Below are positions 1 to 64,000 of a stretch of 64,000 nucleotides of DNA, one piece after another (position 1 is the stretch's first letter; each line of letters begins with the position of its first letter). This DNA is from Halobellus rarus (GTDB taxonomy: Archaea; Halobacteriota; Halobacteria; Halobacteriales; Haloferacaceae): contig NZ_JANHDI010000009.1 of NCBI RefSeq assembly GCF_024494595.1, positions 124,001 to 188,000 of the forward strand, in the 5' to 3' direction. The notes under the pieces were generated by a model that saw only the letters and a program-made list of their open reading frames with translations, searched no databases and was not told the origin of the DNA. The position numbers were made by a program, and so were the translations under genes.

Positions 1-294
1 TATCATCGTTGCGTGGACAAGCGTTATCTCTCGCAGAAACCACTCACTGTGAACACCGATAGGAAAATCGCCAAGCCAATTGTGATGGCCTATTCCAATC
101 GCGAGAGGTCCTCAACCCACGCCTCCGGACGATGGTACAATTCCAACACCATCGCTCGCCTCTTGAACAGCGGGTTGGATAAATCATACTCCGATACGCG
201 CATAGTACCTAACGGCTGTTCAATTGTTCAATTGTTCTATTGAAAGCGTACCGGTGAGACAGAGGTTGGGAAGGGAGAGTGCATAAGTGGCTTC
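1..294. other. Left-edge region without a confident gene
   Basis: No recognisable gene. The minus strand has a 37-codon frame at 203-90 starting MRVSEYDLSNPLFKRR, followed by a short hydrophobic stretch after the stop. It could be the tail of a decayed gene, but nothing in it identifies a family. The plus-strand frame at 13-243 has the composition of a shadow frame. Confidence 0.3.
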
Positions 295-870
295 TTAGAT
301 CAGTTTTTTCTTCGATAATTCAACGGTGATCTCAGGTAAGAGCGAGTCCCAACCCTCGTTTTGTTCCGTTGTGTATTTGAGTATTGGTGGCTCGAATCTA
401 CCTCGGACGTACATAGTTTCTGTTTGAATTATGTCGCTGCCGTGAACGTCGTACGTTTCTTCGACCGTCTCACCAGCACCGAGCGTTCGCACGAGCGGTG
501 TTGACTCGACTCCGTAACTCTGTCTCGACTCAGCATCAACATACCGGCTCCCTTCGTATCGGTCCGTCCAGAGAATGATCCCTGGTCCGGCGTCTTGCAT
601 ATCAGGCGACGGGACGAGTTCCAAGAGACCAAACGGCCAAATCCCCGTATTCCGGATCTCGATTGGAGTCTCCTGTTTGTTCGTAACGGTGAACGCTAGT
701 TGTGCCGGATGTTCGATAACGGCATTCGGCTCGACGACCTCCACCGAGATGCCGAGTGGCGTGGTTGTCTCTGTTTGCACGTCCGTAATAGTGTACTCTG
801 TAGCGCCGAGACATCCCGTGAGGCTAACCATCGACGCACTGGTAACGCCGAGGAGTGTTCGTCGCTTCAT
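295..870 (-). CDS. Tat-exported lipoprotein, third gene of an ABC-2 operon
   Basis: A 191-residue protein with an N-terminal KRR twin-arginine-like motif, a short hydrophobic stretch and the lipobox LTGC at residues 17-20. It is probably exported folded and lipid-anchored outside the cell. The mature part reads as a beta-rich domain and has no motif I can tie to a function. Its ATG overlaps the stop of the ABC ATPase gene by 4 bases (ATGA), so it is translationally coupled to that gene and probably works with the transporter. The function is unknown; the link to the transporter is inferred from the operon. Confidence 0.8.
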   Translation of the reverse strand: MKRRTLLGVTSASMVSLTGCLGATEYTITDVQTETTTPLGISVEVVEPNAVIEHPAQLAFTVTNKQETPIEIRNTGIWPFGLLELVPSPDMQDAGPGIILWTDRYEGSRYVDAESRQSYGVESTPLVRTLGAGETVEETYDVHGSDIIQTETMYVRGRFEPPILKYTTEQNEGWDSLLPEITVELSKKKLI

Positions 871-1628
871 TGTGTGGTCTCCGGGGAGGATTCGTCAGTC
901 AGTACTGGCCCGTCCGTCACCGAGACAAAGATTTCTTCAACTGTAGCGTCGGATCCGACGTTTGTTTCAGCACGCAAGGAATCGATTGTCCCTTCGGCCA
1001 CGAGGCGCCCCTCGTGAAGGATCCCAATTCGATCACAGACAAACTCGACCTGCCCGAGCACGTGACTAGAAAAAAAGACAGCAGCACCGCGGTCGTTCTC
1101 CTCGTGAACGATTTCTCGAACAGTGCGAACGCCGTGCGGGTCAAGCCCAGTGAACGGTTCGTCCAACACGAGCAAGTCAGGGCCACCAACGAGAGCCATC
1201 GCAAGTGCCAGTCGTTGCTCCATCCCTTGCGAGAACGTCCCGACTGACTGCCCGTCAACATCGTCCAGTCCAACCCGGTCTAACAGACTCGCTGGAGAGT
1301 TATTGACTCGTTTCGTATCAATGACCAATTCAAGATGTTGACGGGCAGTGAGCGCATCATAGAGCCTGTACCGGTCTGGGAGAATACCTACGCGGGAATG
1401 AACGTCGACGACATCGCGTTGCGGGTCCTGAGCGAGGACGCTAATCGAACCTGTCGTCGGACGAATATAGTCCATCAGCATCCCGATCGTCGTTGATTTG
1501 CCGGCACCATTCGGTCCGAGGAATCCGAATATTTCATCGCTTGCAACGGTCAGTGTGAGCTCGTCGACGGCTGTCGTTGATCCATACCGCTTCGTCAGTC
1601 CCTCGGTCAGAATCGCGGGGTCACTCAC
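867..1628 (-). CDS. ABC transporter ATP-binding protein
   Basis: About 253 residues when read from the GTG at 1628, which gives the start VSDPAILTEGLTKRYG typical of the family. Walker A is GPNGAGKST, the signature region is GTFSQGMEQRLALA (SQG in place of SGG), and Walker B is LLVLDEPFTGLDP. It is a CcmA/NatA-type ATPase that should drive the ABC-2 permease encoded just upstream. The GTG overlaps the permease stop as GTGA, and its own stop overlaps the lipoprotein start. An alternative upstream start near 1685 would add an atypical leader. The cargo is unknown; export or membrane stress roles are usual for this family. Confidence 0.9.
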   Translation of the reverse strand: MSDPAILTEGLTKRYGSTTAVDELTLTVASDEIFGFLGPNGAGKSTTIGMLMDYIRPTTGSISVLAQDPQRDVVDVHSRVGILPDRYRLYDALTARQHLELVIDTKRVNNSPASLLDRVGLDDVDGQSVGTFSQGMEQRLALAMALVGGPDLLVLDEPFTGLDPHGVRTVREIVHEENDRGAAVFFSSHVLGQVEFVCDRIGILHEGRLVAEGTIDSLRAETNVGSDATVEEIFVSVTDGPVLTDESSPETTQ

Positions 1629-2527
1629 ACGGCATCCCCCCGAGAGAAGTAATACCGAGCGAATCCCAATGGGACGGCCGCCCACACGAGCATAATGAGT
1701 AGCCCGACTGCCTCGTGGAGATACAGCGGTGCTGTGCCGGGTGCGAACGTCGCTTCGACGACGTACGCGTTCGTCTGTGTCTGCGGCTCCAGTTTCGTGA
1801 GGACGTGACTGTATGTGTTGGCGGAGTTCCCGACACCGAGCAGCCAGTTTGAGACGACCCGATACGCGCCGTCAGGAGACAAGCGAAGTAGCAAGAACAG
1901 CGGACCGGACGCTGGGGGCTCGTACGGATTGACGGGCGTGCCAGTCACCTGCGTGAAAATCGCCGTGCTGATCCGCGTCCAGAACAACACTAGTGGAAGG
2001 AATACCACGCCGAATACAGTCCCGGCAGCTGTGACTGTCCGCTTAGCGACAGCAGAGACTGCCGTACCAATCGACACGAGGACGCCAACGTACGCAAGCG
2101 TGATGAGAACCATCCCGAGGAACAAGATCGGGTTGAAAACACCGTGCTCAACCAATCCAATAATACCGAGAAGGAGGCACGCGACCGCGACTGGGCCAGC
2201 GATACCAGCTGTTCGTCCAGCTACTTTCCCGAGAAGCACGTCGGTTCTCGTCAGCGGGAGCCCGAGTATGAACTTCACGCTTCCAGAGGTACGTTCACCG
2301 ACGATCGACTGGTAGCTCAAAAGAAGCACTCCTAATGGTAGGAGTACTGTCCCGGCGATCTGGACGTACCCTGCAGTAATATTCGCACCGAGACCATCCC
2401 ACCCAATGTAGCTGGGACGATACCCCCAAAGAGCGATGAGAACGGCGAGCAGCCAGACGCCTTTCGACGTTACCACTGTTCTTGCTTCTTTGCGTGCAAG
2501 CGGGGACCAACGCATCGGACCGACCAT
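1625..2527 (-). CDS. ABC-2 type transporter permease
   Basis: A membrane protein of about 300 residues with six predicted hydrophobic segments. It begins MVGPMRWSPLARKEAR, which matches the basic N-terminus of NosY-like ABC-2 permeases. The stretch GERTSGSVKFILGLPLTR after the second hydrophobic segment is a hallmark of the family. It is the first gene of the permease, ATPase, lipoprotein operon. A GTG at 2575 would add 16 residues. The start at 2527 is preferred because the family usually begins a few residues before PLARKE. The substrate cannot be told from sequence. Confidence 0.88.
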   Translation of the reverse strand: MVGPMRWSPLARKEARTVVTSKGVWLLAVLIALWGYRPSYIGWDGLGANITAGYVQIAGTVLLPLGVLLLSYQSIVGERTSGSVKFILGLPLTRTDVLLGKVAGRTAGIAGPVAVACLLLGIIGLVEHGVFNPILFLGMVLITLAYVGVLVSIGTAVSAVAKRTVTAAGTVFGVVFLPLVLFWTRISTAIFTQVTGTPVNPYEPPASGPLFLLLRLSPDGAYRVVSNWLLGVGNSANTYSHVLTKLEPQTQTNAYVVEATFAPGTAPLYLHEAVGLLIMLVWAAVPLGFARYYFSRGDAV

Positions 2528-2665
2528 CTCTGGTCGTTTCCTTAGATGTTCTGTAGAGTGAATCTCTCCTTTCACCTATCCTGTGAACTGCACCTTTCGA
2601 TCCTGCACCGTCAGGATGAAGCGTCACGGCTCACAGGCACTCGACTCCGACCCAAGAACGAAGTC

Positions 2666-2827
2666 TTAGCCAGTGATTCGCCGGTATCCGATTCGGAGCA
2701 GATTCCCAACTCCAACTACTGTTAACACAGCTGCACCAACTACAACTCTCGGGTGACCGCGATCGAACAACGGAAACGAGGTGTGCTGTCCAAGCTTAGC
2801 AGTACCACGAGCAGAAGAGAGTGTCAT
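2666..2827 (-). CDS. Small single-span membrane protein
   Basis: A 53-residue frame from ATG at 2827 to TAA at 2666. The N-terminal half is polar (MTLSSARGTAKLGQHTSF). The second half has one hydrophobic helix, VVVGAAVLTVVGVGNLL, followed by the basic tail RIGYRRITG, which suggests a single membrane span with the tail inside. It is on the same strand as the ABC operon, just upstream, and ends about 90 bp before the permease reading frame. No family is recognised; codon use looks haloarchaeal. Confidence 0.5.
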   Translation of the reverse strand: MTLSSARGTAKLGQHTSFPLFDRGHPRVVVGAAVLTVVGVGNLLRIGYRRITG

Positions 2828-2897
2828 AGAACTCTTATCACGGCGGTTTATTTCACGGTTTCACAGCCGAATCTTAGGTTGATTTGATTCCCCAATA

Positions 2898-3344
2898 GTG
2901 ATATTCTTAGGCGACAGTTGGGATGATGTGCCTGAAGAATCTGCAACTCGTCTGGTGAATTTTCTTGAAAAACAAGCTGGCGAATACTTGCGCGGCGCAA
3001 TTCACTATTCTGAAGATGAGTACGTCTCGTTATATATGCGGGATGATGTAGATGATCTGTATTCGCCCGAGGAAATGGAGGAACTGGTTGAGTATTATCG
3101 ACAGGAAAATGAGGGCCAAGCTGCCGAAGAGCCGTTTAATCTAGGGCATAACCACTGTACGGTGAACTTTTTCGACGATGCAATACTATTTCATTTTACA
3201 CAGGGGACTGAATTGGGGACGGTAATCACTCTCGAACCGGAAGCAGGCCGAGATATTGTCGGTTTTATTACTAACTGTCTAAAACAGCTCCACTATAATT
3301 CTCCACAGGATATTTCGAGGGCACCGACGTGGTTGGACAATTAA
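2898..3344 (+). CDS. Conserved acidic haloarchaeal protein
   Basis: 148 residues, very acidic and without signal or membrane segment, so cytoplasmic. The start is GTG at 2898. The stretch LRGAIHYSEDEYVSLYMRDD resembles haloarchaeal proteins of the DUF7522 type, in which a predicted alpha/beta domain carries an xxYxRDD motif. The assignment comes from memory of the family pattern and is tentative. A+T content is higher than in its neighbours, which may mean a separate origin. Function unknown. Confidence 0.7.
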   Translation: MIFLGDSWDDVPEESATRLVNFLEKQAGEYLRGAIHYSEDEYVSLYMRDDVDDLYSPEEMEELVEYYRQENEGQAAEEPFNLGHNHCTVNFFDDAILFHFTQGTELGTVITLEPEAGRDIVGFITNCLKQLHYNSPQDISRAPTWLDN

Positions 3345-3447
3345 TCTTTCTGCCCAATAAACTTCCTGTGCTGGGCGATGCGACAGATCGAATTTGGGGA
3401 AAACCGATGATCGATAGACGTGTAGATTGACCAGTACCGGAACCAAC

Positions 3448-3771
3448 TCAGGGACCGAGAACGCGGCCCCAGTCGAGATCCACGCCGTAGCCCGCGCCGT
3501 GACGGCGGGCGCGCTGGAGGACGACGTAGCCTCCAGTTCCGATAAGGAGTCCTATCCCGAGGTTAACTATCGCGAAGAACACAGCGATCGGGTATGCGTG
3601 TGACCCGAGGAGAGTCAGTGTCACGATCCGAACCGCATTCACAACAGCGAGCAGGGCAATCGTCAGCAGCCCATAGCCGGCTGCAAGTCCGGCGGCGCGA
3701 CGGAATCTCACGACCAGATATCCGGCCGTCGGTGTAAGTGTCTTGGGGGCTGTATACTGGTTGTGTTCCAC
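3448..3771 (-). CDS. Hypothetical two-span membrane protein
   Basis: About 107 residues from a GTG at 3771 (VEHNQYTAPKTLTPTAG). Two hydrophobic helices follow: AAGYGLLTIALLAVVNAV and YPIAVFFAIVNLGIGLLIG. The C-terminal tail has the basic RARRHGAGYG and ends at 3448. A longer reading from 3861 would add 30 residues rich in Ser and Arg that do not look native. No family is recognised. Confidence 0.6.
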   Translation of the reverse strand: MEHNQYTAPKTLTPTAGYLVVRFRRAAGLAAGYGLLTIALLAVVNAVRIVTLTLLGSHAYPIAVFFAIVNLGIGLLIGTGGYVVLQRARRHGAGYGVDLDWGRVLGP

Positions 3772-3928
3772 TGAACGATAAGTCGATCTTCTGTACTGAG
3801 TGAGTGGCTTCACTCCCAGCGAACTTCGGACCGATGACCGAGACACAGTGGGTATTGTCACTTTGGCTGGGACCTACGGACTCCCTCATTCACGAGTGGT
3901 ATCGTATGGTCGACGCGATGTACGCTGC

Positions 3929-4468
3929 CTACGAAGCCTGTGACTCAACCGCCCGCCGAAGAGCTCGTACTTCGTCAAGTACTGCGCGCCACTGTTCGAG
4001 ACTCCCCGGGGTTTCCTCACCCGTTGCGTGATCAACAAGGCGACGGACGGTCTCGGGCTCCTCGATCCGCCGGAGTTGGATATCATCTCCGCCTGCGATC
4101 TCAAGCGTGACAGTGCCGTAGCCGAAAACGGAACCGAGTGCGTCCTGAGAGAACGCGGAATTTTGAATCTTCGATAACGACGACTCCGTGATCCGAATCC
4201 CGATGACACCTTGCTTCGTGTACACTGCTCGATCAGAAAGGACATACTCAGTGTTTACGACGCTGAGATACGCCCACAATCCGACGGTGACACCAGCGAT
4301 TCCGAGAAGGATCCCGACGACGCTCTCGTTCTGCACGGTGACGAGCCACGCCGCCCCGACGAGAAGCGCTATTCCCATCCCGACGCCCGGAAGTGCAGTC
4401 GTGAGTTTCGGCTGGCCGTCCCACGCAACGGTTTCACTCGCATCGAGCGTCACCCAGTCACCAGTCAT
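3929..4468 (-). CDS. PH domain-containing membrane protein
   Basis: 179 residues. Two hydrophobic helices near residues 24-70 are followed by a bacterial PH (YdbS/YdbT, bPH_2) domain. The diagnostic run is NTEYVLSDRAVYTKQGVIG, then SLSKIQNSAFSQDALGSVFG and a GYGTVTLEIAGGDD strand. The C-terminus is helical and charged. Its ATG overlaps the stop of the upstream PH gene as ATGA, so the two are co-translated and probably form a membrane complex. The molecular role of the family in archaea is not established. Confidence 0.88.
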   Translation of the reverse strand: MTGDWVTLDASETVAWDGQPKLTTALPGVGMGIALLVGAAWLVTVQNESVVGILLGIAGVTVGLWAYLSVVNTEYVLSDRAVYTKQGVIGIRITESSLSKIQNSAFSQDALGSVFGYGTVTLEIAGGDDIQLRRIEEPETVRRLVDHATGEETPGSLEQWRAVLDEVRALRRAVESQAS

Positions 4469-5019
4469 AACTCCTCAGACGTGCTGGCTTCTTTCTGGTC
4501 AGGTGCTTCCACAGCGACCCTGATAGCTCGTAGTTCGGTCAGGATTTCATCCAGGACAGCAGCTTTGTCGTCGGGACGGTCGGGACCATCATCTTTCGTC
4601 TGTGTATTGATGAGCTCCTGCACTCGCTTCGGATCCGAAATCGAGTCGAATGTGAGTTCGACGCCAGACCCTCCGGCGGTCGATACCTCGACAGTCCCGT
4701 AACCGAACTGCTGACCGAAGAACCCCTGTGAGTAGGTCGTATTCTGGACCTTTCCGAGGTCAACGCGCTGCACATTCCGTGAAATGATACCGCTTTTCCG
4801 GTAGAGCGCCCGATTGGTGACGACGTACTCGGTATTCTCCCGATGAAGATACGCGCCGACGATGATGGGAATCCCAACAAGTATGATTGCGAGCGGAACG
4901 CCCACGACGAGCGCTGGAACGAGACTACTCTTATGCGGCGTATCAGCCCATACGACTTCCTCGTCGCCGTCAAGTGAAATCCAGTCGAATTGGACCTTGG
5001 TCGATTGATTCGGTGCCAT
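4465..5019 (-). CDS. PH domain-containing membrane protein, paralogue of the next gene
   Basis: 184 residues from ATG at 5019 (MAPNQSTKVQFDWISLDGDE). It has the same architecture as the downstream gene: two membrane helices, then NTEYVVTNRALYRKSGIIS and a DLGKVQNTTYSQGFFGQQFG bPH_2 core with GYGTVEVSTAGG. The C-terminal 45 residues form a charged helix (DEILTELRAIRVAVEA) that matches the DEVRALRRAVES tail of the partner. The two genes are therefore a tandem duplication with ATGA coupling. In-frame sequence up to 5232 lacks native composition and is not included. Confidence 0.88.
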   Translation of the reverse strand: MAPNQSTKVQFDWISLDGDEEVVWADTPHKSSLVPALVVGVPLAIILVGIPIIVGAYLHRENTEYVVTNRALYRKSGIISRNVQRVDLGKVQNTTYSQGFFGQQFGYGTVEVSTAGGSGVELTFDSISDPKRVQELINTQTKDDGPDRPDDKAAVLDEILTELRAIRVAVEAPDQKEASTSEEL

Positions 5020-5566
5020 AGTGACTGAAGACGCGATGTCGGAATGAATATTTTCCTTGCTACGAGTATGCGTCGTCGTGGTTCTGACGACACCAGCAGC
5101 AGTGATACCACACAGATGCCAACTGTGGGTTTCAACAGCGCAAAATAGTCCGGCAGGGTGCTCAGCGACCGGTGTTCTCGACACAGGGGAGACGACCGAA
5201 GAGTACACGCACGCTTCAGATCGACCGATCAACGCGTCTCCGACAGAGTATGCGCTTTACGAACCTGATGACGATGCGGTGTTCGGTACCCCGTCACGGA
5301 CCGCGCTGCAAGCGATCGTGCCTGAAGGCCGTCACACGAGGGAGTGTGGCTTGCGACTCCGACGCCAGCGCGGGTGGGCACTGCATCGATTCTGTGGGAT
5401 TCCGGGTGGAATATCGACGGGAGTGCCTCGGCTTCATCTTCCGCCTGTTCAGTCCTCGGTTCCGACCTGACCGGACGGAACACTCGACCCTCACGGAAAG
5501 GCGGGGTATTCGTCTTGAACTTCTATAATGCGCCCGCGAGTGGGCGTACTCAGTCCGGGCAATCAC
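5020..5566. other. Gene-poor stretch, possible decayed gene
   Basis: No confident gene in 547 bp. A plus-strand frame at about 5215-5340 (SPTEYALYEPDDDAVFGT) has acidic, haloarchaeal-like composition, but it runs into Arg/Pro-rich sequence, and a second plausible stretch continues in another frame from about 5344. This is what a frameshifted remnant looks like; no family is recognised. Confidence 0.3.
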
Positions 5567-5836
5567 TCAGTGGGACGGATGGTCCTCAAACAAGCCGGGC
5601 ATCACCACCGCGACCGGGAGGATGAGTACCGCGATACCCAACAGCAATAGCGGTCCGAACTGTGGATCAGTTCCGATAACCGACGCGACCGCTGTTGCGA
5701 TTGGGCGTGTTTCTTTCTCGAGGCCCTGGCCAGCGATCCCAGTCGATGCGATCGCGATACCGGCCGTGATGAGGGCTGGCGGGCCACCTGCTTTCAGCGC
5801 ACGGATGGGGCGATTCGAGGGGCCTTGCTTAGACAT
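5567..5836 (-). CDS. Hypothetical two-span membrane protein
   Basis: 89 residues (MSKQGPSNRPIRALKAGGPP). A glycine/alanine-rich helix, ALITAGIAIASTGIAG, is followed by a longer one, LLLLGIAVLILPVAVVMPGL, with a short tail. The basic N-terminus fits a cytoplasmic start. It lies upstream of the DUF4870 gene on the same strand, about 40 bp away. No family recognised. Confidence 0.6.
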   Translation of the reverse strand: MSKQGPSNRPIRALKAGGPPALITAGIAIASTGIAGQGLEKETRPIATAVASVIGTDPQFGPLLLLGIAVLILPVAVVMPGLFEDHPSH

Positions 5837-5878
5837 CTTCGATGACCTCTTGGTGTATTGGCAGACTCATTGTACAAA

Positions 5879-6319
5879 TCAATTGATGAAATCTCGGGCG
5901 AGCGGGTACTCCCACGGCGTCCCGAAAATCGCTTTGATCGTTGCAACGAGCGTGAAGAGAGTTGTCAGAAGCCAAGCCAGCCCGGCAACGAACAGTAATA
6001 CCATCCCCAGCAGGCCGACGATGTTGGCGACTGGGTCAGGGAGCGGTGACCACGAGACCATTTCGCCGCCAACTGTCATCGTATCGGTACCCAAGAGGAA
6101 CGTCAGGAACGCACCGAAACTGAGAAGCAACACCGAGACGTGCCAGTTCAACGCATTTCGCGCGTTCGCTTTGGTGAACGGGTGATCAGAGACGAGGTAG
6201 ACGAGTCCAGCTCCGATAACTCCTGTAAAGAGGGCTAATAGGTGGACAGCGATACCACCGATGGAACGTTTAGTTAGCAGGTCGGGACCACGATCGGACG
6301 TCATTGTATCTGTATCCAT
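5879..6319 (-). CDS. DUF4870 (Tic20-like) membrane protein
   Basis: 146 residues from ATG at 6319 (MDTDTMTSDRGPDLLT), with MTSD at 6304 as an alternative start. After a polar N-terminus come three to four hydrophobic helices with the family pattern: IAVHLLALFTGVIGAGLVYL, then DHPFTKANARNALNWHVSVL, then a long pair of helices near the C-terminus. The phrase KANARNALNWH is the DUF4870 signature (usually xxxxAxQAlNFQ). The family is widespread and has no proven role. The ORF further upstream belongs to a separate gene. Confidence 0.82.
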   Translation of the reverse strand: MDTDTMTSDRGPDLLTKRSIGGIAVHLLALFTGVIGAGLVYLVSDHPFTKANARNALNWHVSVLLLSFGAFLTFLLGTDTMTVGGEMVSWSPLPDPVANIVGLLGMVLLFVAGLAWLLTTLFTLVATIKAIFGTPWEYPLARDFIN

Positions 6320-6357
6320 ATGTGATGTGTGGATGGGGAGGGTAGCTTCAGCTCGAT

Positions 6358-6945
6358 TCACGTCGTCGGCAGGAGATGTAACGGGCCAAACCGACTGCGG
6401 ACCCGATGGACGATTCGCTCGGTGACCAGCAGAATGCCGCTGAACACGAGGACGTTGAACGCCGTCGCCCACAGTGCGATATCGCTCTCGAGACCAGGGT
6501 CGAAGCCCAGGATGGTCAACAGGCTTCCAGCAGCCAACAGTGCGAGTGACAACTGAAAGCCGGCGAGAACGAGTGTTCGCACCCCGACTGTATCCTGCAG
6601 TGTCAGGAAGCCACGGGTGGTGAGCCGATCGAGCGGGGACTCGGCCATAAGCGCACGTTTGCCTTCCGGCGAGAGTGGCCACTCCGAGTCGGGATACTTG
6701 ATGTAGTAGAGGGTGACCGAATCAGGATACGCCTCGGTCGCAACCACATCGAGCTCTTGGAGTTCATTCAGTCGGTTCCGAACTGTGGCTTTACTCACAT
6801 CGGGTTTCACGCGCGAGGCGAGTTGCCGGCTCGAAAAGAATGGTCGGTCGGCTTCGAGCATCGTCTCGACAACGTGTTCTTGTGTGAGCGTGTTATCGAG
6901 ATTACTGTCGATACGCCTGTCAATCCAGTTCGGGGAGGGGACCAC
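6358..6945 (-). CDS. Winged-helix DNA-binding protein with C-terminal membrane anchor
   Basis: 195 residues. Residues about 20-70 form a winged helix-turn-helix (FSSRQLASRVKPDVSKATVR, then NRLNELQELDVV). A linker follows, and the C-terminal third has two hydrophobic helices (LVLAGFQLSLALLAAGSLL and ALWATAFNVLVFSGILLV) plus a basic end. It would be a membrane-tethered regulator, a form seen in several haloarchaeal families. It is convergent with nothing and lies upstream of the DUF4870 gene on the same strand. Its target is unknown. Confidence 0.78.
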   Translation of the reverse strand: MVPSPNWIDRRIDSNLDNTLTQEHVVETMLEADRPFFSSRQLASRVKPDVSKATVRNRLNELQELDVVATEAYPDSVTLYYIKYPDSEWPLSPEGKRALMAESPLDRLTTRGFLTLQDTVGVRTLVLAGFQLSLALLAAGSLLTILGFDPGLESDIALWATAFNVLVFSGILLVTERIVHRVRSRFGPLHLLPTT

Positions 6946-7090
6946 AGCGAACTGACGTATGACAGGGGGATAGAAAAAATTCGGTCCGGATTTCGCGGCC
7001 GCAAAACGGTGTTTGTAGCCCTCGAAACGGCTAAATCAGGGCTTAAGTGAGAGTTACTACCCGAACCCGGGGTCACGTTGCTCCGTATCT

Positions 7091-7279
7091 CACTACCGAG
7101 GTTCTGACGACCACCTTGAGGACGAGTTTGCAGTCATCTTGCTCGAAGCAGATGGCGACGTCGTCGACGAGATTGTGCTCGACCCTTCGGAGCTCCCCGC
7201 TGAGGCTGCCCATCCGGATGCCATCCTCGAAGTGACGCCCACGGATGGGAGAAGTAACGTCCGATCATCGATATTCTGA
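7091..7279 (+). pseudogene. DUF3006 remnant
   Basis: Frame starting CAC at 7091 reads LEDEFAVILLEADGDVVDEI, then LDPSELPAEAAHPDAILEVT, and stops at 7279. This matches the core of DUF3006 (DRFEDxxAVLLLE..DG..V..I.. plus xxLPxxxxxxDAVLxV). The usual N-terminal YTxVVDR segment is scrambled, and there is no start codon in frame for at least 90 bp upstream, so this is a 5'-broken copy. It sits just after the end of the big ABC exporter gene. Confidence 0.45.
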
Positions 7280-7296
7280 ACTAGTCCTTGTTTGCG

Positions 7297-9237
7297 TCAT
7301 TCCGACCGCTCTTCGGTTTCTTCATCCGCAAGTTCGACAACTGCTTGCCGGCGCAGGGCCCGCTCAAGGAACTCTTGGGGTAACGATGCGATATCACCGG
7401 TCTGCACCCGCCAGAAGTTCGCGTATAATCCGTCAGTTTCGAGTAGTGCTTCGTGCGTACCGTCTTCGACTACCCGACCGTCGTCGAGGACGAGAATTCT
7501 GTCGGCCGTCCTGACGGTCGAAAGCCGGTGGGCGATCACGAAGGTGGTCCGGTTGGCGGCGAACTCAGCGAGTCGATCTTGGATGATCGCTTCCGTTTCG
7601 GTGTCTACGGCCGACGTCGCCTCGTCCAGTACCAGAATTGCGGGGTCTTTGAGCATCGTCCGTGCAAGCGCCAATCGTTGTCGCTGTCCGCCCGAGAGTT
7701 TCACTCCTCGTTCGCCCACGAGCGTGTCATACTCGCTGGGAAGGTTTTCGATGAACTCGTGGGCCTGGGCCCGGCGAGCGGCCTCTTCGATGTCATCCTT
7801 GGTCGCGTCGAAGGTTCCGTATCGGATATTCTCCGCAACCGTCCCATAGAAGAGAAACGGTTCCTGACTCACGTATCCGATCGATTTCCGGAGGCTCTGT
7901 AACGTCACCTCGCGGACGTCTTGCCCGTCGATTCGGACGGCGCCGTCGTCAACGTCGTACAGCCGCGGAAGCAGTTTCAGCAGCGTCGACTTCCCTGCCC
8001 CAGTTGGCCCGACTACCCCGACGGTCGTCCCGCCTTCGACGGCGAAGTCGATCTCGCTCAGGACTGTCTCCCTGGAGTAGGCGAACCGGACGTCGTCGTA
8101 GGTTACGGCGCCGTTGGTAACTTCGAGCGCGCTGGCGTCAGGTCGATCACTGACTGCCGGATCCCGCGAGAGGACCCCCTGCACTCGACTGCCGGCGGCC
8201 TTCGCGCGCTCGTAGTCGTCGACGACATCGCCCAGTCTGAGAATCGGCCAGAGAAACTGCTGGGCGTAGATGACGAACGTGACGAACTCACCGGGAGTAA
8301 GCGTGCCCGTCAGACCGATCACTGGCTGGTCGAGCACCCACAACCCGCCGACGAGGAACGTAATCGCAAAGCCGGCTCCGGCGATGATGTTCAACCCCGG
8401 AAAGTAGGTGATCCGGACTTTGATTGCCGAGAGATTGGCGGACAGGTACTCGTCGGAGGCCGCGGCCACACGCTCTGTCTCGAACTGTTCGGCTCCCTCG
8501 CTTTTGATCACCTCGATGCCGCTGACGTTGTTTTCCAGCCGGGAGTTCAGGTCCCCGATCTCCTCGCGGATCGAGAGATACCGCGGCGCGATCACTCGTG
8601 TAAAAATCAGCGTGAACGCCGCGAGCAGCGGGATCGGCAGCAGGGTGACCGCGGTCAGCGGGAGGTTCAGGCCGACAAGGATAATCCCGATGCCGGCGAT
8701 GGTCGTGAGAATCCACAGGGTGGCGCTTAGACCGTCCTCTAGAAACGTCTCGAGAGCGTTGACGTCGTTGTTGAGGACACTCATCAAATCGCCCGTCCGA
8801 TGTCTGGTGAAATAGGCGAGTTCGAGGCTCTGGAGGCGCTCGTAGGCGTCGACTCGAAGGTTGCGCTGGATGCGCTGGGCGAAGACGCTCCAACCCCAGT
8901 CCTCGACCCAAGAAGCGACTGCGCCGGCGGCGGTCGCTCCCAACAAAATCGCGATCGAGAAGTACAATTGTCCCACGCCGGTGCCCGGAATGAGCACCTG
9001 CGGTACCAAGGGGAGCGTGTAGGGTCGCTCCGTGAGGAAGATTGCGTCGACAGCCAGGCCGATGATGAACGCGGGAATCAGTCCGAACAGCCGTCCGAGG
9101 ATCGTGGCGACGGCACCGAGAGCGGCGTACCGTCGGGCGACGCCGTATTCGGTGTACAACCGCCAGACCGGGTTCTCCGACCTTGATGTAGATGTCCCCG
9201 GGCGACCCTTGTCGGATGGCCCGCGTTCTGAACTCAT
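7297..9237 (-). CDS. ABC exporter, fused membrane and ATPase domains
   Basis: 646 residues from ATG at 9237 (MSSERGPSDKGRPGT). An ABC type 1 exporter membrane domain with six helices covers roughly residues 35-330. The ATP-binding domain has Walker A GPTGAGKST, Q-loop YVSQEPFLF, signature LSGGQRQRLALART, Walker B ILVLDEATSAVD and switch His in VIAHRLSTVRTADRI. Full-length half-transporter of the MsbA/LmrA type, probably acting as a homodimer that expels lipids or drugs. No partner half-transporter is adjacent. An upstream in-frame start at 9273 is less likely. Confidence 0.93.
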   Translation of the reverse strand: MSSERGPSDKGRPGTSTSRSENPVWRLYTEYGVARRYAALGAVATILGRLFGLIPAFIIGLAVDAIFLTERPYTLPLVPQVLIPGTGVGQLYFSIAILLGATAAGAVASWVEDWGWSVFAQRIQRNLRVDAYERLQSLELAYFTRHRTGDLMSVLNNDVNALETFLEDGLSATLWILTTIAGIGIILVGLNLPLTAVTLLPIPLLAAFTLIFTRVIAPRYLSIREEIGDLNSRLENNVSGIEVIKSEGAEQFETERVAAASDEYLSANLSAIKVRITYFPGLNIIAGAGFAITFLVGGLWVLDQPVIGLTGTLTPGEFVTFVIYAQQFLWPILRLGDVVDDYERAKAAGSRVQGVLSRDPAVSDRPDASALEVTNGAVTYDDVRFAYSRETVLSEIDFAVEGGTTVGVVGPTGAGKSTLLKLLPRLYDVDDGAVRIDGQDVREVTLQSLRKSIGYVSQEPFLFYGTVAENIRYGTFDATKDDIEEAARRAQAHEFIENLPSEYDTLVGERGVKLSGGQRQRLALARTMLKDPAILVLDEATSAVDTETEAIIQDRLAEFAANRTTFVIAHRLSTVRTADRILVLDDGRVVEDGTHEALLETDGLYANFWRVQTGDIASLPQEFLERALRRQAVVELADEETEERSE

Positions 9238-9437
9238 ACAACTTTGATTGACGTGCGTGCGACAAGAGGTCACGGGTGCCAGTTACGTACATACAGCGTG
9301 GTTTCCGTTGAGGCAGGATTACTCGAAATACGTCAATGTGCATCGGATGGAGATCCGTATCGTTGTCTCGACTTGCTTCGACATCGTGGTTGACCCCGGT
9401 GAGTCCCGAGGTGAAACACTCATTTGCTGAGGACTGT

Positions 9438-9770
9438 TTAGTGTGTAGACATTCCGGAGATGATATTGAGACAGTACACACCGGCGATGATGAGAAAAAC
9501 CCCGACAACGCCGGCAATATCGATTTGCTCGTCGAATGCGACAATTCCGATCGTTGCAACGCCAACGATTCCGAGGGCGGCCCACGTTCCGTACACGACC
9601 CCGACTGGTAACTCCTCTAGTGTCAGAGAGAGCAAGTAGAACGCGGCCCCGTACCCAAGAAGGACGACGAGGCTTGGAAGCGGCTGTGAGAACCCGTCGG
9701 ACAATTTGAGAGACGTCGTTCCAACGATCTCGGAGAGGATCGCCAATCCGAGCAAGACGTATGGATTCAT
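9438..9770 (-). CDS. Small multidrug resistance (SMR) family transporter
   Basis: 110 residues from ATG at 9770 (MNPYVLLGLAILSEIVGTTS). Four membrane helices in the SMR pattern, with the essential helix-1 glutamate in LAILSEIVGTTSLKLSDGF, the PVGVVYGTWAALGIVG motif in helix 3, and a helix 4 reading VVGVFLIIAGVYCLNI. EmrE-like proton-coupled antiporter for cationic compounds, working as a dimer in the membrane. Sequence upstream in frame to 9890 is not native-looking. It is a single gene, 130 bp from a four-span membrane protein on the same strand. Confidence 0.93.
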   Translation of the reverse strand: MNPYVLLGLAILSEIVGTTSLKLSDGFSQPLPSLVVLLGYGAAFYLLSLTLEELPVGVVYGTWAALGIVGVATIGIVAFDEQIDIAGVVGVFLIIAGVYCLNIISGMSTH

Positions 9771-9899
9771 ACCGACGTGACACTCAAAGTAGCGTGTTAG
9801 ACATTTCGACTGCACTGAGGCATCTGTGTCAGTTGCTTCTAGCCGAATGTCACTGAACCAGCCGTGGAATCTCGCTTGCGAATGGAACAATCGAAGCGC

Positions 9900-10280
9900 T
9901 CAGTCACTCCCGTAGTCAGTGTACTGTAGGAGGAAACCAGGCACCACGACACCGACCCCGAATACGATCCCATAGACGATCTCTAACGGTAGGTCGGTGA
10001 ACTCAAGGAGGCCAAACAGGAGTCCCATTGCGAGCAGAACGAAGATGCCAATGAGTTTGTTCTCCGCTGTCATCAACCCCTCCCGTCTGTAGAGGATATA
10101 CAGTGATAGTCCCACTAAGACGACGATAGCGACGAGAACGCCGCTGAAAAGGTCTATCGACTCCGTAGCGAGACTGTAGAACAACCCGAGCCCAACTGCC
10201 ACGTACGCAACCGCGAGAGCTACGACACCTCCTCGTCCGCCGAAATATTGGTCGTCGTCTACACTCTCGGAAGGTACCAT
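9900..10280 (-). CDS. Hypothetical four-span membrane protein
   Basis: 126 residues. A polar N-terminus (MVPSESVDDDQYFGGRGG) precedes four hydrophobic helices: VVALAVAYVAVGLGLFY, LVAIVVLVGLSLYILY, KLIGIFVLLAMGLLFGL and IVYGIVFGVGVVVPGFLL. Codon use and acidic ends fit a real gene. No family recognised. Confidence 0.68.
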   Translation of the reverse strand: MVPSESVDDDQYFGGRGGVVALAVAYVAVGLGLFYSLATESIDLFSGVLVAIVVLVGLSLYILYRREGLMTAENKLIGIFVLLAMGLLFGLLEFTDLPLEIVYGIVFGVGVVVPGFLLQYTDYGSD

Positions 10281-10379
10281 AGTTCAAAATCACAGTAGGC
10301 TTCCAAATAAGTGCGTGCAAACTCCGAATCATTGAGTTACCCCGAACTATCCGGTCGATTTGTTCTCTGTATGCACTGG

Positions 10380-10401
10380 GCGATTCCTGTTTGGTGTGGG
10401 A
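10380..10401. repeat. 22-bp sequence repeated at 35880-35901
   Basis: GCGATTCCTG followed by T and TTGGTGTGGGA. The same 22 bases occur at 35880-35901 with a single change (A for T at position 11), and looser similarity extends on both sides (TGTAT before, CTTC after). Both copies are in small intergenic spaces. The minus-strand translation around this copy (DFPHQTGIAQCIQ) looks like a transposase tail, so the repeat is probably a worn insertion-sequence end. Confidence 0.45.
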
Positions 10402-10455
10402 AGTCTTCGATAACATCCTCTTCGTCACCCGAAAACCTGTTGGACGATAGAAATT

Positions 10456-10800
10456 TCAGCCGGTATTGTCGTGGAATTGGACGACGAGCCGTTCTGTGGC
10501 CAGAGCGTACACAGTCATTTCTCGGCCCTTTTCGGAGTACCACGTTTCGGTCGGCGTGATGATTTCCGCGTCGCAGAGTCGATCCAGGTGGTATGAGACG
10601 TTCTGGACAGATTGGTCGACCGACTTTGCAATCTCCGATGTCGTTTTCGGTTCCGATTTGAGCGTGCCCAAAATGGCTTGTGCTGTCTCGGAGGAGAGGA
10701 CCTGTAGTACGTCGGTTGATTTGTTTCGATCAACGACGATGTTCGTTTGTTTGCGAGGAGCGTGATTGACTGGGGGCTGGTGTGGAAGGGCGCTTGCCAT
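10456..10800 (-). CDS. ArsR-type winged-helix regulator
   Basis: 114 residues. A proline/histidine-rich leader (MASALPHQPPVNHAPRK) is followed by a winged helix-turn-helix at about residues 30-100: VLSSETAQAILGTLKSEPKT, then SEIAKSVDQSVQNVSYHLDR. It ends TVYALATERLVVQFHDNTG. The gene at 17521-17865 has exactly the same length and the same leader, fold and ending, so the two are paralogues. This copy is transcribed away from the GbsR/MarR-like gene 145 bp away; the shared space may hold regulatory sites for both. Confidence 0.82.
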   Translation of the reverse strand: MASALPHQPPVNHAPRKQTNIVVDRNKSTDVLQVLSSETAQAILGTLKSEPKTTSEIAKSVDQSVQNVSYHLDRLCDAEIITPTETWYSEKGREMTVYALATERLVVQFHDNTG

Positions 10801-10945
10801 AGGTTTGCTGATCTCCGGATACCTCTGTTCAGTTTGTTCGGTACACTCCGAACAAGCGAATCAAACAATTTAATACTTACGAAATCCACAAGGAAAGTAT
10901 GACTCAACAGACTTCCCATCACATAGAGTGGACAAACGAGTATCT

Positions 10946-11452
10946 ATGAGTAAGGGCGATCGTGCCGTTGCACGCGAGCGCATTATCGAGTCGATGGAGC
11001 AATCGGCAGAAGTCTACGGCCTCAGTCGGAGTGCAGGCCGGATCTATGGCGTGTTATACTTCTCTGAAAACCCGCTTTCAATCCCGGATCTCGTCGAAGA
11101 AACCGGCTACGCGAAATCGACGATCAGCAACGTCACCCGGACGTTAACACGAATTGGGCTCATCCACCGTCGTTCTTCGGAAGGCGGTGGGCGACGTGTT
11201 CACTATTCGGCTGAGCGCGAGATCTGGTTCATTCTGCAGGACGTGTTCCAACAGTACATCAAACGGGAGATTCAAACGACGCTCCGGACGATTCAACGTG
11301 CGCAAGCACAACTACCCGACGATAGCGAAACCGAGGTTGAACGCATCGAAGAACTACGAGAAACCTATGAAGATTTTCAAGAGATCGTCACCCTCGCATC
11401 AAACTTCACTGCTGCAGAACTCCGCGAGGCCCTCGAATCCTACGACCGATAG
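10946..11452 (+). CDS. GbsR/MarR-family transcriptional regulator
   Basis: 168 residues from ATG at 10946 (MSKGDRAVARERIIESMEQS); a GTG at 10928 is an alternative. The GbsR pattern is clear: YGLSRSAGRIYGVLYFSEN, then PDLVEETGYAKSTISNVTRT as the recognition helix region, and an RRSSEGGGRRVHY wing. The C-terminal half is a long helical dimerisation region. Relatives control osmolyte transport or synthesis in bacteria and archaea, but no such genes are adjacent. Its stop abuts the convergent V4R-like gene with no spacer. Confidence 0.88.
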   Translation: MSKGDRAVARERIIESMEQSAEVYGLSRSAGRIYGVLYFSENPLSIPDLVEETGYAKSTISNVTRTLTRIGLIHRRSSEGGGRRVHYSAEREIWFILQDVFQQYIKREIQTTLRTIQRAQAQLPDDSETEVERIEELRETYEDFQEIVTLASNFTAAELREALESYDR

Positions 11453-12004
11453 TCACCAGTACACGGTGTACACACAGGTATCATCCCCCTCACGACGACA
11501 GGTGTTTCCAGTTTCCTCAATAAAGACGAACGCGTCGACAGACGCGTACTGTCTGGCAACACCGCGAATGAGTCCTCGATCAAAGGGGCAAGGATACGGA
11601 TTATAACACGTTATTTCGCCGGTTTGGTCGTCGATCTGTTCGAACTCGTAGTACCCGATTTCACCACCGCGATGATTCTGTTGATAGGCTTCATCGATCG
11701 ACTGCAGCCCCTGAGCAACAGTATCGAAATCGTTCGGCCACTCGGCGACTTCCGGAAGTTGTTCGCCAAGCCGATCAAGGACGTGCGGCTGTAGTTCCTC
11801 AGCGATCGTCTCGAAGGCATTCAACCACGTTTGTTGGGGATACCACTCCTCGGGATCCGGATCAGTGATCCCTTCCGCAGCTAGTGCCTGTAGCGCCCGT
11901 TCCTGATACTTCTCAGAGAAGCGTCCCATAGCCGTTTCGACAATCGTCAGTACCGTTTGACCGTTCACCTCTACGCCCTGGTCAAATGCTTCATAGGTGG
12001 CCAT
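11453..12004 (-). CDS. V4R-like small-ligand sensor protein
   Basis: 183 residues from ATG at 12004 (MATYEAFDQGVEVNGQTVL). The C-terminal part carries CYNPYPCPFDRGLIRGVARQ and ends CRREGDDTCVYTVYW, which resembles the V4R / heme-NO-binding-like fold, where conserved cysteines and a GDDxCxY strand close the domain. The N-terminal half is helical. These proteins bind small ligands or metals and often partner transcription regulators; here the GbsR/MarR-like gene is directly convergent. The family assignment rests on pattern and is not certain. Confidence 0.6.
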   Translation of the reverse strand: MATYEAFDQGVEVNGQTVLTIVETAMGRFSEKYQERALQALAAEGITDPDPEEWYPQQTWLNAFETIAEELQPHVLDRLGEQLPEVAEWPNDFDTVAQGLQSIDEAYQQNHRGGEIGYYEFEQIDDQTGEITCYNPYPCPFDRGLIRGVARQYASVDAFVFIEETGNTCRREGDDTCVYTVYW

Positions 12005-12179
12005 TGTGCATACCTCCGATTGGATCAGGAAAGTAACTTCGATGTAGGCCTTCCAACAAAAAACGGGATACGCCAGTAACGTTCCCTGCGGAAACAGTAG
12101 CTTCACGCGCCGATATCAGAGACAGCACGCTCGCCTCGGCAGTCTGTAATGTATCGGGGTACGGGTTGGAATGACGCTT

Positions 12180-12836
12180 TCAGCGCGTTTCGAGGTGATA
12201 GTAGACACGGCCCCAGAGCGCTGCATCGATCCCGTACCAGTAGAAGTAGACCATCGGCCAGATGATGATCCATCCAATGATCGTGAACAGGGAGGCACCG
12301 AGTACTAGCGTTGCGACAATGACGCCAATCCCGTTGATAACGAGGACGTACAGTAGAAACCCGTAGAGATACGTGGCTGTCGGAAGCTGTTCAGAAACGA
12401 TCGACGGGCTGTAGGCTGTTCTCCAGTCGCCGGTGACTGCATAGTTCATATAGATACTGGGGTACACGTAGAAGCCAGCGATAGCAACGAACAATGCAAG
12501 CGGATCAGAGACTTCTGCTGTGAGAGCCACGGCCAGTGCGTAGATAATCGCGGCCGGTAGCAAGACAAAAACGAGCTTCACACCGTCGACAAGCAAAACT
12601 TTCCAGTCAGCAAACGATGGCGGCGTCGCATCGCCGCGTCCCGCTGCCCGAGTCAGACGGAGGAAATATCCTGCGGCGATAAAAAATGGGACGAGCAACC
12701 AGAAGAACAAGAACACGACACCCCCCCAGAGTACTGTTTCCCATCCATCACGACTCGGATAGAGCAACGAAAACCGCAACAACCCTTCCTCGTCAGGTGG
12801 TGGGGCCTCATCAGTAGCTGCCTGTGCAGAACTCAT
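12180..12836 (-). CDS. DUF4013 membrane protein
   Basis: 218 residues from ATG at 12836 (MSSAQAATDEAPPPDEE); a TTG two codons upstream is less likely. The family pattern is FFIAAGYFLRLTRAAGRGD, then PPSFADWKVLLVDGVKLVFV, with five to six further hydrophobic helices and a YYHLETR end. DUF4013 proteins are common in archaea and resemble part of the polytopic glycerophosphodiester-type membrane domains. No function is known. Confidence 0.82.
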   Translation of the reverse strand: MSSAQAATDEAPPPDEEGLLRFSLLYPSRDGWETVLWGGVVFLFFWLLVPFFIAAGYFLRLTRAAGRGDATPPSFADWKVLLVDGVKLVFVLLPAAIIYALAVALTAEVSDPLALFVAIAGFYVYPSIYMNYAVTGDWRTAYSPSIVSEQLPTATYLYGFLLYVLVINGIGVIVATLVLGASLFTIIGWIIIWPMVYFYWYGIDAALWGRVYYHLETR

Positions 12837-12987
12837 ACGCAACGAATCGAGGTCAGGGATGAAAACAGTCTTTGAGAGTCAAACCTGGATTGAACCCTAT
12901 TCGACCACACAATCGGCCTCGATGGGAGCCGTTCCTCGAGATCAGATATATTAAAAAATATGATCGTGTATCCGATGAGCTATTCAT

Positions 12988-13161
12988 ATGCCCTCCGTAT
13001 TCGACAGTCCAGTCATCCGCTATGGCATAAGCCTCGTTAATGCCGCGGTCATCGCCATTATCGCGTTCGTCCTACTCGAAGGCACAATCCGCTGGGTCGC
13101 ACTCGGGATTGCTGCTCTTGAAATAATTGTCACGCCACAGATACTGAAACACGCAGAGTAA
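12988..13161 (+). CDS. Small two-span membrane protein
   Basis: 57 residues from ATG at 12988 to TAA at 13161 (MPSVFDSPVIRYGISLVN). Two hydrophobic segments, GISLVNAAVIAIIAFVLLE and WVALGIAALEIIVTPQIL, are joined by GTIR. An A/T-rich box, TATATTAAAAAATA, lies about 40 bp upstream and fits an archaeal TATA box for a near-leaderless transcript. No family recognised. The gene ends about 45 bp before the left hairpin of the decayed IS1341-type element. Confidence 0.55.
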   Translation: MPSVFDSPVIRYGISLVNAAVIAIIAFVLLEGTIRWVALGIAALEIIVTPQILKHAE

Positions 13162-13315
13162 CGCTCCTGTGAGTGTGCCGTTCACAGAAAAGTCAAGGCG
13201 GATGCCCCGAGGCTTGACCTCGGGGAGGAAGCCGACAACCAATCACACAAACCACGCTACGATGGCAGTCTGACTCCTGATTATTAAATAACTACGCTTC
13301 TATATGTGAAACACA

Positions 13316-14549
13316 GTGGAATACCGTCGCACCGCCGTCATCAAGCTTGACACTCCCGAAGGGGGCGACTCGCTCCCCCGTGAGACTGTCGAGCAGTTCA
13401 AACACTGCGCCAACACCGCAAGTGAGTGGTGCTGGCACGGGCGTCGCCAGATTCCTGCGGAATCTGGCTGCCAACCAGAAAACGCGCCGCGTTTCTGGTG
13501 ACGACGACGGATACCACGTTACATCCAAAGCCAAAGCCGAACGCGCTCTGTACGACCAACTCCGCGACGAAACTGACCTCACCGCTAATCTCGTCCAGAA
13601 AGGGATTCGACGGGCCGTCGAAGCAGTCAAGAGCGGTGTCGAGCGTCTCAAGCGTGGAGAGAACACGTCACGACCAGACTTCTCCGCAGACAGCGCGGTG
13701 TACAACAAACGTAGTGCAACGTTCCACCGCGACCACGTATCACCCTCCACCGTAGAAGGCAAAATCGAGTGCGACTACGTCCTCCCCGACGACTCAGAGA
13801 AACCACCGACAAAGTACATCTCCGACGAGGATTTCGAGTTTCGGATGGCGCACTTGCAGTACCGTGACGATGACTGGTACTTGCACGCTTCTATGCGAAA
13901 GGTCGAAGCAGACGAGGAATCGTCTGAATCCAATTCCAAGCACAGAACAGTCTTTGGCGTGGATTTGGGCGTCAACAACATCGCCGTCGCTTCAACCGGG
14001 CGATTCTGGTCGGCGGATGAGTTCAACCACTGGCGCAAAGAGTACGAGAAACGTCGTGGGTCGCTCCAACAGTGTGGCTCGCGTCACGCTCACGAGAACA
14101 TCGAGAGTGTCGGTCGCAAAGAGACTGGGCGTTTCGAGATGTACCTGCACTCGGTGGCGAACGAGCTTATTCAGGAGGCTGTCGAACACGACTGCTCGCA
14201 CATTGTGTTCGAGGACCTGACTCACATTCGGAAGAACATTCCCGAGGCGACGTGGTAACACGTCTGGGCGTTTCGGCGCCTCTACGAGTACGTCGAATAC
14301 AAGGCCGAAGAGCACGGTATCGAAGCCGTACAGGTTGACCCGCGAAACACGTCGAAGCGTTGCTCGACGTGCGGGTTTACCCACGACGACAATCGCCATC
14401 AAGAATCGTTCGAGTGCCAAAAGTGCGGGTACGAGAATCACGCAGATTACAACGCCGCAAAGAACATCGGTTTGCAGTATCTCCGCTGTCGGCAAAACGC
14501 AAACGACGGAGGCGCACCCGTAGATGTGCGCTTGAATCGAGGGACTTGA
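13316..14549 (+). pseudogene. tnpB: Broken tnpB (RNA-guided nuclease of IS200/IS605 elements)
   Basis: Begins EYRRTAVIKLDTPEGGD near 13316. At about 13445 a roughly 55-base insertion made of two palindromes shifts the frame; coding resumes at DDDGYHVTSKAKAERAL. The RuvC-I aspartate is present in VFGVDLGVNN and the RuvC-II region in IVFEDLTHIRKN. TAA at 14256-14258 then replaces a sense codon after PEATW. The same frame continues with [19 protein letters not shown], the zinc finger CSTCG / CQKCG and the Ruv[15 protein letters not shown] before TGA at 14547. The expected end ([11 protein letters not shown]) follows in another frame. Three lesions mean no active protein. Confidence 0.85.
13446..13499. 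repeat. Paired palindromes inserted in tnpB
   Basis: Two hairpins side by side. The first (13446-13468) has a perfect 10-bp stem, GCCAGATTCC and GGAATCTGGC, around TGC. The second (13474-13499) pairs ACCAGAAA-CGCG with CGCGTTTCTGGT apart from one extra A. They sit exactly where the tnpB frame breaks, so they look inserted. Confidence 0.6.
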
Positions 14550-14720
14550 ACGTGAACGGCGAATATTCGCCTACCGTCGTTAACGGGTAGAACGGGAGTC
14601 CACGCGAAAGCCTCGGGGCTTGACCCCGAGGCAATTTACTTGCTGAAGAAGTCGAGTGACTCGCTGTCTGAGGTTTGAATACCTGCAAGACCAGTTTGGG
14701 CAATGAGTTGCAGTGCAGTA

Positions 14721-14999
14721 TCACTCTCTCTGAGCGGTATCCGTGGCGTCGTCGCTCTCGGAACGCCGAACCCGAACGATATGCCGTTTTGGGCGGTCGA
14801 ATCGGCGGTATGCTGAATATACCAAGTTTCCGTAGATAGGGGCCAGAAGGAAATACAAGACGTGCTCAATCCAACCCCCTCGAAATCCACGCTTGAGCAC
14901 GGTTCGATCGGCTGTTTCGTCCTCGACTTCCCAACCGATTGCTTCGTAGTCTTCGACAGCGCGCTGACGGTCCTCTTCGGTATCGACGATCTCGCGCAT
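14721..14999 (-). CDS. Hypothetical haloarchaeal protein with one hydrophobic segment
   Basis: 92 residues from ATG at 14999 (MREIVDTEEDRQRAVEDYEA). An acidic N-terminal half with IGWEVEDETADRTVLKRG is followed by GGWIEHVLYFLLAPIYGNLV, a single hydrophobic stretch, and a basic region FDRPKRHIVRVRR. The layout resembles small haloarchaeal proteins with an N-terminal alpha/beta unit and a membrane hairpin. Sequence upstream in frame to 15146 is not native-looking. It lies 80 bp beyond the right end of the IS element. Confidence 0.6.
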   Translation of the reverse strand: MREIVDTEEDRQRAVEDYEAIGWEVEDETADRTVLKRGFRGGWIEHVLYFLLAPIYGNLVYSAYRRFDRPKRHIVRVRRSESDDATDTAQRE

Positions 15000-15175
15000 A
15001 TTGCTCCGCACTCCCGGGAGCTCAATGGTCTTTGGGTTACTTCCAGTCGCGACCAAGCGAACCCACAGATGAACAATCAATTCCAGTTCATCCGCCTGTG
15101 GTGAGTAGTTGGTCAACGGACATACAATTTCTTTGTTCAGGAACAATTATTTTCGTGAGTCGGCTACGGAAGGCT

Positions 15176-15418
15176 ATGGACCGGGAGAAGGGTACAGACG
15201 TGTGTGTTGCTATTGGGATGCTACCTTTCGCAGCCTGGCTGGCACTCACAAGTCGTTCAATCTCCGCAGTTGGCTGTCTCCTGTTTAGTTTGACTGCTGT
15301 CTTGCGACTTCGCTCATCACGAGTGCGGATGTGGACTGACGAGAACGAGTGGCAATTTCTGGCGATTATGCTCCCGGTACTCCTGCTTACCGTGCTAGGT
15401 GCGTGGCCGACCACATAA
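15176..15418 (+). CDS. Hypothetical two- to three-span membrane protein
   Basis: 80 residues from ATG at 15176 (MDREKGTDVCVAIGMLPFAA). Hydrophobic segments are VCVAIGMLPFAAWLALT, ISAVGCLLFSLTAVL and FLAIMLPVLLLTVLG, joined by a basic loop LRLRSSRVRMW. No family recognised. It is divergent from the gene at 14721-14999. Confidence 0.58.
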   Translation: MDREKGTDVCVAIGMLPFAAWLALTSRSISAVGCLLFSLTAVLRLRSSRVRMWTDENEWQFLAIMLPVLLLTVLGAWPTT

Positions 15419-15499
15419 TCAATATCGTGCCGATATCAAGTAATCTATTCACTGGTATCTAGGGGAAAACGGAGGTTTGGGACGGCTTTCAGATGTTTT

Positions 15500-16210
15500 T
15501 CACCGACGAGAGCTGTCTTGCTGTCGTGAGGAGTTGGGTGTGCCGCTCCGAAACGTGTCCATCACGGTGCGGATGATGTTTGCTTCTGCTTTTTGGAGGT
15601 GGTCGCTGGCTGTTGGCGGTGCGCAGTTGAGTTCGGCGGCGATATCGTTGTGAGTTGCTTTACGAGGCTGGGTATAGTAACCGAGATCGAGTGCAGCTGT
15701 GACTGCTTCACGTTGCCTGTCACTTAGCCTCGCCACGGGGTCGTCGTCGTGACTTTCGATACGTCCGATTTCGTCGATTTGAACGTCGACGCTATCCGGA
15801 GCGGCTTCGAGAGCACGTTGGAGTGCTGCCGCGTTACCGACAACGCGGGCTGACATCGTCCCGTTACGGTAGATGATTGGTTTGCGGACGATGATACCCG
15901 CTTGTGAAGTTGCTCGGTGGATGGCAGCGAACAGTGGCGTTTCTTGCGGGCGCATCACGACCATCACGTATGTCTGTCCTTGGGTGGTATCGGACAGGTC
16001 TACCGAATCAATCCCGGCCGTGTTGGCTGCCCGTTCGGCAAAAGCTGTCGGGTCACCATCGACAGTATACAGGAGCGTTGACTGTTCGCCGGCAGTCAGA
16101 CTCCAGTCAATCAGTCGGGCCTCTGTGATGACCGGTGAAGCGGCTAGAAGCGTGAAAAACTCCGGTGATCGGTCATCGTCGACCTGGACGGTAACCTGCA
16201 GGTGTTTCAT
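15500..16210 (-). CDS. HTH_10 (bat-like) transcriptional regulator
   Basis: 236 residues. An N-terminal domain of about 150 residues (MKHLQVTVQVDDDRSPEFFT) resembles the bacterioopsin-activator sensor part. It is followed by RLSDRQREAVTAALDLGYYT, then PRKATHNDIAAELNCAPPTA and SDHLQKAEANIIRTV, which is the HTH_10 domain. The protein would be a cytoplasmic DNA-binding regulator. It is divergent from the cupin gene (90 bp between starts), which is a plausible target. Confidence 0.9.
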   Translation of the reverse strand: MKHLQVTVQVDDDRSPEFFTLLAASPVITEARLIDWSLTAGEQSTLLYTVDGDPTAFAERAANTAGIDSVDLSDTTQGQTYVMVVMRPQETPLFAAIHRATSQAGIIVRKPIIYRNGTMSARVVGNAAALQRALEAAPDSVDVQIDEIGRIESHDDDPVARLSDRQREAVTAALDLGYYTQPRKATHNDIAAELNCAPPTASDHLQKAEANIIRTVMDTFRSGTPNSSRQQDSSRR

Positions 16211-16300
16211 TGACGGCCTCTCGAATATGGGCAGGGATAAATCCCCGATACATACCTCGCAGAATCTCTATTCTACAACCGAGCGTACTACAGAGCAGAG

Positions 16301-17071
16301 ATGGAAGCTGTGATGGACTCTCGTGATGGCAGACGGTCCACTGATGAAAAGAAGCGACGAACTCTTCTGACTGGTCGGCCGCTCGTGGATGGAACGCCGG
16401 TTGACGGGCCAACACTTGAACTAGATCCCGAGAGCCCTGCTAGTGACCTGTTGCGACAGTCGCCTCGCCCGCTTGTTTCCGATCCGGTCAGCCGAACGTG
16501 GGCAACACTGCTAGAGCGGCCAGATCCAGACGGGGCTGATCGCCCAGTTCTTGTTCAATGGGTATCACCGGAATCTCCTGCGCCACCTGTTCACTACCAT
16601 CCGACGACAGAGACGTTCAGCGCGCTTGAAGGGCAACTCACCGTTGTCTGCGACGGAGAGCCGATTCACCTCAGTCCCGGAGAATCGCTGACCGTTAATT
16701 CAGGGCAAGAACACACGTTTCGAAACGAGACGGATGACACCGTTGCATTCAGGGCTGAGCTTCCATCGATTCGCACGGCAAAAGGCCTCTACACCGGCTG
16801 GGGTCTGGCTCACGAGCGCGGCAGAGATGGTAATGGTGAGTATCCCGGGCCGGGGTTAGGACAAGCGCTCGTGATCGCGGCTGATCTCTACGATGAGACG
16901 ACGATGACGATGGCTCCTGTACTGGCGCAACAGTTCCTGTGGGCGACCGTCGGTCGAGTTGCTCGGCTATCGGGAGTGAGCGGTATTGATGAGGCGTATC
17001 TTGATGAGTCGTTCTGGAATCAACACGTTGAACAGCCAGAGTGGGGGCAATCTGAGGATGCTGGGTACTGA
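16301..17071 (+). CDS. Cupin domain protein
   Basis: 256 residues with a single cupin fold in the middle: PPVHYHPTTETFSALEGQLT supplies the HxH...E metal ligands and GESLTVNSGQEHTFRNE supplies the second motif with its histidine. N- and C-terminal extensions are larger than in minimal cupins. ATG at 16301 is used; 16313 is an alternative. It probably binds a metal and a small molecule or acts as an oxygenase or isomerase; the substrate is unknown. It overlaps a small membrane-protein frame by 14 bases, suggesting a two-gene operon controlled by the divergent HTH_10 gene. Confidence 0.85.
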   Translation: MEAVMDSRDGRRSTDEKKRRTLLTGRPLVDGTPVDGPTLELDPESPASDLLRQSPRPLVSDPVSRTWATLLERPDPDGADRPVLVQWVSPESPAPPVHYHPTTETFSALEGQLTVVCDGEPIHLSPGESLTVNSGQEHTFRNETDDTVAFRAELPSIRTAKGLYTGWGLAHERGRDGNGEYPGPGLGQALVIAADLYDETTMTMAPVLAQQFLWATVGRVARLSGVSGIDEAYLDESFWNQHVEQPEWGQSEDAGY

Positions 17072-17213
17072 CACGCATCTGCCGGCGTTCGAGGGTGAGT
17101 TGTCAGTCCCCATCGTCACATATCTTGTCGTGCTTTTTGTCCTGTCTCTATTCTTGGTCGACCCCGACGAACATCTCTGGGAGGTGATCTATCCCCAACC
17201 CACCGACGACTAA
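17058..17213 (+). CDS. Small single-span membrane protein coupled to the cupin
   Basis: 51 residues from ATG at 17058, which lies inside the end of the cupin gene (MLGTDTHLPAFEGELSVP). One helix, IVTYLVVLFVLSLFLV, is followed by an acidic tail DPDEHLWEVIYPQPTDD. The tail has haloarchaeal composition. Function unknown; overlap suggests translation is coupled to the cupin. Confidence 0.45.
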   Translation: MLGTDTHLPAFEGELSVPIVTYLVVLFVLSLFLVDPDEHLWEVIYPQPTDD

Positions 17214-17520
17214 CCACCTTCATAACAAACTTTCGAGGAAGCGTTTCTATCTGTTTGTAGGCTCGTTATCTCGGCTGATTCGGCTGTGGAGTCGTAGAAT
17301 ACATACCGCGAGATGAGTTCTATGGCTCCCTAAGGCAGACAATTCCAACTCTTGTGGAACGAAACGCTGCTCATACGGAAATGTCTGCGCTGACTTCCAT
17401 AACATGGATAATGAGAGAACAGTAACCGGAACAGGGCTCTGAGCGGCCCACGAGATATGAGCGATTTTGAGAAAATCTCTATCAGCGGGATGCCGTCATT
17501 GGGTCACATCACCGTTATTG
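17214..17520. other. Intergenic region, nothing recognised
   Basis: 307 bp between the small membrane protein and the convergent HTH gene. No reading frame of native composition and no clear repeat or hairpin was seen. The A+T content rises toward the right end. Confidence 0.4.
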
Positions 17521-17865
17521 TTATCCGGTGTGGTTTGTAAAGTGAATGACTAACTCTTCCACAGCGAGCGCGTAAACAGTCATTTCGGTTCCTTTTGTGG
17601 AGTACCACGTGTCTACAGCCTCAACGACGCCGGCTTCGCAGAGGTGTTCAAGGTGGTACTTCGCGTTTTGGATAGATGTGTCGGCACCCTCTGCGAGGTC
17701 TGAGGTTGTCGCTGGCTCGTCGTCAAGCGCCGCTAGTATCTGCTGTGCTGTGTCCGAGGAAACTGTTCGGAGCACGTCAGTCGGGGGGCCGTCGTCAATG
17801 ACGACGCGAGTTCGTTCACGCGGCGTGTGGTCGACAGGGGTGTGGTGGGGGAATACAGTTGGCAT
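17521..17865 (-). CDS. ArsR-type winged-helix regulator, paralogue of 10456-10800
   Basis: 114 residues from ATG at 17865 (MPTVFPHHTPVDHTPRERTR). Winged helix from VSSDTAQQILAALDDEPATT through SDLAEGADTSIQNAKYHLEH to a GVVEAVDTWYSTKGTEMTV wing, ending TVYALAVEELVIHFTNHTG. Length, leader and ending match the gene at 10456-10800 residue for residue in many positions. It lies just downstream of the CPBP gene on the same strand (19 bp), so the two may be co-transcribed. Confidence 0.82.
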   Translation of the reverse strand: MPTVFPHHTPVDHTPRERTRVVIDDGPPTDVLRTVSSDTAQQILAALDDEPATTSDLAEGADTSIQNAKYHLEHLCEAGVVEAVDTWYSTKGTEMTVYALAVEELVIHFTNHTG

Positions 17866-17884
17866 AGATTCTGGTTGAGACGGG

Positions 17885-18844
17885 TTATCGGCTGTTGTAC
17901 GTGGTGATGCGGTCGCTGAGTTCGAGTGGTCCATCACGCCAACGAACATACGCGAGTAGCAAGAGGCCGCCGAGGAGGGCGAACCCGACGAAGACGAGCC
18001 CTTCTTCTCCGACCCACCGCGATGGGCCGACGATGTCGACAGCGAGGAGTTCCGGGGTCTGCTGTGAATGTCCGAGTCCGAATATCGCGCTTTGTGTGAA
18101 ATTATAGAACACGTGAAAGCCGATACTGAGAGCGAGTTCCCCGGTCAGAACGTATACGCCACTCAGTATGAGTCCAGCTATCAGGTAGTACCCGTACTGG
18201 CTCAGGTGCGTTACTTTCGCGCCGTGAAGAAACGCGAACACGAGTGTACTGACCGTGACTGCGAGTCCAATAGCCATCCACCGGGGGACGAATCCGGTCG
18301 CTCCCTCGGCAAGGTTCGTCAGCATCGCACCGCGGATGATGAATTCTTCCCACGTAGCGGCGAAGGCGATATACGCGAACACGACTCCAAGCGCTGGTAG
18401 GAACGGCAGGTCGCCGGATCCTTGCATAACGCCACCGAACGTGGCCCAACCAGTACCGAGAGACACAACAAGTGCACCAGCGTTGATTACTGTGGCGACG
18501 AGCCCACCGACAGCAACCGAGTGCCACCATTCTCGATCGAGCGATAGACCGAACCCGCTCACGGGCCGTCGGTCAATGACTCGTGCACTGAGAAGGACTG
18601 CGCCGAGGAGAATGACGGCAATCCCCGTTAGTTCTAGGAGTTCTCGTATTGGATGGTCGAATCTGGCCCGTATTTCGGTCTGGAGGATTGCGAGGACGAG
18701 AAACGTTAGCACTGTCGGTAATAGCGCGCGTAGCGGTGCACGGAGTCGGCACTGCTCAGAGTTCCAGACCGGCCAGAGGAGTTGCAGAATCCTCTGACGG
18801 AGAGTGGTCGGTAGAATACGGTCAATCCTCGATTGTAACGACAT
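17885..18844 (-). CDS. CPBP-family intramembrane metalloprotease-like protein
   Basis: 319 residues with about eight membrane helices. The CPBP (CAAX protease and bacteriocin-processing) motifs are present: the diglutamate in ATWEEFIIRGAML, the second motif FAFLHGAKVTHL, and the third-motif histidine in LSIGFHVFYNF. These predict a metal-dependent intramembrane protease, though for many haloarchaeal members proteolysis is unproven. It is divergent from a winged-helix/small membrane protein set at 18945-19904, an arrangement repeated at 23068-24891. Confidence 0.9.
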   Translation of the reverse strand: MSLQSRIDRILPTTLRQRILQLLWPVWNSEQCRLRAPLRALLPTVLTFLVLAILQTEIRARFDHPIRELLELTGIAVILLGAVLLSARVIDRRPVSGFGLSLDREWWHSVAVGGLVATVINAGALVVSLGTGWATFGGVMQGSGDLPFLPALGVVFAYIAFAATWEEFIIRGAMLTNLAEGATGFVPRWMAIGLAVTVSTLVFAFLHGAKVTHLSQYGYYLIAGLILSGVYVLTGELALSIGFHVFYNFTQSAIFGLGHSQQTPELLAVDIVGPSRWVGEEGLVFVGFALLGGLLLLAYVRWRDGPLELSDRITTYNSR

Positions 18845-18882
18845 ACACGGTTCAAGAGGACGGGTACAAGTAGCATCCCAGG

Positions 18883-18907
18883 CACGGCTTCCGCTTCAGA
18901 AGCCGTG
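18883..18907. promoter_or_regulatory. Hairpin in the CPBP / winged-helix divergent region
   Basis: Perfect 9-bp stem CACGGCTTC and GAAGCCGTG around CGCTTCA, followed by GCGGG and six T. It could be a terminator-like structure or an operator. A related hairpin occurs at 23785-23813 in the equivalent place of the second module. Confidence 0.5.
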
Positions 18908-18944
18908 GCGGGTTTTTTAATTGATACCCAGGCTTGGCATACAT

Positions 18945-19286
18945 ATGGTTGAGGACGAGGATGCCGTCTTAGCGTTACTCGACGACGAGTACGCCCGAGC
19001 GATCCTCGCTCACCTCACAAGTGAACCGATGTCAGTCGATGAACTCTGTACGGCCTGTGAGATGTCCGATGCGACGGCGTATCGCCGTCTCAACCGGTTG
19101 CTGGAGGTTGACCTCGTGACCGAGAAGCAAGAAATTGACCCCGATGGTCACCATTACAAGCGGTATGCGGCGACTGTTGAGGCTGTTACCGTTGCGTTCG
19201 CTGATGGGGCCTACGAGGTAGATGTAACACGGTCGACAACCGACCCTGCCGACAGGTTCACAGAGCTGTTTGAGGGGTTGTCCTGA
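18945..19286 (+). CDS. ArsR-like winged-helix regulator, module A
   Basis: 113 residues from ATG at 18945 (MVEDEDAVLALLDDEYARAI). The helix-turn-helix is SVDELCTACEMSDATAYRRL, then NRLLEVDLVTEK and a wing with DPDGHHYKRYAA. The C-terminus is VDVTRSTTDPADRFTELF. The same shape, including YRRL.RL..xDLV.E, appears in the genes at 23388-23741 and 39738-40085. It is followed after one base by a small membrane protein gene, so it should regulate or be regulated through that partner. An upstream TTG at 18921 is less likely. Confidence 0.88.
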   Translation: MVEDEDAVLALLDDEYARAILAHLTSEPMSVDELCTACEMSDATAYRRLNRLLEVDLVTEKQEIDPDGHHYKRYAATVEAVTVAFADGAYEVDVTRSTTDPADRFTELFEGLS

Positions 19287-19287
19287 G

Positions 19288-19611
19288 ATGCGTCTCTTAC
19301 AGTTGGAAGCGACTGGGACTGACCCGTTCATAGCACTCGGCGTGCTCGTCCTCTCTGTGGTCTCAGTAGTGCTTTCGCTGATTATCGCCGTGGTTCTGGT
19401 TCGCGGCTACCGTCAAGGACCCGCTCACCGCGGGACGCTTTGGCTCGCCGTCGGCCTCATCTTCTTGATAACGGTACCCGAGTTGCTTCGTGTCGGGTTG
19501 CCGACGGCGACCGGTATTGGGGTCGTCGGTCGTTCAGTGCTTGTCAGTGTCTGTGAGCTGTTCGGCCTTGGGACGATCCTGTGGACCGTGTACGGAGGTG
19601 GGGCTCGGTGA
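19288..19611 (+). CDS. Small three-span membrane protein, DUF7521-like, module A
   Basis: 107 residues from ATG at 19288, one base after the stop of the winged-helix gene. Three hydrophobic helices: FIALGVLVLSVVSVVLSLII, GTLWLAVGLIFLITVPELL and VLVSVCELFGLGTILWTVYG. The first loop RGYRQGPAHRG corresponds to the YxGYRRNxS loop of the related proteins. I recall such genes as DUF7521, always beside a winged-helix gene; that name is from memory. It ends in GTGA overlap with a second related protein. Confidence 0.75.
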   Translation: MRLLQLEATGTDPFIALGVLVLSVVSVVLSLIIAVVLVRGYRQGPAHRGTLWLAVGLIFLITVPELLRVGLPTATGIGVVGRSVLVSVCELFGLGTILWTVYGGGAR

Positions 19612-19904
19612 TAATAGACAGTCTGCTGGTGATAGAACTACTTGGTGTGGGTTTGGTAGCACGCGGCTTGACTGCTATCGTCGGACTGTTTGTCGCTGCG
19701 CTGGCGTATCGGGGGTACCAACGGAATGGTTCCGAAAAGATGCGGGCGCTTGCTATCGGTATCGGTCTGTTGACAGCCGGCGTTTTCGTGGCGGTTCTAC
19801 TCGCGGACATCACTGGTGCGGGGAACGGCGTTGTCTTACTCGGCCGAGGTCTCGTGACGGTGATTGGGCTGTGCGTCGTGCTGTACGCTATCATTATGGC
19901 GTAA
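19608..19904 (+). CDS. Second small three-span membrane protein, DUF7521-like, module A
   Basis: 98 residues from GTG at 19608, which overlaps the previous stop as GTGA and has a good ribosome-binding site (GGAGGTG) about 10 bases upstream; that decides the start over 19581. Helices are LLVIELLGVGLVARGL, TAIVGLFVAALAYRGYQ and onward, with the loop YRGYQRNGSEKMRALAIGIG typical of the family, and a last helix TVIGLCVVLYAIIMA. Having two such proteins in one operon is unlike the other two modules, which have one each. Confidence 0.72.
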   Translation: MIIDSLLVIELLGVGLVARGLTAIVGLFVAALAYRGYQRNGSEKMRALAIGIGLLTAGVFVAVLLADITGAGNGVVLLGRGLVTVIGLCVVLYAIIMA

Positions 19905-19958
19905 CTACATCTAATACCGGACGCGTTCACCACTGGTTTCGGATGAGCTGAACGTCGA

Positions 19959-20831
19959 CTACGGCCAGTCAGGGTCGATACCGACCAGATCGGCGCTGAT
20001 CGTCCAGAGCCGCTGCCGGTTCTCTGGATCGGTCGCTTCCGTCGACGGAGAGGTGATTCCTTCTCCGGTGACGTACGTGCCGGTTCCATCACCGAATTCC
20101 GGGGCCGTGACGAGGTGGCAAAGTCGCCGTGCGCCTTCCTGTTGGGTAGTGCCGATACCGGGGATGATGGCTGCCGCTCGGACCATCGCTCGTGTCCAGA
20201 TCGGGGCGTCGCGGAACAGGTTCGTCGACGGGACGAAACCGGGGTGGAAGCAGTTCGCCGTGACTTCGGTGTCTTCGAGTCGGTCGGCCAGTTCGAGTGT
20301 GAACGCGACCGTGGCGAGTTTCGAGCGGGCGTACGCTTGGAGCGAATCGTACTCGTTGGTGAACTGGATATCGTCGAAATCGAACGTGGCGCGACGGTGG
20401 ATATCTGAGGCCGTAACGACGACCCTGGTTGGTTCTGAGGTTCTGAGTCGGTCCAGTAGTTCGTGTGTCAGGAGATACGGGGCAAGGTGATTAACGGCGA
20501 ACGTGAGTTCGACGCCGTCCTCGGTTTCGGTGCGACGGTGAGCTGAGAGCCCAGCGTTGTGAACGAGGGCGTCAATCCGGTCATAGGTATCGAGGAGTTC
20601 CGTCGCAAGAGAACGAACGGTGGCCTGCGTTGCGAGGTCCGCCTGGTGAAATCGGATATCGCCGTCGAGCGGAGTCGTGTCAGCGACGAGTGTGTCTCCG
20701 CGCGTCTGGTCTCGGCCGATGACGGCAACGGTCGCACCCTGTGTAGCGAGTTCCGTTGCAGCGATGCGACCGATGCCGCTCGTCCCGCCGGTCAGCACCA
20801 CGACGCGCTGTGTGTCCGCACTGGTTGTCAC
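19959..20831 (-). CDS. Short-chain dehydrogenase/reductase
   Basis: 290 residues. Rossmann motif VVVLTGGTSGIGRIAATEL, the NAG motif in LVHNAGLSAHRR, NHLAPYLLT, and the catalytic YxxxK in YARSKLA. This is the retinol-dehydrogenase-like branch (classical SDR, NADP-type because of the basic GRDQTRG after strand 2). The start is ATG at 20831. A cytoplasmic oxidoreductase on an unknown alcohol or ketone. Convergent with module A and not obviously part of it. Confidence 0.92.
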   Translation of the reverse strand: MTTSADTQRVVVLTGGTSGIGRIAATELATQGATVAVIGRDQTRGDTLVADTTPLDGDIRFHQADLATQATVRSLATELLDTYDRIDALVHNAGLSAHRRTETEDGVELTFAVNHLAPYLLTHELLDRLRTSEPTRVVVTASDIHRRATFDFDDIQFTNEYDSLQAYARSKLATVAFTLELADRLEDTEVTANCFHPGFVPSTNLFRDAPIWTRAMVRAAAIIPGIGTTQQEGARRLCHLVTAPEFGDGTGTYVTGEGITSPSTEATDPENRQRLWTISADLVGIDPDWP

Positions 20832-20951
20832 GTATCGTTGCAGGATTCGAACGGCAGATGCGTGTGAGTTTCGGTACTGAGTGCGATCGGATCAAGTTGT
20901 CGTGCCATCGCAAGCAGTGATTACTTCTGCCAGGGTTCGACACGTCAGATT

Positions 20952-21488
20952 ATGACATATTCACAACAGTATGGGCTGTCCGCGATCGACCTCTCCGGAC
21001 GCCAGTATTCCGTCGAGCAGACTGGACGGGATCAGAACTTTCGCCCCGCGTACGAAGCGAGGGACGTTGCGGGCGACACGATTTTTCGCACCACGTACCA
21101 GATGTACGAGGAAAAAGACGAGTTCCCATTCGTCGACGCCGACGGGACTGAAATCTGTCGCGTGAAGGCTATCGATACGTGGGATATCGCCGGCGACTAT
21201 CTCCTCACGGACAGCCATACCGACGAAGAACTCGTTATCTTTGATAACGACCTCTCGCTGTTACAAGACACGTGGCGGATCCGCGACGCCGACGACCGGT
21301 CGCTGCTTGCCGAGATCAACTCCCGCGGCGCACTCGTCACCCTCGCGCGGAACCACGATTGCCGCGACGACGATCCCACCGCCGTCGGCAACTCGCGCTC
21401 GATGGATGGCCGGTGCTGGCGTCGCCGGCCTCTTGCTGTTCATCGTCGCAGTAATCGGTGTCGCCGTCACGGTGGCGTCGATGAATAG
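20952..21488 (+). pseudogene. LURP-one-related protein, C-terminus lost
   Basis: The first 130 residues match the LURP-one/tubby-like fold common in haloarchaea: YSVEQTGRDQNFRPAYEARD, then TIFRTTYQMYEEKDEFPFVD, VKAIDTWDIAGDYLLTDSHT and SLLAEINSRGALVTLAR. From about residue 132 the frame becomes Arg/Cys-rich (RCWRRRPLAVHRRSNRCRRH), which is not native, and it ends at 21488. Family members are about 190-200 residues with a second sheet, missing here. From about 21360 the sequence is coding in another frame (see 21406-21711), so a deletion or recombination has fused two genes. Confidence 0.62.
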
Positions 21489-21711
21489 ACCGACGCTGTT
21501 CAACCGGCCGCCCGCCTGGTTCGAGGTTGTGTTTGTCGTGCCGACGCTGGGAGCTCTCGCATCGGTCAGTGCAGTTGCCCGTGCAGGCCGTGCGTGGGTA
21601 CAAGATGACTGGTCGCTCCCCACTCGTGCCCGACTGGATGAGATACGGGAAGGACTCGGTATGAACCTGGGCGAACATACAGAACGCTGTAACTCAAAGA
21701 CCTACGTATGA
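21406..21711 (+). pseudogene. C-terminal fragment of a membrane protein fused to the LURP-one remnant
   Basis: 101 residues from ATG at 21406 (MAGAGVAGLLLFIVAVIGVA). Two hydrophobic helices, then WVQDDWSLPTRARLDEIREG. It resembles the WSLRTRIHQTILALL end of the membrane ORF at 48599-49006 and the C-terminal membrane tail of haloarchaeal serine hydrolases. It lacks the upstream hydrolase part, overlaps the broken gene before it, and couples by ATGA to a 35-residue frame. It might still be translated. Confidence 0.4.
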
Positions 21712-21815
21712 ACCAGCCATCCTCTGAGGACGAGAACGACGCCGACAGCGAGGAAAAAGAAATTAACGAAACGCTGGATCGAGTGATCAACTTCCTCGCA
21801 ACGTATCTCCCGTAG
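21708..21815 (+). CDS. Tiny acidic protein coupled by ATGA
   Basis: 35 residues from ATG at 21708, overlapping the previous stop as ATGA (MNQPSSEDENDADSEEKEIN), ending at TAG 21813. The composition is strongly acidic, and a short amphipathic helix closes it (LDRVINFLATYLP). It may be a real small protein left behind in the recombined region. Function unknown. Confidence 0.35.
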   Translation: MNQPSSEDENDADSEEKEINETLDRVINFLATYLP

Positions 21816-21953
21816 TTGTCACGCGAGAAGCTGGTAGGTCTGTGCGCCAGCCTCGAGAACTACGATATCACCTCATACACGTCGAATTCAGCATAGTCGG
21901 AACGTTTACTGGGAAATCAAACTTCTTTATCCCGTCATTCGAATCTCTCTGAT

Positions 21954-22961
21954 ATGCCCTCCAAATCGCTGTCGCTTACGGTGAGGATGGTTGCTGCTAT
22001 TAGTGGACTCGCGGTCGTTACGGTGGGGTTTCTCGTCGGGGTCTGGGCTGTTCTCTATGGCGTTCTCACGTTTTTTGACGTGAGCCCGGCATCACCCCTC
22101 GCAGCAGGGATTACCACGCTGACGATTGTGACCGTCGGATATCTCGAATACAGGCAGATCGACACGATTGAGCGAGTTGCTGACGCCCAACGTGTCGATA
22201 GGGAGGCCGAGCCAGCGTTGTACGAGGTCGTCACACGCATCGCATCACAAATCGGTATTCCAGTCCCGACCATCGCGCTCTCGGAACGTCAAACACCCGA
22301 AGCACTCGCCGTCGGATTTCGACCGGGGAACGTCCATTTGATTCTGTCTCGCGGGACGCTCAACGCTCTTGACGGAACTGTCGAACTAGAAGCCGTAGTC
22401 GCTCACGAACTCGCACACGTGAAAAACCGGGATGCGATGGTAATGACGATCGTCTCACTGCCAGTCATCCTCGCTTATGGTCTCGGATCCCGACTCGCAG
22501 ACGTTGAAAATCCGGGGTGGGCCGCAATCGTCATCGTCCCGCTCGCATTCATATCGACGCTTGTCTGGGGACTCGGAAACGCAATCACTGCTCGCCTGTC
22601 CAGAGTGAGAGAACACGCCGCAGACCAAGCCGCAGCAGAGATTACCGGATCACCTGCGGCCCTCGCTAGTGCACTCAAACGGCTCGATCAAGATATCTCG
22701 GAGACGCCAAACCGAGATTTACGTGAGGCGTCCGGTATCTCGTCGTTGTCAATTCTTCCGCTTGAACCGGAAGAACTCGAAAAGGTGATGCTCGGTCCAG
22801 AGGGCAACACGGAACCGTCGTACTGGTGGCTTCGCAAACGACTCCACCGGTTCGAACGCTGGCTGTTCCGAACACACCCACCAACGGACGACCGCATCGA
22901 ACAACTCGCTGCTTACGAACGCAGCCAAGAACGGCACTCAGCACCAAAGGTACGGTCTTGA
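21954..22961 (+). CDS. htpX: HtpX-like M48 membrane metalloprotease
   Basis: 335 residues. Two N-terminal helices, then the zinc motif HELAHVKNRDAM (HExxH) near residue 152, two more hydrophobic helices, and the third zinc ligand region REHAADQAAAEITGSPAAL. The C-terminus has the FRTHPPTDDRIEQLAAYE signature of the family. It should degrade damaged or misfolded membrane proteins at the cytoplasmic face. Starts at ATG 21954. The gene stands alone between the LURP-one remnant and module B. Confidence 0.93.
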   Translation: MPSKSLSLTVRMVAAISGLAVVTVGFLVGVWAVLYGVLTFFDVSPASPLAAGITTLTIVTVGYLEYRQIDTIERVADAQRVDREAEPALYEVVTRIASQIGIPVPTIALSERQTPEALAVGFRPGNVHLILSRGTLNALDGTVELEAVVAHELAHVKNRDAMVMTIVSLPVILAYGLGSRLADVENPGWAAIVIVPLAFISTLVWGLGNAITARLSRVREHAADQAAAEITGSPAALASALKRLDQDISETPNRDLREASGISSLSILPLEPEELEKVMLGPEGNTEPSYWWLRKRLHRFERWLFRTHPPTDDRIEQLAAYERSQERHSAPKVRS

Positions 22962-23067
22962 TGGGAAACGACCTGAAACGTTCGAACCGTTCGTGGAAAC
23001 CTATGGGAGGTGCTCGGAAACAGAAGGGAATCCGCGTATGTCTTCAGCCGATCTGTCGTTCCAGGTG

Positions 23068-23391
23068 CTATGTGCGTTGCGGGGTCCACAGCCCATAGAG
23101 GATCGCTACGAGCCCCGCGAGTTCGCTGACTTGCCCGACGCTATTAACGATCGGGATCGGTACGTCGAGCCCGAATCCTAAGATCACGAGTGCAGCCCCT
23201 GGAACACCGAGAATGAGCGCGAATCCGAGAGCGATAAACAGCATCGGTCGGCTTTGGTTCCGCCGGTAGCCGAGATACGCGAGGTAGCTGATCGTCAAGC
23301 CGAGCGCGACGGAGATCAGTTCACTGTAGGTGCGAATACGGCTCAGCGTATCGAGATCGATCGACTGGAGGAGTAGTTCAAGCGTGGTCAT
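23068..23391 (-). CDS. Small three-span membrane protein, DUF7521-like, module B
   Basis: 107 residues (MTTLELLLQSIDLDTLSRIR). Helices are LISVALGLTISYLAYLGY, MLFIALGFALILGVPGAALV and QVSELAGLVAILYGLWT. The diagnostic loop reads AYLGYRRNQSRPMLF, as in the modules at 19 kb and 40 kb. It is coupled by ATGA to the winged-helix gene ahead of it. It could be a membrane sensor for that regulator; this is inference. Confidence 0.78.
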   Translation of the reverse strand: MTTLELLLQSIDLDTLSRIRTYSELISVALGLTISYLAYLGYRRNQSRPMLFIALGFALILGVPGAALVILGFGLDVPIPIVNSVGQVSELAGLVAILYGLWTPQRT

Positions 23392-23741
23392 CTGTTTTCG
23401 ACGAAGCGAGTGAAGCGGTCGGCCATCCGTTCACGACGGGAGACGGTGATCTCGAAGTTCTCATCGGTGAGTTCCAGCGTGACGCTGTGGAGTTGCGCCT
23501 GGTACACTTTGTAGTTCTTCCCGTCCGTGACTGGTCGGATCTCTTCGGACACGAGGTCGTGCTGTTGGAGTCGTTCGAGGCGGCGGTAGATCGTCGGTTC
23601 CGACGCGTCGATCCGTGCGCTGAGTTCGGATGCCGAACAGGGATCGTTTTTCGTTTCGATGAGGATGTGCCGGGCACAGTCATCCGCGAGGAGGTCTGTG
23701 AGAGCCGCCGCGTCCGTTCCATCCGACACCACAACTGCCAC
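23388..23741 (-). CDS. ArsR-like winged-helix regulator, module B
   Basis: 117 residues from GTG at 23741 (VAVVVSDGTDAAALTDLLAD). The helix-turn-helix is SASELSARIDASEPTIYRRL, then ERLQQHDLVSEE with wing TDGKNYKVYQAQ, and a C-terminal RRERMADRFTRFVENR. It is transcribed away from the CPBP gene at 23854, and the two starts are about 110 bp apart with a hairpin between. Confidence 0.88.
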   Translation of the reverse strand: MAVVVSDGTDAAALTDLLADDCARHILIETKNDPCSASELSARIDASEPTIYRRLERLQQHDLVSEEIRPVTDGKNYKVYQAQLHSVTLELTDENFEITVSRRERMADRFTRFVENR

Positions 23742-23784
23742 ATCTATGTCGTTCTCAATAACAGTTCGGTACCCGTATCGGTTG

Positions 23785-23813
23785 CGCCTGGCTTCAACCG
23801 CTGAAACCAGGCG
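23785..23813. promoter_or_regulatory. Hairpin in the module B divergent region
   Basis: CGCCTGGCTTCA (23785-23796) pairs with TGAAACCAGGCG (23802-23813) apart from one mismatch, around a 5-base loop. It shares the GGCTTC...CGCT core with the hairpin at 18883-18907. Its position between divergent starts suggests an operator for the winged-helix protein or an RNA hairpin in the CPBP leader. Confidence 0.5.
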
Positions 23814-23853
23814 ACGGCGCTCTTTGATATGGCACGTGCAGGCTTCAGTACCG

Positions 23854-24891
23854 ATGTCGAAGTCAAATATGCCCCGCGATGCGGACGATCCCTCCGAACA
23901 GGCTACTGGCTCTACTGGAGAGACAGATCATCAGAGACAGCTCAAACGGATACTACTCGCCCCGTTCTGGAATCGTACTGAACGCCGCCCCCGTGCACTG
24001 TGGCGGATCCTCGGCGCGTTCGTTCTCGTCGCTATCGGCTCACAGGTGCTCCCGTCTGTACTGTTCGGGAATAGCGATCTCCCGCCGTCGGTGCTGGGAT
24101 TGGCTCAGAACGTCTTTATTGTTGGTACCGTGGTTTTCGTGATCGTGGTCTGGGCTCAGTACGTCGATCACCGCCGAGTCACCGAATACGGCCTGGAAGT
24201 CGGACCGGAATGGCTTCGTGATGCGAGTGTCGGTGTCGTCATCGCATTCGTCGCCTGGGGACTGGCACTTGCAGTGCATCTAACCAGGGGCTGGGCATAC
24301 ACCGCGGCTGTGCTGTCACCGGGCAACGCTGCGAACGCACTTCCCTTTGCGCTGGCTCTACTCGCGTTCGTCGTCCAGTTCTTGCTCGTCGGGATCTGGG
24401 AAGAGCTTCTGTTTCGCGGACTCGTGCTGAAAAACGCCGCCGAAGGATTCCATTCGCAGTGGGTTTCGGAACGCGGTGCGGTGCTGGCCGGACTCGGTGC
24501 GTCCTCGCTACTGTTTGGCGCCGTTCACGCTGACCAAGCGACCTCGCTACCCGCGCTTGGGTTCTGGGTGTTGATGGGGCTGGTTCTCGGCAGTACATAC
24601 ATCGTAACCGACTCGCTGGCACTTCCGATCGGACTACATTTCGCAACGAACCTCGCGTTCAACAACGTCTACGGATTGAGTAATGTCCGACCGGAGACTG
24701 CAGAGATCGCTGCCACGCTACTCCGCCCGGAATTCACCGGGCCCACACGATTCGTCGGCGTATCAGGCCTCGTTAACGTCGGTGTCGTCGTACTCATCGC
24801 CGCACTCTCGATCGGGTACGTAACGATCCAGTACGGCCCTATAAGGGTGAGAGTGGCGTCTGTGTATGCTATTGATTCCGAGTCAACATAG
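23854..24891 (+). CDS. CPBP-family intramembrane metalloprotease-like protein, module B
   Basis: 345 residues from ATG at 23854 (MSKSNMPRDADDPSEQATGS); ATG at 23869 is an alternative. It has about eight helices. Motif 1 is GIWEELLFRGLVLKNAAEG, motif 2 is LLFGAVHADQA, and motif 3 is LPIGLHFATNLAFNNVYG. All predicted metal-binding residues (EE..R, H, H) are present. It has only moderate similarity to the CPBP at 17885-18844 outside the motifs, so the two modules are old relatives and not a recent duplication. Confidence 0.9.
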   Translation: MSKSNMPRDADDPSEQATGSTGETDHQRQLKRILLAPFWNRTERRPRALWRILGAFVLVAIGSQVLPSVLFGNSDLPPSVLGLAQNVFIVGTVVFVIVVWAQYVDHRRVTEYGLEVGPEWLRDASVGVVIAFVAWGLALAVHLTRGWAYTAAVLSPGNAANALPFALALLAFVVQFLLVGIWEELLFRGLVLKNAAEGFHSQWVSERGAVLAGLGASSLLFGAVHADQATSLPALGFWVLMGLVLGSTYIVTDSLALPIGLHFATNLAFNNVYGLSNVRPETAEIAATLLRPEFTGPTRFVGVSGLVNVGVVVLIAALSIGYVTIQYGPIRVRVASVYAIDSEST

Positions 24892-24915
24892 ACTGCGTCT
24901 CGACCATTTTGGCAC

Positions 24916-25038
24916 GTGATAGTGACTCACGGAAACCACGAACTCGATACCTACGGACAGCAAATTCGAAGGACTGGAGTCGCGTTCTTAGTCGTGCTCT
25001 TTTTCTTCGGTGTACTCGCCCAGATGCTGATCTTCTGA
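24916..25038 (+). CDS. Small single-span membrane protein after the CPBP gene
   Basis: 40 residues from GTG at 24916 (VIVTHGNHELDTYGQQIRRT) to TGA at 25038. One helix, GVAFLVVLFFFGVLAQMLIF, forms the C-terminal half, and the start is polar and basic before the helix. It lies 24 bp after the CPBP stop on the same strand, so it may belong to module B. It overlaps the 3' end of an antisense broken HTH gene. Confidence 0.45.
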   Translation: MIVTHGNHELDTYGQQIRRTGVAFLVVLFFFGVLAQMLIF

Positions 25039-25167
25039 GCGGCACTCCCTACGATTCTCCGAGGAGTTCAGGTAGCTCTCGCTGTGGGCGAGCTTCGCCG
25101 CGAGCTCGGAGATCGTGTCGCCGCGGTCGACGTTGGCGAGGACCTCGAGTTCGATGCGCCGGAGCAC
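24988..25167 (-). pseudogene. 3'-truncated helix-turn-helix gene
   Basis: From GTG at 25167 the frame reads LRRIELEVLANVDRGDTISE and LAAKLAHSESYL, the first helices of a haloarchaeal MarR/ArsR-like protein. It then turns into unrelated residues and stops at 24988. The recognition helix and wing are missing. An A/T-rich box, TTTATAAATAAA, about 25 bp upstream could be its TATA box. The breakpoint is near 25065, at the junction with the module B side. Confidence 0.45.
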
Positions 25168-25251
25168 GGTGTAACATAGTACGAAATTTATTTATAAAGA
25201 AGTTTTGAGTAGTGTTACAGACAGCAGACACAGGAGCCGTCCCCCATCGTT

Positions 25252-25292
25252 TTAACCAACAAATCTATGGATTAGCGGGTTATGTTGGTTAA
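25252..25292. repeat. Inverted repeat copy 1 (10-bp arms)
   Basis: TTAACCAACA at 25252-25261 and TGTTGGTTAA at 25283-25292, a perfect inverted repeat with a 21-base spacer, just upstream of the gene at 25309. Two more copies with 22-base spacers lie at 25923-25964 and 29821-29862. The spacing of the arm centres suggests binding by a dimer or two dimers on one DNA face. It is likely an operator or plasmid-partition site. Confidence 0.7.
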
Positions 25293-25308
25293 TACGGAGA
25301 GAGAGTCG

Positions 25309-25638
25309 ATGTCCTACGAACCCCCGACCCCACCGGCAAACCTCCCGACGGAGATCGTTAACACACTCAACGAATCGGACCCGGAACGGCTCCAAGATAT
25401 TGCTACGTACGCCGAAGCGCTAGCCGAGCACAAGGAACGTGAGGCCCGTCTCGAGGAATCAGCAGATCAGGAAGAAGTGGAGGATCGACCAGACGACCTC
25501 CCGGACGACGTCCCGTCGAAGGCCACAATCACGATCAAGGAGATCAATAACAACCGCTACTACTACTGGCAGTGGCGGGATGGAGAGAAAGTTCGATCAC
25601 AGTATAAGGGGCCCGTGGAGTCGGACGGTAGAAACTGA
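25309..25638 (+). CDS. DUF6788-like protein beside the origin
   Basis: 109 residues from ATG at 25309 (MSYEPPTPPANLPTEIVNTL); ATG at 25282 would place the start inside the inverted repeat. A helical N-terminus with LNESDPERLQDIATYAEALA leads to an acidic linker. The C-terminal strand-rich unit TITIKEINNNRYYYWQWRDG ends with KVRSQYKGPV. This ending is shared with haloarchaeal and methanogen proteins I recall as DUF6788. No function is known. Its place between two origin-type repeats suggests a role tied to the replicon, such as control of copy number or partition. Confidence 0.65.
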   Translation: MSYEPPTPPANLPTEIVNTLNESDPERLQDIATYAEALAEHKEREARLEESADQEEVEDRPDDLPDDVPSKATITIKEINNNRYYYWQWRDGEKVRSQYKGPVESDGRN

Positions 25639-26583
25639 TTGCAACCACTTTGCTTCGGGTACGATCTTTGGTGGAGTAGTCGGAAGATGCCGAAGTTATG
25701 GGACGTTGACCTAATGGCTTACCCCCCGGGGATGTCCGCAATTTCACGACACGCGGTTTCATATCTCGCTGAGACGGTTATCTCGATAATCGCGTCTGTC
25801 ATTCCCTCACCAGTGCCCCCCGGGTTGTCCGGAATTCGATCTCCTCTCAGAAGAACTCCTAGTCGGACCGAGAGTGGATCAATTGTCTGGCGGAATATTT
25901 TTCGAGTAATCGTTGATCAGTCTTAACCTACAATAAGTGTGAATCTGGAGTAACTGTTGGTTAAGGCGAGATCTCGTTATATCTCGGAAACGAGGAGTCA
26001 ACGACGACGCTACTGACGATGGGTCAATTGGATCAGTAGATAGCACCCCCGCCCCCGGGGTCGTCCGCAATTCATCAACCCCAGGGGAAGGAGGAAGACA
26101 CACTATTCCCGTAGTTGACGAGGAGTCGCTTGGGACAGACATCAGTTGTCGATATCAAGAACAACCAGCTCTGATGCTCTACTCTTCTGGTGTGACCTTT
26201 GTCTGATGTAGCCTGTTTAGCACGGCAACGATGAGAAGATATCCATCACAGACCCCCGCCCCCGGGGATGTCCGCAATTCCACGATATGAGGGTATACGA
26301 GTTCACACAGTATAGACGATACAGTACTTAAACAGCTGTGGATGTGAATCTTAAACGTCTATTTGAATGCTCTACACACTACTTACTACTATTAATAGAA
26401 AGATATATTATATACGTCACCGAGAACCACCGGCGATCGTGTCGAATTATTGGATTCTCTTGGAAACGGCCCAGTTGAACCGACTACCTCTCCCCCACTG
26501 TTTCGTTGGATAATTGCGGACAACCCCGGGGGCCCGGGTGAATGTTCTGTTCTAACGTGAAACGATGTCAAACGAGTGAACGA
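25639..26583. other. Replication-origin region with ORB-like repeats
   Basis: No gene in 945 bp. A motif of about 22 bases occurs five times: C/G string CCCCCGGGG, then (A/T)TGTCCGCAATT or a close variant. Copies are at 25722-25744, 25815-25837, 26051-26073, 26258-26280 and, inverted, 26512-26533. Further copies lie at 28163-28183 (inverted, weaker) and 29652-29673, on either side of the Orc1/Cdc6 gene. An A/T-rich tract at 26385-26416 could be the unwinding element. The pattern matches archaeal origin recognition boxes with G-strings, although the sequence differs from the chromosomal consensus. Confidence 0.78.
25923..25964. repeat. Inverted repeat copy 2 (10-bp arms)
   Basis: TTAACCTACA at 25923-25932 (one change from the consensus arm) and TGTTGGTTAA at 25955-25964, with a 22-base spacer. 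It lies inside the origin region between two ORB-like repeats. Confidence 0.6.
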
Positions 26584-26633
26584 CCCCACCCTACTCGCTC
26601 ACCGCTGACGCGGTTCGCTCCTTGAGGGTGGGG
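26584..26633 (-). ncRNA. Candidate omega RNA 3' scaffold at the end of tnpB
   Basis: A strong stem, CCCCACCCT (26584-26592) with AGGGTGGGG (26625-26633), encloses an inner hairpin ACCGC-TGAC-GCGGT (26601-26614). It overlaps the last codons and stop of tnpB and lies at the element's right end. In IS200/IS605 elements the omega RNA that guides TnpB comes from exactly this region, with the guide being the flanking DNA beyond the end. The RNA itself is inferred. Confidence 0.5.
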
Positions 26634-27820
26634 CTTCCTGTTTCTACGACGCGCTTTGCAGATACAGGCGTATCCACAGGGAGCGCAGTCTCCACAGGCG
26701 TTGATTCGGAGTGAACCACTCCTACTTCTTCGAGACCGCGAGAAAGAATATTCCACGCCGCATTCGCGTCCCTATCCGCCTCGAACCCACACGACGGACA
26801 CGAGTGTTCACGGACCCACAGCGGTTTGTCCGTCTTGACACCGCAGGACGCGCACTCCTTCGTCGTATCTTTCGGGTCAACTGCGACGAAGTGCGTTCCT
26901 TCGCGTTCGCACTTGTATTCGAGCATCCGAAGGAACGTTCCCCACGCCGCACCTGCTCGGTTCCGTGAGTTACCCGGCAGTTCGACCAGTCCTTTCGCGT
27001 CCAAATCCTCAACGGCCACCAAGTCGTACTCGGTGGCGTAGTAGTTCGAGAGTTTGTGCAAGAAGTCTCGCCGCTTCCGCTTCAACTCGGCGTGGCGTTC
27101 GGCCACGACCTTGCGCTGTTTCTCCCAATTGTTCGAGCCGTGTTCTTTCCGCGAGAGGTCGCGTTGTGCGCGTTCGAGTCGCTCACGTTCCTCGCTGAAG
27201 TCGGGACTTTCGATGGCGTACCCGTCAGTGTCGTGGGCGTACTTGAGAATCCCCACGTCGATACCAACGACTTGCTCTGGTTTCTCAGGTTTCTCCGGCG
27301 TTGCTTCGTCCACGTCGATACCGAACGTGGCATACCACTCGCCCGTGGGTTCTTGCTTGACCGTGACCTGTTTGATGGTCGCGTTCTCGGGAATGTCTCG
27401 GTGGAGGTGAATCGGAATCTCACCAATCTTACTCAACCACAGGACAGACCGACCACTCGTATTCTTGAGTTTGAAGCCGGACTGGTTGTAGGTGAGCGAC
27501 CGATACTCCCGAGGCGGTTTCCACTTGAGGCTTCCCACGGCGTGCCCATTCTCCTTCTGCACTTTGAGCGTGGAGAGGTTGCCGTAGATGCGCTTGACGA
27601 CCATCTGGAGGACTTTCGAGTGAACATTTTCGAGGTCGCCCCACCACGATTTGAGGTCGGGAAGTCTCCCCTGCACCTCGTAGCGAGCAGGAATGTCGTC
27701 TACCTCGTTGAGTTTGGAGAGGACGTGATTGTACAGTTGCCTACAAGTATCGACGTGGTGCAGAAGCGTCTCAGCGATGTCTTCTGGCGGGTTGAGTCGA
27801 TACTTGTAGTTGTACTGCAT
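26591..27820 (-). CDS. tnpB: TnpB, RNA-guided nuclease of an IS200/IS605-group element
   Basis: 409 residues, apparently intact. The N-terminal wedge and helical part (MQYNYKYRLNPPEDIAETLL) is followed by a split RuvC domain. The first catalytic Asp is D188 in VVGIDVGILKYA, the Glu is E271 in LVAVEDLDAKGLV, and the last Asp is D351 in EADRDANAAWN. A zinc finger with C323/C326 and C341/C344 lies between them. The protein cuts DNA matching its omega RNA and helps the element persist. It starts three bases after the DUF2080 stop. Unlike the copy at 13.3 kb it has no lesion that I can see. Confidence 0.93.
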   Translation of the reverse strand: MQYNYKYRLNPPEDIAETLLHHVDTCRQLYNHVLSKLNEVDDIPARYEVQGRLPDLKSWWGDLENVHSKVLQMVVKRIYGNLSTLKVQKENGHAVGSLKWKPPREYRSLTYNQSGFKLKNTSGRSVLWLSKIGEIPIHLHRDIPENATIKQVTVKQEPTGEWYATFGIDVDEATPEKPEKPEQVVGIDVGILKYAHDTDGYAIESPDFSEERERLERAQRDLSRKEHGSNNWEKQRKVVAERHAELKRKRRDFLHKLSNYYATEYDLVAVEDLDAKGLVELPGNSRNRAGAAWGTFLRMLEYKCEREGTHFVAVDPKDTTKECASCGVKTDKPLWVREHSCPSCGFEADRDANAAWNILSRGLEEVGVVHSESTPVETALPVDTPVSAKRVVETGSPTLKERTASAVSE

Positions 27821-27823
27821 ATC

Positions 27824-27970
27824 TTACTCGTTTGAATCGGGTTCGGAGACGCGGACCACTTTCACGTCGGCTCCGCGCCAGCGTTTGGGAACGATGACGT
27901 GAGCACTATTCCCCGACGGTTTTGCGGTTCCGTCGAGGACTTCTTCGCCTTCGATTTCAAACCTATCCAT
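27824..27970 (-). CDS. DUF2080 transposase-associated protein
   Basis: 48 residues from ATG at 27970 (MDRFEIEGEEVLDGTAKPSG), with ATG at 27988 as an alternative. It contains NSAHVIVPKRWRGADVKVV, the DUF2080 signature resembling an AbrB/SpoVT-type swapped-hairpin fold. Such genes sit directly before tnpB in many haloarchaeal IS1341-type elements. It could be a small DNA-binding protein that regulates the element. It ends three bases before the tnpB ATG. Confidence 0.88.
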   Translation of the reverse strand: MDRFEIEGEEVLDGTAKPSGNSAHVIVPKRWRGADVKVVRVSEPDSNE

Positions 27971-28043
27971 CGTCTTTGTATAGACCATGGATATACATAA
28001 TGGTAGCGGTGGGCCTGTGGGCCGGGTGGTGAACGTGTTTGAG

Positions 28044-28135
<92 letters not shown>

Positions 28136-28162
28136 CCAGTTAAATACCGCTTATAGGACACT

Positions 28163-28183
28163 AATTCCGGACGTCACGGGGGG
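28163..28183. repeat. ORB-like repeat, inverted and degenerate
   Basis: AATTCCGGACGTCACGGGGG plus one G. Compared with the origin motif in the same orientation (GAATTCCGGACAACCCGGGG) the box and G-string are kept while the centre differs. It lies 70 bp upstream of the Orc1/Cdc6 start, where such repeats are usual. Confidence 0.55.
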
Positions 28184-28251
28184 TTATTCGGACAAACCGG
28201 ACATTACGGACACGGGGGTTTTATGTAGGGTGAGGACAGGAAATATGCACA

Positions 28252-29631
28252 ATGGACTCGTCCCCGTACTCCACCACCTCAGAAATCTTTGCGGTCGGCG
28301 GCGAGGACTACCTCAAAGAAGGCCACACGCCCACGACGCTTCCGGAACGGCGAGACGAGATCTTGAAGCTTCGCCGTTCGCTGAAGCCTGCCGCCCGTGG
28401 TGCCGGCGCCGAGAACACGTTCCTCTCGGGGAAGGCCGGACAAGGAAAGACGGCGGCCGCAAAAGCAGAGCTCGCCGAGCTGGAGGCATTCGCCGATGCT
28501 CAGGATCTCGATCTAACGACGGTGTTTTTCTCTTGTGAAGGGATCTCCTCGAGCTACACGCTCGCGTGTGGGCTCTGTGAGGTCCTCGGTGGCGAGAACC
28601 CCAATGGGCATCCGATGCAGAAGGTACTCGACCACCTCTGGGACGCGATGAACGACATCGGCGGGACCGTCATCATCGTCCTCGACGAAATCGACAATCT
28701 CGGCACGGACGACAAAATCCTCTATTCACTCCCCCGTGCACGCGACAAAGACTACGTCAATGACGACGTCTATCCATCGATAATCGGCATCAGCAACGAC
28801 CTCAAGTGGCGTGACAACCTCGACCCTGCCGCGAAGGACAGCCTCTACGATGACTCGATCTTCTTTGCCCCCTATGACGCGAACGAACTCCGTGACATCC
28901 TCTCTCGACGTGCGAGCAAGGCGTTCCGAGATACGTCGCTCGTTTACGAGACTCCCGACGGCGAGGAGTTCGAGCTCAGCGTTGACCTCGACGACGACGA
29001 TGGCTCGCTTGCCACGACCTTCGACGCCATCGACGTCGACAGAGCCGACTGCACACTCCTCCGTATCGATTCGGACGTCCTGTCTGACGACGTGATCCCG
29101 CTCTGTGCCGCATACGCGGCCCAAGACAAGGGGAGCGCCCGGCAGGCGATCAAGTACCTCCGAAAGGCCGCCGCCATCGCGGAGTCCGAGGGTGATGCAC
29201 GTGTTGAAGAAGAGCACGTTCGGACTGCCCAGGGCGAGGCTGAAAGAGAACTCATCATCGAGGGGATGGAACAGCTCACGACACAGGGCCACCTCGCACT
29301 AGCTGCGGTGACGATTCTCGAACTCGGAGGTCACACCGGTATTCGGACTCGTGATGTCTATGAGGTCTACAAGTCACTGTCAGACCATATCGACGCCGAT
29401 CAACTGGCACAACGTCGGATGCGCGACCACCTTATCGAACTCGATATGCTGAGCATCATCCGCGCGCGCAAATCCGCCTCCGGCTCCGTTGGTGGCGAGG
29501 CATACACGTTCGAACTCCGCGTCGAACCGTCGACGGCAATCGACGTACTCGAAGCAGTCTCTCGGTTCGACTCCGTCGACTTCGATGACCTCGCGAAGAA
29601 CTGGCTGAACGAACAGCAGAAGCTGGGGTAA
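28252..29631 (+). CDS. orc1/cdc6: Orc1/Cdc6 replication initiator
   Basis: 459 residues. The AAA+ domain has Walker A GKAGQGKTAAA (residues 60-70), Walker B TVIIVLDEIDNLG (139-151), the sensor-1 region SIIGISNDLKWRDNL, and the arginine-rich GSARQAIKYLRKAA of sensor 2. A C-terminal winged helix covers about residues 360-459 (HLALAAVTILELGGHTGIRT). It should bind the flanking repeats and load the MCM helicase. An insert at about residues 235-275 (FELSVDLDDDDGSLATTFDA) lengthens the lid and is not typical of chromosomal Orc1. Start at ATG 28252. Confidence 0.95.
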   Translation: MDSSPYSTTSEIFAVGGEDYLKEGHTPTTLPERRDEILKLRRSLKPAARGAGAENTFLSGKAGQGKTAAAKAELAELEAFADAQDLDLTTVFFSCEGISSSYTLACGLCEVLGGENPNGHPMQKVLDHLWDAMNDIGGTVIIVLDEIDNLGTDDKILYSLPRARDKDYVNDDVYPSIIGISNDLKWRDNLDPAAKDSLYDDSIFFAPYDANELRDILSRRASKAFRDTSLVYETPDGEEFELSVDLDDDDGSLATTFDAIDVDRADCTLLRIDSDVLSDDVIPLCAAYAAQDKGSARQAIKYLRKAAAIAESEGDARVEEEHVRTAQGEAERELIIEGMEQLTTQGHLALAAVTILELGGHTGIRTRDVYEVYKSLSDHIDADQLAQRRMRDHLIELDMLSIIRARKSASGSVGGEAYTFELRVEPSTAIDVLEAVSRFDSVDFDDLAKNWLNEQQKLG

Positions 29632-29651
29632 CGGAGCTGTCTTTTTTCTCA

Positions 29652-29673
29652 CCCCCCGGGTATGTCCAGAATT
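29652..29673. repeat. ORB-like repeat downstream of orc1/cdc6
   Basis: CCCCCCGGGTATGTCCAGAA followed by TT; same orientation as the copies at 25722, 25815, 26051 and 26258, and similar in both the G/C string and the TGTCC box. Confidence 0.6.
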
Positions 29674-29820
29674 GACGACGGTTCTCTGCCTATCTCGCTC
29701 ACGTAACGACGTTAATCAGGGTAATAAATTCCGATTAGGCGAAACACACAAGTCATTATCGTAATAATGATTATCTAGATAACGACCTTCTACGCCAAGA
29801 AGGCGGACAGCATCGTCGGA

Positions 29821-29862
29821 TTAACCAACAGTCCGGGGGGTCATAGCTCAATTGTTGGTTAC
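29821..29862. repeat. Inverted repeat copy 3 (10-bp arms)
   Basis: TTAACCAACA at 29821-29830 and TGTTGGTTAC at 29853-29862 (one change at the last base), with a 22-base spacer. Same arms and spacing as the copies at 25252 and 25923. Confidence 0.65.
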
Positions 29863-29930
29863 GACTCTCTAAACCCACGGTGATCTCGTCCTCACGTAAT
29901 TCTGCTGACGGCCCCGCATATCCCCCGAGC

Positions 29931-30400
29931 CTACGATCTGATGTGATCGACGATTGTTCTCTGCGCGGTTACATCGTCGTTATTGTACTGTTTGAGTCGA
30001 TCCCAGTCTGGTTCTTCGCCCTCGAGGAGATACCGTGTGTACTCGCTCCCGACCACGAATCCAGTGACGGTCGGGTCTTGATATTCAAAACCGAGTGCGC
30101 TTGCTACGACGTCCAATTTATGTCGATTGAAGAGCCCGAAGAGTTCCTGTTGTGCAGTTATCCCGAGGTCGTGTGCTCGCTCCAGATGGTCGATCCCCTC
30201 AGTGATGCCGTGTTCGTCGAATCTTCGACTTAGACACTGTTCGTCGAAGTAGTTCCCTCCGTAGTAGATGATTGGCTCGAAGCTATGATCATTAAGGTAC
30301 TCAGACAGCCCTGAAGGAGTGCTGACTCGTCGTCCGGATCGAAGAATTGTCGGTACGCATCGTTCTGGTAACTGTAGGTGCCGACCAGCCAGATCCGCTA
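29931..30400 (-). pseudogene. RNase H-like 3'-5' exonuclease gene, 5'-truncated and frameshifted
   Basis: The downstream part reads IIYYGGNYFDEQCLSRRFDE, LDVVASALGFEYQDPTVTGF and LKQYNNDDVTAQRTIVDHI, which is the C-terminal half of an RNase_H_2/YprB-type exonuclease with its NDDV motif. Upstream of about 30305 the match continues in another frame: WLVGTYSYQNDAYRQFFDPD. That frame stops at about 30400, where the sequence joins a different gene. So the N-terminal part with the first catalytic acids is gone and one frameshift is present. Confidence 0.6.
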
Positions 30401-30609
30401 TGGGCCGCATCGGCTCTCTCTGCAATCAACGCGTTCTTCGCAGGATATGTCGCGTACATCGTGGCCCCAATAACTGCGAACCAGATGACCAGTATTCCGA
30501 TCACGGAAGTGAACGGCAATCCCGAGGTAAACTTGCTCACGGACAGGATAGTTCCTACCAAGAACGCAGTTGCGAGAGAACCACCGATTCCGAGGTAGAC
30601 ACGATTCAT
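30301..30609 (-). pseudogene. Membrane protein truncated by fusion to the exonuclease remnant
   Basis: From ATG at 30609 the frame begins MNRVYLGIGGSLATAFLVGT with two good helices (LATAFLVGTILSV and VIGILVIWFAVIGATMYAT), up to KNALIAERADA. After about residue 70 (near 30400) it runs out of frame over the exonuclease remnant and ends with SIRTTSQHSFRAV, which is not native. The first 70 residues could still be made. No family is recognised. Confidence 0.45.
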
Positions 30610-30957
30610 TCGATCGGCGAACTCACCACCCCCCCAGCGACGCGATACTACCGCTAGTCAACGAGAAAAACGCGAGATTGCTGACAGCCACTTTTGCACC
30701 AGTTTCAGTGGCAACGTATGACGTAGTGAAGGTTTGAACGGCCCGGTGTTGAAGCGGCATAAGTTACGTGATGAGGGTCAGGATAACGATTTCTTGAGTC
30801 ACCAACGCGGTTGCGGTGTCCCGGACAGAGCACAAATGAGAACGCAGCCTCTTTCCCCCGGTAGACTCAGGAGACGGCGTCACTTCGATCGAGACTGTCC
30901 GAATCGGAGGGCAACGAGGAGACGCCCTCTCAGGAACCGGTCGAACGACGAAACCCG
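30610..30957. other. Gene-poor stretch beside the origin
   Basis: 348 bp without a supported gene. The plus frame from 30734 is Arg-rich and looks like a shadow. A short frame ending near 30979 (SIETVRIGGQRGDALSGTGR) has native-looking composition but no start codon, so it may be a gene tail. Confidence 0.3.
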
Positions 30958-31215
30958 ATGACCGATTCAGCGTTCAGCTATGAGGCCGCTAAACAGCGGC
31001 CTTTCTACGCCCGGGAGGCTACGATTGAGGACTTCGATTCCTGGCTGAAGTACGAACTGGAGCGCGAGCTCAACCAGCAGGGCTATCAGAACATCGTCGT
31101 TCGGGAGATGACTGATGCTCTCCTGCGAACAGTCGTGGAGGAAGATCTCGTGGACGAAGTGGCCGAACGGTTCGAACAAGCCCGCGAGTCCGCTTCTTTA
31201 GAATCGACTGAATAG
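30958..31215 (+). CDS. Small acidic protein of unknown function
   Basis: 85 residues (MTDSAFSYEAAKQRPFYARE), cytoplasmic, no membrane segment. Mostly helical: TIEDFDSWLKYELERELNQQ, then VVREMTDALLRTVVEEDLVD and EVAERFEQARESASLE. Size and charge would suit a small regulator or antitoxin, but there is no toxin-like gene next to it. An A/T-rich palindrome follows its stop. Confidence 0.6.
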   Translation: MTDSAFSYEAAKQRPFYAREATIEDFDSWLKYELERELNQQGYQNIVVREMTDALLRTVVEEDLVDEVAERFEQARESASLESTE

Positions 31216-31524
31216 CTTACTATTCTAAAATAGAATACTATTCTATCATACCCCACAGTAGTTCCAGAATAGCTGAATATCCTGCTTGTAGGCCGGACTC
31301 GGTCGGGCCCGGTGTCACAGAAGTTGAGACTGGCCATCTCAATGCATAGCTGGTAGTGGAGGAACGAATCAGTTGTGTGGATACTGTTCTCTTCCGGGCG
31401 AAAGCGTAGCTACAACCATCTTGACTGAGAAACCGGCACAACCGCTTAATGCACGTCGTCTGATGATACCTATGATCTAATAATAACAGTCCTTATCTCC
31501 TATCCCGAACGATTTAGTATTGTA
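31216..31524. other. Intergenic region with A/T-rich palindrome
   Basis: At 31221-31237, TATTCT-AAAAT-AGAATA is a 6-bp inverted repeat, and further TATTCT/AGAATA half-copies follow within 50 bp. It may be a terminator of the 85-residue gene or an operator. The rest shows nothing. A TATA-like stretch (TTTAGTATTGTAATG) precedes the gene at 31525. Confidence 0.4.
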
Positions 31525-31908
31525 ATGTATACGCAAAATACTTCGTCGGGTCAGATAGGGTCACTCACCCAGCCCCAGTGGCTGGCAGTTGCGTTGGTCG
31601 TCATCACTGGTGTCATCCACGTGTATGCTGGTATCGTCGAGGGGCGGATTCCTGTTGCATTCGCAGGTGTTGGCTATGCCGGCGCGCTTGTGCTGTTCTT
31701 CTTCGACTACCGGCGGCGACTGCTCTACCTGATCGGGATTCCGTATACTGCCGTGCAATTCCCCCTCTGGATCGTCGCCAAGTCAGAGTACGGGATGATC
31801 GACTACGTTGACAAGGCGGTTCAGGTCGCCTTGATCCTCGTGTTAATCTACCTCTATTTGAACACGCCGGCCGATTCAGCCGGAAACACGGCAACGGCAG
31901 CGGACTGA
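31525..31908 (+). CDS. Hypothetical four-span membrane protein
   Basis: 127 residues (MYTQNTSSGQIGSLTQPQWL). Four helices: LAVALVVITGVIHVYAGI, FAGVGYAGALVLFFFD, LLYLIGIPYTAVQFPLWIV and VALILVLIYLYLN. The VIHVYAGI...F..G.GY pattern is seen in haloarchaeal proteins of a DUF7475-like type; the name is from memory. Function unknown. Likely the lead gene before the stress-protein set. Confidence 0.72.
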   Translation: MYTQNTSSGQIGSLTQPQWLAVALVVITGVIHVYAGIVEGRIPVAFAGVGYAGALVLFFFDYRRRLLYLIGIPYTAVQFPLWIVAKSEYGMIDYVDKAVQVALILVLIYLYLNTPADSAGNTATAAD

Positions 31909-32128
31909 GCGTGCGAATTCACGGGACGTCTATTGCGCTCAGTTATCTCGAATCACCATAATTTTCACCCGATTCACGCCGTCGAAGTCACGAAGGCGGT
32001 AAGTCAGTTCCCGAACACGTTCGCCGGCCCCCCTGGCAGAATAAGGACTCGAGTGGTGTGGGTGAGACGCCTCTGCTGGTGGGTGACAAACCACTTGGGC
32101 GTGATGCCCGTAGGTACTCACACTGTAC

Positions 32129-32998
32129 ATGTACGAGGACATTCTGCTCCCGTTCGATGGAAGCGATGGAGCTGCGGAGGCATTGTATCACACTGCCGAG
32201 ATCGCACACTGGGCCGACGCCACGATCCACGTTCTGTTCGTCGCGGATACGAGACACGACAGTGTCACCGTCGTCGAAACCGAGGTCGTTGACGCCCTTG
32301 TTCAAGAGGGTGAGGACATCGTTGAGGAAGCAGAAAAGACACTGACCACACTCGGTGTCGACTACGATTCCGACGTCGTCCAGGGGCATCCAGCGCCGAC
32401 AATCGTCGAGTACGCCGAGCAATACGAGTACGACGTCATCGTGATGCCGACCCACGGTCGGGAGGGGGTGTCACGATACCTCATCGGGAGCGTCACGGAG
32501 AAGGTCGTCCGTCTGTCTTCCGTCCCTGTCCTCACAGCGCGGATGCAGCCCGACGAACACCTGGTGTTCCCCTACGAGAGCATCCTCATACCGACCGACG
32601 GGAGTGCCGGTGCGGCCTATGCTGCCGAGCATGGCCTCTCACTTGCAGCGGCTCTCGATGCGACCGTTCACGTGCTGTGTGTCGTCGACGATGCGTCGCT
32701 GGGTCTGGACGTGCGCTCAACTATTTCGGGACAGGAACGTGAACAGGCTGCGACCGATGCCGTTGACGACCTCGTGTCGGAGGCAGAGACACACGGCGTT
32801 TCGAATAGTGTCCGGCACGTCGAACACGGGTCCCCGATCGAGGTGATACTCGACACCATCGACTCGAACGATATCCACGCCGTCGTGATGGGAACGACAG
32901 GGAGACGCGGGAGCGATCGAATCCTTCTCGGGAGCGTCGCCGAGAAGACCGTTCGCTCTGCACCAGTTCCCGTCCTCACGGTTGGACAAGGGGAGTAG
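32129..32998 (+). CDS. Tandem universal stress protein (two UspA domains)
   Basis: 289 residues. Domain 1 (about 1-145) starts MYEDILLPFDGSDGAAEALY and ends with the ATP-binding motif THGREGVSRYLIGSVTE. Domain 2 (about 150-289) starts YESILIPTDGSAGAAYAAEH and ends GTTGRRGSDRILLGSVAE. Both have the G-2x-G-9x-G(S/T) pattern, so both probably bind ATP. Cytoplasmic. It is followed by a Na/phosphate symporter-like gene and two single-domain UspA genes on the same strand, so this is a stress/transport cluster. Confidence 0.93.
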   Translation: MYEDILLPFDGSDGAAEALYHTAEIAHWADATIHVLFVADTRHDSVTVVETEVVDALVQEGEDIVEEAEKTLTTLGVDYDSDVVQGHPAPTIVEYAEQYEYDVIVMPTHGREGVSRYLIGSVTEKVVRLSSVPVLTARMQPDEHLVFPYESILIPTDGSAGAAYAAEHGLSLAAALDATVHVLCVVDDASLGLDVRSTISGQEREQAATDAVDDLVSEAETHGVSNSVRHVEHGSPIEVILDTIDSNDIHAVVMGTTGRRGSDRILLGSVAEKTVRSAPVPVLTVGQGE

Positions 32999-33115
32999 CG
33001 ATTCTGTGATATCAACAGGACGCCACCCAAGATCGAACACGTCCACATAGCAGGCATTCCCCTCTCACGGCGTAACCTTTGTACGCCTGCCATGAGGCTG
33101 TAGAGACAGAATACT

Positions 33116-34201
33116 GTGGATTCGAACGTCGACGAGATATTGACACAAGGGCGTGAATCCGGTCCATTAGTCCTCGGCGCATTCGTCTCCCTGCTACTGT
33201 TCCTGTTCGCGGTTCAGTTGCTGGGTGCGTCCACAGCAGCCGCGGCCGCTCCGCTCGAACGGTTCTTCAGGCGATACGTCGCCGGAAGTGGGCGAGCTCT
33301 GGGTGCAAGCTGGCTCGCCACGTACGTGCTCACCAACGGATCAGTAGTAGCGGCCCTGTCCGTCTCGCTGTTCAAGACCGGGATTCTCACGGCTTCACAG
33401 TTGTTCCTGATGCTCGCTGGCTCACGCCTCGGGGGCGCCGCAATCGTACTCTTGATAGGAATGTTGGACTACTTCCAGAAGCGGCGCTATTCATTCGGTG
33501 AGGCGACTGAGTTGGGGGTACTGACGTTCCTCCTGTCCCACTCGATCTATCTACCGGCGACCGTCCTCGGGTATCTCCTGTTGCCGAGACTCCAGACGGG
33601 ATTCGGAGCCGTCAGTAACCGAATCGAACTCTCGTTTCACCCGCTGGCGGCCTTCGATCCGGCGACGGGAGCCATCGTCGATACCGTTGGTGTGGGCCTG
33701 GCACTCGTGATAGCCGTTCTCGTACTGTTCGGCAGCCTCACGCTCTTCGATCGGTTACTCAAGCGGATCGACACCGAATGGCTTCGCAAGCGGTTCTTTC
33801 GCCGATTTCAGCACAAATGGACCTCGTTCGGACTCGGTATCCTCATTACCGGCGTGACGACCAGCGTTGCGTTCTCGCTGGGGGTAGTCGTTCCGCTCTA
33901 CAATCGGAACTACATCAAACGTGAGGAGATCGTTCCCTACGTTCTGGGGGCTAATGTCGGCACCTTCTTCGACACGATTGTCATCGCTGTGCTTTTGGAA
34001 TCCCCACAGGGCGTGGCTATCGTGCTATCACTCGTGGCAGTCGGAACGATCATAACGGTCGGAACACTGGTTCGGTTCTCGACGTACTTCCGAGCTGTCG
34101 AGACCACCCAAACCCGACTCGTTACCAACCGTCGGTACCTGGCTGGGTTTCTCGTCTCGTTGGTTATTCTCCCGATAGTTCTGGTTCTACTTCCAATCTA
34201 G
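33116..34201 (+). CDS. Na/Pi-cotransporter-family membrane protein
   Basis: 361 residues from GTG at 33116. It has about eight helices in two inverted-repeat halves, each with a serine/threonine-rich re-entrant motif (TNGSVVAALSVSLFKTG and TGVTTSVAFSLGVVVPLYN). The second half has YVLGANVGTFFDTIVIAVLL, matching the GANIGTT motif of Na/Pi (PF02690) transporters. It should couple sodium to uptake or export of phosphate or a similar anion. The location among Usp genes suggests that its activity is tied to stress, which is inference. Confidence 0.85.
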   Translation: MDSNVDEILTQGRESGPLVLGAFVSLLLFLFAVQLLGASTAAAAAPLERFFRRYVAGSGRALGASWLATYVLTNGSVVAALSVSLFKTGILTASQLFLMLAGSRLGGAAIVLLIGMLDYFQKRRYSFGEATELGVLTFLLSHSIYLPATVLGYLLLPRLQTGFGAVSNRIELSFHPLAAFDPATGAIVDTVGVGLALVIAVLVLFGSLTLFDRLLKRIDTEWLRKRFFRRFQHKWTSFGLGILITGVTTSVAFSLGVVVPLYNRNYIKREEIVPYVLGANVGTFFDTIVIAVLLESPQGVAIVLSLVAVGTIITVGTLVRFSTYFRAVETTQTRLVTNRRYLAGFLVSLVILPIVLVLLPI

Positions 34202-34320
34202 TTCTGCGACCGAGAAAGTCTGTTCTATCGAGAGAGATCCGCTAATACGGGTGGTTCCTCCCCTCCCGCAGGCTCAGTTGCCCCCGAGCCTTATGTGGAT
34301 TTAACACGCAACTCTTGAGT

Positions 34321-34749
34321 ATGTCGTCCGTCGACGAGGTGCTCGTTGCGTACGATGGGACCCCGCTCTCGGAGAAAGCGCTGGCACACGCGTTCGACGT
34401 GTATTCGGATGCGTCGATTACCGTCCTCCACGTTATCGACTACATCGAAGAGAGCTATAGCGCGAAAGCACTGGTCGGAGACGAAACGCTCCGCGAACGG
34501 GCCCGAGATCGGTCGGCAGAACTGCTCACCGAGGCCGAGGCGAAAGCAGCCGAGCACGACCGGGAGGTTAAGAAAGCAAGCGAGGTTGGCAAGGCCGCAG
34601 ACGAGATCCTCGGGTACGCGGACACACACGGCATCGACGTGATCGTCATCGGGAGCCACGGACGCTCGGGTGTCGCTCGAATGCTCATTGGTTCGGTCGC
34701 TGAAACGGTGATGAAGCGTGCATCAGTGCCTGTGACTGTCGTCAGGTGA
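34321..34749 (+). CDS. Universal stress protein
   Basis: 142 residues from ATG at 34321 (MSSVDEVLVAYDGTPLSEKA). A single UspA domain with the ATP-binding end GSHGRSGVARMLIGSVAE. The start codon was chosen over a TTG two codons earlier because the beta-1 strand begins right after it. Cytoplasmic; likely acts as a dimer. The second of three Usp genes in this stretch. Confidence 0.93.
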   Translation: MSSVDEVLVAYDGTPLSEKALAHAFDVYSDASITVLHVIDYIEESYSAKALVGDETLRERARDRSAELLTEAEAKAAEHDREVKKASEVGKAADEILGYADTHGIDVIVIGSHGRSGVARMLIGSVAETVMKRASVPVTVVR

Positions 34750-34872
34750 CCGCAAACTGTGCCCCCAGATTCGCCCCTGAAACGGCGAATCACAGAGAGG
34801 AACATACCAAACATCCGGGGGAGAATCCACTCTCGAGACACCATTTTGTACTTGAGCGTTGAAGGAATACGT

Positions 34873-35268
34873 ATGAGAGTGCTCGTCCCAATTGACGGCT
34901 CAAAATGTAGTTTACGCGCACTGGAGTTCGCTACTGAGTTCACCTCACGGTTTGAGGGCTCGCTTCACGTCATACACATCACCGATTATGATGGGGAGGC
35001 AAAGCAGAACCTCCTGGACCGGGCGAGGACCACACTTGCGGAAGCCGGTATCGAAGACGATCCAGAGATTATCCCGATAACACAGATGGCCGCCCCTCGC
35101 TATGCTAACCGAGTTGGTTCATTAATCCTGGAAGTAGCTGTCGAGCGAGACTACGATCATATCATTATGGGTCATCACGGTACCGGACGTCTCGGTCAGG
35201 CTATCCTGGGTAGCGCCGCCAAAACCGTGGTCGGTGCAGATGAAATACCTGTAACCATCATTCCGTAA
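34873..35268 (+). CDS. Universal stress protein
   Basis: 131 residues from ATG at 34873 (MRVLVPIDGSKCSLRALEFA). UspA fold with the C-terminal motif GHHGTGRLGQAILGSAAKTV. In-frame sequence upstream to 34759 lacks native composition. More divergent from the tandem protein than the gene at 34321, so not a recent copy. Confidence 0.92.
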   Translation: MRVLVPIDGSKCSLRALEFATEFTSRFEGSLHVIHITDYDGEAKQNLLDRARTTLAEAGIEDDPEIIPITQMAAPRYANRVGSLILEVAVERDYDHIIMGHHGTGRLGQAILGSAAKTVVGADEIPVTIIP

Positions 35269-35369
35269 AGCGATCCCACGTTGACACTCGGTTATTTCAC
35301 AGTCTCGCACCTGAATCTGCTGTGAGAACCTGCCTGCGAGTTGTGCAATATCTGTATTTCGGTGAAATT

Positions 35370-35633
35370 ATGACGGCACTGCCGGAATTGCTTTCGATGC
35401 CCTCCAAAACGAACGAACTGCTCCGATCGATTCGACATCTCCTCATCGTCGGCGTCTTTTTACTTGGGCTTGGAGTCGCAACGCTCGGAGATATTGCTAT
35501 TGCGATTCGGCAGTATGAAACGCCGATACCAGCCGTCGCTCGCGTGATCGGAAGTGCAGTCGTATTTGTGGCACTTGTACTGCTTTTCGTCAAGGTATTT
35601 CAAATAAATGGAGACGATCGTTCTGAAGATTGA
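35370..35633 (+). CDS. Hypothetical two-span membrane protein
   Basis: 87 residues from ATG at 35370 (MTALPELLSMPSKTNELLRS); ATG at 35397 is an alternative. Helices are LLIVGVFLLGLGVATLGDIA and VIGSAVVFVALVLLFVKVF, with a short acidic tail NGDDRSED. It is convergent with another small membrane protein 6 bp away. No family recognised. Confidence 0.6.
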   Translation: MTALPELLSMPSKTNELLRSIRHLLIVGVFLLGLGVATLGDIAIAIRQYETPIPAVARVIGSAVVFVALVLLFVKVFQINGDDRSED

Positions 35634-35639
35634 CTGTGC

Positions 35640-35825
35640 TTACCGCTCACGATACCATTCGAATACGTGCATACTGATCCCGAGAAGAAGACCACCGAAC
35701 ATCAGTGCGCCAGCCATTTTTGAGCTGAAGGAACTCCCAGCGAAGAGTTGCCATACAACAACAATGGCTGTCACAAACAGACTCAAAACCCAATCAGTTG
35801 GTGTAAGAGAGGTGTATGATTCCAT
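35640..35825 (-). CDS. Hypothetical two-span membrane protein
   Basis: 61 residues from ATG at 35825 (MESYTSLTPTDWVLSLFVTA), or up to 14 more residues from the ATG at 35867. Helices are WVLSLFVTAIVVVWQLFAG and MAGALMFGGLLLGISMHVF, tail EWYRER. A 22-bp repeat shared with 10380-10401 lies just upstream at 35880-35901. Confidence 0.5.
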   Translation of the reverse strand: MESYTSLTPTDWVLSLFVTAIVVVWQLFAGSSFSSKMAGALMFGGLLLGISMHVFEWYRER

Positions 35826-35879
35826 AATTCCTGATTCAATTTCTGCCTTCAAGTGTGTTAGGTGCATCATCTGTATTGA

Positions 35880-35901
35880 GCGATTCCTGATTGGTGTGGG
35901 A
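35880..35901. repeat. 22-bp sequence repeated at 10380-10401
   Basis: GCGATTCCTGA then TTGGTGTGGGA; one base different from the copy at 10380-10401. Probably an insertion-sequence end remnant. Confidence 0.45.
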
Positions 35902-36047
35902 GGACTTCTATGACACCCACCCATTTGGAAATCGGAGAGATTGATCGTTTTCACCCAGCTATTCGACGATGATCACCCCTCACTGTTGAGGACGAGTTAT
36001 CACCAACCGCGACCTTGACGTCGACGCAAGTTCACACCGTCTCGAGT

Positions 36048-36791
36048 TTAGACGCCAGTCTCAACCCACGACGGTGGTTCAACGTTGGTTCTGCCGATCC
36101 GGCTGAACCGGATTGTTTCCGTGATTATCCGTGGCCCAGAGCGGTACGCGACGGTTCGTCTCGTCTTGATCTGCTGGACGTATCCCTTCTGATTCACAAG
36201 TAGTGTCATCGATGCATTCGAGGTGACGTGCGTGTCGTTCAGATCCGCCCGCACACGGTAGAGTTGGGCTCCGTTCCGGGTGAGCGTCTCGACTGTCGTA
36301 TTCTGCCGAGTGCTGTATCTGTAGAGGAGTTGCCGGTGGAGGGCGCTGTTGAGTCTGACCGAGGTGTTGAGTAACTTTACTTGCCGGAGTTGAGTCTCAG
36401 TACCTGATTCGACACGAACGGTCGTCTCGTTTCCATGTCGCCACGCCGAGATTCGTTCTGGAGCCTGTTGATACCGTGCTGGGGCATCACCGGTAGCTGC
36501 CGGTGTCCGAGTTGCGAGCGCCCGTACTGGCGGTCGAGGATCAACCTTCCATGTCCGATTGATCGTGGCCGCAAACGAGTTGTTGCTATCTCGAATGGTC
36601 GTCGTCGACCGGACGGTGAACGGTTGCGACCGAAGCGTTTCGGTATGCGCTTGAATCAGCGCGTTGGTATCTCTTACGTCATCCGCAGTCAACTCAGCGG
36701 ATGACTGGGGGGCGTTGGTTGGTGCAGTACACCCGGCGGTGAGCAAAAGACAGACGACGCAGACTGCCGCCAAGCGGGCGGATCGTTTCAC
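36048..36791 (-). CDS. Secreted lipoprotein of the thioredoxin-CcdA operon
   Basis: 247 residues from GTG at 36791 (VKRSARLAAVCVVCLLLTAG), overlapping the CcdA stop as GTGA. Signal peptide with lipobox LTAGC. The mature part is threonine- and asparagine-rich and lacks cysteines after the lipobox. It ends TIRFSRIGRTNVEPPSWV. The layout, a repeated strand pattern with RYSTRQNTTVETLTRNGA and VNQKGYVQQIKT, resembles DUF7537-type haloarchaeal lipoproteins. Function unknown; the operon suggests it is a client or partner of the redox pair. Confidence 0.78.
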   Translation of the reverse strand: MKRSARLAAVCVVCLLLTAGCTAPTNAPQSSAELTADDVRDTNALIQAHTETLRSQPFTVRSTTTIRDSNNSFAATINRTWKVDPRPPVRALATRTPAATGDAPARYQQAPERISAWRHGNETTVRVESGTETQLRQVKLLNTSVRLNSALHRQLLYRYSTRQNTTVETLTRNGAQLYRVRADLNDTHVTSNASMTLLVNQKGYVQQIKTRRTVAYRSGPRIITETIRFSRIGRTNVEPPSWVETGV

Positions 36792-37537
36792 TGGGGGAAC
36801 ACCTCCGGAAAGCCGTAAAAGTAGTAGTAGATCTCTGCGATCCCTGAACAGACGAGAAGCGCGCCGGCGACCCGGTAGATCGTCCGGGTGTGTGACCTGA
36901 GCGTGGCCGTGATCGACGACCCACCGAGAGCCGTGACGCACGTGAAAACAGCAAGTACGGAGCTCATTCCGATCGCATATACAAGTGCGATGCCAACCCC
37001 GAGCATCGGACCAGCAGACATCCCCTGGATAACGACAGCGATGAACAAAGGCGCGGTACACCCTGCTGCAGCACCAGCGTACAACGCACCGAAGACAAAG
37101 AATCCGCTGAGAGATCGCTCTCGCTTCGGGAGTCGGACAATCGACTGGGAGGGCTTCCAGCCAGCCATCATCAGGCCCCCGGCGACGACGAACACGCTCC
37201 CGACGACGAGTTCCATCAGTGCGATCTCAGCCAGCGCTTGTGCACCGAGAAACGCCGCTGTGCCCGCGAGGCTGAGGTACACGACTGTCATCCCGGCACC
37301 AGCGAGTGCACTCAGTAGGATACCGCGACTGAGCGGGCGGCGGATCTGTTCGACGATTGTGTTCGCCCCTGTTGTCGACGCAGGAGATCCACTATCGACA
37401 GTGGATACAGTGTCACTCAGGAAATACGAGAGGTATCCTGGGAGTAGCGGAAAGGCACACGGGGCGAAGAAGGTCGCAGCGCCTGCGGAAAACGCGAGCC
37501 CAAAGAGAGCTGGGAGAGCAAGTCCAGCCATCGTCAC
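36788..37537 (-). CDS. ccdA: CcdA/DsbD-type thiol-disulfide membrane protein
   Basis: 249 residues, six helices. The paired redox cysteines are in TFFAPCAFPLLPGYLSYF (helix 1) and AGAAAGCTAPLFIAVV (helix 4), the standard CcdA arrangement. It passes electrons from cytoplasmic thioredoxin across the membrane to the lipid-anchored thioredoxin encoded upstream. The GTG at 37537 overlaps the upstream stop as GTGA; ATG at 37531 is an alternative. Confidence 0.92.
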   Translation of the reverse strand: MTMAGLALPALFGLAFSAGAATFFAPCAFPLLPGYLSYFLSDTVSTVDSGSPASTTGANTIVEQIRRPLSRGILLSALAGAGMTVVYLSLAGTAAFLGAQALAEIALMELVVGSVFVVAGGLMMAGWKPSQSIVRLPKRERSLSGFFVFGALYAGAAAGCTAPLFIAVVIQGMSAGPMLGVGIALVYAIGMSSVLAVFTCVTALGGSSITATLRSHTRTIYRVAGALLVCSGIAEIYYYFYGFPEVFPQ

Positions 37538-38112
37538 GCCTCCAGTAACGGCTCAATTACGGACTTGAAATCCTCGAATGTCCGTGCTCTGACTTCCGGT
37601 TCATCGCCTGAAACTGGAGTTCCATCACTGTCGAATACGAGGTTCGTCGGATAGCTGTTCGCGTTCCATCGGTCAGTCGCAACTAATCCCGGATCCTTCA
37701 CTACTGGCCAGGTACCTTCGTATTCGTCCCAGAACTGCTTGATGAGCCCTTCGTCCACTTCTGGTGTGATCGAAACCATATGAAGTGTCGCAGTGTCGTA
37801 GGCTGCTCGCAATTTCCGGAACTCCGGCATCTCTTCTTGACACGGGCGACACCACGTCGCAAAGAAGTTCAACAGCACGATTTTCCCGTCTGGCTTGAGA
37901 ACGACTTCACCGTCGGGAAACTCATCGTGAGTGACGACAGACGGGAGAGCTAACCTGGAACTCGTGTCTGTCTTGTTGTTCTCGGCTGTTGTGTCGGTTG
38001 TCGACTGTGAGGTGGTTGTCGTAGTAGATAACTGACCCGCGCACCCAGTTAGGCTCACTCCGAATCCGGTACTGATCGTTGCGAGGAACTCTCTGCGGTT
38101 ACTGGAGGGCAT
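37534..38112 (-). CDS. TlpA-like thioredoxin lipoprotein
   Basis: 192 residues. A twin-arginine signal (NRREFLATISTGFGVSL) and lipobox LTGC anchor it outside the membrane. After a threonine-rich linker comes a thioredoxin fold with FFATWCRPCQEEMPEFRKL as active site (CRPC) and the cis-proline in SYPTNLVFDSDGTPV. It is reduced by the CcdA partner and should act on secreted protein disulfides or cytochrome-type substrates. First gene of a three-gene, overlapping operon. Confidence 0.92.
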   Translation of the reverse strand: MPSSNRREFLATISTGFGVSLTGCAGQLSTTTTTSQSTTDTTAENNKTDTSSRLALPSVVTHDEFPDGEVVLKPDGKIVLLNFFATWCRPCQEEMPEFRKLRAAYDTATLHMVSITPEVDEGLIKQFWDEYEGTWPVVKDPGLVATDRWNANSYPTNLVFDSDGTPVSGDEPEVRARTFEDFKSVIEPLLEA

Positions 38113-38383
38113 ACGTCGATTGTGAAATTCTAAACCGGATAGTTGTATTTTGTTCGGAAAGTAAAACTCGGGTTTTACCCTGCCTGAACGGCTTCACGCG
38201 TGGAGCTGTCCGGCTCTCGAGTATACGGTTACTACTCGACCGATTTCGAATTGCAGGAAAAGCCGGGATGCGGGAGCCGACTAAGCCCACCCATTCGAAT
38301 ATAAAAACATATCGACGGCCTGCACTCGGCCGAGGCTGAGACTTCACTTATACAGCCGTGGGTGCTGGGTGTTGAACTGCGGT

Positions 38384-39628
38384 ATGTCCCCACCACGACA
38401 TCGGCCCTCCAACGACCGAACACGCCGACAGCTCCTCGCTGCCGGTGGTGCAGCCCTCCCACTACTGACTGCTGGATGTCTCTCCAGTTTGCCCCCACTC
38501 GGTGGCAATCAGCGCTATGGTCGCCTGACGGTCCCGAACGGGGGTGATCCGGCGTATCGACGGTGGCTCCCCGCCCCAACGAGCGTCGAGTCACCCATCG
38601 AACGGTATTACTTCGCCGCCGTGCAGCCGACCACCCTCCAACCGGGCGCTCCCGAGGAGTTCATCGCGCGGCGAGCCTACAGTAAGGCGGACATCAATTA
38701 CTTTGGCATCGGCTTCGAGAACTACGACCGACTCGTTGATTCGATCTTCGGCACCGTCATCGAGGCCTCCTTCGATCGCACGCCGGTCACCGAGACCGTC
38801 ACTGACAGCGGCTACGAACGCACCGGCGAGTATCGAGGCCACTCTGTCTTCGCTCGATCGGACGTGCCGCGTCGCGTCGCTATCGGCGACGGCGTCATTG
38901 TCTGGACGAGCGTACAGAAACACGAGCAGCCAAACCTAGAGGCGCTTATCGATGCCGGCGCTGGTGAACGGCCTCGATATCACGAGGAGAGCGCGCGGTT
39001 CGACCAGCTCACAACGGCCGCTGGTGGAAACGCCCACCTCATCGTCAACACGGACATCCACGATCCGACGGGCCGACCAGCGATGCTCGCCGACGCGTTC
39101 AGACTCGATGGCAGGACGGCGTACCAAGTCGTCTCATATCGCTACGAGGACGGCCGTGTGCCGACGGAGTCCGCCCTGAAACACGCGCTGCAAGAAGACG
39201 GTTACCGATTCACCACGGAGGCCGAAACGTTCGACGTGCAGATCGACGGTTCGCTTGCGACAGTTGAAGCCCAGGTACCATTCAACTCAGCGCGCGAGGT
39301 TGCACCCGAGTATGATCTCCCGCAAGTGACGTGGGGTTGGGCCCAAGACGCGGACGCAGCGCGCGTCACGTTTCGACACGAAGCTGGTGAGTCGGTCTCC
39401 GCGGACCGGCTTTATTACGATCTCGACCGGCCGGATGACGTTGGGGAAATCGAGAAACAGCCCCTCTGGTCGGACAGCGACGGCGATTCAGTGTCGCCCG
39501 ATGCGGAGGCGACCGTTGATCTGAGCGAGCACCCGGACGCAGAGGGCGTCTCCCTCGTGTACTCGACGGGCGGAACCCATTTCCACGTACTGTTCACTGT
39601 GGATTTGCAGGGGGAGACCGATGAGTAA
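38384..39628 (+). CDS. Large Tat lipoprotein upstream of module C
   Basis: 414 residues from ATG at 38384. Twin-arginine signal TRRQLLAAGGAALPLLTAGC with lipobox LTAGC. The mature protein is acidic with alternating strands and helices, no membrane segment, and no catalytic motif that I recognise. Short phrases such as YYFAAVQPTTLQPGAPEEFI and VVSYRYEDGRVPTESALKHA resemble other large haloarchaeal lipoproteins. It lies 110 bp before the winged-helix/small membrane protein pair. Whether it belongs to their operon is not clear. Confidence 0.75.
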   Translation: MSPPRHRPSNDRTRRQLLAAGGAALPLLTAGCLSSLPPLGGNQRYGRLTVPNGGDPAYRRWLPAPTSVESPIERYYFAAVQPTTLQPGAPEEFIARRAYSKADINYFGIGFENYDRLVDSIFGTVIEASFDRTPVTETVTDSGYERTGEYRGHSVFARSDVPRRVAIGDGVIVWTSVQKHEQPNLEALIDAGAGERPRYHEESARFDQLTTAAGGNAHLIVNTDIHDPTGRPAMLADAFRLDGRTAYQVVSYRYEDGRVPTESALKHALQEDGYRFTTEAETFDVQIDGSLATVEAQVPFNSAREVAPEYDLPQVTWGWAQDADAARVTFRHEAGESVSADRLYYDLDRPDDVGEIEKQPLWSDSDGDSVSPDAEATVDLSEHPDAEGVSLVYSTGGTHFHVLFTVDLQGETDE

Positions 39629-39737
39629 CGTCATCACGGCGGTGCCGGTCAACGGGAGTCGACAGTGGCTCTCCTGCGACGTGCTCGCGTTTGGAATCCA
39701 GCATTTTTGTACACGCCTAATGAGATCTGAGAGAGAG

Positions 39738-40085
39738 ATGGCCGACGTGGACCTAGCGACCGTCGTCGCGTTGTTGGACGACGAGCACACGCGTTCGATT
39801 CTGACTGCGACCAGCGACCAGCCGCTGTCGGCCAACGAACTGAGCGAGCACTGTGAGGTTTCCACATCGTCGATCTACCGGCGGCTCGACCGCCTGACCG
39901 ACGCCGATCTTGTTGGTGAGCGGACCCGACCCCGGTCTGACGGCCACCACGAGAGGGTGTACGTCTCTCGGTTGCATCGATTCGAGGTCACCATTGCGGA
40001 TGGCGAGCTGCGATGGGACCTCGATCGAGAGCGAGACAGCGACGACGTCGCAGATCAACTGACGCGCCTCTGGGGGAAATTCTGA
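39738..40085 (+). CDS. ArsR-like winged-helix regulator, module C
   Basis: 115 residues from ATG at 39738 (MADVDLATVVALLDDEHTRS). An upstream ATG at 39621 would add 39 residues of non-native look. The helix-turn-helix SANELSEHCEVSTSSIYRRL is followed by DRLTDADLVGERTRPRSDGH, matching the proteins of modules A and B. Its stop TGA overlaps the next gene's ATG (TGATG). Confidence 0.86.
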   Translation: MADVDLATVVALLDDEHTRSILTATSDQPLSANELSEHCEVSTSSIYRRLDRLTDADLVGERTRPRSDGHHERVYVSRLHRFEVTIADGELRWDLDRERDSDDVADQLTRLWGKF

Positions 40086-40408
40086 TGTCCCTTGTCGGAC
40101 TCGGGTCCCCTATTGGACTGCTCGCGGGGCTTGCAGCCACAGCCTCGGCGCTAATCGGACTCTACATTGGCTATCAAGCGTATCGCGGGCTTCGACGGAA
40201 TGGTGAACGCTCGATGCGCTGGCTCTCGATCGGGATGATCCTGCTCTTCGGGCTCACGTACACGCTCGCAGTCACCGGACAGGGACTGCTCGCATTCCGC
40301 ATCATCCCAATCGACCTCCAGAACGCCGTCCGTCTAGTCGTCAGGATGACCCAGCTTGCCGGGCTCGTCTGTATTGCGTATTCCCTGCAAATTGCGACAA
40401 CCCGGTAG
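40085..40408 (+). CDS. Small three-span membrane protein, DUF7521-like, module C
   Basis: 107 residues (MSLVGLGSPIGLLAGLAATA). The loop QAYRGLRRNGERSMRWLSIG corresponds to the family loop. Helices are ASALIGLYIGYQAY, GMILLFGLTYTLAVTG and RMTQLAGLVCIAYSLQI. The TGATG junction with the regulator gene means they are made together. No CPBP gene is adjacent here, unlike modules A and B. Confidence 0.76.
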   Translation: MSLVGLGSPIGLLAGLAATASALIGLYIGYQAYRGLRRNGERSMRWLSIGMILLFGLTYTLAVTGQGLLAFRIIPIDLQNAVRLVVRMTQLAGLVCIAYSLQIATTR

Positions 40409-40420
40409 TCTGTTCTTCCG

Positions 40421-40801
40421 CTATGGCTCTCGCACAGTGATCTCGTCGTCGCCTTTCGGCACGACACACAGGAATGACCCGCGGTCGTCGCTGTCGTTCC
40501 GGTACCAGTGTTCGACACCAGCCGGAATCAGGAGTGCATCACCCGCTGACACGGTATGGGTCTCCTCGCCGATCCCGACCTGGTAGGTACCTTCGATAAC
40601 GAACTGTTCGTGTTCGACCTCGTTGGTGTGTCGGGGGACGCGTGCGCCCGGCTGGAGGATGAACCGTCGCATATTGAAATTCGGCGTCCCGTCCTCATCA
40701 CCCAGCAAGACGCCTTTCTGGAGGCCCTCAGCCAACTCGACGGTGTCGTAGGCGATCTCCGACGCTCGGCGGAGGACCGGGGTGGAATCTGTGGTTGTCA
40801 T
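40421..40801 (-). CDS. Cupin domain protein
   Basis: 126 residues from ATG at 40801 (MTTTDSTPVLRRASEIAYDT). A single cupin barrel with motif 1 GARVPRHTNEVEHEQFVIEG and motif 2 GDALLIPAGVEHWYRNDSDD, giving the usual His/Glu/His metal site. The size and PAGVEHW are typical of small cupins that act as dioxygenases, isomerases or sensors. Convergent with module C (12 bp). Confidence 0.9.
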   Translation of the reverse strand: MTTTDSTPVLRRASEIAYDTVELAEGLQKGVLLGDEDGTPNFNMRRFILQPGARVPRHTNEVEHEQFVIEGTYQVGIGEETHTVSAGDALLIPAGVEHWYRNDSDDRGSFLCVVPKGDDEITVREP

Positions 40802-41122
40802 CACTCGTGTATCCGTGTGCGAGAACTTGGGTGTATTCACGAAAGCCTCCTGTTCTTGATGTTCGCTGATCACCACGGAAGGGATCGTAACTTCTCACCG
40901 CCTATCGACTCCGTCAGGTACACGCTTTGGGTCACTTCCGTGCGGGGCTCCGAAGTCGCCCTCGAGAGTTCAAGTACTCGATCGCCTTCCGGATGGCCGC
41001 CGTACTGTCGGTGACCCTCTCGACTGTCGCCCCACTCCCATCGTAGATCGCATCGAGTTGTACAGGCTAACCGACGAGGAAACCTGGATTGTGGAGTCGA
41101 CGGTCGGGAAGTGATCGGATCC
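40802..41122. other. Gene-poor stretch
   Basis: 321 bp without a gene. A plus frame ending at 41114 (IVDRIELYRLTDEETWIVES) has very native composition but no start, so it may be a gene tail. On the minus strand a short tail ending near 40958 (TAAIRKAIEYLNSRGRL) also looks native; the two overlap and only one can be real. Confidence 0.3.
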
Positions 41123-41386
41123 TCACTCGGCGGCCAGTGCCATAGCGAGCTCCCGGGCCCGAGCCACCTCGGCGTCGGCGTCGGGGTCGCCCGTCCCGTC
41201 GATCTTCGAGAGGAGTTCGACGACGACGCTGGCGCGGTCGGCGACCACCGCCGGGTCATCGATCGCGCGAAGATCGTCGGCGACCGCTTGGGCCTCACCT
41301 AGCAGGCGACTCGGCGTCCGATCGACCGGCCGTTCGGCCGTGGCCGCGAGACACTGGTACAGTTCCGCTTTCGCGTCATCCGACAT
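41123..41386 (-). CDS. Small helical haloarchaeal protein
   Basis: 87 residues from ATG at 41386 (MSDDAKAELYQCLAATAERP). Entirely helical and acidic: LLGEAQAVADDLRAIDDPAV, then ADRASVVVELLSKIDGTGDP and VARARELAMALAAE. The pattern resembles haloarchaeal small proteins with a conserved GDPDADAEV turn. No membrane segment. Function unknown. Confidence 0.68.
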   Translation of the reverse strand: MSDDAKAELYQCLAATAERPVDRTPSRLLGEAQAVADDLRAIDDPAVVADRASVVVELLSKIDGTGDPDADAEVARARELAMALAAE

Positions 41387-41698
41387 TATAGGTGGAGTAT
41401 CGTGGCCGATCGTCGTATACCCCCTGGTCGCGGGGTCGACGTCTGTCTCATTTCCGCTCTCCCGAACCGAGCCACAACATCGCCGCGACATACGTCATCG
41501 GGGCACCGGTTATCGGATCCGGCGCGCTGCTGGTAGTAGTCGCTCGGCTTGAGGAGGTTGCGGCCGCGATGCGGCCCGTCGAGCCACCCGTCCACTTGCT
41601 TACAGGAGGTGGGAATAATGACTGATACCAGTAGTACGAGACCTGAGGGGGGAGTACTGCATTCTAACAGACGATGGAGATAGGCGTGTTCCTCAGCG
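41387..41698. other. Region with possible membrane-protein tail
   Basis: A plus frame ending at 41625 contains AATYVIGAPVIGSGALLVVV and ARLEEVAAAMRPVEPPV, which looks like the end of a membrane protein but has no convincing start. Its stop overlaps an ATG at 41620 preceded by a strong ribosome-binding site (AGGAGGTG); that frame has only 21 codons. Likely a remnant. Confidence 0.3.
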
Positions 41699-41890
41699 TT
41701 ACTCCTCTGAGACGGTGTCGTCGACGAACAGCAGGACCTGTTCTCCGGGCGTCAAACCGTCGGCGAGAAGCCCGAACTCGTCACGTCCCGTGAACGAGCG
41801 AACACGAGGGGCGGGGGCCTCTTCGTCGTCCCGCTCACAAACGAGTTCGATCGTCCCAGTGCCGTCAGCTCGAAGAGTGAACTTCCGCAT
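41699..41890 (-). CDS. Small acidic protein of unknown function
   Basis: 63 residues from ATG at 41890 (MRKFTLRADGTGTIELVCER). A strand-rich beginning is followed by VRSFTGRDEFGLLADGLTPG and EQVLLFVDDTVSEE. Composition is strongly haloarchaeal. A promoter-like TACGTATAGAAGTA lies about 25 bp upstream. No family recognised. Confidence 0.58.
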   Translation of the reverse strand: MRKFTLRADGTGTIELVCERDDEEAPAPRVRSFTGRDEFGLLADGLTPGEQVLLFVDDTVSEE

Positions 41891-42307
41891 AGGCCACTTT
41901 ACGACAGTCCTACGTATAGAAGTACGTTCGAGTTTGTGCGGGAAGACCTGAGAGGCCCCCTGAGGTACCCTTCTCACCTGCAACAGACTCCCGGCCACTC
42001 TCCTCACGGAGGAACACGATGCCGAGCGAGCGACAGACAGACGAGAGCGATCGCTCGACGACAGGCGAGAAAACCCCACCTTGAGTACTCCAGCAGCGGC
42101 ATCGGCCACTGCAACAGCGACGGCCCCCACCCCCTGCACCGCCTGTGAGATCGACTTCGAGGGCGACCTAGATCTCCACGGCGGGCTCTTACGGTCACGC
42201 GACTCGATCGGCAGTAGCGTTGTTTTGACGCTATTTTTCATCGTCAACTCAAAGAAGGTTGACGCGAGTTTCCCTACTATTATTACCAGATTTGTTAAAA
42301 AAGGCCT
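41891..42307. other. Gene-poor stretch
   Basis: 417 bp. A 21-codon frame from 42019 (MPSERQTDESDRSTTGEKTP) is the only native-looking stretch. An A/T-rich segment with TACTATTATTACCAGATTTG lies 25-45 bp before the HalOD1 gene and may be its promoter. Confidence 0.35.
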
Positions 42308-42538
42308 ATGGAGTGCTCCCGGAGGAGCGAAGAAATCCAGTCACTCACGGTCGAGATTGTACAGGAGGTCGCACGGGTAGCGGGAGAAGAAGTGACTGAC
42401 CTCCCACCACTCGGTCAAACGATTGATATTGAAGCGGTTGAGCGATTGGCACAGACGGAAGACACGCGTATCGAGTTTCGATATCTCGATTATGAAGTAG
42501 TGGTGGCAGATGGGAACGTCACTGTCAACGAGAGGTGA
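42308..42538 (+). CDS. HalOD1 output-domain protein
   Basis: 76 residues forming a single HalOD1 domain: VARVAGEEVTDLPPLGQTID, then IEAVERLAQTEDTRIEFRYL and YEVVVADGNVTVNER. This halobacterial output domain occurs alone or fused to sensor and response-regulator parts; its target is unknown. The protein is cytoplasmic. Starts at ATG 42308, close to an A/T-rich promoter region. Confidence 0.9.
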   Translation: MECSRRSEEIQSLTVEIVQEVARVAGEEVTDLPPLGQTIDIEAVERLAQTEDTRIEFRYLDYEVVVADGNVTVNER

Positions 42539-42579
42539 GCCGTCGCTACGTGTATGCTCTACAGATAAGCACGGCGAGT

Positions 42580-42656
42580 GCCTCGGGGTCGTACGGAAAC
42601 CTTCGATTTCCGTGATGACGAGAATCGAAGATTCTTGAACCACTTGACCCCGAGGC
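42580..42656. repeat. Nested palindromic element resembling a TnpB right end
   Basis: Outer arms GCCTCGGGGTC (42580-42590) and GACCCCGAGGC (42646-42656) pair perfectly. Inside are ACGGAAA (42593-42599) with TTTCCGT (42607-42613), and AGAATC-GAA-GATTCT (42621-42635). Together they make a three-way junction shape. The outer arms resemble the right hairpin of the decayed IS1341-type element (GCCTCGGGG...CCCCGAGGC). No tnpB is next to it, so it is a solo end or a small palindromic repeat. Confidence 0.6.
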
Positions 42657-42727
42657 GGTTCACAATAGCGGGCAAAGCAGCGCGACGTGCTGCCCCGGCG
42701 GTTCCGAACCAGCCACTGGTGGAGTAG

Positions 42728-44008
42728 CTATTCGAGCCGTTCGACCACGAACTCGGCCGCGGCGGGAACGGCACGAGCGTAGAGTTCAACCCAAGCTAAG
42801 TCGCCTTCGACGCGCGGGGCGTCGGCGTAATGTTCCTCGATGAGGTTGGTGACGTACTCGAAGGTCCCGAGCGTCGGTCGAACGATCTGGGCAGCCATTC
42901 GAGGGTTTTCGCTCTCCCCGATAGCGGACATCGCTTCCTGCACTCGGTCGGCCGTTCTCGCGACCGACTCGGTGGTCACTTCACTCTGATATGCGCCGTC
43001 ACGGAGTCCGTTTATCGTCGCTCGGAGTGCCTCGATGCCCGCCAGGATTTGCCCGGCTTCGATAACGGCGGCCGCGAATCGGCCGTCGTTTCGATGCTCC
43101 CGCGCCTCCTCGGTCTTCGCCTCGACGTATCCGCTGGCCCGTCTGAACAACCACCGGCCCGCCGTTCCGTCGAGGTCGGCGCGGAACGGTAGCTCCTCGC
43201 GGTCGAGGAAGTCACTAATAGACGAGCGTGTGCGCGAAGTCGCGTATTCTAAGCGCCTTGACGCGTCGATCAGTGCTGTCCACTGCGGGGTCGTCTCGGA
43301 GCGCCCGCCCAGGTACACTTCCCGCAGCCGACGGGCGTCGGCGAGCGTCGCTCGGGCGAGTTCAACCCGCCCGACAGCGTCCCCGGCCTGAAACGGACGG
43401 GCGATCGGATCGGACGGATACGCCGGGTCAGGGCGGACGCGTCGGCGGCAATCCCCCACCAGGTCTTCTATCGGTGCGTGCGCGAGCACCGACTCCAACG
43501 GCGACGACGCGCGGTACTCGTGGTTGGCAACGAAGGAACCGAGATCATCGCGCACCCCCTGCCGCTGTTCCGTGACCGCCTCTGCGTCGTCTTCACCTGT
43601 CGCGGCGCGGTAGGCTCCCAGAACGCACGCGGCCTCGTTTCGCCGCCCGCGCCACACCGAGAGTTCCTCGGTCGGCCAGGACTCGTCCGGCGCATCATCG
43701 AGACGATCCGCGGCGCGTTCGCGGTTCGATCGCACCTCCTCGGCGACGGCGCCGTTCGGCACAGACGGCTCGGACGGAACCGCCGCGAGTAACTCGCGGG
43801 ATCGCTCGCGGTGCGCGTTCACCAGGCTGACGGGAACTGTGACCGGGAACGGTGACTCGGGCCACGCGAGCGACCCGATATCGCGAGTCGACAGCGACAC
43901 GTCCTCGTTGGCGGATTGGTCGTTCCCGAACGGCAGGGCTGCACACCCGGACAGCCCGGCGACGCCGATGGTTCCGAGTCCGGCGACCACGTTGCGACGC
44001 GACCTCAT
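42728..44008 (-). CDS. Large Tat lipoprotein of unknown function
   Basis: 426 residues. N-terminal MRSRRNVVAGLGTIGVAGLS with lipobox LSGC. The rest is almost entirely helical and acidic (VNAHRERSRELLAAVPSEPS, RVELARATLADARRLREVYL, VARTADRVQEAMSAIGESEN), with no membrane segment. No family is recognised. It overlaps the preceding gene as ATGA, so the two lipoproteins are made together and may form a complex on the outer face of the membrane. Confidence 0.8.
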   Translation of the reverse strand: MRSRRNVVAGLGTIGVAGLSGCAALPFGNDQSANEDVSLSTRDIGSLAWPESPFPVTVPVSLVNAHRERSRELLAAVPSEPSVPNGAVAEEVRSNRERAADRLDDAPDESWPTEELSVWRGRRNEAACVLGAYRAATGEDDAEAVTEQRQGVRDDLGSFVANHEYRASSPLESVLAHAPIEDLVGDCRRRVRPDPAYPSDPIARPFQAGDAVGRVELARATLADARRLREVYLGGRSETTPQWTALIDASRRLEYATSRTRSSISDFLDREELPFRADLDGTAGRWLFRRASGYVEAKTEEAREHRNDGRFAAAVIEAGQILAGIEALRATINGLRDGAYQSEVTTESVARTADRVQEAMSAIGESENPRMAAQIVRPTLGTFEYVTNLIEEHYADAPRVEGDLAWVELYARAVPAAAEFVVERLE

Positions 44009-44661
44009 TCGCCATCACCCCCGCTTGCGGGCGTCACCGTCGCGTTGAAGTACTCTCCGCGGGGCGAGGGCCGGCAAGAACTCGACATCCCGCGACCCAT
44101 CCCCGAGGACTGTTCGGCGGCGACGGGCAGTCGGATTGCGAATCCGACGGTGTGGGTTTCCTCGACGCTGCATTCGATGTCAGCGGGGCGGTGCGTTCGG
44201 CAGAAGTCGGCGTGGGGGTGAAGGTCGCCGCGTTCCAACTCGTCCCACTCGAAACTTGCCGACTGGAGGTGGATCTCGTAACAGGCTTCGACGGGCATCG
44301 AGAGGAGGTATACCGACGACGAATCGAAGTCAGTCTCTGCGACGAACGAGCGGAGTCGCTCGGCCTCTTGCACGTCGCCGAACGTGAGTTCGGCGAGATC
44401 GTCCGCGGAGACGATGACACGTCGACCGCGACGGGCGTACCGACCGCGCCCTTCGTCGCTCGGCGTCGGCAACTCCGTTCCGTGGGCGAACAAGACGGCT
44501 CCATCTCCATTGCGGACGCGACGCGCTTCGTACTCCTCGATCGTGTCGTGACTTCCCCGCCGGTCGATCGTCGGGAGGTCGGCCTCGCTGGAACACCCGG
44601 CGAGTGCGGCGACCCCGGACGCGACCGTGAGGAGGGCCCGACGGCGGGTCAGGGAGGGCAT
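44005..44661 (-). CDS. Tat lipoprotein, first gene of the pair
   Basis: 218 residues from ATG at 44661 (MPSLTRRRALLTVASGVAAL) with lipobox LAGC. The mature part is acidic and holds four cysteines outside the lipobox (in EACYEIHL, DFCRTHRP, IECSVEE, SSCRPSP), unusual for haloarchaea and suggesting two disulfides. It contains VLFAHGTELPTPSDEGRG. No family recognised. Its stop overlaps the next lipoprotein's start as ATGA. Confidence 0.8.
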   Translation of the reverse strand: MPSLTRRRALLTVASGVAALAGCSSEADLPTIDRRGSHDTIEEYEARRVRNGDGAVLFAHGTELPTPSDEGRGRYARRGRRVIVSADDLAELTFGDVQEAERLRSFVAETDFDSSSVYLLSMPVEACYEIHLQSASFEWDELERGDLHPHADFCRTHRPADIECSVEETHTVGFAIRLPVAAEQSSGMGRGMSSSCRPSPRGEYFNATVTPASGGDGE

Positions 44662-44834
44662 CACCGCTGCCATCGAGTGGCGGTGTAAAACGCTTTCCGG
44701 AGCCGTCGTCCTCTCGACTGAGATTCATCTCCCCCTAACGGTTGTTTCAGGACCTGCCTACTGCTGCCATTTCAGCGCTTGAGAGACGAATGGTTTCAAT
44801 ATCGCAGCGCGATTGGGGCCCAACGCAAAAGACA

Positions 44835-45758
44835 ATGACGGAGAACCACTCGGCCACGGACATGTTTCGGCTTCTTGCTGACGACACTCGAGTCGATATT
44901 CTTCGCGCTGCTGCTGTTGCCCAGTATGAACTCGAAGAGGTGGGGTCGGGACCTGCCGAACTCGCGTTTTCTGAAATCTATGACTACGTTGAGGTGGAGA
45001 ATACGTCGAAGCTGTCGTACCACCTCGGTGAACTCACTGGGACGTACCTACAGAAAAGCGACGACGGGTACTCGCTCACGCACGCTGGTGAACGCATCGT
45101 CCGATTCATCTTGTCCGGGAATTACGAGCGGCCGGACTCGTTCGGTCCCAAACCAGTCGATGGGATGTGCGTCTTCTGTGGAGAAGAAGCGCTTGAAGCG
45201 TTTCTCTCACGCCAGTTTTTCCGTATCGTTTGTTCGGCGTGCGAACAGCCAGTTGCGGGGCAGCCGATAACGCCTGCACAGGTGAAGACCCACGACGATG
45301 ATGCGCTGATCGAGAGCGTCAAACTACAAAGCGCGGAAGTTTCTAAACAAATTCGAAGGGGGATGTGCCCGGAATGCGGGGCTCACCTATCCAGTGACGT
45401 GATCGAGATGCGGGGGAATCCGTTGCCCGACGCTGACTCGTTCCTCGTGACGAGTACTTGTCAGGAGTGCCTTCGTGGGTACAACAGCCCGCTGACCTAC
45501 AGTGTCGTCTACCATCCGGCGTCGATAGCGTTCCACTGGGATCGGGGAATCGATGTGACCTCGCGGGGCATCTGGGAGTTCAACGAACACCTTTACCAGG
45601 GATGCTGGACATCCGAACAAATCGCGTCCGACCCCGACGAATACGAGGTTGTGTTGCGTCACGAGGATGATGCGATTCGACTGTTTCTCGATTCGACTGC
45701 GACCGTGATGCGGACCGAGCGCGTGCGACGCAAAAACGGTGATCCCCGCCACTCTTGA
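44835..45758 (+). CDS. ArsR-like regulator with zinc-ribbon C-terminal domain
   Basis: 307 residues from ATG at 44835 (MTENHSATDMFRLLADDTRV). The N-terminal winged helix spans RLLADDTRVDILRAAAVAQY to SKLSYHLGELTGTYLQKSDD. The rest has two zinc ribbons: CVFCGEE with CSACEQP, and CPECGAH with CQECLRG. This is the haloarchaeal DUF7347/DUF7351 architecture as I recall it. A cytoplasmic DNA-binding protein. It is divergent from the two-lipoprotein operon (174 bp) and might control it. Confidence 0.85.
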   Translation: MTENHSATDMFRLLADDTRVDILRAAAVAQYELEEVGSGPAELAFSEIYDYVEVENTSKLSYHLGELTGTYLQKSDDGYSLTHAGERIVRFILSGNYERPDSFGPKPVDGMCVFCGEEALEAFLSRQFFRIVCSACEQPVAGQPITPAQVKTHDDDALIESVKLQSAEVSKQIRRGMCPECGAHLSSDVIEMRGNPLPDADSFLVTSTCQECLRGYNSPLTYSVVYHPASIAFHWDRGIDVTSRGIWEFNEHLYQGCWTSEQIASDPDEYEVVLRHEDDAIRLFLDSTATVMRTERVRRKNGDPRHS

Positions 45759-45956
45759 CAGAAGTTTTACGGGAGCGGCGTTGACCAGATGACGGTGCAG
45801 ATAGAGCGGTTTTCTAATTATCGGCACTAGGAACGTAATCTCTCGGCTTTTGCTCAACCTCAGTTTTGAAGCAACTCCGACAAATTATCAAATATACGAT
45901 AAATTTATCGGTGTCGCTGGCCAACCCCGTAATTGCGATCTACGGAGGCCCCAGCC

Positions 45957-46658
45957 GTGCAATCGAGTAATTCCCACAAACCGACAGGCCAGAAGAATCG
46001 AACACACAGCGAGAACACCGCGGGACAGCAGTCGGTACAGAGACGTTCGAAGTCGGCCAGCGAGATCGCGGACTCATACGCAGTCGTGGCTGACAAGCTC
46101 GCTCGCTGGCGGCAACTCGATCGGCTCTTCGCCGGTCGGTATCGTCGAAGCCAGTTCGAGCACGCGAACGGCCGAGTGCTTGCTGTCGCCTGTGGCACCG
46201 GGCGGAACTTTCGCTACCTCCCGTCGGCGAGCGAAGTCGTTGGCATCGACATCAGTGATGCGATGCTCGCCCACGCTCGCACCGAACTCGATGGGCTCGA
46301 ACTTGACGGAACTGTCAATCAGATGGATTCCCAGGCACTAGACTTCCCCGACGACAGCTTCGACACCGTCATTTCGTCGTTCTCGACGTGCACGTTCCCC
46401 GACCCGATTGCCGCGCTCCACGAGATGGAGCGAGTCTGCTCCCCCGACGGCGAGATTCTGCTACTCGAACACAGGCGCAGCGACGTCGCGCCACTCGCCT
46501 GGCTCCAGGACTGGCGCGCCGAGGCACACTACGAGAAGAACGGCTGCCGGTTGAATCACGAACCGTTGGAGACTGTGGAAAAGGCCGGCCTCACGGTAGA
46601 GAACGCAGCAACCGCGTTCTTCGGTCTCGTCACTACCATCGACGCCACCCCGAGGTAA
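45957..46658 (+). CDS. Class I SAM-dependent methyltransferase
   Basis: 233 residues from GTG at 45957 (VQSSNSHKPTGQKNRTHSEN); a TTG at 45933 would add eight residues. Motif I is RVLAVACGTGRNFRYLP, motif II VVGIDISDAMLAHAR, then DFPDDSFDTVISSFSTCTFP and LEHRRSD. These are the UbiE/COQ5-like features (type 11 methyltransferase). The N-terminus carries a polar extension. The substrate is unknown; no quinone biosynthesis gene is adjacent. Confidence 0.9.
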   Translation: MQSSNSHKPTGQKNRTHSENTAGQQSVQRRSKSASEIADSYAVVADKLARWRQLDRLFAGRYRRSQFEHANGRVLAVACGTGRNFRYLPSASEVVGIDISDAMLAHARTELDGLELDGTVNQMDSQALDFPDDSFDTVISSFSTCTFPDPIAALHEMERVCSPDGEILLLEHRRSDVAPLAWLQDWRAEAHYEKNGCRLNHEPLETVEKAGLTVENAATAFFGLVTTIDATPR

Positions 46659-46683
46659 TCGTCTACGCGTGAACTACGTGCAT

Positions 46684-46902
46684 ATGAACGTCTTCGACCT
46701 CGGTGCCGCAGAAATCCCCGGTGTCTCAAGTCCACTGACAGCCGAACACACTGCGACAGACCTGTGGAGCCCGTCTCGCGGCATTCCACTCTTCGTAGCG
46801 GTACTCGCCGGGTACGTCACCGTGGTCCTCTGGACACGCCGGCGAAACCGCGACTGCAACGCCCGACAACGCAACCACCTCACCCACGGCCGTGCCGACT
46901 GA
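46684..46902 (+). CDS. Small single-span membrane protein before the serine hydrolase
   Basis: 72 residues from ATG at 46684 (MNVFDLGAAEIPGVSSPLTA); GTG at 46669 is an alternative. One helix, GIPLFVAVLAGYVTVVLW, is followed by a basic tail TRRRNRDCNARQRNHLTH. Its stop overlaps the next start as TGATG, so it is coupled to the hydrolase gene. It may help anchor or export that protein; this is inference. Confidence 0.6.
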   Translation: MNVFDLGAAEIPGVSSPLTAEHTATDLWSPSRGIPLFVAVLAGYVTVVLWTRRRNRDCNARQRNHLTHGRAD

Positions 46903-48602
46903 TGACACGACCACGACGCTCCACGACGGACGATAGCACCGATAGAACCACGAGACGGTCGTTCCTCGCCGGTCTCGGCAGCCTTGGATTCGTCACCATC
47001 GGAACTGCGGCCGGTCGAACGAGGGCCGCGACAGGCTCTCAAAGAACCGACTCACAGCCAGGCGAAGGTTCGTTCCCAGATTCGGACGGACTCGAAGCAG
47101 TTGTCGACGATGTGATGGCCGAACGGATCGGGACGACGACGCCCGGAGCTACTGTCGCCGTCGTTTCGGGAGAGGAACCCATCCTCACCAAAGGATACGG
47201 CGCTGCTGACGCTGATGCTGATGTTCCGGTCCGAGCCGACGGGACGATGTTCAGAGTCGGGTCAGTCGGCAAGCTCGTGACCTACACCGCCGTTATGCAT
47301 AGCGTCGAACAGGGCGTACTTGACCTCGACACCGACGTCAACTCGTATCTCGGCGACTCCGCTGTCACAGTTCCGGCCACGTACGACGATCCCGTGACGC
47401 TCCGGCATCTCGGCACTCACACCGCCGGGTTCGAATCCCACCTCGATCCCGATATCGTCGCCGATCCAGCCGCTCTCGACTCGTTAGAGACGGTGCTCCT
47501 CGACGAGCAGCGCTCGCGCATCCGTCCGCCCGGCGAACTCGTCGGGTACTCAAATTACGGCGCAGGGCTCGCTGGCCACGTCGTTGCCGAAGCCCACGAC
47601 AGGACATTCGAGGAGTACGTTCAGTCGGAGATCTTCGACCCGCTCGGGATGACTCACAGCACGTTCGCCCAGCCCGTCCCGGCCGACCAGCCTGGCGACC
47701 TCGCTGCGCCACACATCCGCGACGGTGACTCGTTCCTGGCAGCTGACGACGTCTACATCGATATGTGTCCCGCGGGCTCGCTAAGTGCGACGGCAACGGA
47801 CATGGCCGCGTTTATGAGTGCGCACCTCGGCGACGGCGCAGTCGGCGAAATGCGTATTCTCGAGGAGGAGACAGCCAAGGCGATGCATAGCCGCCATCAC
47901 GTCCGTCACCCGGCAGTCACGAATTGGCGGTACGGGTTCCACGAGTACGGGAGTCCCGACGCCAACCTCATCGGCCACTCGGGCGCGACGGTCAACTTCA
48001 CGAGCTACCTGCTGCTCGCCCCAGACCACAGTGCTGGGATTTTCATCGCGTTCAACAGCACCCCGAGTGAGGGTCCGAAAGCGGTCGTTGACGAGATCGT
48101 CGCCGAGTTCGGTCTCCAGCAAGCACCGACGACACCGACACCGGCTTCGAGACCGGGCGGTCAGGAGCGAACCGAAACGGTCGCCGGCGAATACAGCCTC
48201 TCGTATCTCCCGCGGAGCGGGCCACTCCAGGTCGCCGATCTGCTCACACATCTGAGCGTCGAGCCCGCAGCCGACAGCCGCCTGCGCACGAGAACCCTCG
48301 AAGGAGACGCCCGACGGTGGGTCGAGACTGAACCGTACGTGTACGAGGAAGTTGGCGGCCACGATGTCCTCGCCTTCGAGATCACGGATGGCGAGGTGGA
48401 CGTGCTGCATATGAACAGCGAACCCACTGGCGCCTATCAGCCTGTTCCGTTCCACGAACGCCAGCTCGTGACCGGGGGTGTCCTCGGGAGCGCAGTATCC
48501 GGGTTCGGTCTCTCGCTCGCGGGATGGGGTGGATACAGTGCCTGGCAGCAGTGGAAACAGCATCGCACCGACGAGAACCCTGACACGGAGGGCTCTGAAT
48601 GA
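46902..48602 (+). CDS. Tat-exported serine hydrolase (beta-lactamase / CubicO type)
   Basis: 566 residues from ATG at 46902. Signal TTRRSFLAGLGSLGFVTIG. The class C beta-lactamase-like fold has the SxxK motif in FRVGSVGKLVTYTA, the YxN motif in VGYSNYGAGLAGH, and the third motif as GHSGATVNFTSYLL. A C-terminal beta-rich extension and a single helix near the end (VLGSAVSGFGLSLAGWGG) follow. It is an exported serine peptidase or esterase acting outside the cell. Coupled by overlap to genes on both sides (TGATG and ATGA), so the set is a three-gene operon. Confidence 0.9.
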   Translation: MTRPRRSTTDDSTDRTTRRSFLAGLGSLGFVTIGTAAGRTRAATGSQRTDSQPGEGSFPDSDGLEAVVDDVMAERIGTTTPGATVAVVSGEEPILTKGYGAADADADVPVRADGTMFRVGSVGKLVTYTAVMHSVEQGVLDLDTDVNSYLGDSAVTVPATYDDPVTLRHLGTHTAGFESHLDPDIVADPAALDSLETVLLDEQRSRIRPPGELVGYSNYGAGLAGHVVAEAHDRTFEEYVQSEIFDPLGMTHSTFAQPVPADQPGDLAAPHIRDGDSFLAADDVYIDMCPAGSLSATATDMAAFMSAHLGDGAVGEMRILEEETAKAMHSRHHVRHPAVTNWRYGFHEYGSPDANLIGHSGATVNFTSYLLLAPDHSAGIFIAFNSTPSEGPKAVVDEIVAEFGLQQAPTTPTPASRPGGQERTETVAGEYSLSYLPRSGPLQVADLLTHLSVEPAADSRLRTRTLEGDARRWVETEPYVYEEVGGHDVLAFEITDGEVDVLHMNSEPTGAYQPVPFHERQLVTGGVLGSAVSGFGLSLAGWGGYSAWQQWKQHRTDENPDTEGSE

Positions 48603-49006
48603 CAGACCAGCACGTCTCTCAACAACGAACCGAACAGCAGCACGAACAAGCCGACCGAAGCGGGTACACTCACGGCGTCAAACGCCGATCGACCAGTCTT
48701 TCGTGGCTCGCTCGTGCAGCAGGCGTCGGCCTGAGCGGTGTCTCGATTGGGTTCGTCGTGCTTTTTATGTTCGTCTTGGAGACCGACGGCGATCTCACGC
48801 TCATCACGCAACCGCTTCCGATGCAGATCGCACTCGCGCTCCCGTATCTCATCGTAATCCTCACGCTCGGGACGACTGCCGGTAGCCTGCTGGCATGGCG
48901 GTACCGTTACTGGTCATTGCGCACACGCATCCATCAGACGATATTGGCGCTGCTGGGCTTCGCGTTCTGCTGGCAGCTCTCAACCCTTGGATTCCTGGCG
49001 GTGTAG
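48599..49006 (+). CDS. Membrane protein partner of the serine hydrolase
   Basis: 135 residues (MTDQHVSQQRTEQQHEQADR). Three helices: VSIGFVVLFMFVLE, MQIALALPYLIVILTLGTTA and TILALLGFAFCWQLSTLGFL. The loop RYRYWSLRTRIHQTILALL matches the WRxxYWSxxxRxHYTLVAL pattern at the C-terminus of many haloarchaeal serine hydrolases, where it is fused to the enzyme. Here it is a separate gene joined by ATGA, so a fission of the usual fusion. The fragment at 21406-21711 has a similar ending. Confidence 0.8.
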   Translation: MTDQHVSQQRTEQQHEQADRSGYTHGVKRRSTSLSWLARAAGVGLSGVSIGFVVLFMFVLETDGDLTLITQPLPMQIALALPYLIVILTLGTTAGSLLAWRYRYWSLRTRIHQTILALLGFAFCWQLSTLGFLAV

Positions 49007-49076
49007 TCCCAGTGAACCACGTCGTATTACCCAAATCTTTCGATGCTACCAATAGTGTTGACAGCCACCATCGCGT

Positions 49077-49763
49077 ATGAGGCTCGTCGCTGAATTCGAG
49101 ATATACTGCGACGCGCTCCCGCTCGTCGAGGTAGCAACGACAGTACCCGAGGCAACGATACTCCTCGAACTGCAATTCAACCACGGGGAACGACCGCTGT
49201 TTCTCGTGACCGTGACTGACGGGTCGCACCAACCGGTTGCGAACGCTCTAACTGACGCCTATGACGTCGGTGAATGGACGCTTATCGGACAGGCCGGTGA
49301 CACGCGTCGGTATCAGGTGATCCCCTCGCTCAGTTTCGAGCAACAACTTGGCGTCCATATCGACGACCTCGCGGGTCTTGAGGCGCTTGCCAGGGCAGAC
49401 GCGATCATCGAACGGATCGAGGTATTACCGGACGGCTGGCGACAGACGGGCTGGTTTGCCACCCGAGACGCGTTCAACGAATTCTCGGCGTTCTGGCAAC
49501 AGAACGCCGATTTTCAGTTGTCACGCCTCACTCGTGACGGTGAGTCCGAACCGCCAGGTGACGGGCTGACCGACCAGCAGCAGGAGGCACTCCGGACGGC
49601 GTACGAACTGGGCCATTTCGATATCCCCCGTCGGGCATCGCTGCAAGAAGTCGCCGCAGAGTTAGATATCTCTGCGTCGTCGGTTTCTGAGCGGTTGCGT
49701 CGTGCCCAAACGCGGCTCATCGAGGAGACAGTGGCGACGACCTGGCCGCCGCTCCCCGATTGA
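49077..49763 (+). CDS. HTH_10 (bat-like) transcriptional regulator
   Basis: 228 residues (MRLVAEFEIYCDALPLVEVA). N-terminal sensor-like part of about 155 residues. HTH_10 is at the end: GLTDQQQEALRTAYELGHFD, then PRRASLQEVAAELDISASSV and SERLRRAQTRLIEETV. It lies 70 bp after the hydrolase operon on the same strand and may regulate it or the alpha/beta hydrolase that follows. Confidence 0.92.
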   Translation: MRLVAEFEIYCDALPLVEVATTVPEATILLELQFNHGERPLFLVTVTDGSHQPVANALTDAYDVGEWTLIGQAGDTRRYQVIPSLSFEQQLGVHIDDLAGLEALARADAIIERIEVLPDGWRQTGWFATRDAFNEFSAFWQQNADFQLSRLTRDGESEPPGDGLTDQQQEALRTAYELGHFDIPRRASLQEVAAELDISASSVSERLRRAQTRLIEETVATTWPPLPD

Positions 49764-49854
49764 CGTCCCACACGCTGGAGCACGTCCGCACTTAAATGGC
49801 CGGATGGCTGAGAGATAACGATTCCCCAGTCCCGTCCAAACTACGACACGCACA

Positions 49855-50661
49855 ATGCAGACGGTCACGTCAGCAGATGGCACAAGCATCGCTTACGAAC
49901 ACCACGGAGAAGGGCCGCCGCTAATTCTCCTTCACGGCGGATCCGCTCCCCAGTACTGGACGCCCATAGTCCCTCGATTCGTCGACGATTACACCGTTGT
50001 CATCCCCCATCGACGCGGAGTTGGGGAAAGCGGCGACTCCGAGGAGTATAGCCTCGATCGGGGAGTCGAAGATATCCGTGCGGTCATTGATGCAGTCGAT
50101 GGAACGCCGGTTCTGTTCGGGCATTCGTTTGGCGGTCTACTGGCGATCGAAACCGCCCGAACTGCACCAGTCGAGGCGCTTGTCGCGTACGAACCGGCAG
50201 TCCTCGTCGGTGAGTATAAACAGCAGGCCGACCTCGCGTCCCAGATGCAGGCGCGAATCGACGACGGGGAACGCCGACAGGCGATGAAGTTCTACATCCG
50301 CGAGGTGATGCACGGTGGCGACGTCGATGACCTCGACGGCTGGCTCGACGAGTGGCCGCCGTGGCCAGACATTGTCGCGCTGACCGAGAACATCGCGCGG
50401 ATCAACCGCGCCATCGAGCAGTACCGTCTCCCCGAGTCGTTAGACATCGACGCACCAATACTCCTACTGACCGGAACCGAGGGGCCGCCCCATCTTCGAG
50501 ACGGCATCCGTGCGGTTGACGAAGCCCTCTCGGACAGCCAGTTCGTCGAGTTCGAGGGCGTCGGCCACGGCGGTCCAACAGAAGCACCAGATCGCGTCAC
50601 CTCCGAGGTTCGCGCCTTCATCGACGGGAAAGAGACACCCGTCCCCGAGAGGAGCGACTAA
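49855..50661 (+). CDS. Alpha/beta hydrolase
   Basis: 268 residues (MQTVTSADGTSIAYEHHGEG). The oxyanion motif is PLILLHGGSAPQYW, and the nucleophile elbow is VLFGHSFGGLLAIE, with Ser in GHSFGG. The acid is probably in LLTGTEGPPHL or nearby, and the histidine in EGVGHGGPTEAPD. No signal, so cytoplasmic. An esterase, lipase or epoxide-type hydrolase; substrate unknown. Convergent with the HTH_10 gene at 50679. Confidence 0.92.
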   Translation: MQTVTSADGTSIAYEHHGEGPPLILLHGGSAPQYWTPIVPRFVDDYTVVIPHRRGVGESGDSEEYSLDRGVEDIRAVIDAVDGTPVLFGHSFGGLLAIETARTAPVEALVAYEPAVLVGEYKQQADLASQMQARIDDGERRQAMKFYIREVMHGGDVDDLDGWLDEWPPWPDIVALTENIARINRAIEQYRLPESLDIDAPILLLTGTEGPPHLRDGIRAVDEALSDSQFVEFEGVGHGGPTEAPDRVTSEVRAFIDGKETPVPERSD

Positions 50662-50678
50662 CACCGAATTACCCGACA

Positions 50679-51359
50679 TCATTTCGTAGTGGAACGGTCT
50701 TCGTAGAGCGACACAAGTCGCGCCTCTGCTTTTCGCAGATGGTTTGCGGCGGTACTTTTCGAACAACCCACCTCATCAGCAACTTCTCGAACGCTCGCTC
50801 GGCGAGGGATTTCGTAGTACCCGCGTTCCCGTGCAACTTCGAGCACCTCTTCTTGCCGGTCGGTCAACGCTGTGGCTTGCGACTCCCTGTACGCGTCGTA
50901 TTCCCCGAGGCGGTTGACCGACACAGAGAGGTGATCGGGAAGGTTGGCGACCAGATCTTGGAGGGAATCTTGTTCGCCAGCGATCTCGAAGAGCATCTCA
51001 CCATCGGAGCCGTATTCGATTGGTGGGACGACGAGCAGTTCCGTATCGGTGAGGAGGGCACGGAGGCGACTGGCGAACCCCTGTGCTGTCTCCTGAATGT
51101 AGACGTAGAAACTGCGGTCATCAACCGGTGTTACATCGTACTCTTCGATGGTTTCCACGGCGTCAAGTGCCGCAAGGTACTCTTCGCGTCCCTCTCTCGT
51201 GTCTCCGACGATGTGGAGCAAGGTGGTGATGTACGCAGGGTTCGAGAAGTTCCAGTGCCGTAGGTGCGCTCGTTGAATCGAGTCTTGTTCGACGAGGAAT
51301 TGATGCATCGGGTGTCGCGCCTCGGGCGGGAAGCGAATCTGTAACTGGAGGTACCGCAT
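50679..51359 (-). CDS. HTH_10 (bat-like) regulator divergent from P450
   Basis: 226 residues from ATG at 51359 (MRYLQLQIRFPPEARHPMHQ). The N-terminal domain of about 150 residues is followed by ALTDRQEEVLEVARERGYYE, then PRRASVREVADEVGCSKSTA and ANHLRKAEARLVSLYED. The upstream in-frame sequence to 51500 is not native. The start lies 85 bp from the divergent P450 gene, so P450 is the likely target; an A/T-rich patch (TTCGGGAATAATAAAAAGGG) lies between. Confidence 0.92.
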   Translation of the reverse strand: MRYLQLQIRFPPEARHPMHQFLVEQDSIQRAHLRHWNFSNPAYITTLLHIVGDTREGREEYLAALDAVETIEEYDVTPVDDRSFYVYIQETAQGFASRLRALLTDTELLVVPPIEYGSDGEMLFEIAGEQDSLQDLVANLPDHLSVSVNRLGEYDAYRESQATALTDRQEEVLEVARERGYYEIPRRASVREVADEVGCSKSTAANHLRKAEARLVSLYEDRSTTK

Positions 51360-51444
51360 TAGTGGCGAGATCGTTCGGGAATAATAAAAAGGGGTGGACC
51401 TGTCCGACAGAACACCGGAGTCCGAGTGTTGACAATGGGAGCAT

Positions 51445-52767
51445 ATGAGCACAGATGCGAAGTATCCCCCCGGTCCGCGCGGATTACCAGTTATCGGCAA
51501 TACAATCGATTTGAGTCGTGATATCTTCGCGTTTTTCGAGGAGTTACGCGACGAGTACGGTCGCGTCGCAAGTTACGAGGTGTTCGGGACCGATGCGTGT
51601 ATGATCGCTCATCCGGAAGCTATCCAGCGGATACTCCTCGACGATCACGAAGCCTTCGAGAAGGGCGAGGTGTTGACCCGGAATCTCGCTGACGCGATGG
51701 GCGAGGGACTGTTCGTTACGGGTGGCGATCAGTGGCAGAATCAACGAACACAGGTACAACCGGCGTTCTACAGAGAACGGTTGAACACGTACGTTCCCGA
51801 GATGCGGTCCACTGCGGAAGAGACGGTCGAACAGTGGCGTGACGGGATGGTCGTCGATGTCAACGACACAATGACTGCGACGACGATGGACGTGCTCGGA
51901 CGAACGCTGTTCGGCGTGGACGTGACGGAGAACCCAGTCGTCTCGGAGGCGTCGGATGCAATTCTCGCCAAGTTCGATACGAACCGATTCTGGTCGTTCC
52001 TCCCGGGCCGCCTTCCGACGCCAACGAATCGACGATACAGACGCAAACTCGATGAACTCCAGCAGTTCGTCGATGAGTTGGCTCAACAGCGGCGGAAACG
52101 GGAATATGACAATCGCGGCGATGACCTGCTGTCAATCCTCGTCGGATTTGTCGAATCGAGTGATCTGACACGAGAAGAGTTCCGTGACAACATAATTACG
52201 TTCCTCTTCGCTGGGCACGAGACGACGGCGCTCGGGCTGACGTATACCCTCCTCTGTCTCGCTCAACATCCCGACGAACAGGCTGCGCTCCGAGAGGAAG
52301 TCAATACCGTCTGTGACGGGGATCTGACCGCCGAAGATCTCCCGAAGCTCGAACAAACAGAGAACGCAATCAGCGAGGCGATGCGTCTCTACCCGCCAGT
52401 ATATATGTTCTTCCGGGAAACGGCGCGAGATGTGGAGTTACAAGGATATACCATTCCGGAAGGTACCACCCTGGTCTTACCACAGTGGACTGTCCATCGT
52501 GACCCAGCGTTGTGGGACGACCCGGAAACGTTCCGTCCCGAGCGATTCGCCGCCGAGAACCGCCAAGAGTACGCGTACTTCCCGTTTGGCGGCGGCCCCC
52601 GTCACTGCATCGGAATGCGATTCGCGCGTATGGAAATGAAAACTATCCTCGCAGCGATCCTCAGCGAGTACTCGTTTGAACTTGTGTCTGACCCGAACCC
52701 AAAATTGATCACCAGTACGAACCTCAGGCCCGCCGAACCGATAGAGATAGAACTCCACGAATGCTGA
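51445..52767 (+). CDS. Cytochrome P450
   Basis: 440 residues. The I-helix motif is FLFAGHETTALGLTYTLL, the K-helix ExxR is in ISEAMRLYPPVYMFFRETA, the PERF region is FRPERFAAENRQEYAYFPFG, and the heme-ligand loop is FGGGPRHCIGMRFA with the axial Cys. The N-terminus starts MSTDAKYPPGPRGLPVIGNT, without a membrane anchor, so soluble. A monooxygenase; no ferredoxin or reductase gene is adjacent. Substrate unknown; a lipid or terpenoid is possible. Confidence 0.95.
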   Translation: MSTDAKYPPGPRGLPVIGNTIDLSRDIFAFFEELRDEYGRVASYEVFGTDACMIAHPEAIQRILLDDHEAFEKGEVLTRNLADAMGEGLFVTGGDQWQNQRTQVQPAFYRERLNTYVPEMRSTAEETVEQWRDGMVVDVNDTMTATTMDVLGRTLFGVDVTENPVVSEASDAILAKFDTNRFWSFLPGRLPTPTNRRYRRKLDELQQFVDELAQQRRKREYDNRGDDLLSILVGFVESSDLTREEFRDNIITFLFAGHETTALGLTYTLLCLAQHPDEQAALREEVNTVCDGDLTAEDLPKLEQTENAISEAMRLYPPVYMFFRETARDVELQGYTIPEGTTLVLPQWTVHRDPALWDDPETFRPERFAAENRQEYAYFPFGGGPRHCIGMRFARMEMKTILAAILSEYSFELVSDPNPKLITSTNLRPAEPIEIELHEC

Positions 52768-52952
52768 ATGAATTCAATATCACCCATCCACCGGCTGGAA
52801 TCGACAGTGTATGCCTCGTGACCGAGATATATTCAACCTCGTACGTATAGCGAACGCTGAGACTGCCGATAATTCAGTAGATTCTGTTGCACGGTGCGAC
52901 GCAGACCCATCAAATTTGGCAAATTGATTACAATATTCCAGATATGTCTAGT

Positions 52953-53430
52953 ATGATACCAAATATCCTGATTCCCGACGCGACGGTGATGACCGTCGAC
53001 GAGAAAAAATCGCCTGTATCGAAACGGGACAGTCGTCATCGATGGTGGGGCGATTCGGGAGGTACGGCCATCTGAAACAGAGGACTCGATGTAGCTGCCA
53101 AGACTGTCATCGACGGATGCGACCGGCTCGTTACTAGGGCTGGTCAACGAACACTCCGAACTGACGGCGCTCGCCGGTAGTTCAGCGAGATGGCTCTCGG
53201 CGGGACGTTCGTTGATCCAGGAGCACCACGCAGCTACGACGGGCGAATTCGGGCGACGATTTTCTTCGAAGACGTCCAGCGAGACTGCCTCGAACGTCTC
53301 GATGCAACGCAGTCTCCAGGCGCGGTGCTCGGGGTCCTCGAGGGAGCGATCAAAGCACTCAACGCTGGTGACGTTTCTGAACTCGATTGTGAACTGCTGT
53401 TCGGCCCCGTTCAACAGCTGATTTCCAGCG
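52953..53430 (+). pseudogene. Decayed amidohydrolase gene
   Basis: Pieces in different frames follow the order of an amidohydrolase. MIPNILIPDATVMTVDEKK starts near 52953. NGTVVIDGGAIREVRPSETE follows in a second frame and stops at 53094. Then come DVAAKTVIDGCDRLVT and LGLVNEHSELTALAG (in place of PGLVNxHTHL), then ALGGTFVDPGAPRSYDGRIR. At least four frameshifts are needed, so it is not functional. The metal-binding HxH appears lost. Confidence 0.6.
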
Positions 53431-53631
53431 ATACAACTGTATTTGAAACCGACAAACCGCCGAGGAGGAGCTGTATGCCAGTTTCACTGAGTTCGCAAGG
53501 CGTCCGTTTTCGCACCACAAGCACCGAGTCAATCCGCTCGGAAGAGCCAGTGAGCAGGGTTTCTGGCATAGGAATTAGATGATCGCTCTGCCTCGTTCCT
53601 AACGTAACACCGCCCGGACGTCCGACTTCGG

Positions 53632-55164
53632 TTATTTGTTGCCTAGCGACGCTAGACGGTGCATCTCGTCTTTCATCGCCGGATACAGATCTCGATACAC
53701 GTCGTAATACTCGTCGTATATCGCCGTCCGCGCGGGATTCGCTGGCGTCGTGGTCGCCGCCGTCGTCGACGTTTTGAGCGCGTCGTATCCGTCGAATACG
53801 CCGCTTCCGATCCCTGCGAGGTACGCGCTTCCGAGCGGCGCGCCCAGCGGGTCGCTGACGTATTTCTGCTCGTACCCCGTGATGTCGCTGACGATCTGTC
53901 GCCAGAGATCGCTCTGTGCGCCGCCGCCGATCGCGAAGGTCCGACCGATCGGCACGTCGGCGTGCTCTATCATCTCGAGATTGTGCCTGAACCCGTACCC
54001 CACCCCTTCGAGGATCGCCCGGTACACGTGGTATTTGGTGTGTGACAGCGTCAACCCGGCGATCGTTCCCCGGGCCCGATCGTCGTTGAGCGGGGTCCGG
54101 GATCCGCTGAAGTACGGGAGTACGACGAGCCCTTCCGAGCCGGGATCGATCTCCGCCGCCTCCTCGCTGAGGTGGTCGTATTTCCCCTTCCCAACCCCTT
54201 CGTCGAGCACCGCTTCGCCCGCGAACTGGTCCGCGAACCACTCCGTGATCGCACCCGACGTCGCCATCCCGCCACCGACCGCGTACTTGCCTTCCACGCT
54301 GTGCGGCGTCGACCATACGCCCGGAACCGTCCGCGGTTCGGCGCACGTGGAGTAGACGACGCCGGTCGTCCCGTACATAAACACGGTGTCCCCGGGTTCG
54401 ACGCCGCCGACGCTCAGGAGCGCCGCGATCGCGTCGACCGCGCCGGTCACGACTGGGGTCCCGACCGCGAGTCCGGTCCGTTCGGCGGCGTCGGGCGTGA
54501 CCTCGCCAGCGACCTCCGCCGACCATTTCGTCTCGGGCAGCAGTTCGGGGTCGAGTCCGGCCCTCTCGAACATCTCCGCGTCCCACTCCAATTCCTTGAG
54601 ATTATAGAGAGGGTGAAAAAAGGAGGCGACAGCGTTGTCCATCACGTACTCGTCGGTAAGTTGGGAAACGACGTACCCGACCGCGTCGACGATAGTCTCC
54701 GTCCGCTCGAAAATCTCCGGCTCGTTGCGTTTCAACCAGAGGATCTTCGGTCCGGCCGACTGAAACGAAAGCGAATTGCCGCACACCTCCAAAATTCGCT
54801 CCTCACCGATCCACTCGTTGAGGAGTTTGATCTCTTCCCCGGCGCGCGTGTCGACTCCGTATAGCATCCCGGGTCGAAGCGGAGCTCCCGACTCGTCGAG
54901 CGGCAACACGCTCGGCGCCAATCCGCTGATTCCGATCCCGGCGATCCGCTCGGGGTCGATTTCCGACACCGCCAGCAGTTCCCGGATTAGCTCGGTGAAC
55001 TCGCCCCACCAGATTTCGCTCGGCTCGTGTTCGACCCACCCCGGCTCCGGCGTCGACACCCCGTGTGGGAGCGACGCCGACTCGATCACGTTGAGATCCG
55101 GATCGATCAGGAGCCCCTTCGAGTTCGTGGTCCCGATGTCGAAGCCGAGCAGACACTCGTCCAT
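53632..55164 (-). CDS. FGGY-family carbohydrate kinase (xylulokinase-like)
   Basis: 510 residues (MDECLLGFDIGTTNSKGLLI). The two FGGY halves are present: phosphate loop GFDIGTTNSKG; then GISGLAPSVLPLDESGAPLR; DAVGYVVSQLTDEYVMDNA; and the C-terminal half with FMYGTTGVVYSTCAEPR, LPYFSGSRTPLNDDRARGTI and FAIGGGAQSDLWRQIVSDIT. It phosphorylates a sugar, polyol or keto-sugar with ATP. Similarity is highest to xylulokinase-type members. A second, quite different FGGY kinase lies at 56401. It reads toward the P450 side, away from pdxA, on the same strand as pdxA (54 bp). Confidence 0.92.
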   Translation of the reverse strand: MDECLLGFDIGTTNSKGLLIDPDLNVIESASLPHGVSTPEPGWVEHEPSEIWWGEFTELIRELLAVSEIDPERIAGIGISGLAPSVLPLDESGAPLRPGMLYGVDTRAGEEIKLLNEWIGEERILEVCGNSLSFQSAGPKILWLKRNEPEIFERTETIVDAVGYVVSQLTDEYVMDNAVASFFHPLYNLKELEWDAEMFERAGLDPELLPETKWSAEVAGEVTPDAAERTGLAVGTPVVTGAVDAIAALLSVGGVEPGDTVFMYGTTGVVYSTCAEPRTVPGVWSTPHSVEGKYAVGGGMATSGAITEWFADQFAGEAVLDEGVGKGKYDHLSEEAAEIDPGSEGLVVLPYFSGSRTPLNDDRARGTIAGLTLSHTKYHVYRAILEGVGYGFRHNLEMIEHADVPIGRTFAIGGGAQSDLWRQIVSDITGYEQKYVSDPLGAPLGSAYLAGIGSGVFDGYDALKTSTTAATTTPANPARTAIYDEYYDVYRDLYPAMKDEMHRLASLGNK

Positions 55165-55218
55165 AATCGTCGTTGATTATGGAATACGATATAACAGTTG
55201 CGCCGCCGGAGGGGTCTC

Positions 55219-56226
55219 TCAGGACCGCTGTCGGATCGCGTCCGCGGCGAGCGTAATCCCGGTTATCATACTTTCGGGCGCCGCGATCCCCCTGCCTGCG
55301 ATGTCGTAGGCGGTTCCGTGGAGCGTCGTAGCCCTGACAAACGGGAGTCCGAGAATGAGGACCGTCGCGCCGACGCCACCGCCGTCGACGTGGCTATTGA
55401 CGAAGAGCGGAATATGCCCCTGGTCGTGATACATCGCGACCATACAGTCGTAGTCGTCATCGAGCGCCCGGTTGAACGCGCTGTCGGGCGGGAGCGGTCC
55501 CGACGCATCGATCCCCTCTTCGCGGGCCGCTTCGACGGCAGGAGAGATCTCCTCGCCGTCGAGCGTTCCGATCACGCCGCCGTCGCCCGCGTGAGGGTTG
55601 ATACCGACGACGCCGAGCGACGGGTCCTCGATCCCGGCTTCGGGTAGCTTCTCGTGGGTGACCCGGATGGCGTCGAGGACGTTTTGGGTGGTGACGCGCT
55701 CGATCGCCTCCGACAGCGGAACGTGAATGCTGAGGTGGGTCACGTAAATTGTCCCATCGGTCAGAAGCGCGGTGTGGCTCCCGGTGTCGGTACGATCGAC
55801 CATCATATCGGTATGTCCGGCGTACTCGCTGCCGGCCATCCCGATCGCCTGTTTGTGGATCGGACCGTTGCACAGCCCGTCAACCTCGCCGGAGATCGCG
55901 AGATCGATACTTCTGTCCACGTATTCGAGACTCACTCGTCCGTTCTCGGCACGGAGATCGCCGAACTCGAAATCACCGACGTTGTCGAAATCGACGACGT
56001 CGACGGGACCATCGTCCGTTATCGCGTCGACCCCGTCGACCCGCTGGAGACCGACATTGATCCCGTACCGTTCTGCGAGCGCCTCTAGGTGGTCGTAGTC
56101 CCCGAGGACGACGACGGTCGCGGTCTCCCGAACGCGGTCGCTCGCGACGGCCTTGAGCGTCACTTCGGGGCCGACACCGGCGGGATCGCCCATCGTCACG
56201 CCGATGATTGGCTTTCGTGTCAACAT
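55219..56226 (-). CDS. pdxA: PdxA-family 4-phospho-hydroxyacid dehydrogenase
   Basis: 335 residues from ATG at 56226 (MLTRKPIIGVTMGDPAGVGP). All PdxA markers are present: MGDPAGVGPE, metal-binding histidines in EYAGHTDMM, INPHAGDGGVIG and MYHDQGHIPLF, and HGTAYDIAGRGIA. PdxA proper serves vitamin B6 synthesis. The PdxA2 subgroup oxidises 4-phospho-threonate or -erythronate in sugar-acid breakdown. The neighbours here (kinases, dehydratase, ABC importer) point to the second role. The NAD(P)-dependent product would decarboxylate to a triose-type ketone phosphate. Confidence 0.93.
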   Translation of the reverse strand: MLTRKPIIGVTMGDPAGVGPEVTLKAVASDRVRETATVVVLGDYDHLEALAERYGINVGLQRVDGVDAITDDGPVDVVDFDNVGDFEFGDLRAENGRVSLEYVDRSIDLAISGEVDGLCNGPIHKQAIGMAGSEYAGHTDMMVDRTDTGSHTALLTDGTIYVTHLSIHVPLSEAIERVTTQNVLDAIRVTHEKLPEAGIEDPSLGVVGINPHAGDGGVIGTLDGEEISPAVEAAREEGIDASGPLPPDSAFNRALDDDYDCMVAMYHDQGHIPLFVNSHVDGGGVGATVLILGLPFVRATTLHGTAYDIAGRGIAAPESMITGITLAADAIRQRS

Positions 56227-56364
56227 AGTCCCGTGTGTCACGCAATAGTATTTAAAATTTGTCCGGTTGCGGGCGGGCCGCCGACCGAGCGGCTCTGACG
56301 GGACTGAGTCCAGTTGGCGACGCAGAGTTGATCCGGGAGCGTCGGCCCGACCCCTGTCCATAAG

Positions 56365-56400
56365 GAAAGTTTATATCAAATACCTGCTCACTGTAGGGCA
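56365..56400 (+). promoter_or_regulatory. Promoter of the second FGGY kinase gene
   Basis: GTTTATATCAAATA with its TATA-like core about 28 bp before the ATG at 56401 and AAGGAAA just ahead as BRE-like purines. It fits a nearly leaderless haloarchaeal transcript. The divergent pdxA start lies 140 bp away with ATTTAAAAT as its own TATA-like box. Confidence 0.5.
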
Positions 56401-57930
56401 ATGGAGCCAGTACTGGTAGGTGTCGACGCGGGCACCACGAACATCAAGACCGCGGCGTTCACTCTCGACGGTGAGGAAGTCACGCAGGCGACGCGCGAAA
56501 CACCGCTCGCAACGCCGCAGGACGGCTGGGTCGAACAGGATATGTCGGCGACCTGGGACCGGACCGCCGCGACGATCCGTGACGTGGTCGAGTCTCTCGA
56601 CGACGCCGAGGTGGTCGCACTGGGCGTGACTGCGCAGGGCGACGGCTGCTGGCTGCTCGACGACGACGGCGATCCGGTCAGGAACGCCATCCTCTGGTCT
56701 GACGGCCGAGCAGCGGGATATCTCAACGACTGGAAGGACGACGGCACGGCCGATCGGATCCGCCAGATCACCGGCAGCGACCTGTTTGCGGGGGCCGCGC
56801 TGCCCATCCTCCAGTGGCTCGCGGACAACGAACCGGGGACGATCGCCGACGCCGACACGGTGTTGTTCTGCAAGGACTGGATCAAATACCGGTGTACGGG
56901 CGAACGCGTGATGGACTACAGCGACGCGTCGCTCCCGTTCCTCGACATCGATCAGTTCGAGTACTCCTCGGAGATCCCGGACCTCGTCGACGTTCCCGGA
57001 TTGGCTGATATGCTCCCTCCACTGGCACCCGGCAGCGAAGTCATCGGAACCGTATCCGATGTTGCGGCCGACCGGACGGGACTCCCGGCTGGAACTCCCG
57101 TCATCTCCGGGTTGATCGACATCGCGGCGAGTGCGATCGGCTGCGGTGCGGTCGAGCCCGGGGACAGTTCCTCGGTGGTCGGGACCACATCGCTCAACCA
57201 GACGTTTCTCTCGTCGGTTCCGGTGGAGCTGACGGGCCACGGATTCACGCTGGCGCTGTCTGACGGCCTCTACTGTCGGGCGATGGCGTCGATGGCGGGG
57301 ACCCCGAACCTCGATTGGGCGCTGTCGGAACTGACGCCGGATTGGGACTTCGGGGACGCCGAGCGCGCCGCGAAAGATGTCCCTGCGACGGCCAAAGGGA
57401 TCCTGTATCATCCGTACCTGAGCGCATCGGGCGAGCGGAGTCCATTCAACGATTCGGACGCTCGTGGGCAGTTCGTTGGCCTTTCACCGAACCACAGCCG
57501 AGCGGACGTGCTCCGAGCCGTCTACGAGGGAGTCGCACTCGCGATGCGGGACTGCTACGAGCACATCGAGACCGAGGCTGATCGGATTAGGATGAGTGGC
57601 GGCGGCGCGCGATCGGACCTGTGGTGTCAGCTGTTTGCGGACTGCATCGATGCGGAGATCGCCGTGCCGACCGGGGATGAGTTCGGCGCCCGGGGCGTCG
57701 CGCTCCTGGCCGGCGTCGGGGCCGGCGAGATCGATGATCTGGCGTCGACCGTTCGGGAGACGACGACGTACGAGCAGGTGTGGGAACCGCGCGACCGGTA
57801 TGTCCGAATCTACGACGAGTGGTACGAGACCTACCGTGAGACATACGAGCAAATGAGGGCTGTGTGGCACCGGCGGGCACGAACCGCCGACCGGCTTCGG
57901 GAGGAGACCGGGCTCTCCTACGAGGTGTGA
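56401..57930 (+). CDS. FGGY-family carbohydrate kinase, second copy
   Basis: 509 residues (MEPVLVGVDAGTTNIKTAAF). Features are VVALGVTAQGDGCWLLDDDG, ILWSDGRAAGYLNDW, a YSDASLPFLDIDQFEYS substrate-domain segment, and a C-terminal half with GLIDIAASAIGCGAVEPGD, LYHPYLSASGERSPFNDSD and RMSGGGARSDLWCQLFADC. The TAQGDGxWLLD and SDGRA phrases are close to those in erythritol- and L-xylulose-type kinases. It is divergent from pdxA. Together with the other kinase it suggests two phosphorylation steps or two related substrates. Confidence 0.92.
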   Translation: MEPVLVGVDAGTTNIKTAAFTLDGEEVTQATRETPLATPQDGWVEQDMSATWDRTAATIRDVVESLDDAEVVALGVTAQGDGCWLLDDDGDPVRNAILWSDGRAAGYLNDWKDDGTADRIRQITGSDLFAGAALPILQWLADNEPGTIADADTVLFCKDWIKYRCTGERVMDYSDASLPFLDIDQFEYSSEIPDLVDVPGLADMLPPLAPGSEVIGTVSDVAADRTGLPAGTPVISGLIDIAASAIGCGAVEPGDSSSVVGTTSLNQTFLSSVPVELTGHGFTLALSDGLYCRAMASMAGTPNLDWALSELTPDWDFGDAERAAKDVPATAKGILYHPYLSASGERSPFNDSDARGQFVGLSPNHSRADVLRAVYEGVALAMRDCYEHIETEADRIRMSGGGARSDLWCQLFADCIDAEIAVPTGDEFGARGVALLAGVGAGEIDDLASTVRETTTYEQVWEPRDRYVRIYDEWYETYRETYEQMRAVWHRRARTADRLREETGLSYEV

Positions 57931-58023
57931 CTGCAACGCCGTTGCCGGCGTCGGGGGCGTGCAGCCGGAGCGCACGGATTCGGGCGACCAAATGTATATT
58001 ATGGTTCTGACCGTTGACGCCGT

Positions 58024-59175
58024 ATGGAAATCAGCAGCTACGAACTGTTCGAGGTTCCCCCCCGGTGGGTCTTCCTCCGGCTAGAAACCGACACCGGACT
58101 GGTCGGCTGGGGGGAGCCGATCGTGGAAGGGCACGCCCGGACCACGGTCACTGCCGTCTCTGAGATCATCGACAACTACCTCATCGGCAAGGATCCGCTG
58201 GATATCGAACGGCACTGGCAGGCGATGTATCGCGGTCGGCACTTCCGCGGGGGACCGATTCTGATGAGTTCGATCGCGGGAATCGACCAAGCGCTGTGGG
58301 ATATCAAGGGGAAACACTACGGCGCACCGATCTACGATCTGATCGGCGGACGTTCTCGCGATAGGATCGAGGTCTACCAGTGGATCGGCGGGGACACCCC
58401 CGCCGCGCTGGCGGATGCGGCGGTCACGGCGGTCGAAAACGGATATAACACGCTCAAGATGGCGCCGATCGGCCAGTTCCGGCGGATCGATTCCCCCGCG
58501 ACGGTCTCGAAGGCCTGCGAGCGCGTCGCCGCCGTGCGCGACGCCGTCGGTGACGACATCGACATCGCAGTCGACTTCCGCGGTCGAGTCACGAAAGGGA
58601 TGGCCAAGTGGACTGCGGCCGAGATGGACGAGTACGACGCGATGTTCTACGAGGAGCCGTTGCTGCCCGAACACTTCGACGCGCTCCCCGACGTTGCCGC
58701 CCACAGCAAGACGCCGCTGGCGTCGGGCGAACGGATGTACTCCCGCTGGGAGTTCAAACGAACTATCGACGAGGGGCTCGTGGATATCGTCCAGCCGGAT
58801 CCCTCACACGCCGGGGGCATCTCGGAGACGAAAAAGATCGCCAGCGCGGCCGAAGCGGCAGACATCCAGGTCGCGCTCCACTGTCCGCTGGGACCGATTG
58901 CGTTCGCGACCTGCGTCCAGCTCGATATGTCGATTCACAACGCCATCGCCCAGGCGCAGAATCTTGACATCCACACACCGTACGAAAACGAGCATCTCGC
59001 GTACCTCGACGATCCGGATATCTTCAGCTTCGAGAACGGGTACGTGACGGCCCCGGATGCACCGGGGTTGGGCCTCGAAATCGACGAAGAGGCAGTCCGA
59101 GAACGGTCCCAAACCGGACTCGACTGGCAGAACCCGATCTGGTACCACCACGACGGTAGCGTCGCCGAGTGGTAG
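58024..59175 (+). CDS. Enolase-superfamily sugar acid dehydratase (galactonate dehydratase-like)
   Basis: 383 residues. The metal ligands align with those of E. coli D-galactonate dehydratase at a constant offset of one: D184 (AVDFRGRV), E210 (MFYEEPLL), E236 (ASGERMYS); the general base is H286 in VALHCPLGPIAFAT. The general acid His of that enzyme (His185, in DFHGRV) is Arg186 here, and the following VHRPMAK is VTKGMAK. So the fold and metal site are kept but the substrate or leaving-group chemistry may differ. It follows the second kinase by about 90 bp with its own TATA-like GTATATTATGG. Confidence 0.9.
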   Translation: MEISSYELFEVPPRWVFLRLETDTGLVGWGEPIVEGHARTTVTAVSEIIDNYLIGKDPLDIERHWQAMYRGRHFRGGPILMSSIAGIDQALWDIKGKHYGAPIYDLIGGRSRDRIEVYQWIGGDTPAALADAAVTAVENGYNTLKMAPIGQFRRIDSPATVSKACERVAAVRDAVGDDIDIAVDFRGRVTKGMAKWTAAEMDEYDAMFYEEPLLPEHFDALPDVAAHSKTPLASGERMYSRWEFKRTIDEGLVDIVQPDPSHAGGISETKKIASAAEAADIQVALHCPLGPIAFATCVQLDMSIHNAIAQAQNLDIHTPYENEHLAYLDDPDIFSFENGYVTAPDAPGLGLEIDEEAVRERSQTGLDWQNPIWYHHDGSVAEW

Positions 59176-59615
59176 CTCGAACGAACATTTCGGTGATATC
59201 AGTCACAATCATTCACTACCACTGAATAATTGTTATATTTATGTGACTCACACGCAAACTGGACAAGCCGGTCGACTCTTTCTCTCGATTATCCCCGTGT
59301 GAATCTAATACACGTTGTTTTCCGTTGAAATGGGAGAGGTTTGTTTCCTCAAACCCCCTTTCTGGGAGAGCTATTCACCCAAGTGCTAACGGACGTACAT
59401 TCGTTATTGTCTACTTCTCTCGTGTGCGCTGTCGTACTCGACTTTGGCACTTCGATCGATGACACTAGAAAATTATTCACTCATTCCGAAAAATAAGAGT
59501 TCCTCACGGCCAGATATATCATTAATTATGATCGCATTGATATTGTCCCAACGGGAGGCTCTCGAAAAATTCTGAATTAGTGAATAACCGAGATCGAAGA
59601 GGTAACGAGACCAGG
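59176..59615. other. Intergenic region between dehydratase and IclR genes
   Basis: 440 bp between convergent genes. It is A/T-rich compared with the flanks. No native reading frame or repeat was seen. T-runs after 59270 and 59340 could be terminators for the dehydratase transcript. Confidence 0.4.
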
Positions 59616-60368
59616 TTACTCCTGCCGTATTCGTCGTCGAATCCGGTTTGCTGAACTGAGAACGAGTCCCGACGCGTCCTGCTGGAGGGTCTTGCCCGAG
59701 AGGTGTTCGTCGCTGCCAGTCACGCAGACAGCGCCGAGCAACGTGTCGTCGGAGTCGGTGACTGCCGAGGCGATACCCCTGACACCGTCGCGCCACTCCT
59801 CTCTGTTCAGCGCGAGTCCCCGGCTCTGAACCTCGTCGAGGTGGCTCAACAGCTCCGATCTGTCGGTCAGCGTGCTTTCGGTATAGTAGCCCAGCGAGAC
59901 GTCGTCTAAGACCGCCGTGCGTTCCTCGCGGTCCATCGCTGCCAACATCGCTTTTCCACCCGCAGAACAGTGTAGCGGGAGGCGATCGCCGATCTCGACG
60001 ATCCGCTCCCTATCACTGTGCGTGGCGGTCTCGATACAGACAGCCGCTCTGTCCTGTGCCACGACAAGGTTTGCGGCGAATCCTGCACTCGCGAGTGCGC
60101 GAACCTCCTCGGCCCCGGCTTGGTAGATCCGGTACCGATGCCGGACGGTCGTTCCCACCTCGAGGAATCTGAGACTCGCGTGGTACTTCCATCCGCTCCG
60201 GTCGACGTATCCGAGGTCTACGAGCGTCTGGAGGTGGTTGTGGACCGAACTCTTCGACAGCGAGAGGTGTTCGTTGAGCTCCGTGACTGTCGCTCCCTCC
60301 AGTTCGAGCAACGCGTCGATGACGCGCGCACTGGTAGCTGTCGCCTTGACTGGCGGGTCCTCGTTCAT
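59616..60368 (-). CDS. IclR-family transcriptional regulator
   Basis: 250 residues from ATG at 60368 (MNEDPPVKATATSARVIDAL). Winged helix LLELEGATVTELNEHLSLSK and SSVHNHLQTLVDLGYVDRSG. The C-terminal IclR effector-binding domain includes LPLHCSAGGKAMLAAMDREE, a SRGLALNREEWRDGVRGIAS signature, and GSDEHLSGKTL. It would sense a sugar acid and control the transporter and enzymes on both sides. A perfect palindrome lies 30 bp before its ATG. Confidence 0.94.
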   Translation of the reverse strand: MNEDPPVKATATSARVIDALLELEGATVTELNEHLSLSKSSVHNHLQTLVDLGYVDRSGWKYHASLRFLEVGTTVRHRYRIYQAGAEEVRALASAGFAANLVVAQDRAAVCIETATHSDRERIVEIGDRLPLHCSAGGKAMLAAMDREERTAVLDDVSLGYYTESTLTDRSELLSHLDEVQSRGLALNREEWRDGVRGIASAVTDSDDTLLGAVCVTGSDEHLSGKTLQQDASGLVLSSANRIRRRIRQE

Positions 60369-60397
60369 ATGTCTGTGTCTTGTTCCCAACCCTCATA

Positions 60398-60420
60398 ATT
60401 GTTCGGAATCGTCGAACAAT
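60398..60420. promoter_or_regulatory. Palindrome between IclR and the ABC importer, likely operator
   Basis: ATTGTTCG-GAATCGT-CGAACAAT, a perfect 8-bp inverted repeat with a 7-base spacer. It is 30 bp upstream of the IclR start and 193 bp upstream of the solute-binding gene. Position and symmetry fit the binding site of a dimeric IclR protein acting on its own gene and perhaps on the importer. Confidence 0.6.
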
Positions 60421-60612
60421 CGAGAAACAGCGTTGTTTCACGGCTCAGACGGTCGCTACCAGTCGGTTAGTTCCAATTCGGAATCGCACCCCTATTTTGG
60501 GACAATATTTATTATGGTTGCTTACATCGGGTGGTGACGAGGCAGGAACAGGCACCGCTGCGACTTCGAGGTCGATCGGCGGGGACAAGATTCCTGTTTA
60601 GGAGTCGAACAT

Positions 60613-62139
60613 ATGGCAGACAACAATCGCAATCGAGTTTCGCGTCGTAGAATGCTTCAGGCACTCGGCGTCTCCGCTGCGGCCGGGCTTGCCGGCTGTG
60701 GTGGCAGAGGCGGCGGGTCGACGTCGACGAATACGGACAGTGGAGGGGGCGGTGATTCCGGCGGCGACGGCGGTGGCGGCGATAGCGGCGACAGCGGCCT
60801 CCCGTCGCAGTCGGAAGCTGTCGAGGAGTGGGGGCAACGAATCAACGAATACGCCCGGGAGTCGGGGATCGACTGGCAGCAGTTCGAGGGCACGTCGCTT
60901 ATCTTCGGGATGAACGTTCACCCGTTCACCTCGGTCACCGAACCGCTGCTTCCGTACTTCGAGGAACTGACGGGGATCTCAGTCACGTACAACACCTTCC
61001 CTGAGGACCAGCTCTGGCAGAAGCTCACGCTCGACCTCAACAACGAGAGTGGCGTCTTCGACGGCTTCTTCCTCGGGCTGTGGCCCAGCGCCCGCTACCA
61101 CAACGCGGGCTGGGTCAAGGATCTCAACCAGTACATCAACGATTCGAGCCTGACCGATCAGGACTGGCTCGCGACGGGAGATTGGCCCGAATCGGCGCTG
61201 AACGCGTTCACGTACGGCGACGGCGATCTGATCTCGCTACCGTTCGGTGTCGAGGCGTACGGTGCAGTGGCGTACGACGTGCCGTCCGTGGAGGCGGTCG
61301 GTATGGAGCCGCCGTCCAGCTACCCGGAACTCCGTGACCTCGCACAGGCAATCCACGAATCCGACGAGGTCGACCGCGCGGGGATCGCATCGCGTGCGAG
61401 CTCGACGACGCTGTCGTCGGCGAACTGGGCGACGGTGTTCAAATCGTACGACGCCGAGTGGATCGACTACGACGCTCGCGAGGCGACACTGAACTCCGAT
61501 CGGGGGATCGCGTCGCTGGAGATCTTCGCGGAGATGATGGGCGATTACGGTCCGGCCGACATCGGAAACTTCGATTGGTACCGCTCGAACCAGGCGATGG
61601 GTAACGGGGACGTCGGGATGGCGCTGCACACCCCCTCGGCGATCGGCCCCTGGACGCAGGAACAGATCGACCGGACGGAGTGGCTTCCGCCGCTTCCCGG
61701 CCCCGACGGGACGCAACTCGCGAGCACCTGGGAGTGGGGGCTCGGGATCAGCGAGTACACCGAGAACCCCAACGCCGCGTGGCTCTTCCTGCAGTGGGCG
61801 CTCTCGCGCCCGATGATGCTACTCACGAACACCCAGCAGTGGGAGGGACAGGCCGTCTACGGTCCCGCTCGATCCAACTGGCTGTTCGAGCAGGACGAGT
61901 ACCAAGAGCTGGGTCCGAAGGAGTCCTGGAACGAGGCGCACAGACAGGGAATGGAGATGGTGCCCTCGGATCCGCCGCCGGTTCCGCTCCACACGCCGCA
62001 GAACATGGATATGATGACCGAGGCGGCGATCGCGATGAACAACGCCGTGACCGACAGCAAGAGTGCCTCCGAGGCGCTCGACGACGCGGCTCCGCCGATC
62101 ACGGAGTACGCGAAGGAAATCCCGGAGGCGTACCTGTAA
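60613..62139 (+). CDS. ABC sugar importer, Tat-exported binding lipoprotein
   Basis: 508 residues. Signal SRRRMLQALGVSAAAGLAGC (twin arginine and lipobox LAGC) followed by a glycine/serine/aspartate linker at about residues 30-62. The rest has the type 1 extracellular solute-binding fold with EELTGISVTYNTFPEDQLWQ, SYPELRDLAQAIHESDEVDR, GDVGMALHTPSAIGPWTQEQ and NAAWLFLQWALSRPM. It should bind a sugar, polyol or sugar acid outside the cell. First gene of the importer operon. The promoter may be CAATATTTATTATGG at about 60506-60520. Confidence 0.93.
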   Translation: MADNNRNRVSRRRMLQALGVSAAAGLAGCGGRGGGSTSTNTDSGGGGDSGGDGGGGDSGDSGLPSQSEAVEEWGQRINEYARESGIDWQQFEGTSLIFGMNVHPFTSVTEPLLPYFEELTGISVTYNTFPEDQLWQKLTLDLNNESGVFDGFFLGLWPSARYHNAGWVKDLNQYINDSSLTDQDWLATGDWPESALNAFTYGDGDLISLPFGVEAYGAVAYDVPSVEAVGMEPPSSYPELRDLAQAIHESDEVDRAGIASRASSTTLSSANWATVFKSYDAEWIDYDAREATLNSDRGIASLEIFAEMMGDYGPADIGNFDWYRSNQAMGNGDVGMALHTPSAIGPWTQEQIDRTEWLPPLPGPDGTQLASTWEWGLGISEYTENPNAAWLFLQWALSRPMMLLTNTQQWEGQAVYGPARSNWLFEQDEYQELGPKESWNEAHRQGMEMVPSDPPPVPLHTPQNMDMMTEAAIAMNNAVTDSKSASEALDDAAPPITEYAKEIPEAYL

Positions 62140-62182
62140 CCTCCTTAGGGGGAACGCATCCGGATGGGTTCCTCTCACAACT

Positions 62183-63118
62183 ATGCTCGGAACAAAATAC
62201 GTGCGTTCGCGGCTGGACCGGGTCGGCTCTCGGGAGCCACTGCTGAACCGGATCGACATCTCCGACCGAACGCTCAAATGGCTGTTTCTGCTCCCCTCGG
62301 TCGCGATCTTGGCCTTCCTCGCGATCTATCCGTTCATTCAGGGCATCTGGATGAGCTTTCACGAGTGGCCACTCGCGGCCGACACGCGAACGTGGGTCGG
62401 CCTCGCCAACTACGAGGCGCTCGTGGAGTCGGAGCGTTTCCTCGGATCCGCCAGAGCGACCGTCGTCTTCACCGGCGTCTCGGTGACGCTCGAACTGATC
62501 CTCGGCGTCGCTTTGGCGCTGTACCTGCGGTCACTCACCGGCAACTGGCGGCCGATATTCAGGACAATCTTCATCCTTCCGATGGTGATGACGCCGATCG
62601 CGACCGGGCTGATGTGGCGGCTGCTGCTCAACGGTCAGATCGGCGTCGTGAACTGGATGATCATAAACTTCTTGGGGATGACACCACCCTCCTGGACGTC
62701 GTCGCCGACGGTCGCGATGGCGACGGTCATTATGATCGACATCTGGCAGTGGACGCCGCTCATCGTGATGATCGTCTACGCGGGGCTGTTGTCCATCCCC
62801 GAGACGATGTACGAGGCGGCGCGCGTCGACGGAGCTCCCAAGCTTGCGGTGTTCCGACACATCACGCTGCCGCAGATCAAATATATGATCGGAATCGCAG
62901 TGGTCTTCAGGCTAATGCGGAGCTTCCGTAGCTTCGATATCATCTGGTTGGTGACGAACGGCGGTCCCGGGACCGCGACGGAGATCTTGAACATCTACCT
63001 CTACCGGGTCGCGTTCGTCAACCTCCAGGGCGGCGAGGCGGCCGCGCTCGGCATCATCTTGCTCGTCGTGACGATCGCAATTACGATGGGCATCATCAGG
63101 GGGCTGGGTATGCAATGA
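62183..63118 (+). CDS. ABC sugar importer permease 1 (MalF/UgpA type)
   Basis: 311 residues from ATG at 62183 (MLGTKYVRSRLDRVGSREPL). Six helices; the EAA loop that docks the ATPase is YEAARVDGAPKLAVFRHITL followed by PQIKY. NGGPGTATEILNIYLYRVAF is the usual C-terminal region. In-frame sequence upstream overlaps the binding-protein gene and is not used. Forms a heterodimer with the next gene's product. Confidence 0.93.
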   Translation: MLGTKYVRSRLDRVGSREPLLNRIDISDRTLKWLFLLPSVAILAFLAIYPFIQGIWMSFHEWPLAADTRTWVGLANYEALVESERFLGSARATVVFTGVSVTLELILGVALALYLRSLTGNWRPIFRTIFILPMVMTPIATGLMWRLLLNGQIGVVNWMIINFLGMTPPSWTSSPTVAMATVIMIDIWQWTPLIVMIVYAGLLSIPETMYEAARVDGAPKLAVFRHITLPQIKYMIGIAVVFRLMRSFRSFDIIWLVTNGGPGTATEILNIYLYRVAFVNLQGGEAAALGIILLVVTIAITMGIIRGLGMQ

Positions 63119-63996
63119 GTACGAGAAATCTTCCAGACATCGGCTCGGCAGTAACGTTCGCGACCGAGAACCCGCGGGCAGCGCTCGCGACCGCGATCAA
63201 GTACGGCGCGGGTATCATCGTCGCCATCTGGATGCTGTTTCCCATCTACTGGATGGTGACGGTAAGCATCCAGCCGCAGGAAGTCATTATGAACTGGCCG
63301 CCGCGGTTCCTGTTCTTCACGCCGGTTCTCGAGCACTACGTGACGCTCTTCACCGAGCAGAACTTCGGTCGGTATCTGTTCAACAGCTTCGTCGTCGCGG
63401 CCGGGGCAGTGCTGATCAGCGTCATCATCGGCGTTCCAGCGGCGTACAGCCTCTCGCGGATGGACGTGTACGGTGGCCACCACATCGGCTTCTGGATCCT
63501 CTCGACCCGGATGATCCCGCCGCTCTCGATTATGGTGCCGCTCTTCATCTTCTTCAGCGACGTCGGGCTCGACCGGAGCTTGCTCGGACTGATGATCGTC
63601 CACTTCCTCATCACGCTCCCGATGATCATCTGGATCGTGAAGGGGTTCATCGACGAGTTGCCGCAGTCGCTAGAGGAGTCAGCGATGGTCGACGGCTGCA
63701 ATCGCATCCAGGCGTTCCGAGAGATCGTCGTGCCGCTGGTGATGCCCGGCATCGCCGCCGCGGGGTTCATCTCGTTCATCTTCTCTTGGAACAACTTCCT
63801 CCTGGCGCTGGTGCTGACCGGTGGCGACACGCGAACGGCACCGCTCGTCATCCAGTCATCGATGGGGTATCTCTCCATCAACTGGGGGATGCTCGGCGCC
63901 GCCGGCACAGTCACCGTCCTCCCGGTTGTCCTGATCAGCCTCGCTCTGCGAAACCACTTGGTCGAGGGACTCACGATGGGCGCGGTGAAACAATGA
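63115..63996 (+). CDS. ABC sugar importer permease 2 (MalG/UgpE type)
   Basis: 293 residues; ATG at 63115 overlaps the first permease's stop (ATGA). Six helices with LFPIYWMVTVSIQPQEVIMN, VGVPAAYSLSRMD-like segment IIGVPAAYSLSRMDVYGG, EAA loop EESAMVDGCNRIQAFREIVV then PLVMPGI, and FSWNNFLLALVLTGGDTRTA near the end. Partner of permease 1. The operon continues past the window edge. Confidence 0.93.
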   Translation: MSTRNLPDIGSAVTFATENPRAALATAIKYGAGIIVAIWMLFPIYWMVTVSIQPQEVIMNWPPRFLFFTPVLEHYVTLFTEQNFGRYLFNSFVVAAGAVLISVIIGVPAAYSLSRMDVYGGHHIGFWILSTRMIPPLSIMVPLFIFFSDVGLDRSLLGLMIVHFLITLPMIIWIVKGFIDELPQSLEESAMVDGCNRIQAFREIVVPLVMPGIAAAGFISFIFSWNNFLLALVLTGGDTRTAPLVIQSSMGYLSINWGMLGAAGTVTVLPVVLISLALRNHLVEGLTMGAVKQ

Positions 63997-64000
63997 ACAC
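63993..64000 (+). CDS. Start of the next gene of the importer operon (cut by window edge)
   Basis: ATGAACAC begins here, overlapping the permease stop as ATGA. Only eight bases are visible. The ATP-binding subunit or a catabolic enzyme is expected from the operon logic, but nothing of it can be seen. Confidence 0.4.

Follow-up and report, generated by a model that had tools for sequence, protein, structure and literature searches.

A winged-helix/DUF7521 cassette with exchangeable partner genes, including CPBP genes, in haloarchaea

SdpR and SdpI of Bacillus subtilis are encoded by an autorepressor-immunity operon, in which an ArsR-type autorepressor is encoded together with a multi-span membrane protein (PMC6818787), the arrangement that is also proposed below for a haloarchaeal locus. 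Among the archaeal regulators of the ArsR family, Phr (2p4w) and PH1932 (1uly) match the winged-helix (wHTH) proteins of this locus best in fold and sequence. Members of PF02517, the CPBP/Abi glutamic-type intramembrane proteases, have been discussed as candidates for bacteriocin self-immunity (PMC8692603), and CPBP function in haloarchaea is largely unknown (PMC9263693). How membrane signals are transferred to transcription without a kinase in archaea is likewise poorly known. The window analysed here, a stretch of 64,000 nucleotides from Halobellus rarus (contig NZ_JANHDI010000009.1), contains three pairs of a wHTH gene and a gene for a small membrane protein of the DUF7521 family (PF24365). 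No description of a wHTH-DUF7521 module was found in the literature, and the arrangement appears to be a membrane-sensing switch not described before, with an output gene that varies between lineages.

Three wHTH-DUF7521 pairs and their neighbours

In the type I locus (17885-19904), the gene for CPBP1 (319 aa; 17885-18844, minus strand) is divergent from wHTH1 (113 aa; 18945-19286, plus strand), which is followed on the same strand by DUF7521a (19288-19611) and DUF7521b (19608-19904). The start of DUF7521b is better placed at the GTG at 19608, which overlaps the DUF7521a stop, than at 19581. An accessory gene, wHTH' (HTH_20; PF12840, 44.5 bits), lies downstream of CPBP1 on the same strand (17524-17865, minus strand, with an uncertain start that may reach 17949); it is known only from loci of the Halorubrum/Halobellus/Halopenitus type, with an equivalent position in L074, L076, L077, L082, L195 and L198-L205. 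The type II locus (23068-24891) carries wHTH2 (23388-23741) and DUF7521c (23068-23391) on the minus strand, divergent from CPBP2 (23854-24891, plus strand), and the two minus-strand genes are coupled by an ATGA at 23388-23391, as had been read from the sequence before. The third, type III pair consists of wHTH3 (39738-40085) and DUF7521d (40085-40408), both on the plus strand, with a coupling of the TGATG type. Every reading frame that the earlier note had named is present no more than a few codons from where it had been placed. It had also seen no CPBP gene beside the third pair; the pair itself is confirmed, but it is not partnerless, being preceded by a Tat-lipoprotein-like gene of uncertain start (38369-39628, plus strand).

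The wHTH proteins pass the HTH_20 cut-off (43.7, 29.7 and 38 bits for wHTH1, wHTH2 and wHTH3), and the motif YRRL.RL...DLV.E that they were said to have in common is invariant in all three. The AF2 model of wHTH1 (pLDDT 86) has an ArsR-like winged helix, with Phr (2p4w) as the nearest solved fold, followed by repressors of the SmtB/CzrA type, and the wHTH is predicted on this model to be an ArsR-fold regulator. A wHTH gene is found directly upstream of nearly every DUF7521 gene, the divergent core family included (27/29); a fusion of the two within a single ORF was looked for and none was found.

The PF24365 cut-off of 27 bits is passed by DUF7521b, DUF7521c and DUF7521d (54, 39 and 36 bits), three of the four membrane proteins in the window. 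DUF7521a scores 17 bits and is still assigned to the family by profile and tree, in which the 'a' copies form a single clade (SH-aLRT 99). The four proteins in the window, each with three spans, represent divergent subfamilies of DUF7521. Helices span residues 2-40, 43-69 and 73-97 in the AF2 model of DUF7521b, and conservation peaks in a basic loop (RGYRRN.S..M) that is predicted to be cytoplasmic. The shared Y(R/L)G(Y/L)xRN loop of the earlier note holds for three of the four proteins but fails for DUF7521a, which has VRGYRQG. No described function or naming of DUF7521 was found in the papers searched, and no significant match to it in the PDB. Translational coupling, topology and loop conservation suggest that DUF7521 may act as a membrane receptor and may sense a signal.

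Both CPBP proteins exceed the PF02517 cut-off of 22.4 bits (CPBP1, 50.7; CPBP2, 58.7). The residues E166, E167, R171, H207, H244 and N248 of CPBP1 are intact, and in an alignment of 30 CPBPs, those of the module together with related ones, the residues of the EExxxR, FxxxH and HxxxN motifs are conserved in 97%. The claim that the two proteins differ outside their motifs proved wrong; they are 31% identical over 312 aa (E 2e-26), both ends included. A search by sequence found no solved relatives of CPBP. A viral origin of CPBP was rejected, as no CPBP relatives were found in viral contigs and wHTH1 matched none of the phage records.

Linkage, co-inheritance and exchangeable partners

The DUF7521 profile was matched in 289 of 293 Halobacteriales genomes, so that the pair is present almost throughout, and a genome has several paralogues of it; some of the wHTH-DUF7521 copies are plasmid-borne. 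A CPBP gene lies at most 2.6 kb from the wHTH gene in 28 of 104 loci, where about 0.015 is expected per locus; these loci are the best matches to a profile that included the tandem pair of the window, and such proportions are not an unbiased census. Linkage to CPBP is limited to two regulator clades, types I and II. In type I, the CPBP gene accompanies 23 of the 26 regulators in the clade, and reciprocally all 24 type I CPBPs of at least 532 bits, whose clade has an SH-aLRT of 99, adjoin a DUF7521 gene. The complete arrangement is present in 23 named-species contigs of Halobellus, Halorubrum, Halopenitus, Haloarcula, Natrinema and Halohasta. Furthermore, the distances of the four type I genes correlate (Mantel r 0.83-0.89; 0/2000 permutations as high). 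No conserved type I genes beyond these four were found across genera, and where further neighbours are shared, this looks like synteny between closely related genomes. In the type II clade (SH-aLRT 99), CPBP occurs in 5/8 and is divergent in only 2/5, lying otherwise downstream, convergent or beyond another gene. The neighbourhood linkage that the earlier note had proposed thus stands far above chance; in type I it is strong and old and holds in both directions, and it also occurs in type II.

A CPBP gene is missing from the neighbourhood of most wHTH-DUF7521 pairs, and other subtypes have conserved partners of their own, namely an SdpI-N-like membrane protein, a Tat lipoprotein and a PF13796 'Sensor' protein. 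The lipoprotein-like gene of type III belongs to a cluster (c3) that has no Pfam family and immediately precedes wHTH-DUF7521 at about 25 loci. In two subtypes outside the window (c13 and c38), the divergently encoded partner is a homologue of the DUF1648 half of SdpI, at the N terminus of the latter (hhalign 97.6%, E 4e-12), with column-shuffled controls giving at most 0.2%, though it scores below the Pfam DUF1648 cut-off. Since most pairs are without CPBP and other subtypes have other partners, the core is the cassette of two genes, for regulator and membrane protein, and the partners beside it are exchangeable. For CPBP, a role as output is more probable than one in sensing. The single unit of regulator, membrane sensor and CPBP that had been suggested thus holds as a linkage in types I and II but is not general.

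A candidate operator and the proposed switch

New here is a palindrome, GGCTTC-N7-GAAGCC, in the CPBP-wHTH intergene, where it adjoins a TATA-like box; type I has it without mismatch and type II with one. The centre of the type I site (CACGGCTTCCGCTTCAGAAGCCGTG, 18883-18907, assigned to neither strand) lies about 49.5 nt upstream of where wHTH1 starts, and next to the site is a TATA-box-like element (TTTTTTAATT, 18913-18922, plus strand), probably of the wHTH1 promoter, whose T-rich box is kept in the type I alignment. The type II site (CGCCTGGCTTCAACCGCTGAAACCAGGCG, 23785-23813, also without strand) lies between wHTH2 and CPBP2, and its motif recurs in L090 and L097. Allowing up to one mismatch, the pattern has two matches in the window against 0.24 expected, both of them the module sites. 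The palindrome is at a fixed place with the adjacent T-rich box in 23/28 tandem loci, its half-site recurs in type II and other subtypes, and in Haloarcula the outer arm is displaced by a single base. Compensatory covariation of its pairs was not above shuffles, the symmetry and position alone being conserved. An RNA terminator hairpin is unlikely, given the placement between divergent starts and upstream of the TATA-like box. Genome-wide, the sole exact match and one of the six one-mismatch matches fall in the intergenes of the two modules, an indication that the palindrome serves autoregulation locally. A reversed-pattern control yields more matches than the palindrome pattern itself; a global regulon is unsupported, since no sites of the genome stand out except those of the two modules.

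Based on gene content, conservation, co-inheritance, palindrome position, the predicted ArsR-like fold and loop conservation, a model is proposed in which the locus carries a self-regulated module twice, each time with the haloarchaeal two-gene cassette as its basis. A wHTH dimer would act as autorepressor by binding the palindrome next to the TATA-like box, thereby controlling the promoters of wHTH and of the divergent CPBP, while the translationally coupled DUF7521 would sit in the membrane with three helices and the conserved basic loop toward the cytoplasm. Upon a membrane or extracellular signal, DUF7521 would bind and sequester the regulator, releasing repression in a manner likened to the action of SdpI on SdpR in Bacillus. 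For types I and II, the output would be the CPBP intramembrane protein, protective or peptide-processing, and for other subtypes the SdpI-N-like protein or lipoprotein. That an ArsR-fold autorepressor on divergent promoters is relieved by DUF7521 upon a membrane signal we hold to be about evenly poised between right and wrong, and the wHTH could be an activator instead. The module and its candidate operator are well supported; repression, sequestration, the nature of the signal and the role of CPBP are what we infer from them.

A different use of CPBP would be regulated intramembrane proteolysis, in which it cleaves DUF7521 or the DUF7521-bound regulator and so transmits the signal, a reading at which the earlier note had hinted. 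The intact catalytic residues of the module CPBPs, their position adjoining the regulator and the co-evolution of the four type I genes are in favour of it, but most pairs are accompanied by other partners and lack CPBP, so the cassette would not require it for signalling, and we consider this reading unlikely. CPBP might conversely be a mere neighbour, having a divergent promoter region in common with the regulator while serving an unrelated process, as its absence from most subtypes and the patchy, seldom divergent type II linkage would allow. This is improbable in view of a type I linkage that spans several families with strong co-inheritance and differing flanking genes, and of the palindrome that sits between CPBP and wHTH.

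The small coupled membrane protein, the autoregulator and the plasmid copies would also fit a toxin-antitoxin-like or defence unit, with DUF7521 as a small membrane toxin restrained by the wHTH autorepressor. That nearly all genomes of the order have the pair, in several paralogues each, speaks against it, as do the lack of regulator matches in phage records and of CPBP relatives in viral contigs; moreover, no system-specific PADLOC match was found, the regulators matching generic wHTH models, mostly Csa3/CARF. Such a unit is therefore very improbable. A further reading is that the whole family may carry out haloarchaeal surveillance of membrane-active peptides, in which the ArsR-fold autorepressor and the DUF7521 receptor switch on lineage-specific CPBP, SdpI-N-like or lipoprotein protectors, with an origin separate from that of bacterial SdpRI; this is a tentative and rather doubtful generalization.

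Comparison with described systems

Since the pair is found in nearly all sampled haloarchaea and comes with swappable partners and with candidates for the operator and the docking loop, the proposed switch becomes testable at a single locus, and the module gives the CPBP proteins of haloarchaea a context and a regulator for inducing them. The window CPBPs share the PF02517 score and motif residues of the glutamic-type intramembrane proteases and may have their proteolytic activity; they fall far below every cut-off of the named NCBIfam CPBP subtypes, for example MroQ and MrtJ. Compared with Phr and PH1932, the wHTH is shorter, has extra strands of its own and a conserved short C-terminal helix (ADRFTRL.E), and it is not Phr by the NCBIfam cut-off. 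The SdpR model NF033789 gives 23.4, 27.8 and 27.8 bits for wHTH1 to wHTH3 against a cut-off of 100. A relationship of DUF7521 to SdpI was rejected (hhalign probability 0.5%), and PF13630 (SdpI) was not found in the genome of the window. In conclusion, the locus resembles SdpR/SdpI in the joint encoding of regulator and membrane protein, and another haloarchaeal subtype does so through a divergent partner akin to the N-terminal half of SdpI, whereas DUF7521 is not homologous to SdpI and types I and II have CPBP instead.

Gene content and predicted structures

The window (G000:C23:124001-188000) lies within a haloarchaeal genome of 3.66 Mb. CPBP, winged-helix (wHTH) and three-span genes were recovered by ORF and family searches where the earlier note had placed them, and the three-span proteins were identified as PF24365 (DUF7521). 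The type I module consists of CPBP1 (17885-18844, minus strand) and, on the plus strand, wHTH1 (18945-19286), DUF7521a (19288-19611) and DUF7521b (19608-19904); type II consists of DUF7521c (23068-23391) and wHTH2 (23388-23741), both minus, and CPBP2 (23854-24891, plus). The motifs proposed as shared among regulators and among membrane proteins were found as claimed, except that DUF7521a, which falls under the PF24365 cut-off yet belongs to the family by profile and tree, deviates from the loop motif. The supposed divergence of the two CPBPs outside their motifs was not borne out, with 31% identity end to end; the CPBP active-site residues are intact.

The predicted wHTH structure (pLDDT 86) most closely resembles that of Pyrococcus furiosus Phr, followed by ArsR/SmtB repressors. 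Extra strands are present, and a conserved short C-terminal helix is predicted with low confidence. In the family alignment C38 and H69-H70 are near-invariant; present in wHTH1 and wHTH3 (39738-40085) and absent in wHTH2, they possibly form a metal or redox site. The DUF7521 model (pLDDT 80.5) has three helices and no significant relative among solved structures. Within the protein, conservation peaks in the basic loop joining helices 1 and 2, where three Arg are kept at 89-94%, a Met at 90% and a nearby Gly at 100%; the established positive-inside rule predicts this loop to be cytoplasmic.

Several further genes lie nearby. An HVO_0513_N/HTH_10 regulator of the bacterio-opsin-activator type and a divergent cupin gene (15500-16210 and 16301-17071) stand immediately left of module I. 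Type I loci of Halorubrum, Halobellus and Halopenitus have a second HTH_20 gene (17524-17865 in the window) downstream of CPBP1 and in the same orientation; those of Haloarcula and Natrinema lack it. An M48 (HtpX-like) membrane peptidase (21954-22961) sits between both modules, directly adjoining type II, and in Haloarcula a cluster relative lies at a distance of a few kb from type I (e.g. L103:224-1093); this proximity could be coincidence. The sequence cluster of ORF 26591-27820, which we take to resemble a TnpB/IS605-type protein, recurs close to several module loci.

Linkage and co-inheritance

A profile from the window's four DUF7521 proteins matched 289 of 293 Halobacteriales genomes. 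The top 100 clusters with 7 kb flanks, plus stretches of the window's own genome, were searched with HMMs made from window proteins; in these best-hit loci, which are no census, wHTH lies directly upstream of DUF7521 in nearly all clusters. In the wHTH tree, type I forms a clade of 26 rows (SH-aLRT 100) with two DUF7521 genes and CPBP in 23, and type II a clade of 8 rows (SH-aLRT 99) with one DUF7521 and CPBP in 5. The claim that CPBP linkage exceeds chance holds for part of the family: CPBP lies within 2.6 kb in 28 of 104 wHTH rows, against about 0.015 expected per locus (estimated from about 8 CPBP genes per genome), but many further subtypes carry none. The binomial probability for the 28 rows is vanishing, with best-hit loci that are not independent inside one clade, whereas that for the five single-DUF7521 cases alone is only 0.005-0.07, so that type II linkage leans mainly on the clade. 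The number of CPBP genes, typically about 8 per genome, rises to 32 and 35 in two genomes of the window's genus (G008 and G010), a lineage-specific expansion.

For type I the linkage is reciprocal. Its CPBP profile (A3), run across the same 293 genomes, gave 24 matches of at least 532 bits. A comparison of coordinates covering these 24 placed every one of them no more than about 2 kb from a DUF7521 match; the scores below them are 431 (one match), 213 and 185. The complete four-gene arrangement occurs on 23 contigs from six genera among GTDB species genomes, and it is also plasmid-borne, in pHrrPV6 and in a plasmid of Haloarcula pelagica. Three loci depart from it: L197 lies at a contig end, L219 is from Halarchaeum, and L220, in Natronomonas, has a CPBP remnant. 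Within type I, the distances for each of the four proteins (CPBP, wHTH, DUF7521a and DUF7521b) correlate with those for the others (r 0.83-0.89). With DUF7521a and DUF7521b in clades of their own (SH-aLRT 99), the tandem goes back to an old duplication after which both copies were retained. Type I CPBPs form a single clade (SH-aLRT 99); the tree resolves no single group for type II CPBPs.

A candidate operator

Alignment of type I intergenes revealed a palindrome, CACNGCTTCCG-N3-CGGAAGCNGTG, about 49.5 nt upstream of the wHTH start and adjoining a T-rich TATA-like box. The type II palindrome is a relative that shares the half-site and the spacing. Where the partner is SdpI-N-like, the subtypes carry palindromes of their own near -51, and visual inspection showed similar ones ahead of several type III lipoprotein genes. 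Dyad pairing is 78.5% versus 33-57% for slid partners; covariation was not above shuffles. GGCTTC-N7-GAAGCC, with at most one mismatch, occurs twice in the window (0.24 expected), both times in CPBP-wHTH intergenes. Genome-wide only these two module sites stand out, and by count there is no enrichment, the reversed-pattern control giving more matches. At one type I regulator locus (L075, G226:C40) CPBP and palindrome are both missing, as if lost together.

Exchangeable partners and a possible relay

Gene strings revealed other partners. In the subtype of the window's third pair, wHTH3 and DUF7521d (40085-40408, plus strand), a Tat-lipoprotein-like gene (38369-39628 in the window) directly precedes the pair in about 25 loci. 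Another subtype, in about 15 loci, is marked by a divergently encoded partner some 120 aa long (clusters c13/c38). This protein can be aligned to archaeal SdpI proteins over their N-terminal half (97.6% probability, E 4e-12), against at most 2% for the controls, which comprised column shuffles as well as DUF7521, CPBP and other partners. In a few loci the neighbour is a PF13796 Sensor protein. With its partner differing between subtypes, the wHTH-DUF7521 pair is accordingly a cassette whose partners are exchangeable.

In conclusion, the module is real and conserved and apparently undescribed so far, while its function is putative. Local autoregulation is well supported by its anatomy. SdpI is known to sequester SdpR. 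A comparable relay from membrane to regulator may operate here, judging from gene coupling, topology and likeness to SdpRI, the repressor/immunity operon described in PMC6818787, and CPBPs have been discussed as possible bacteriocin self-immunity proteins (PMC8692603).
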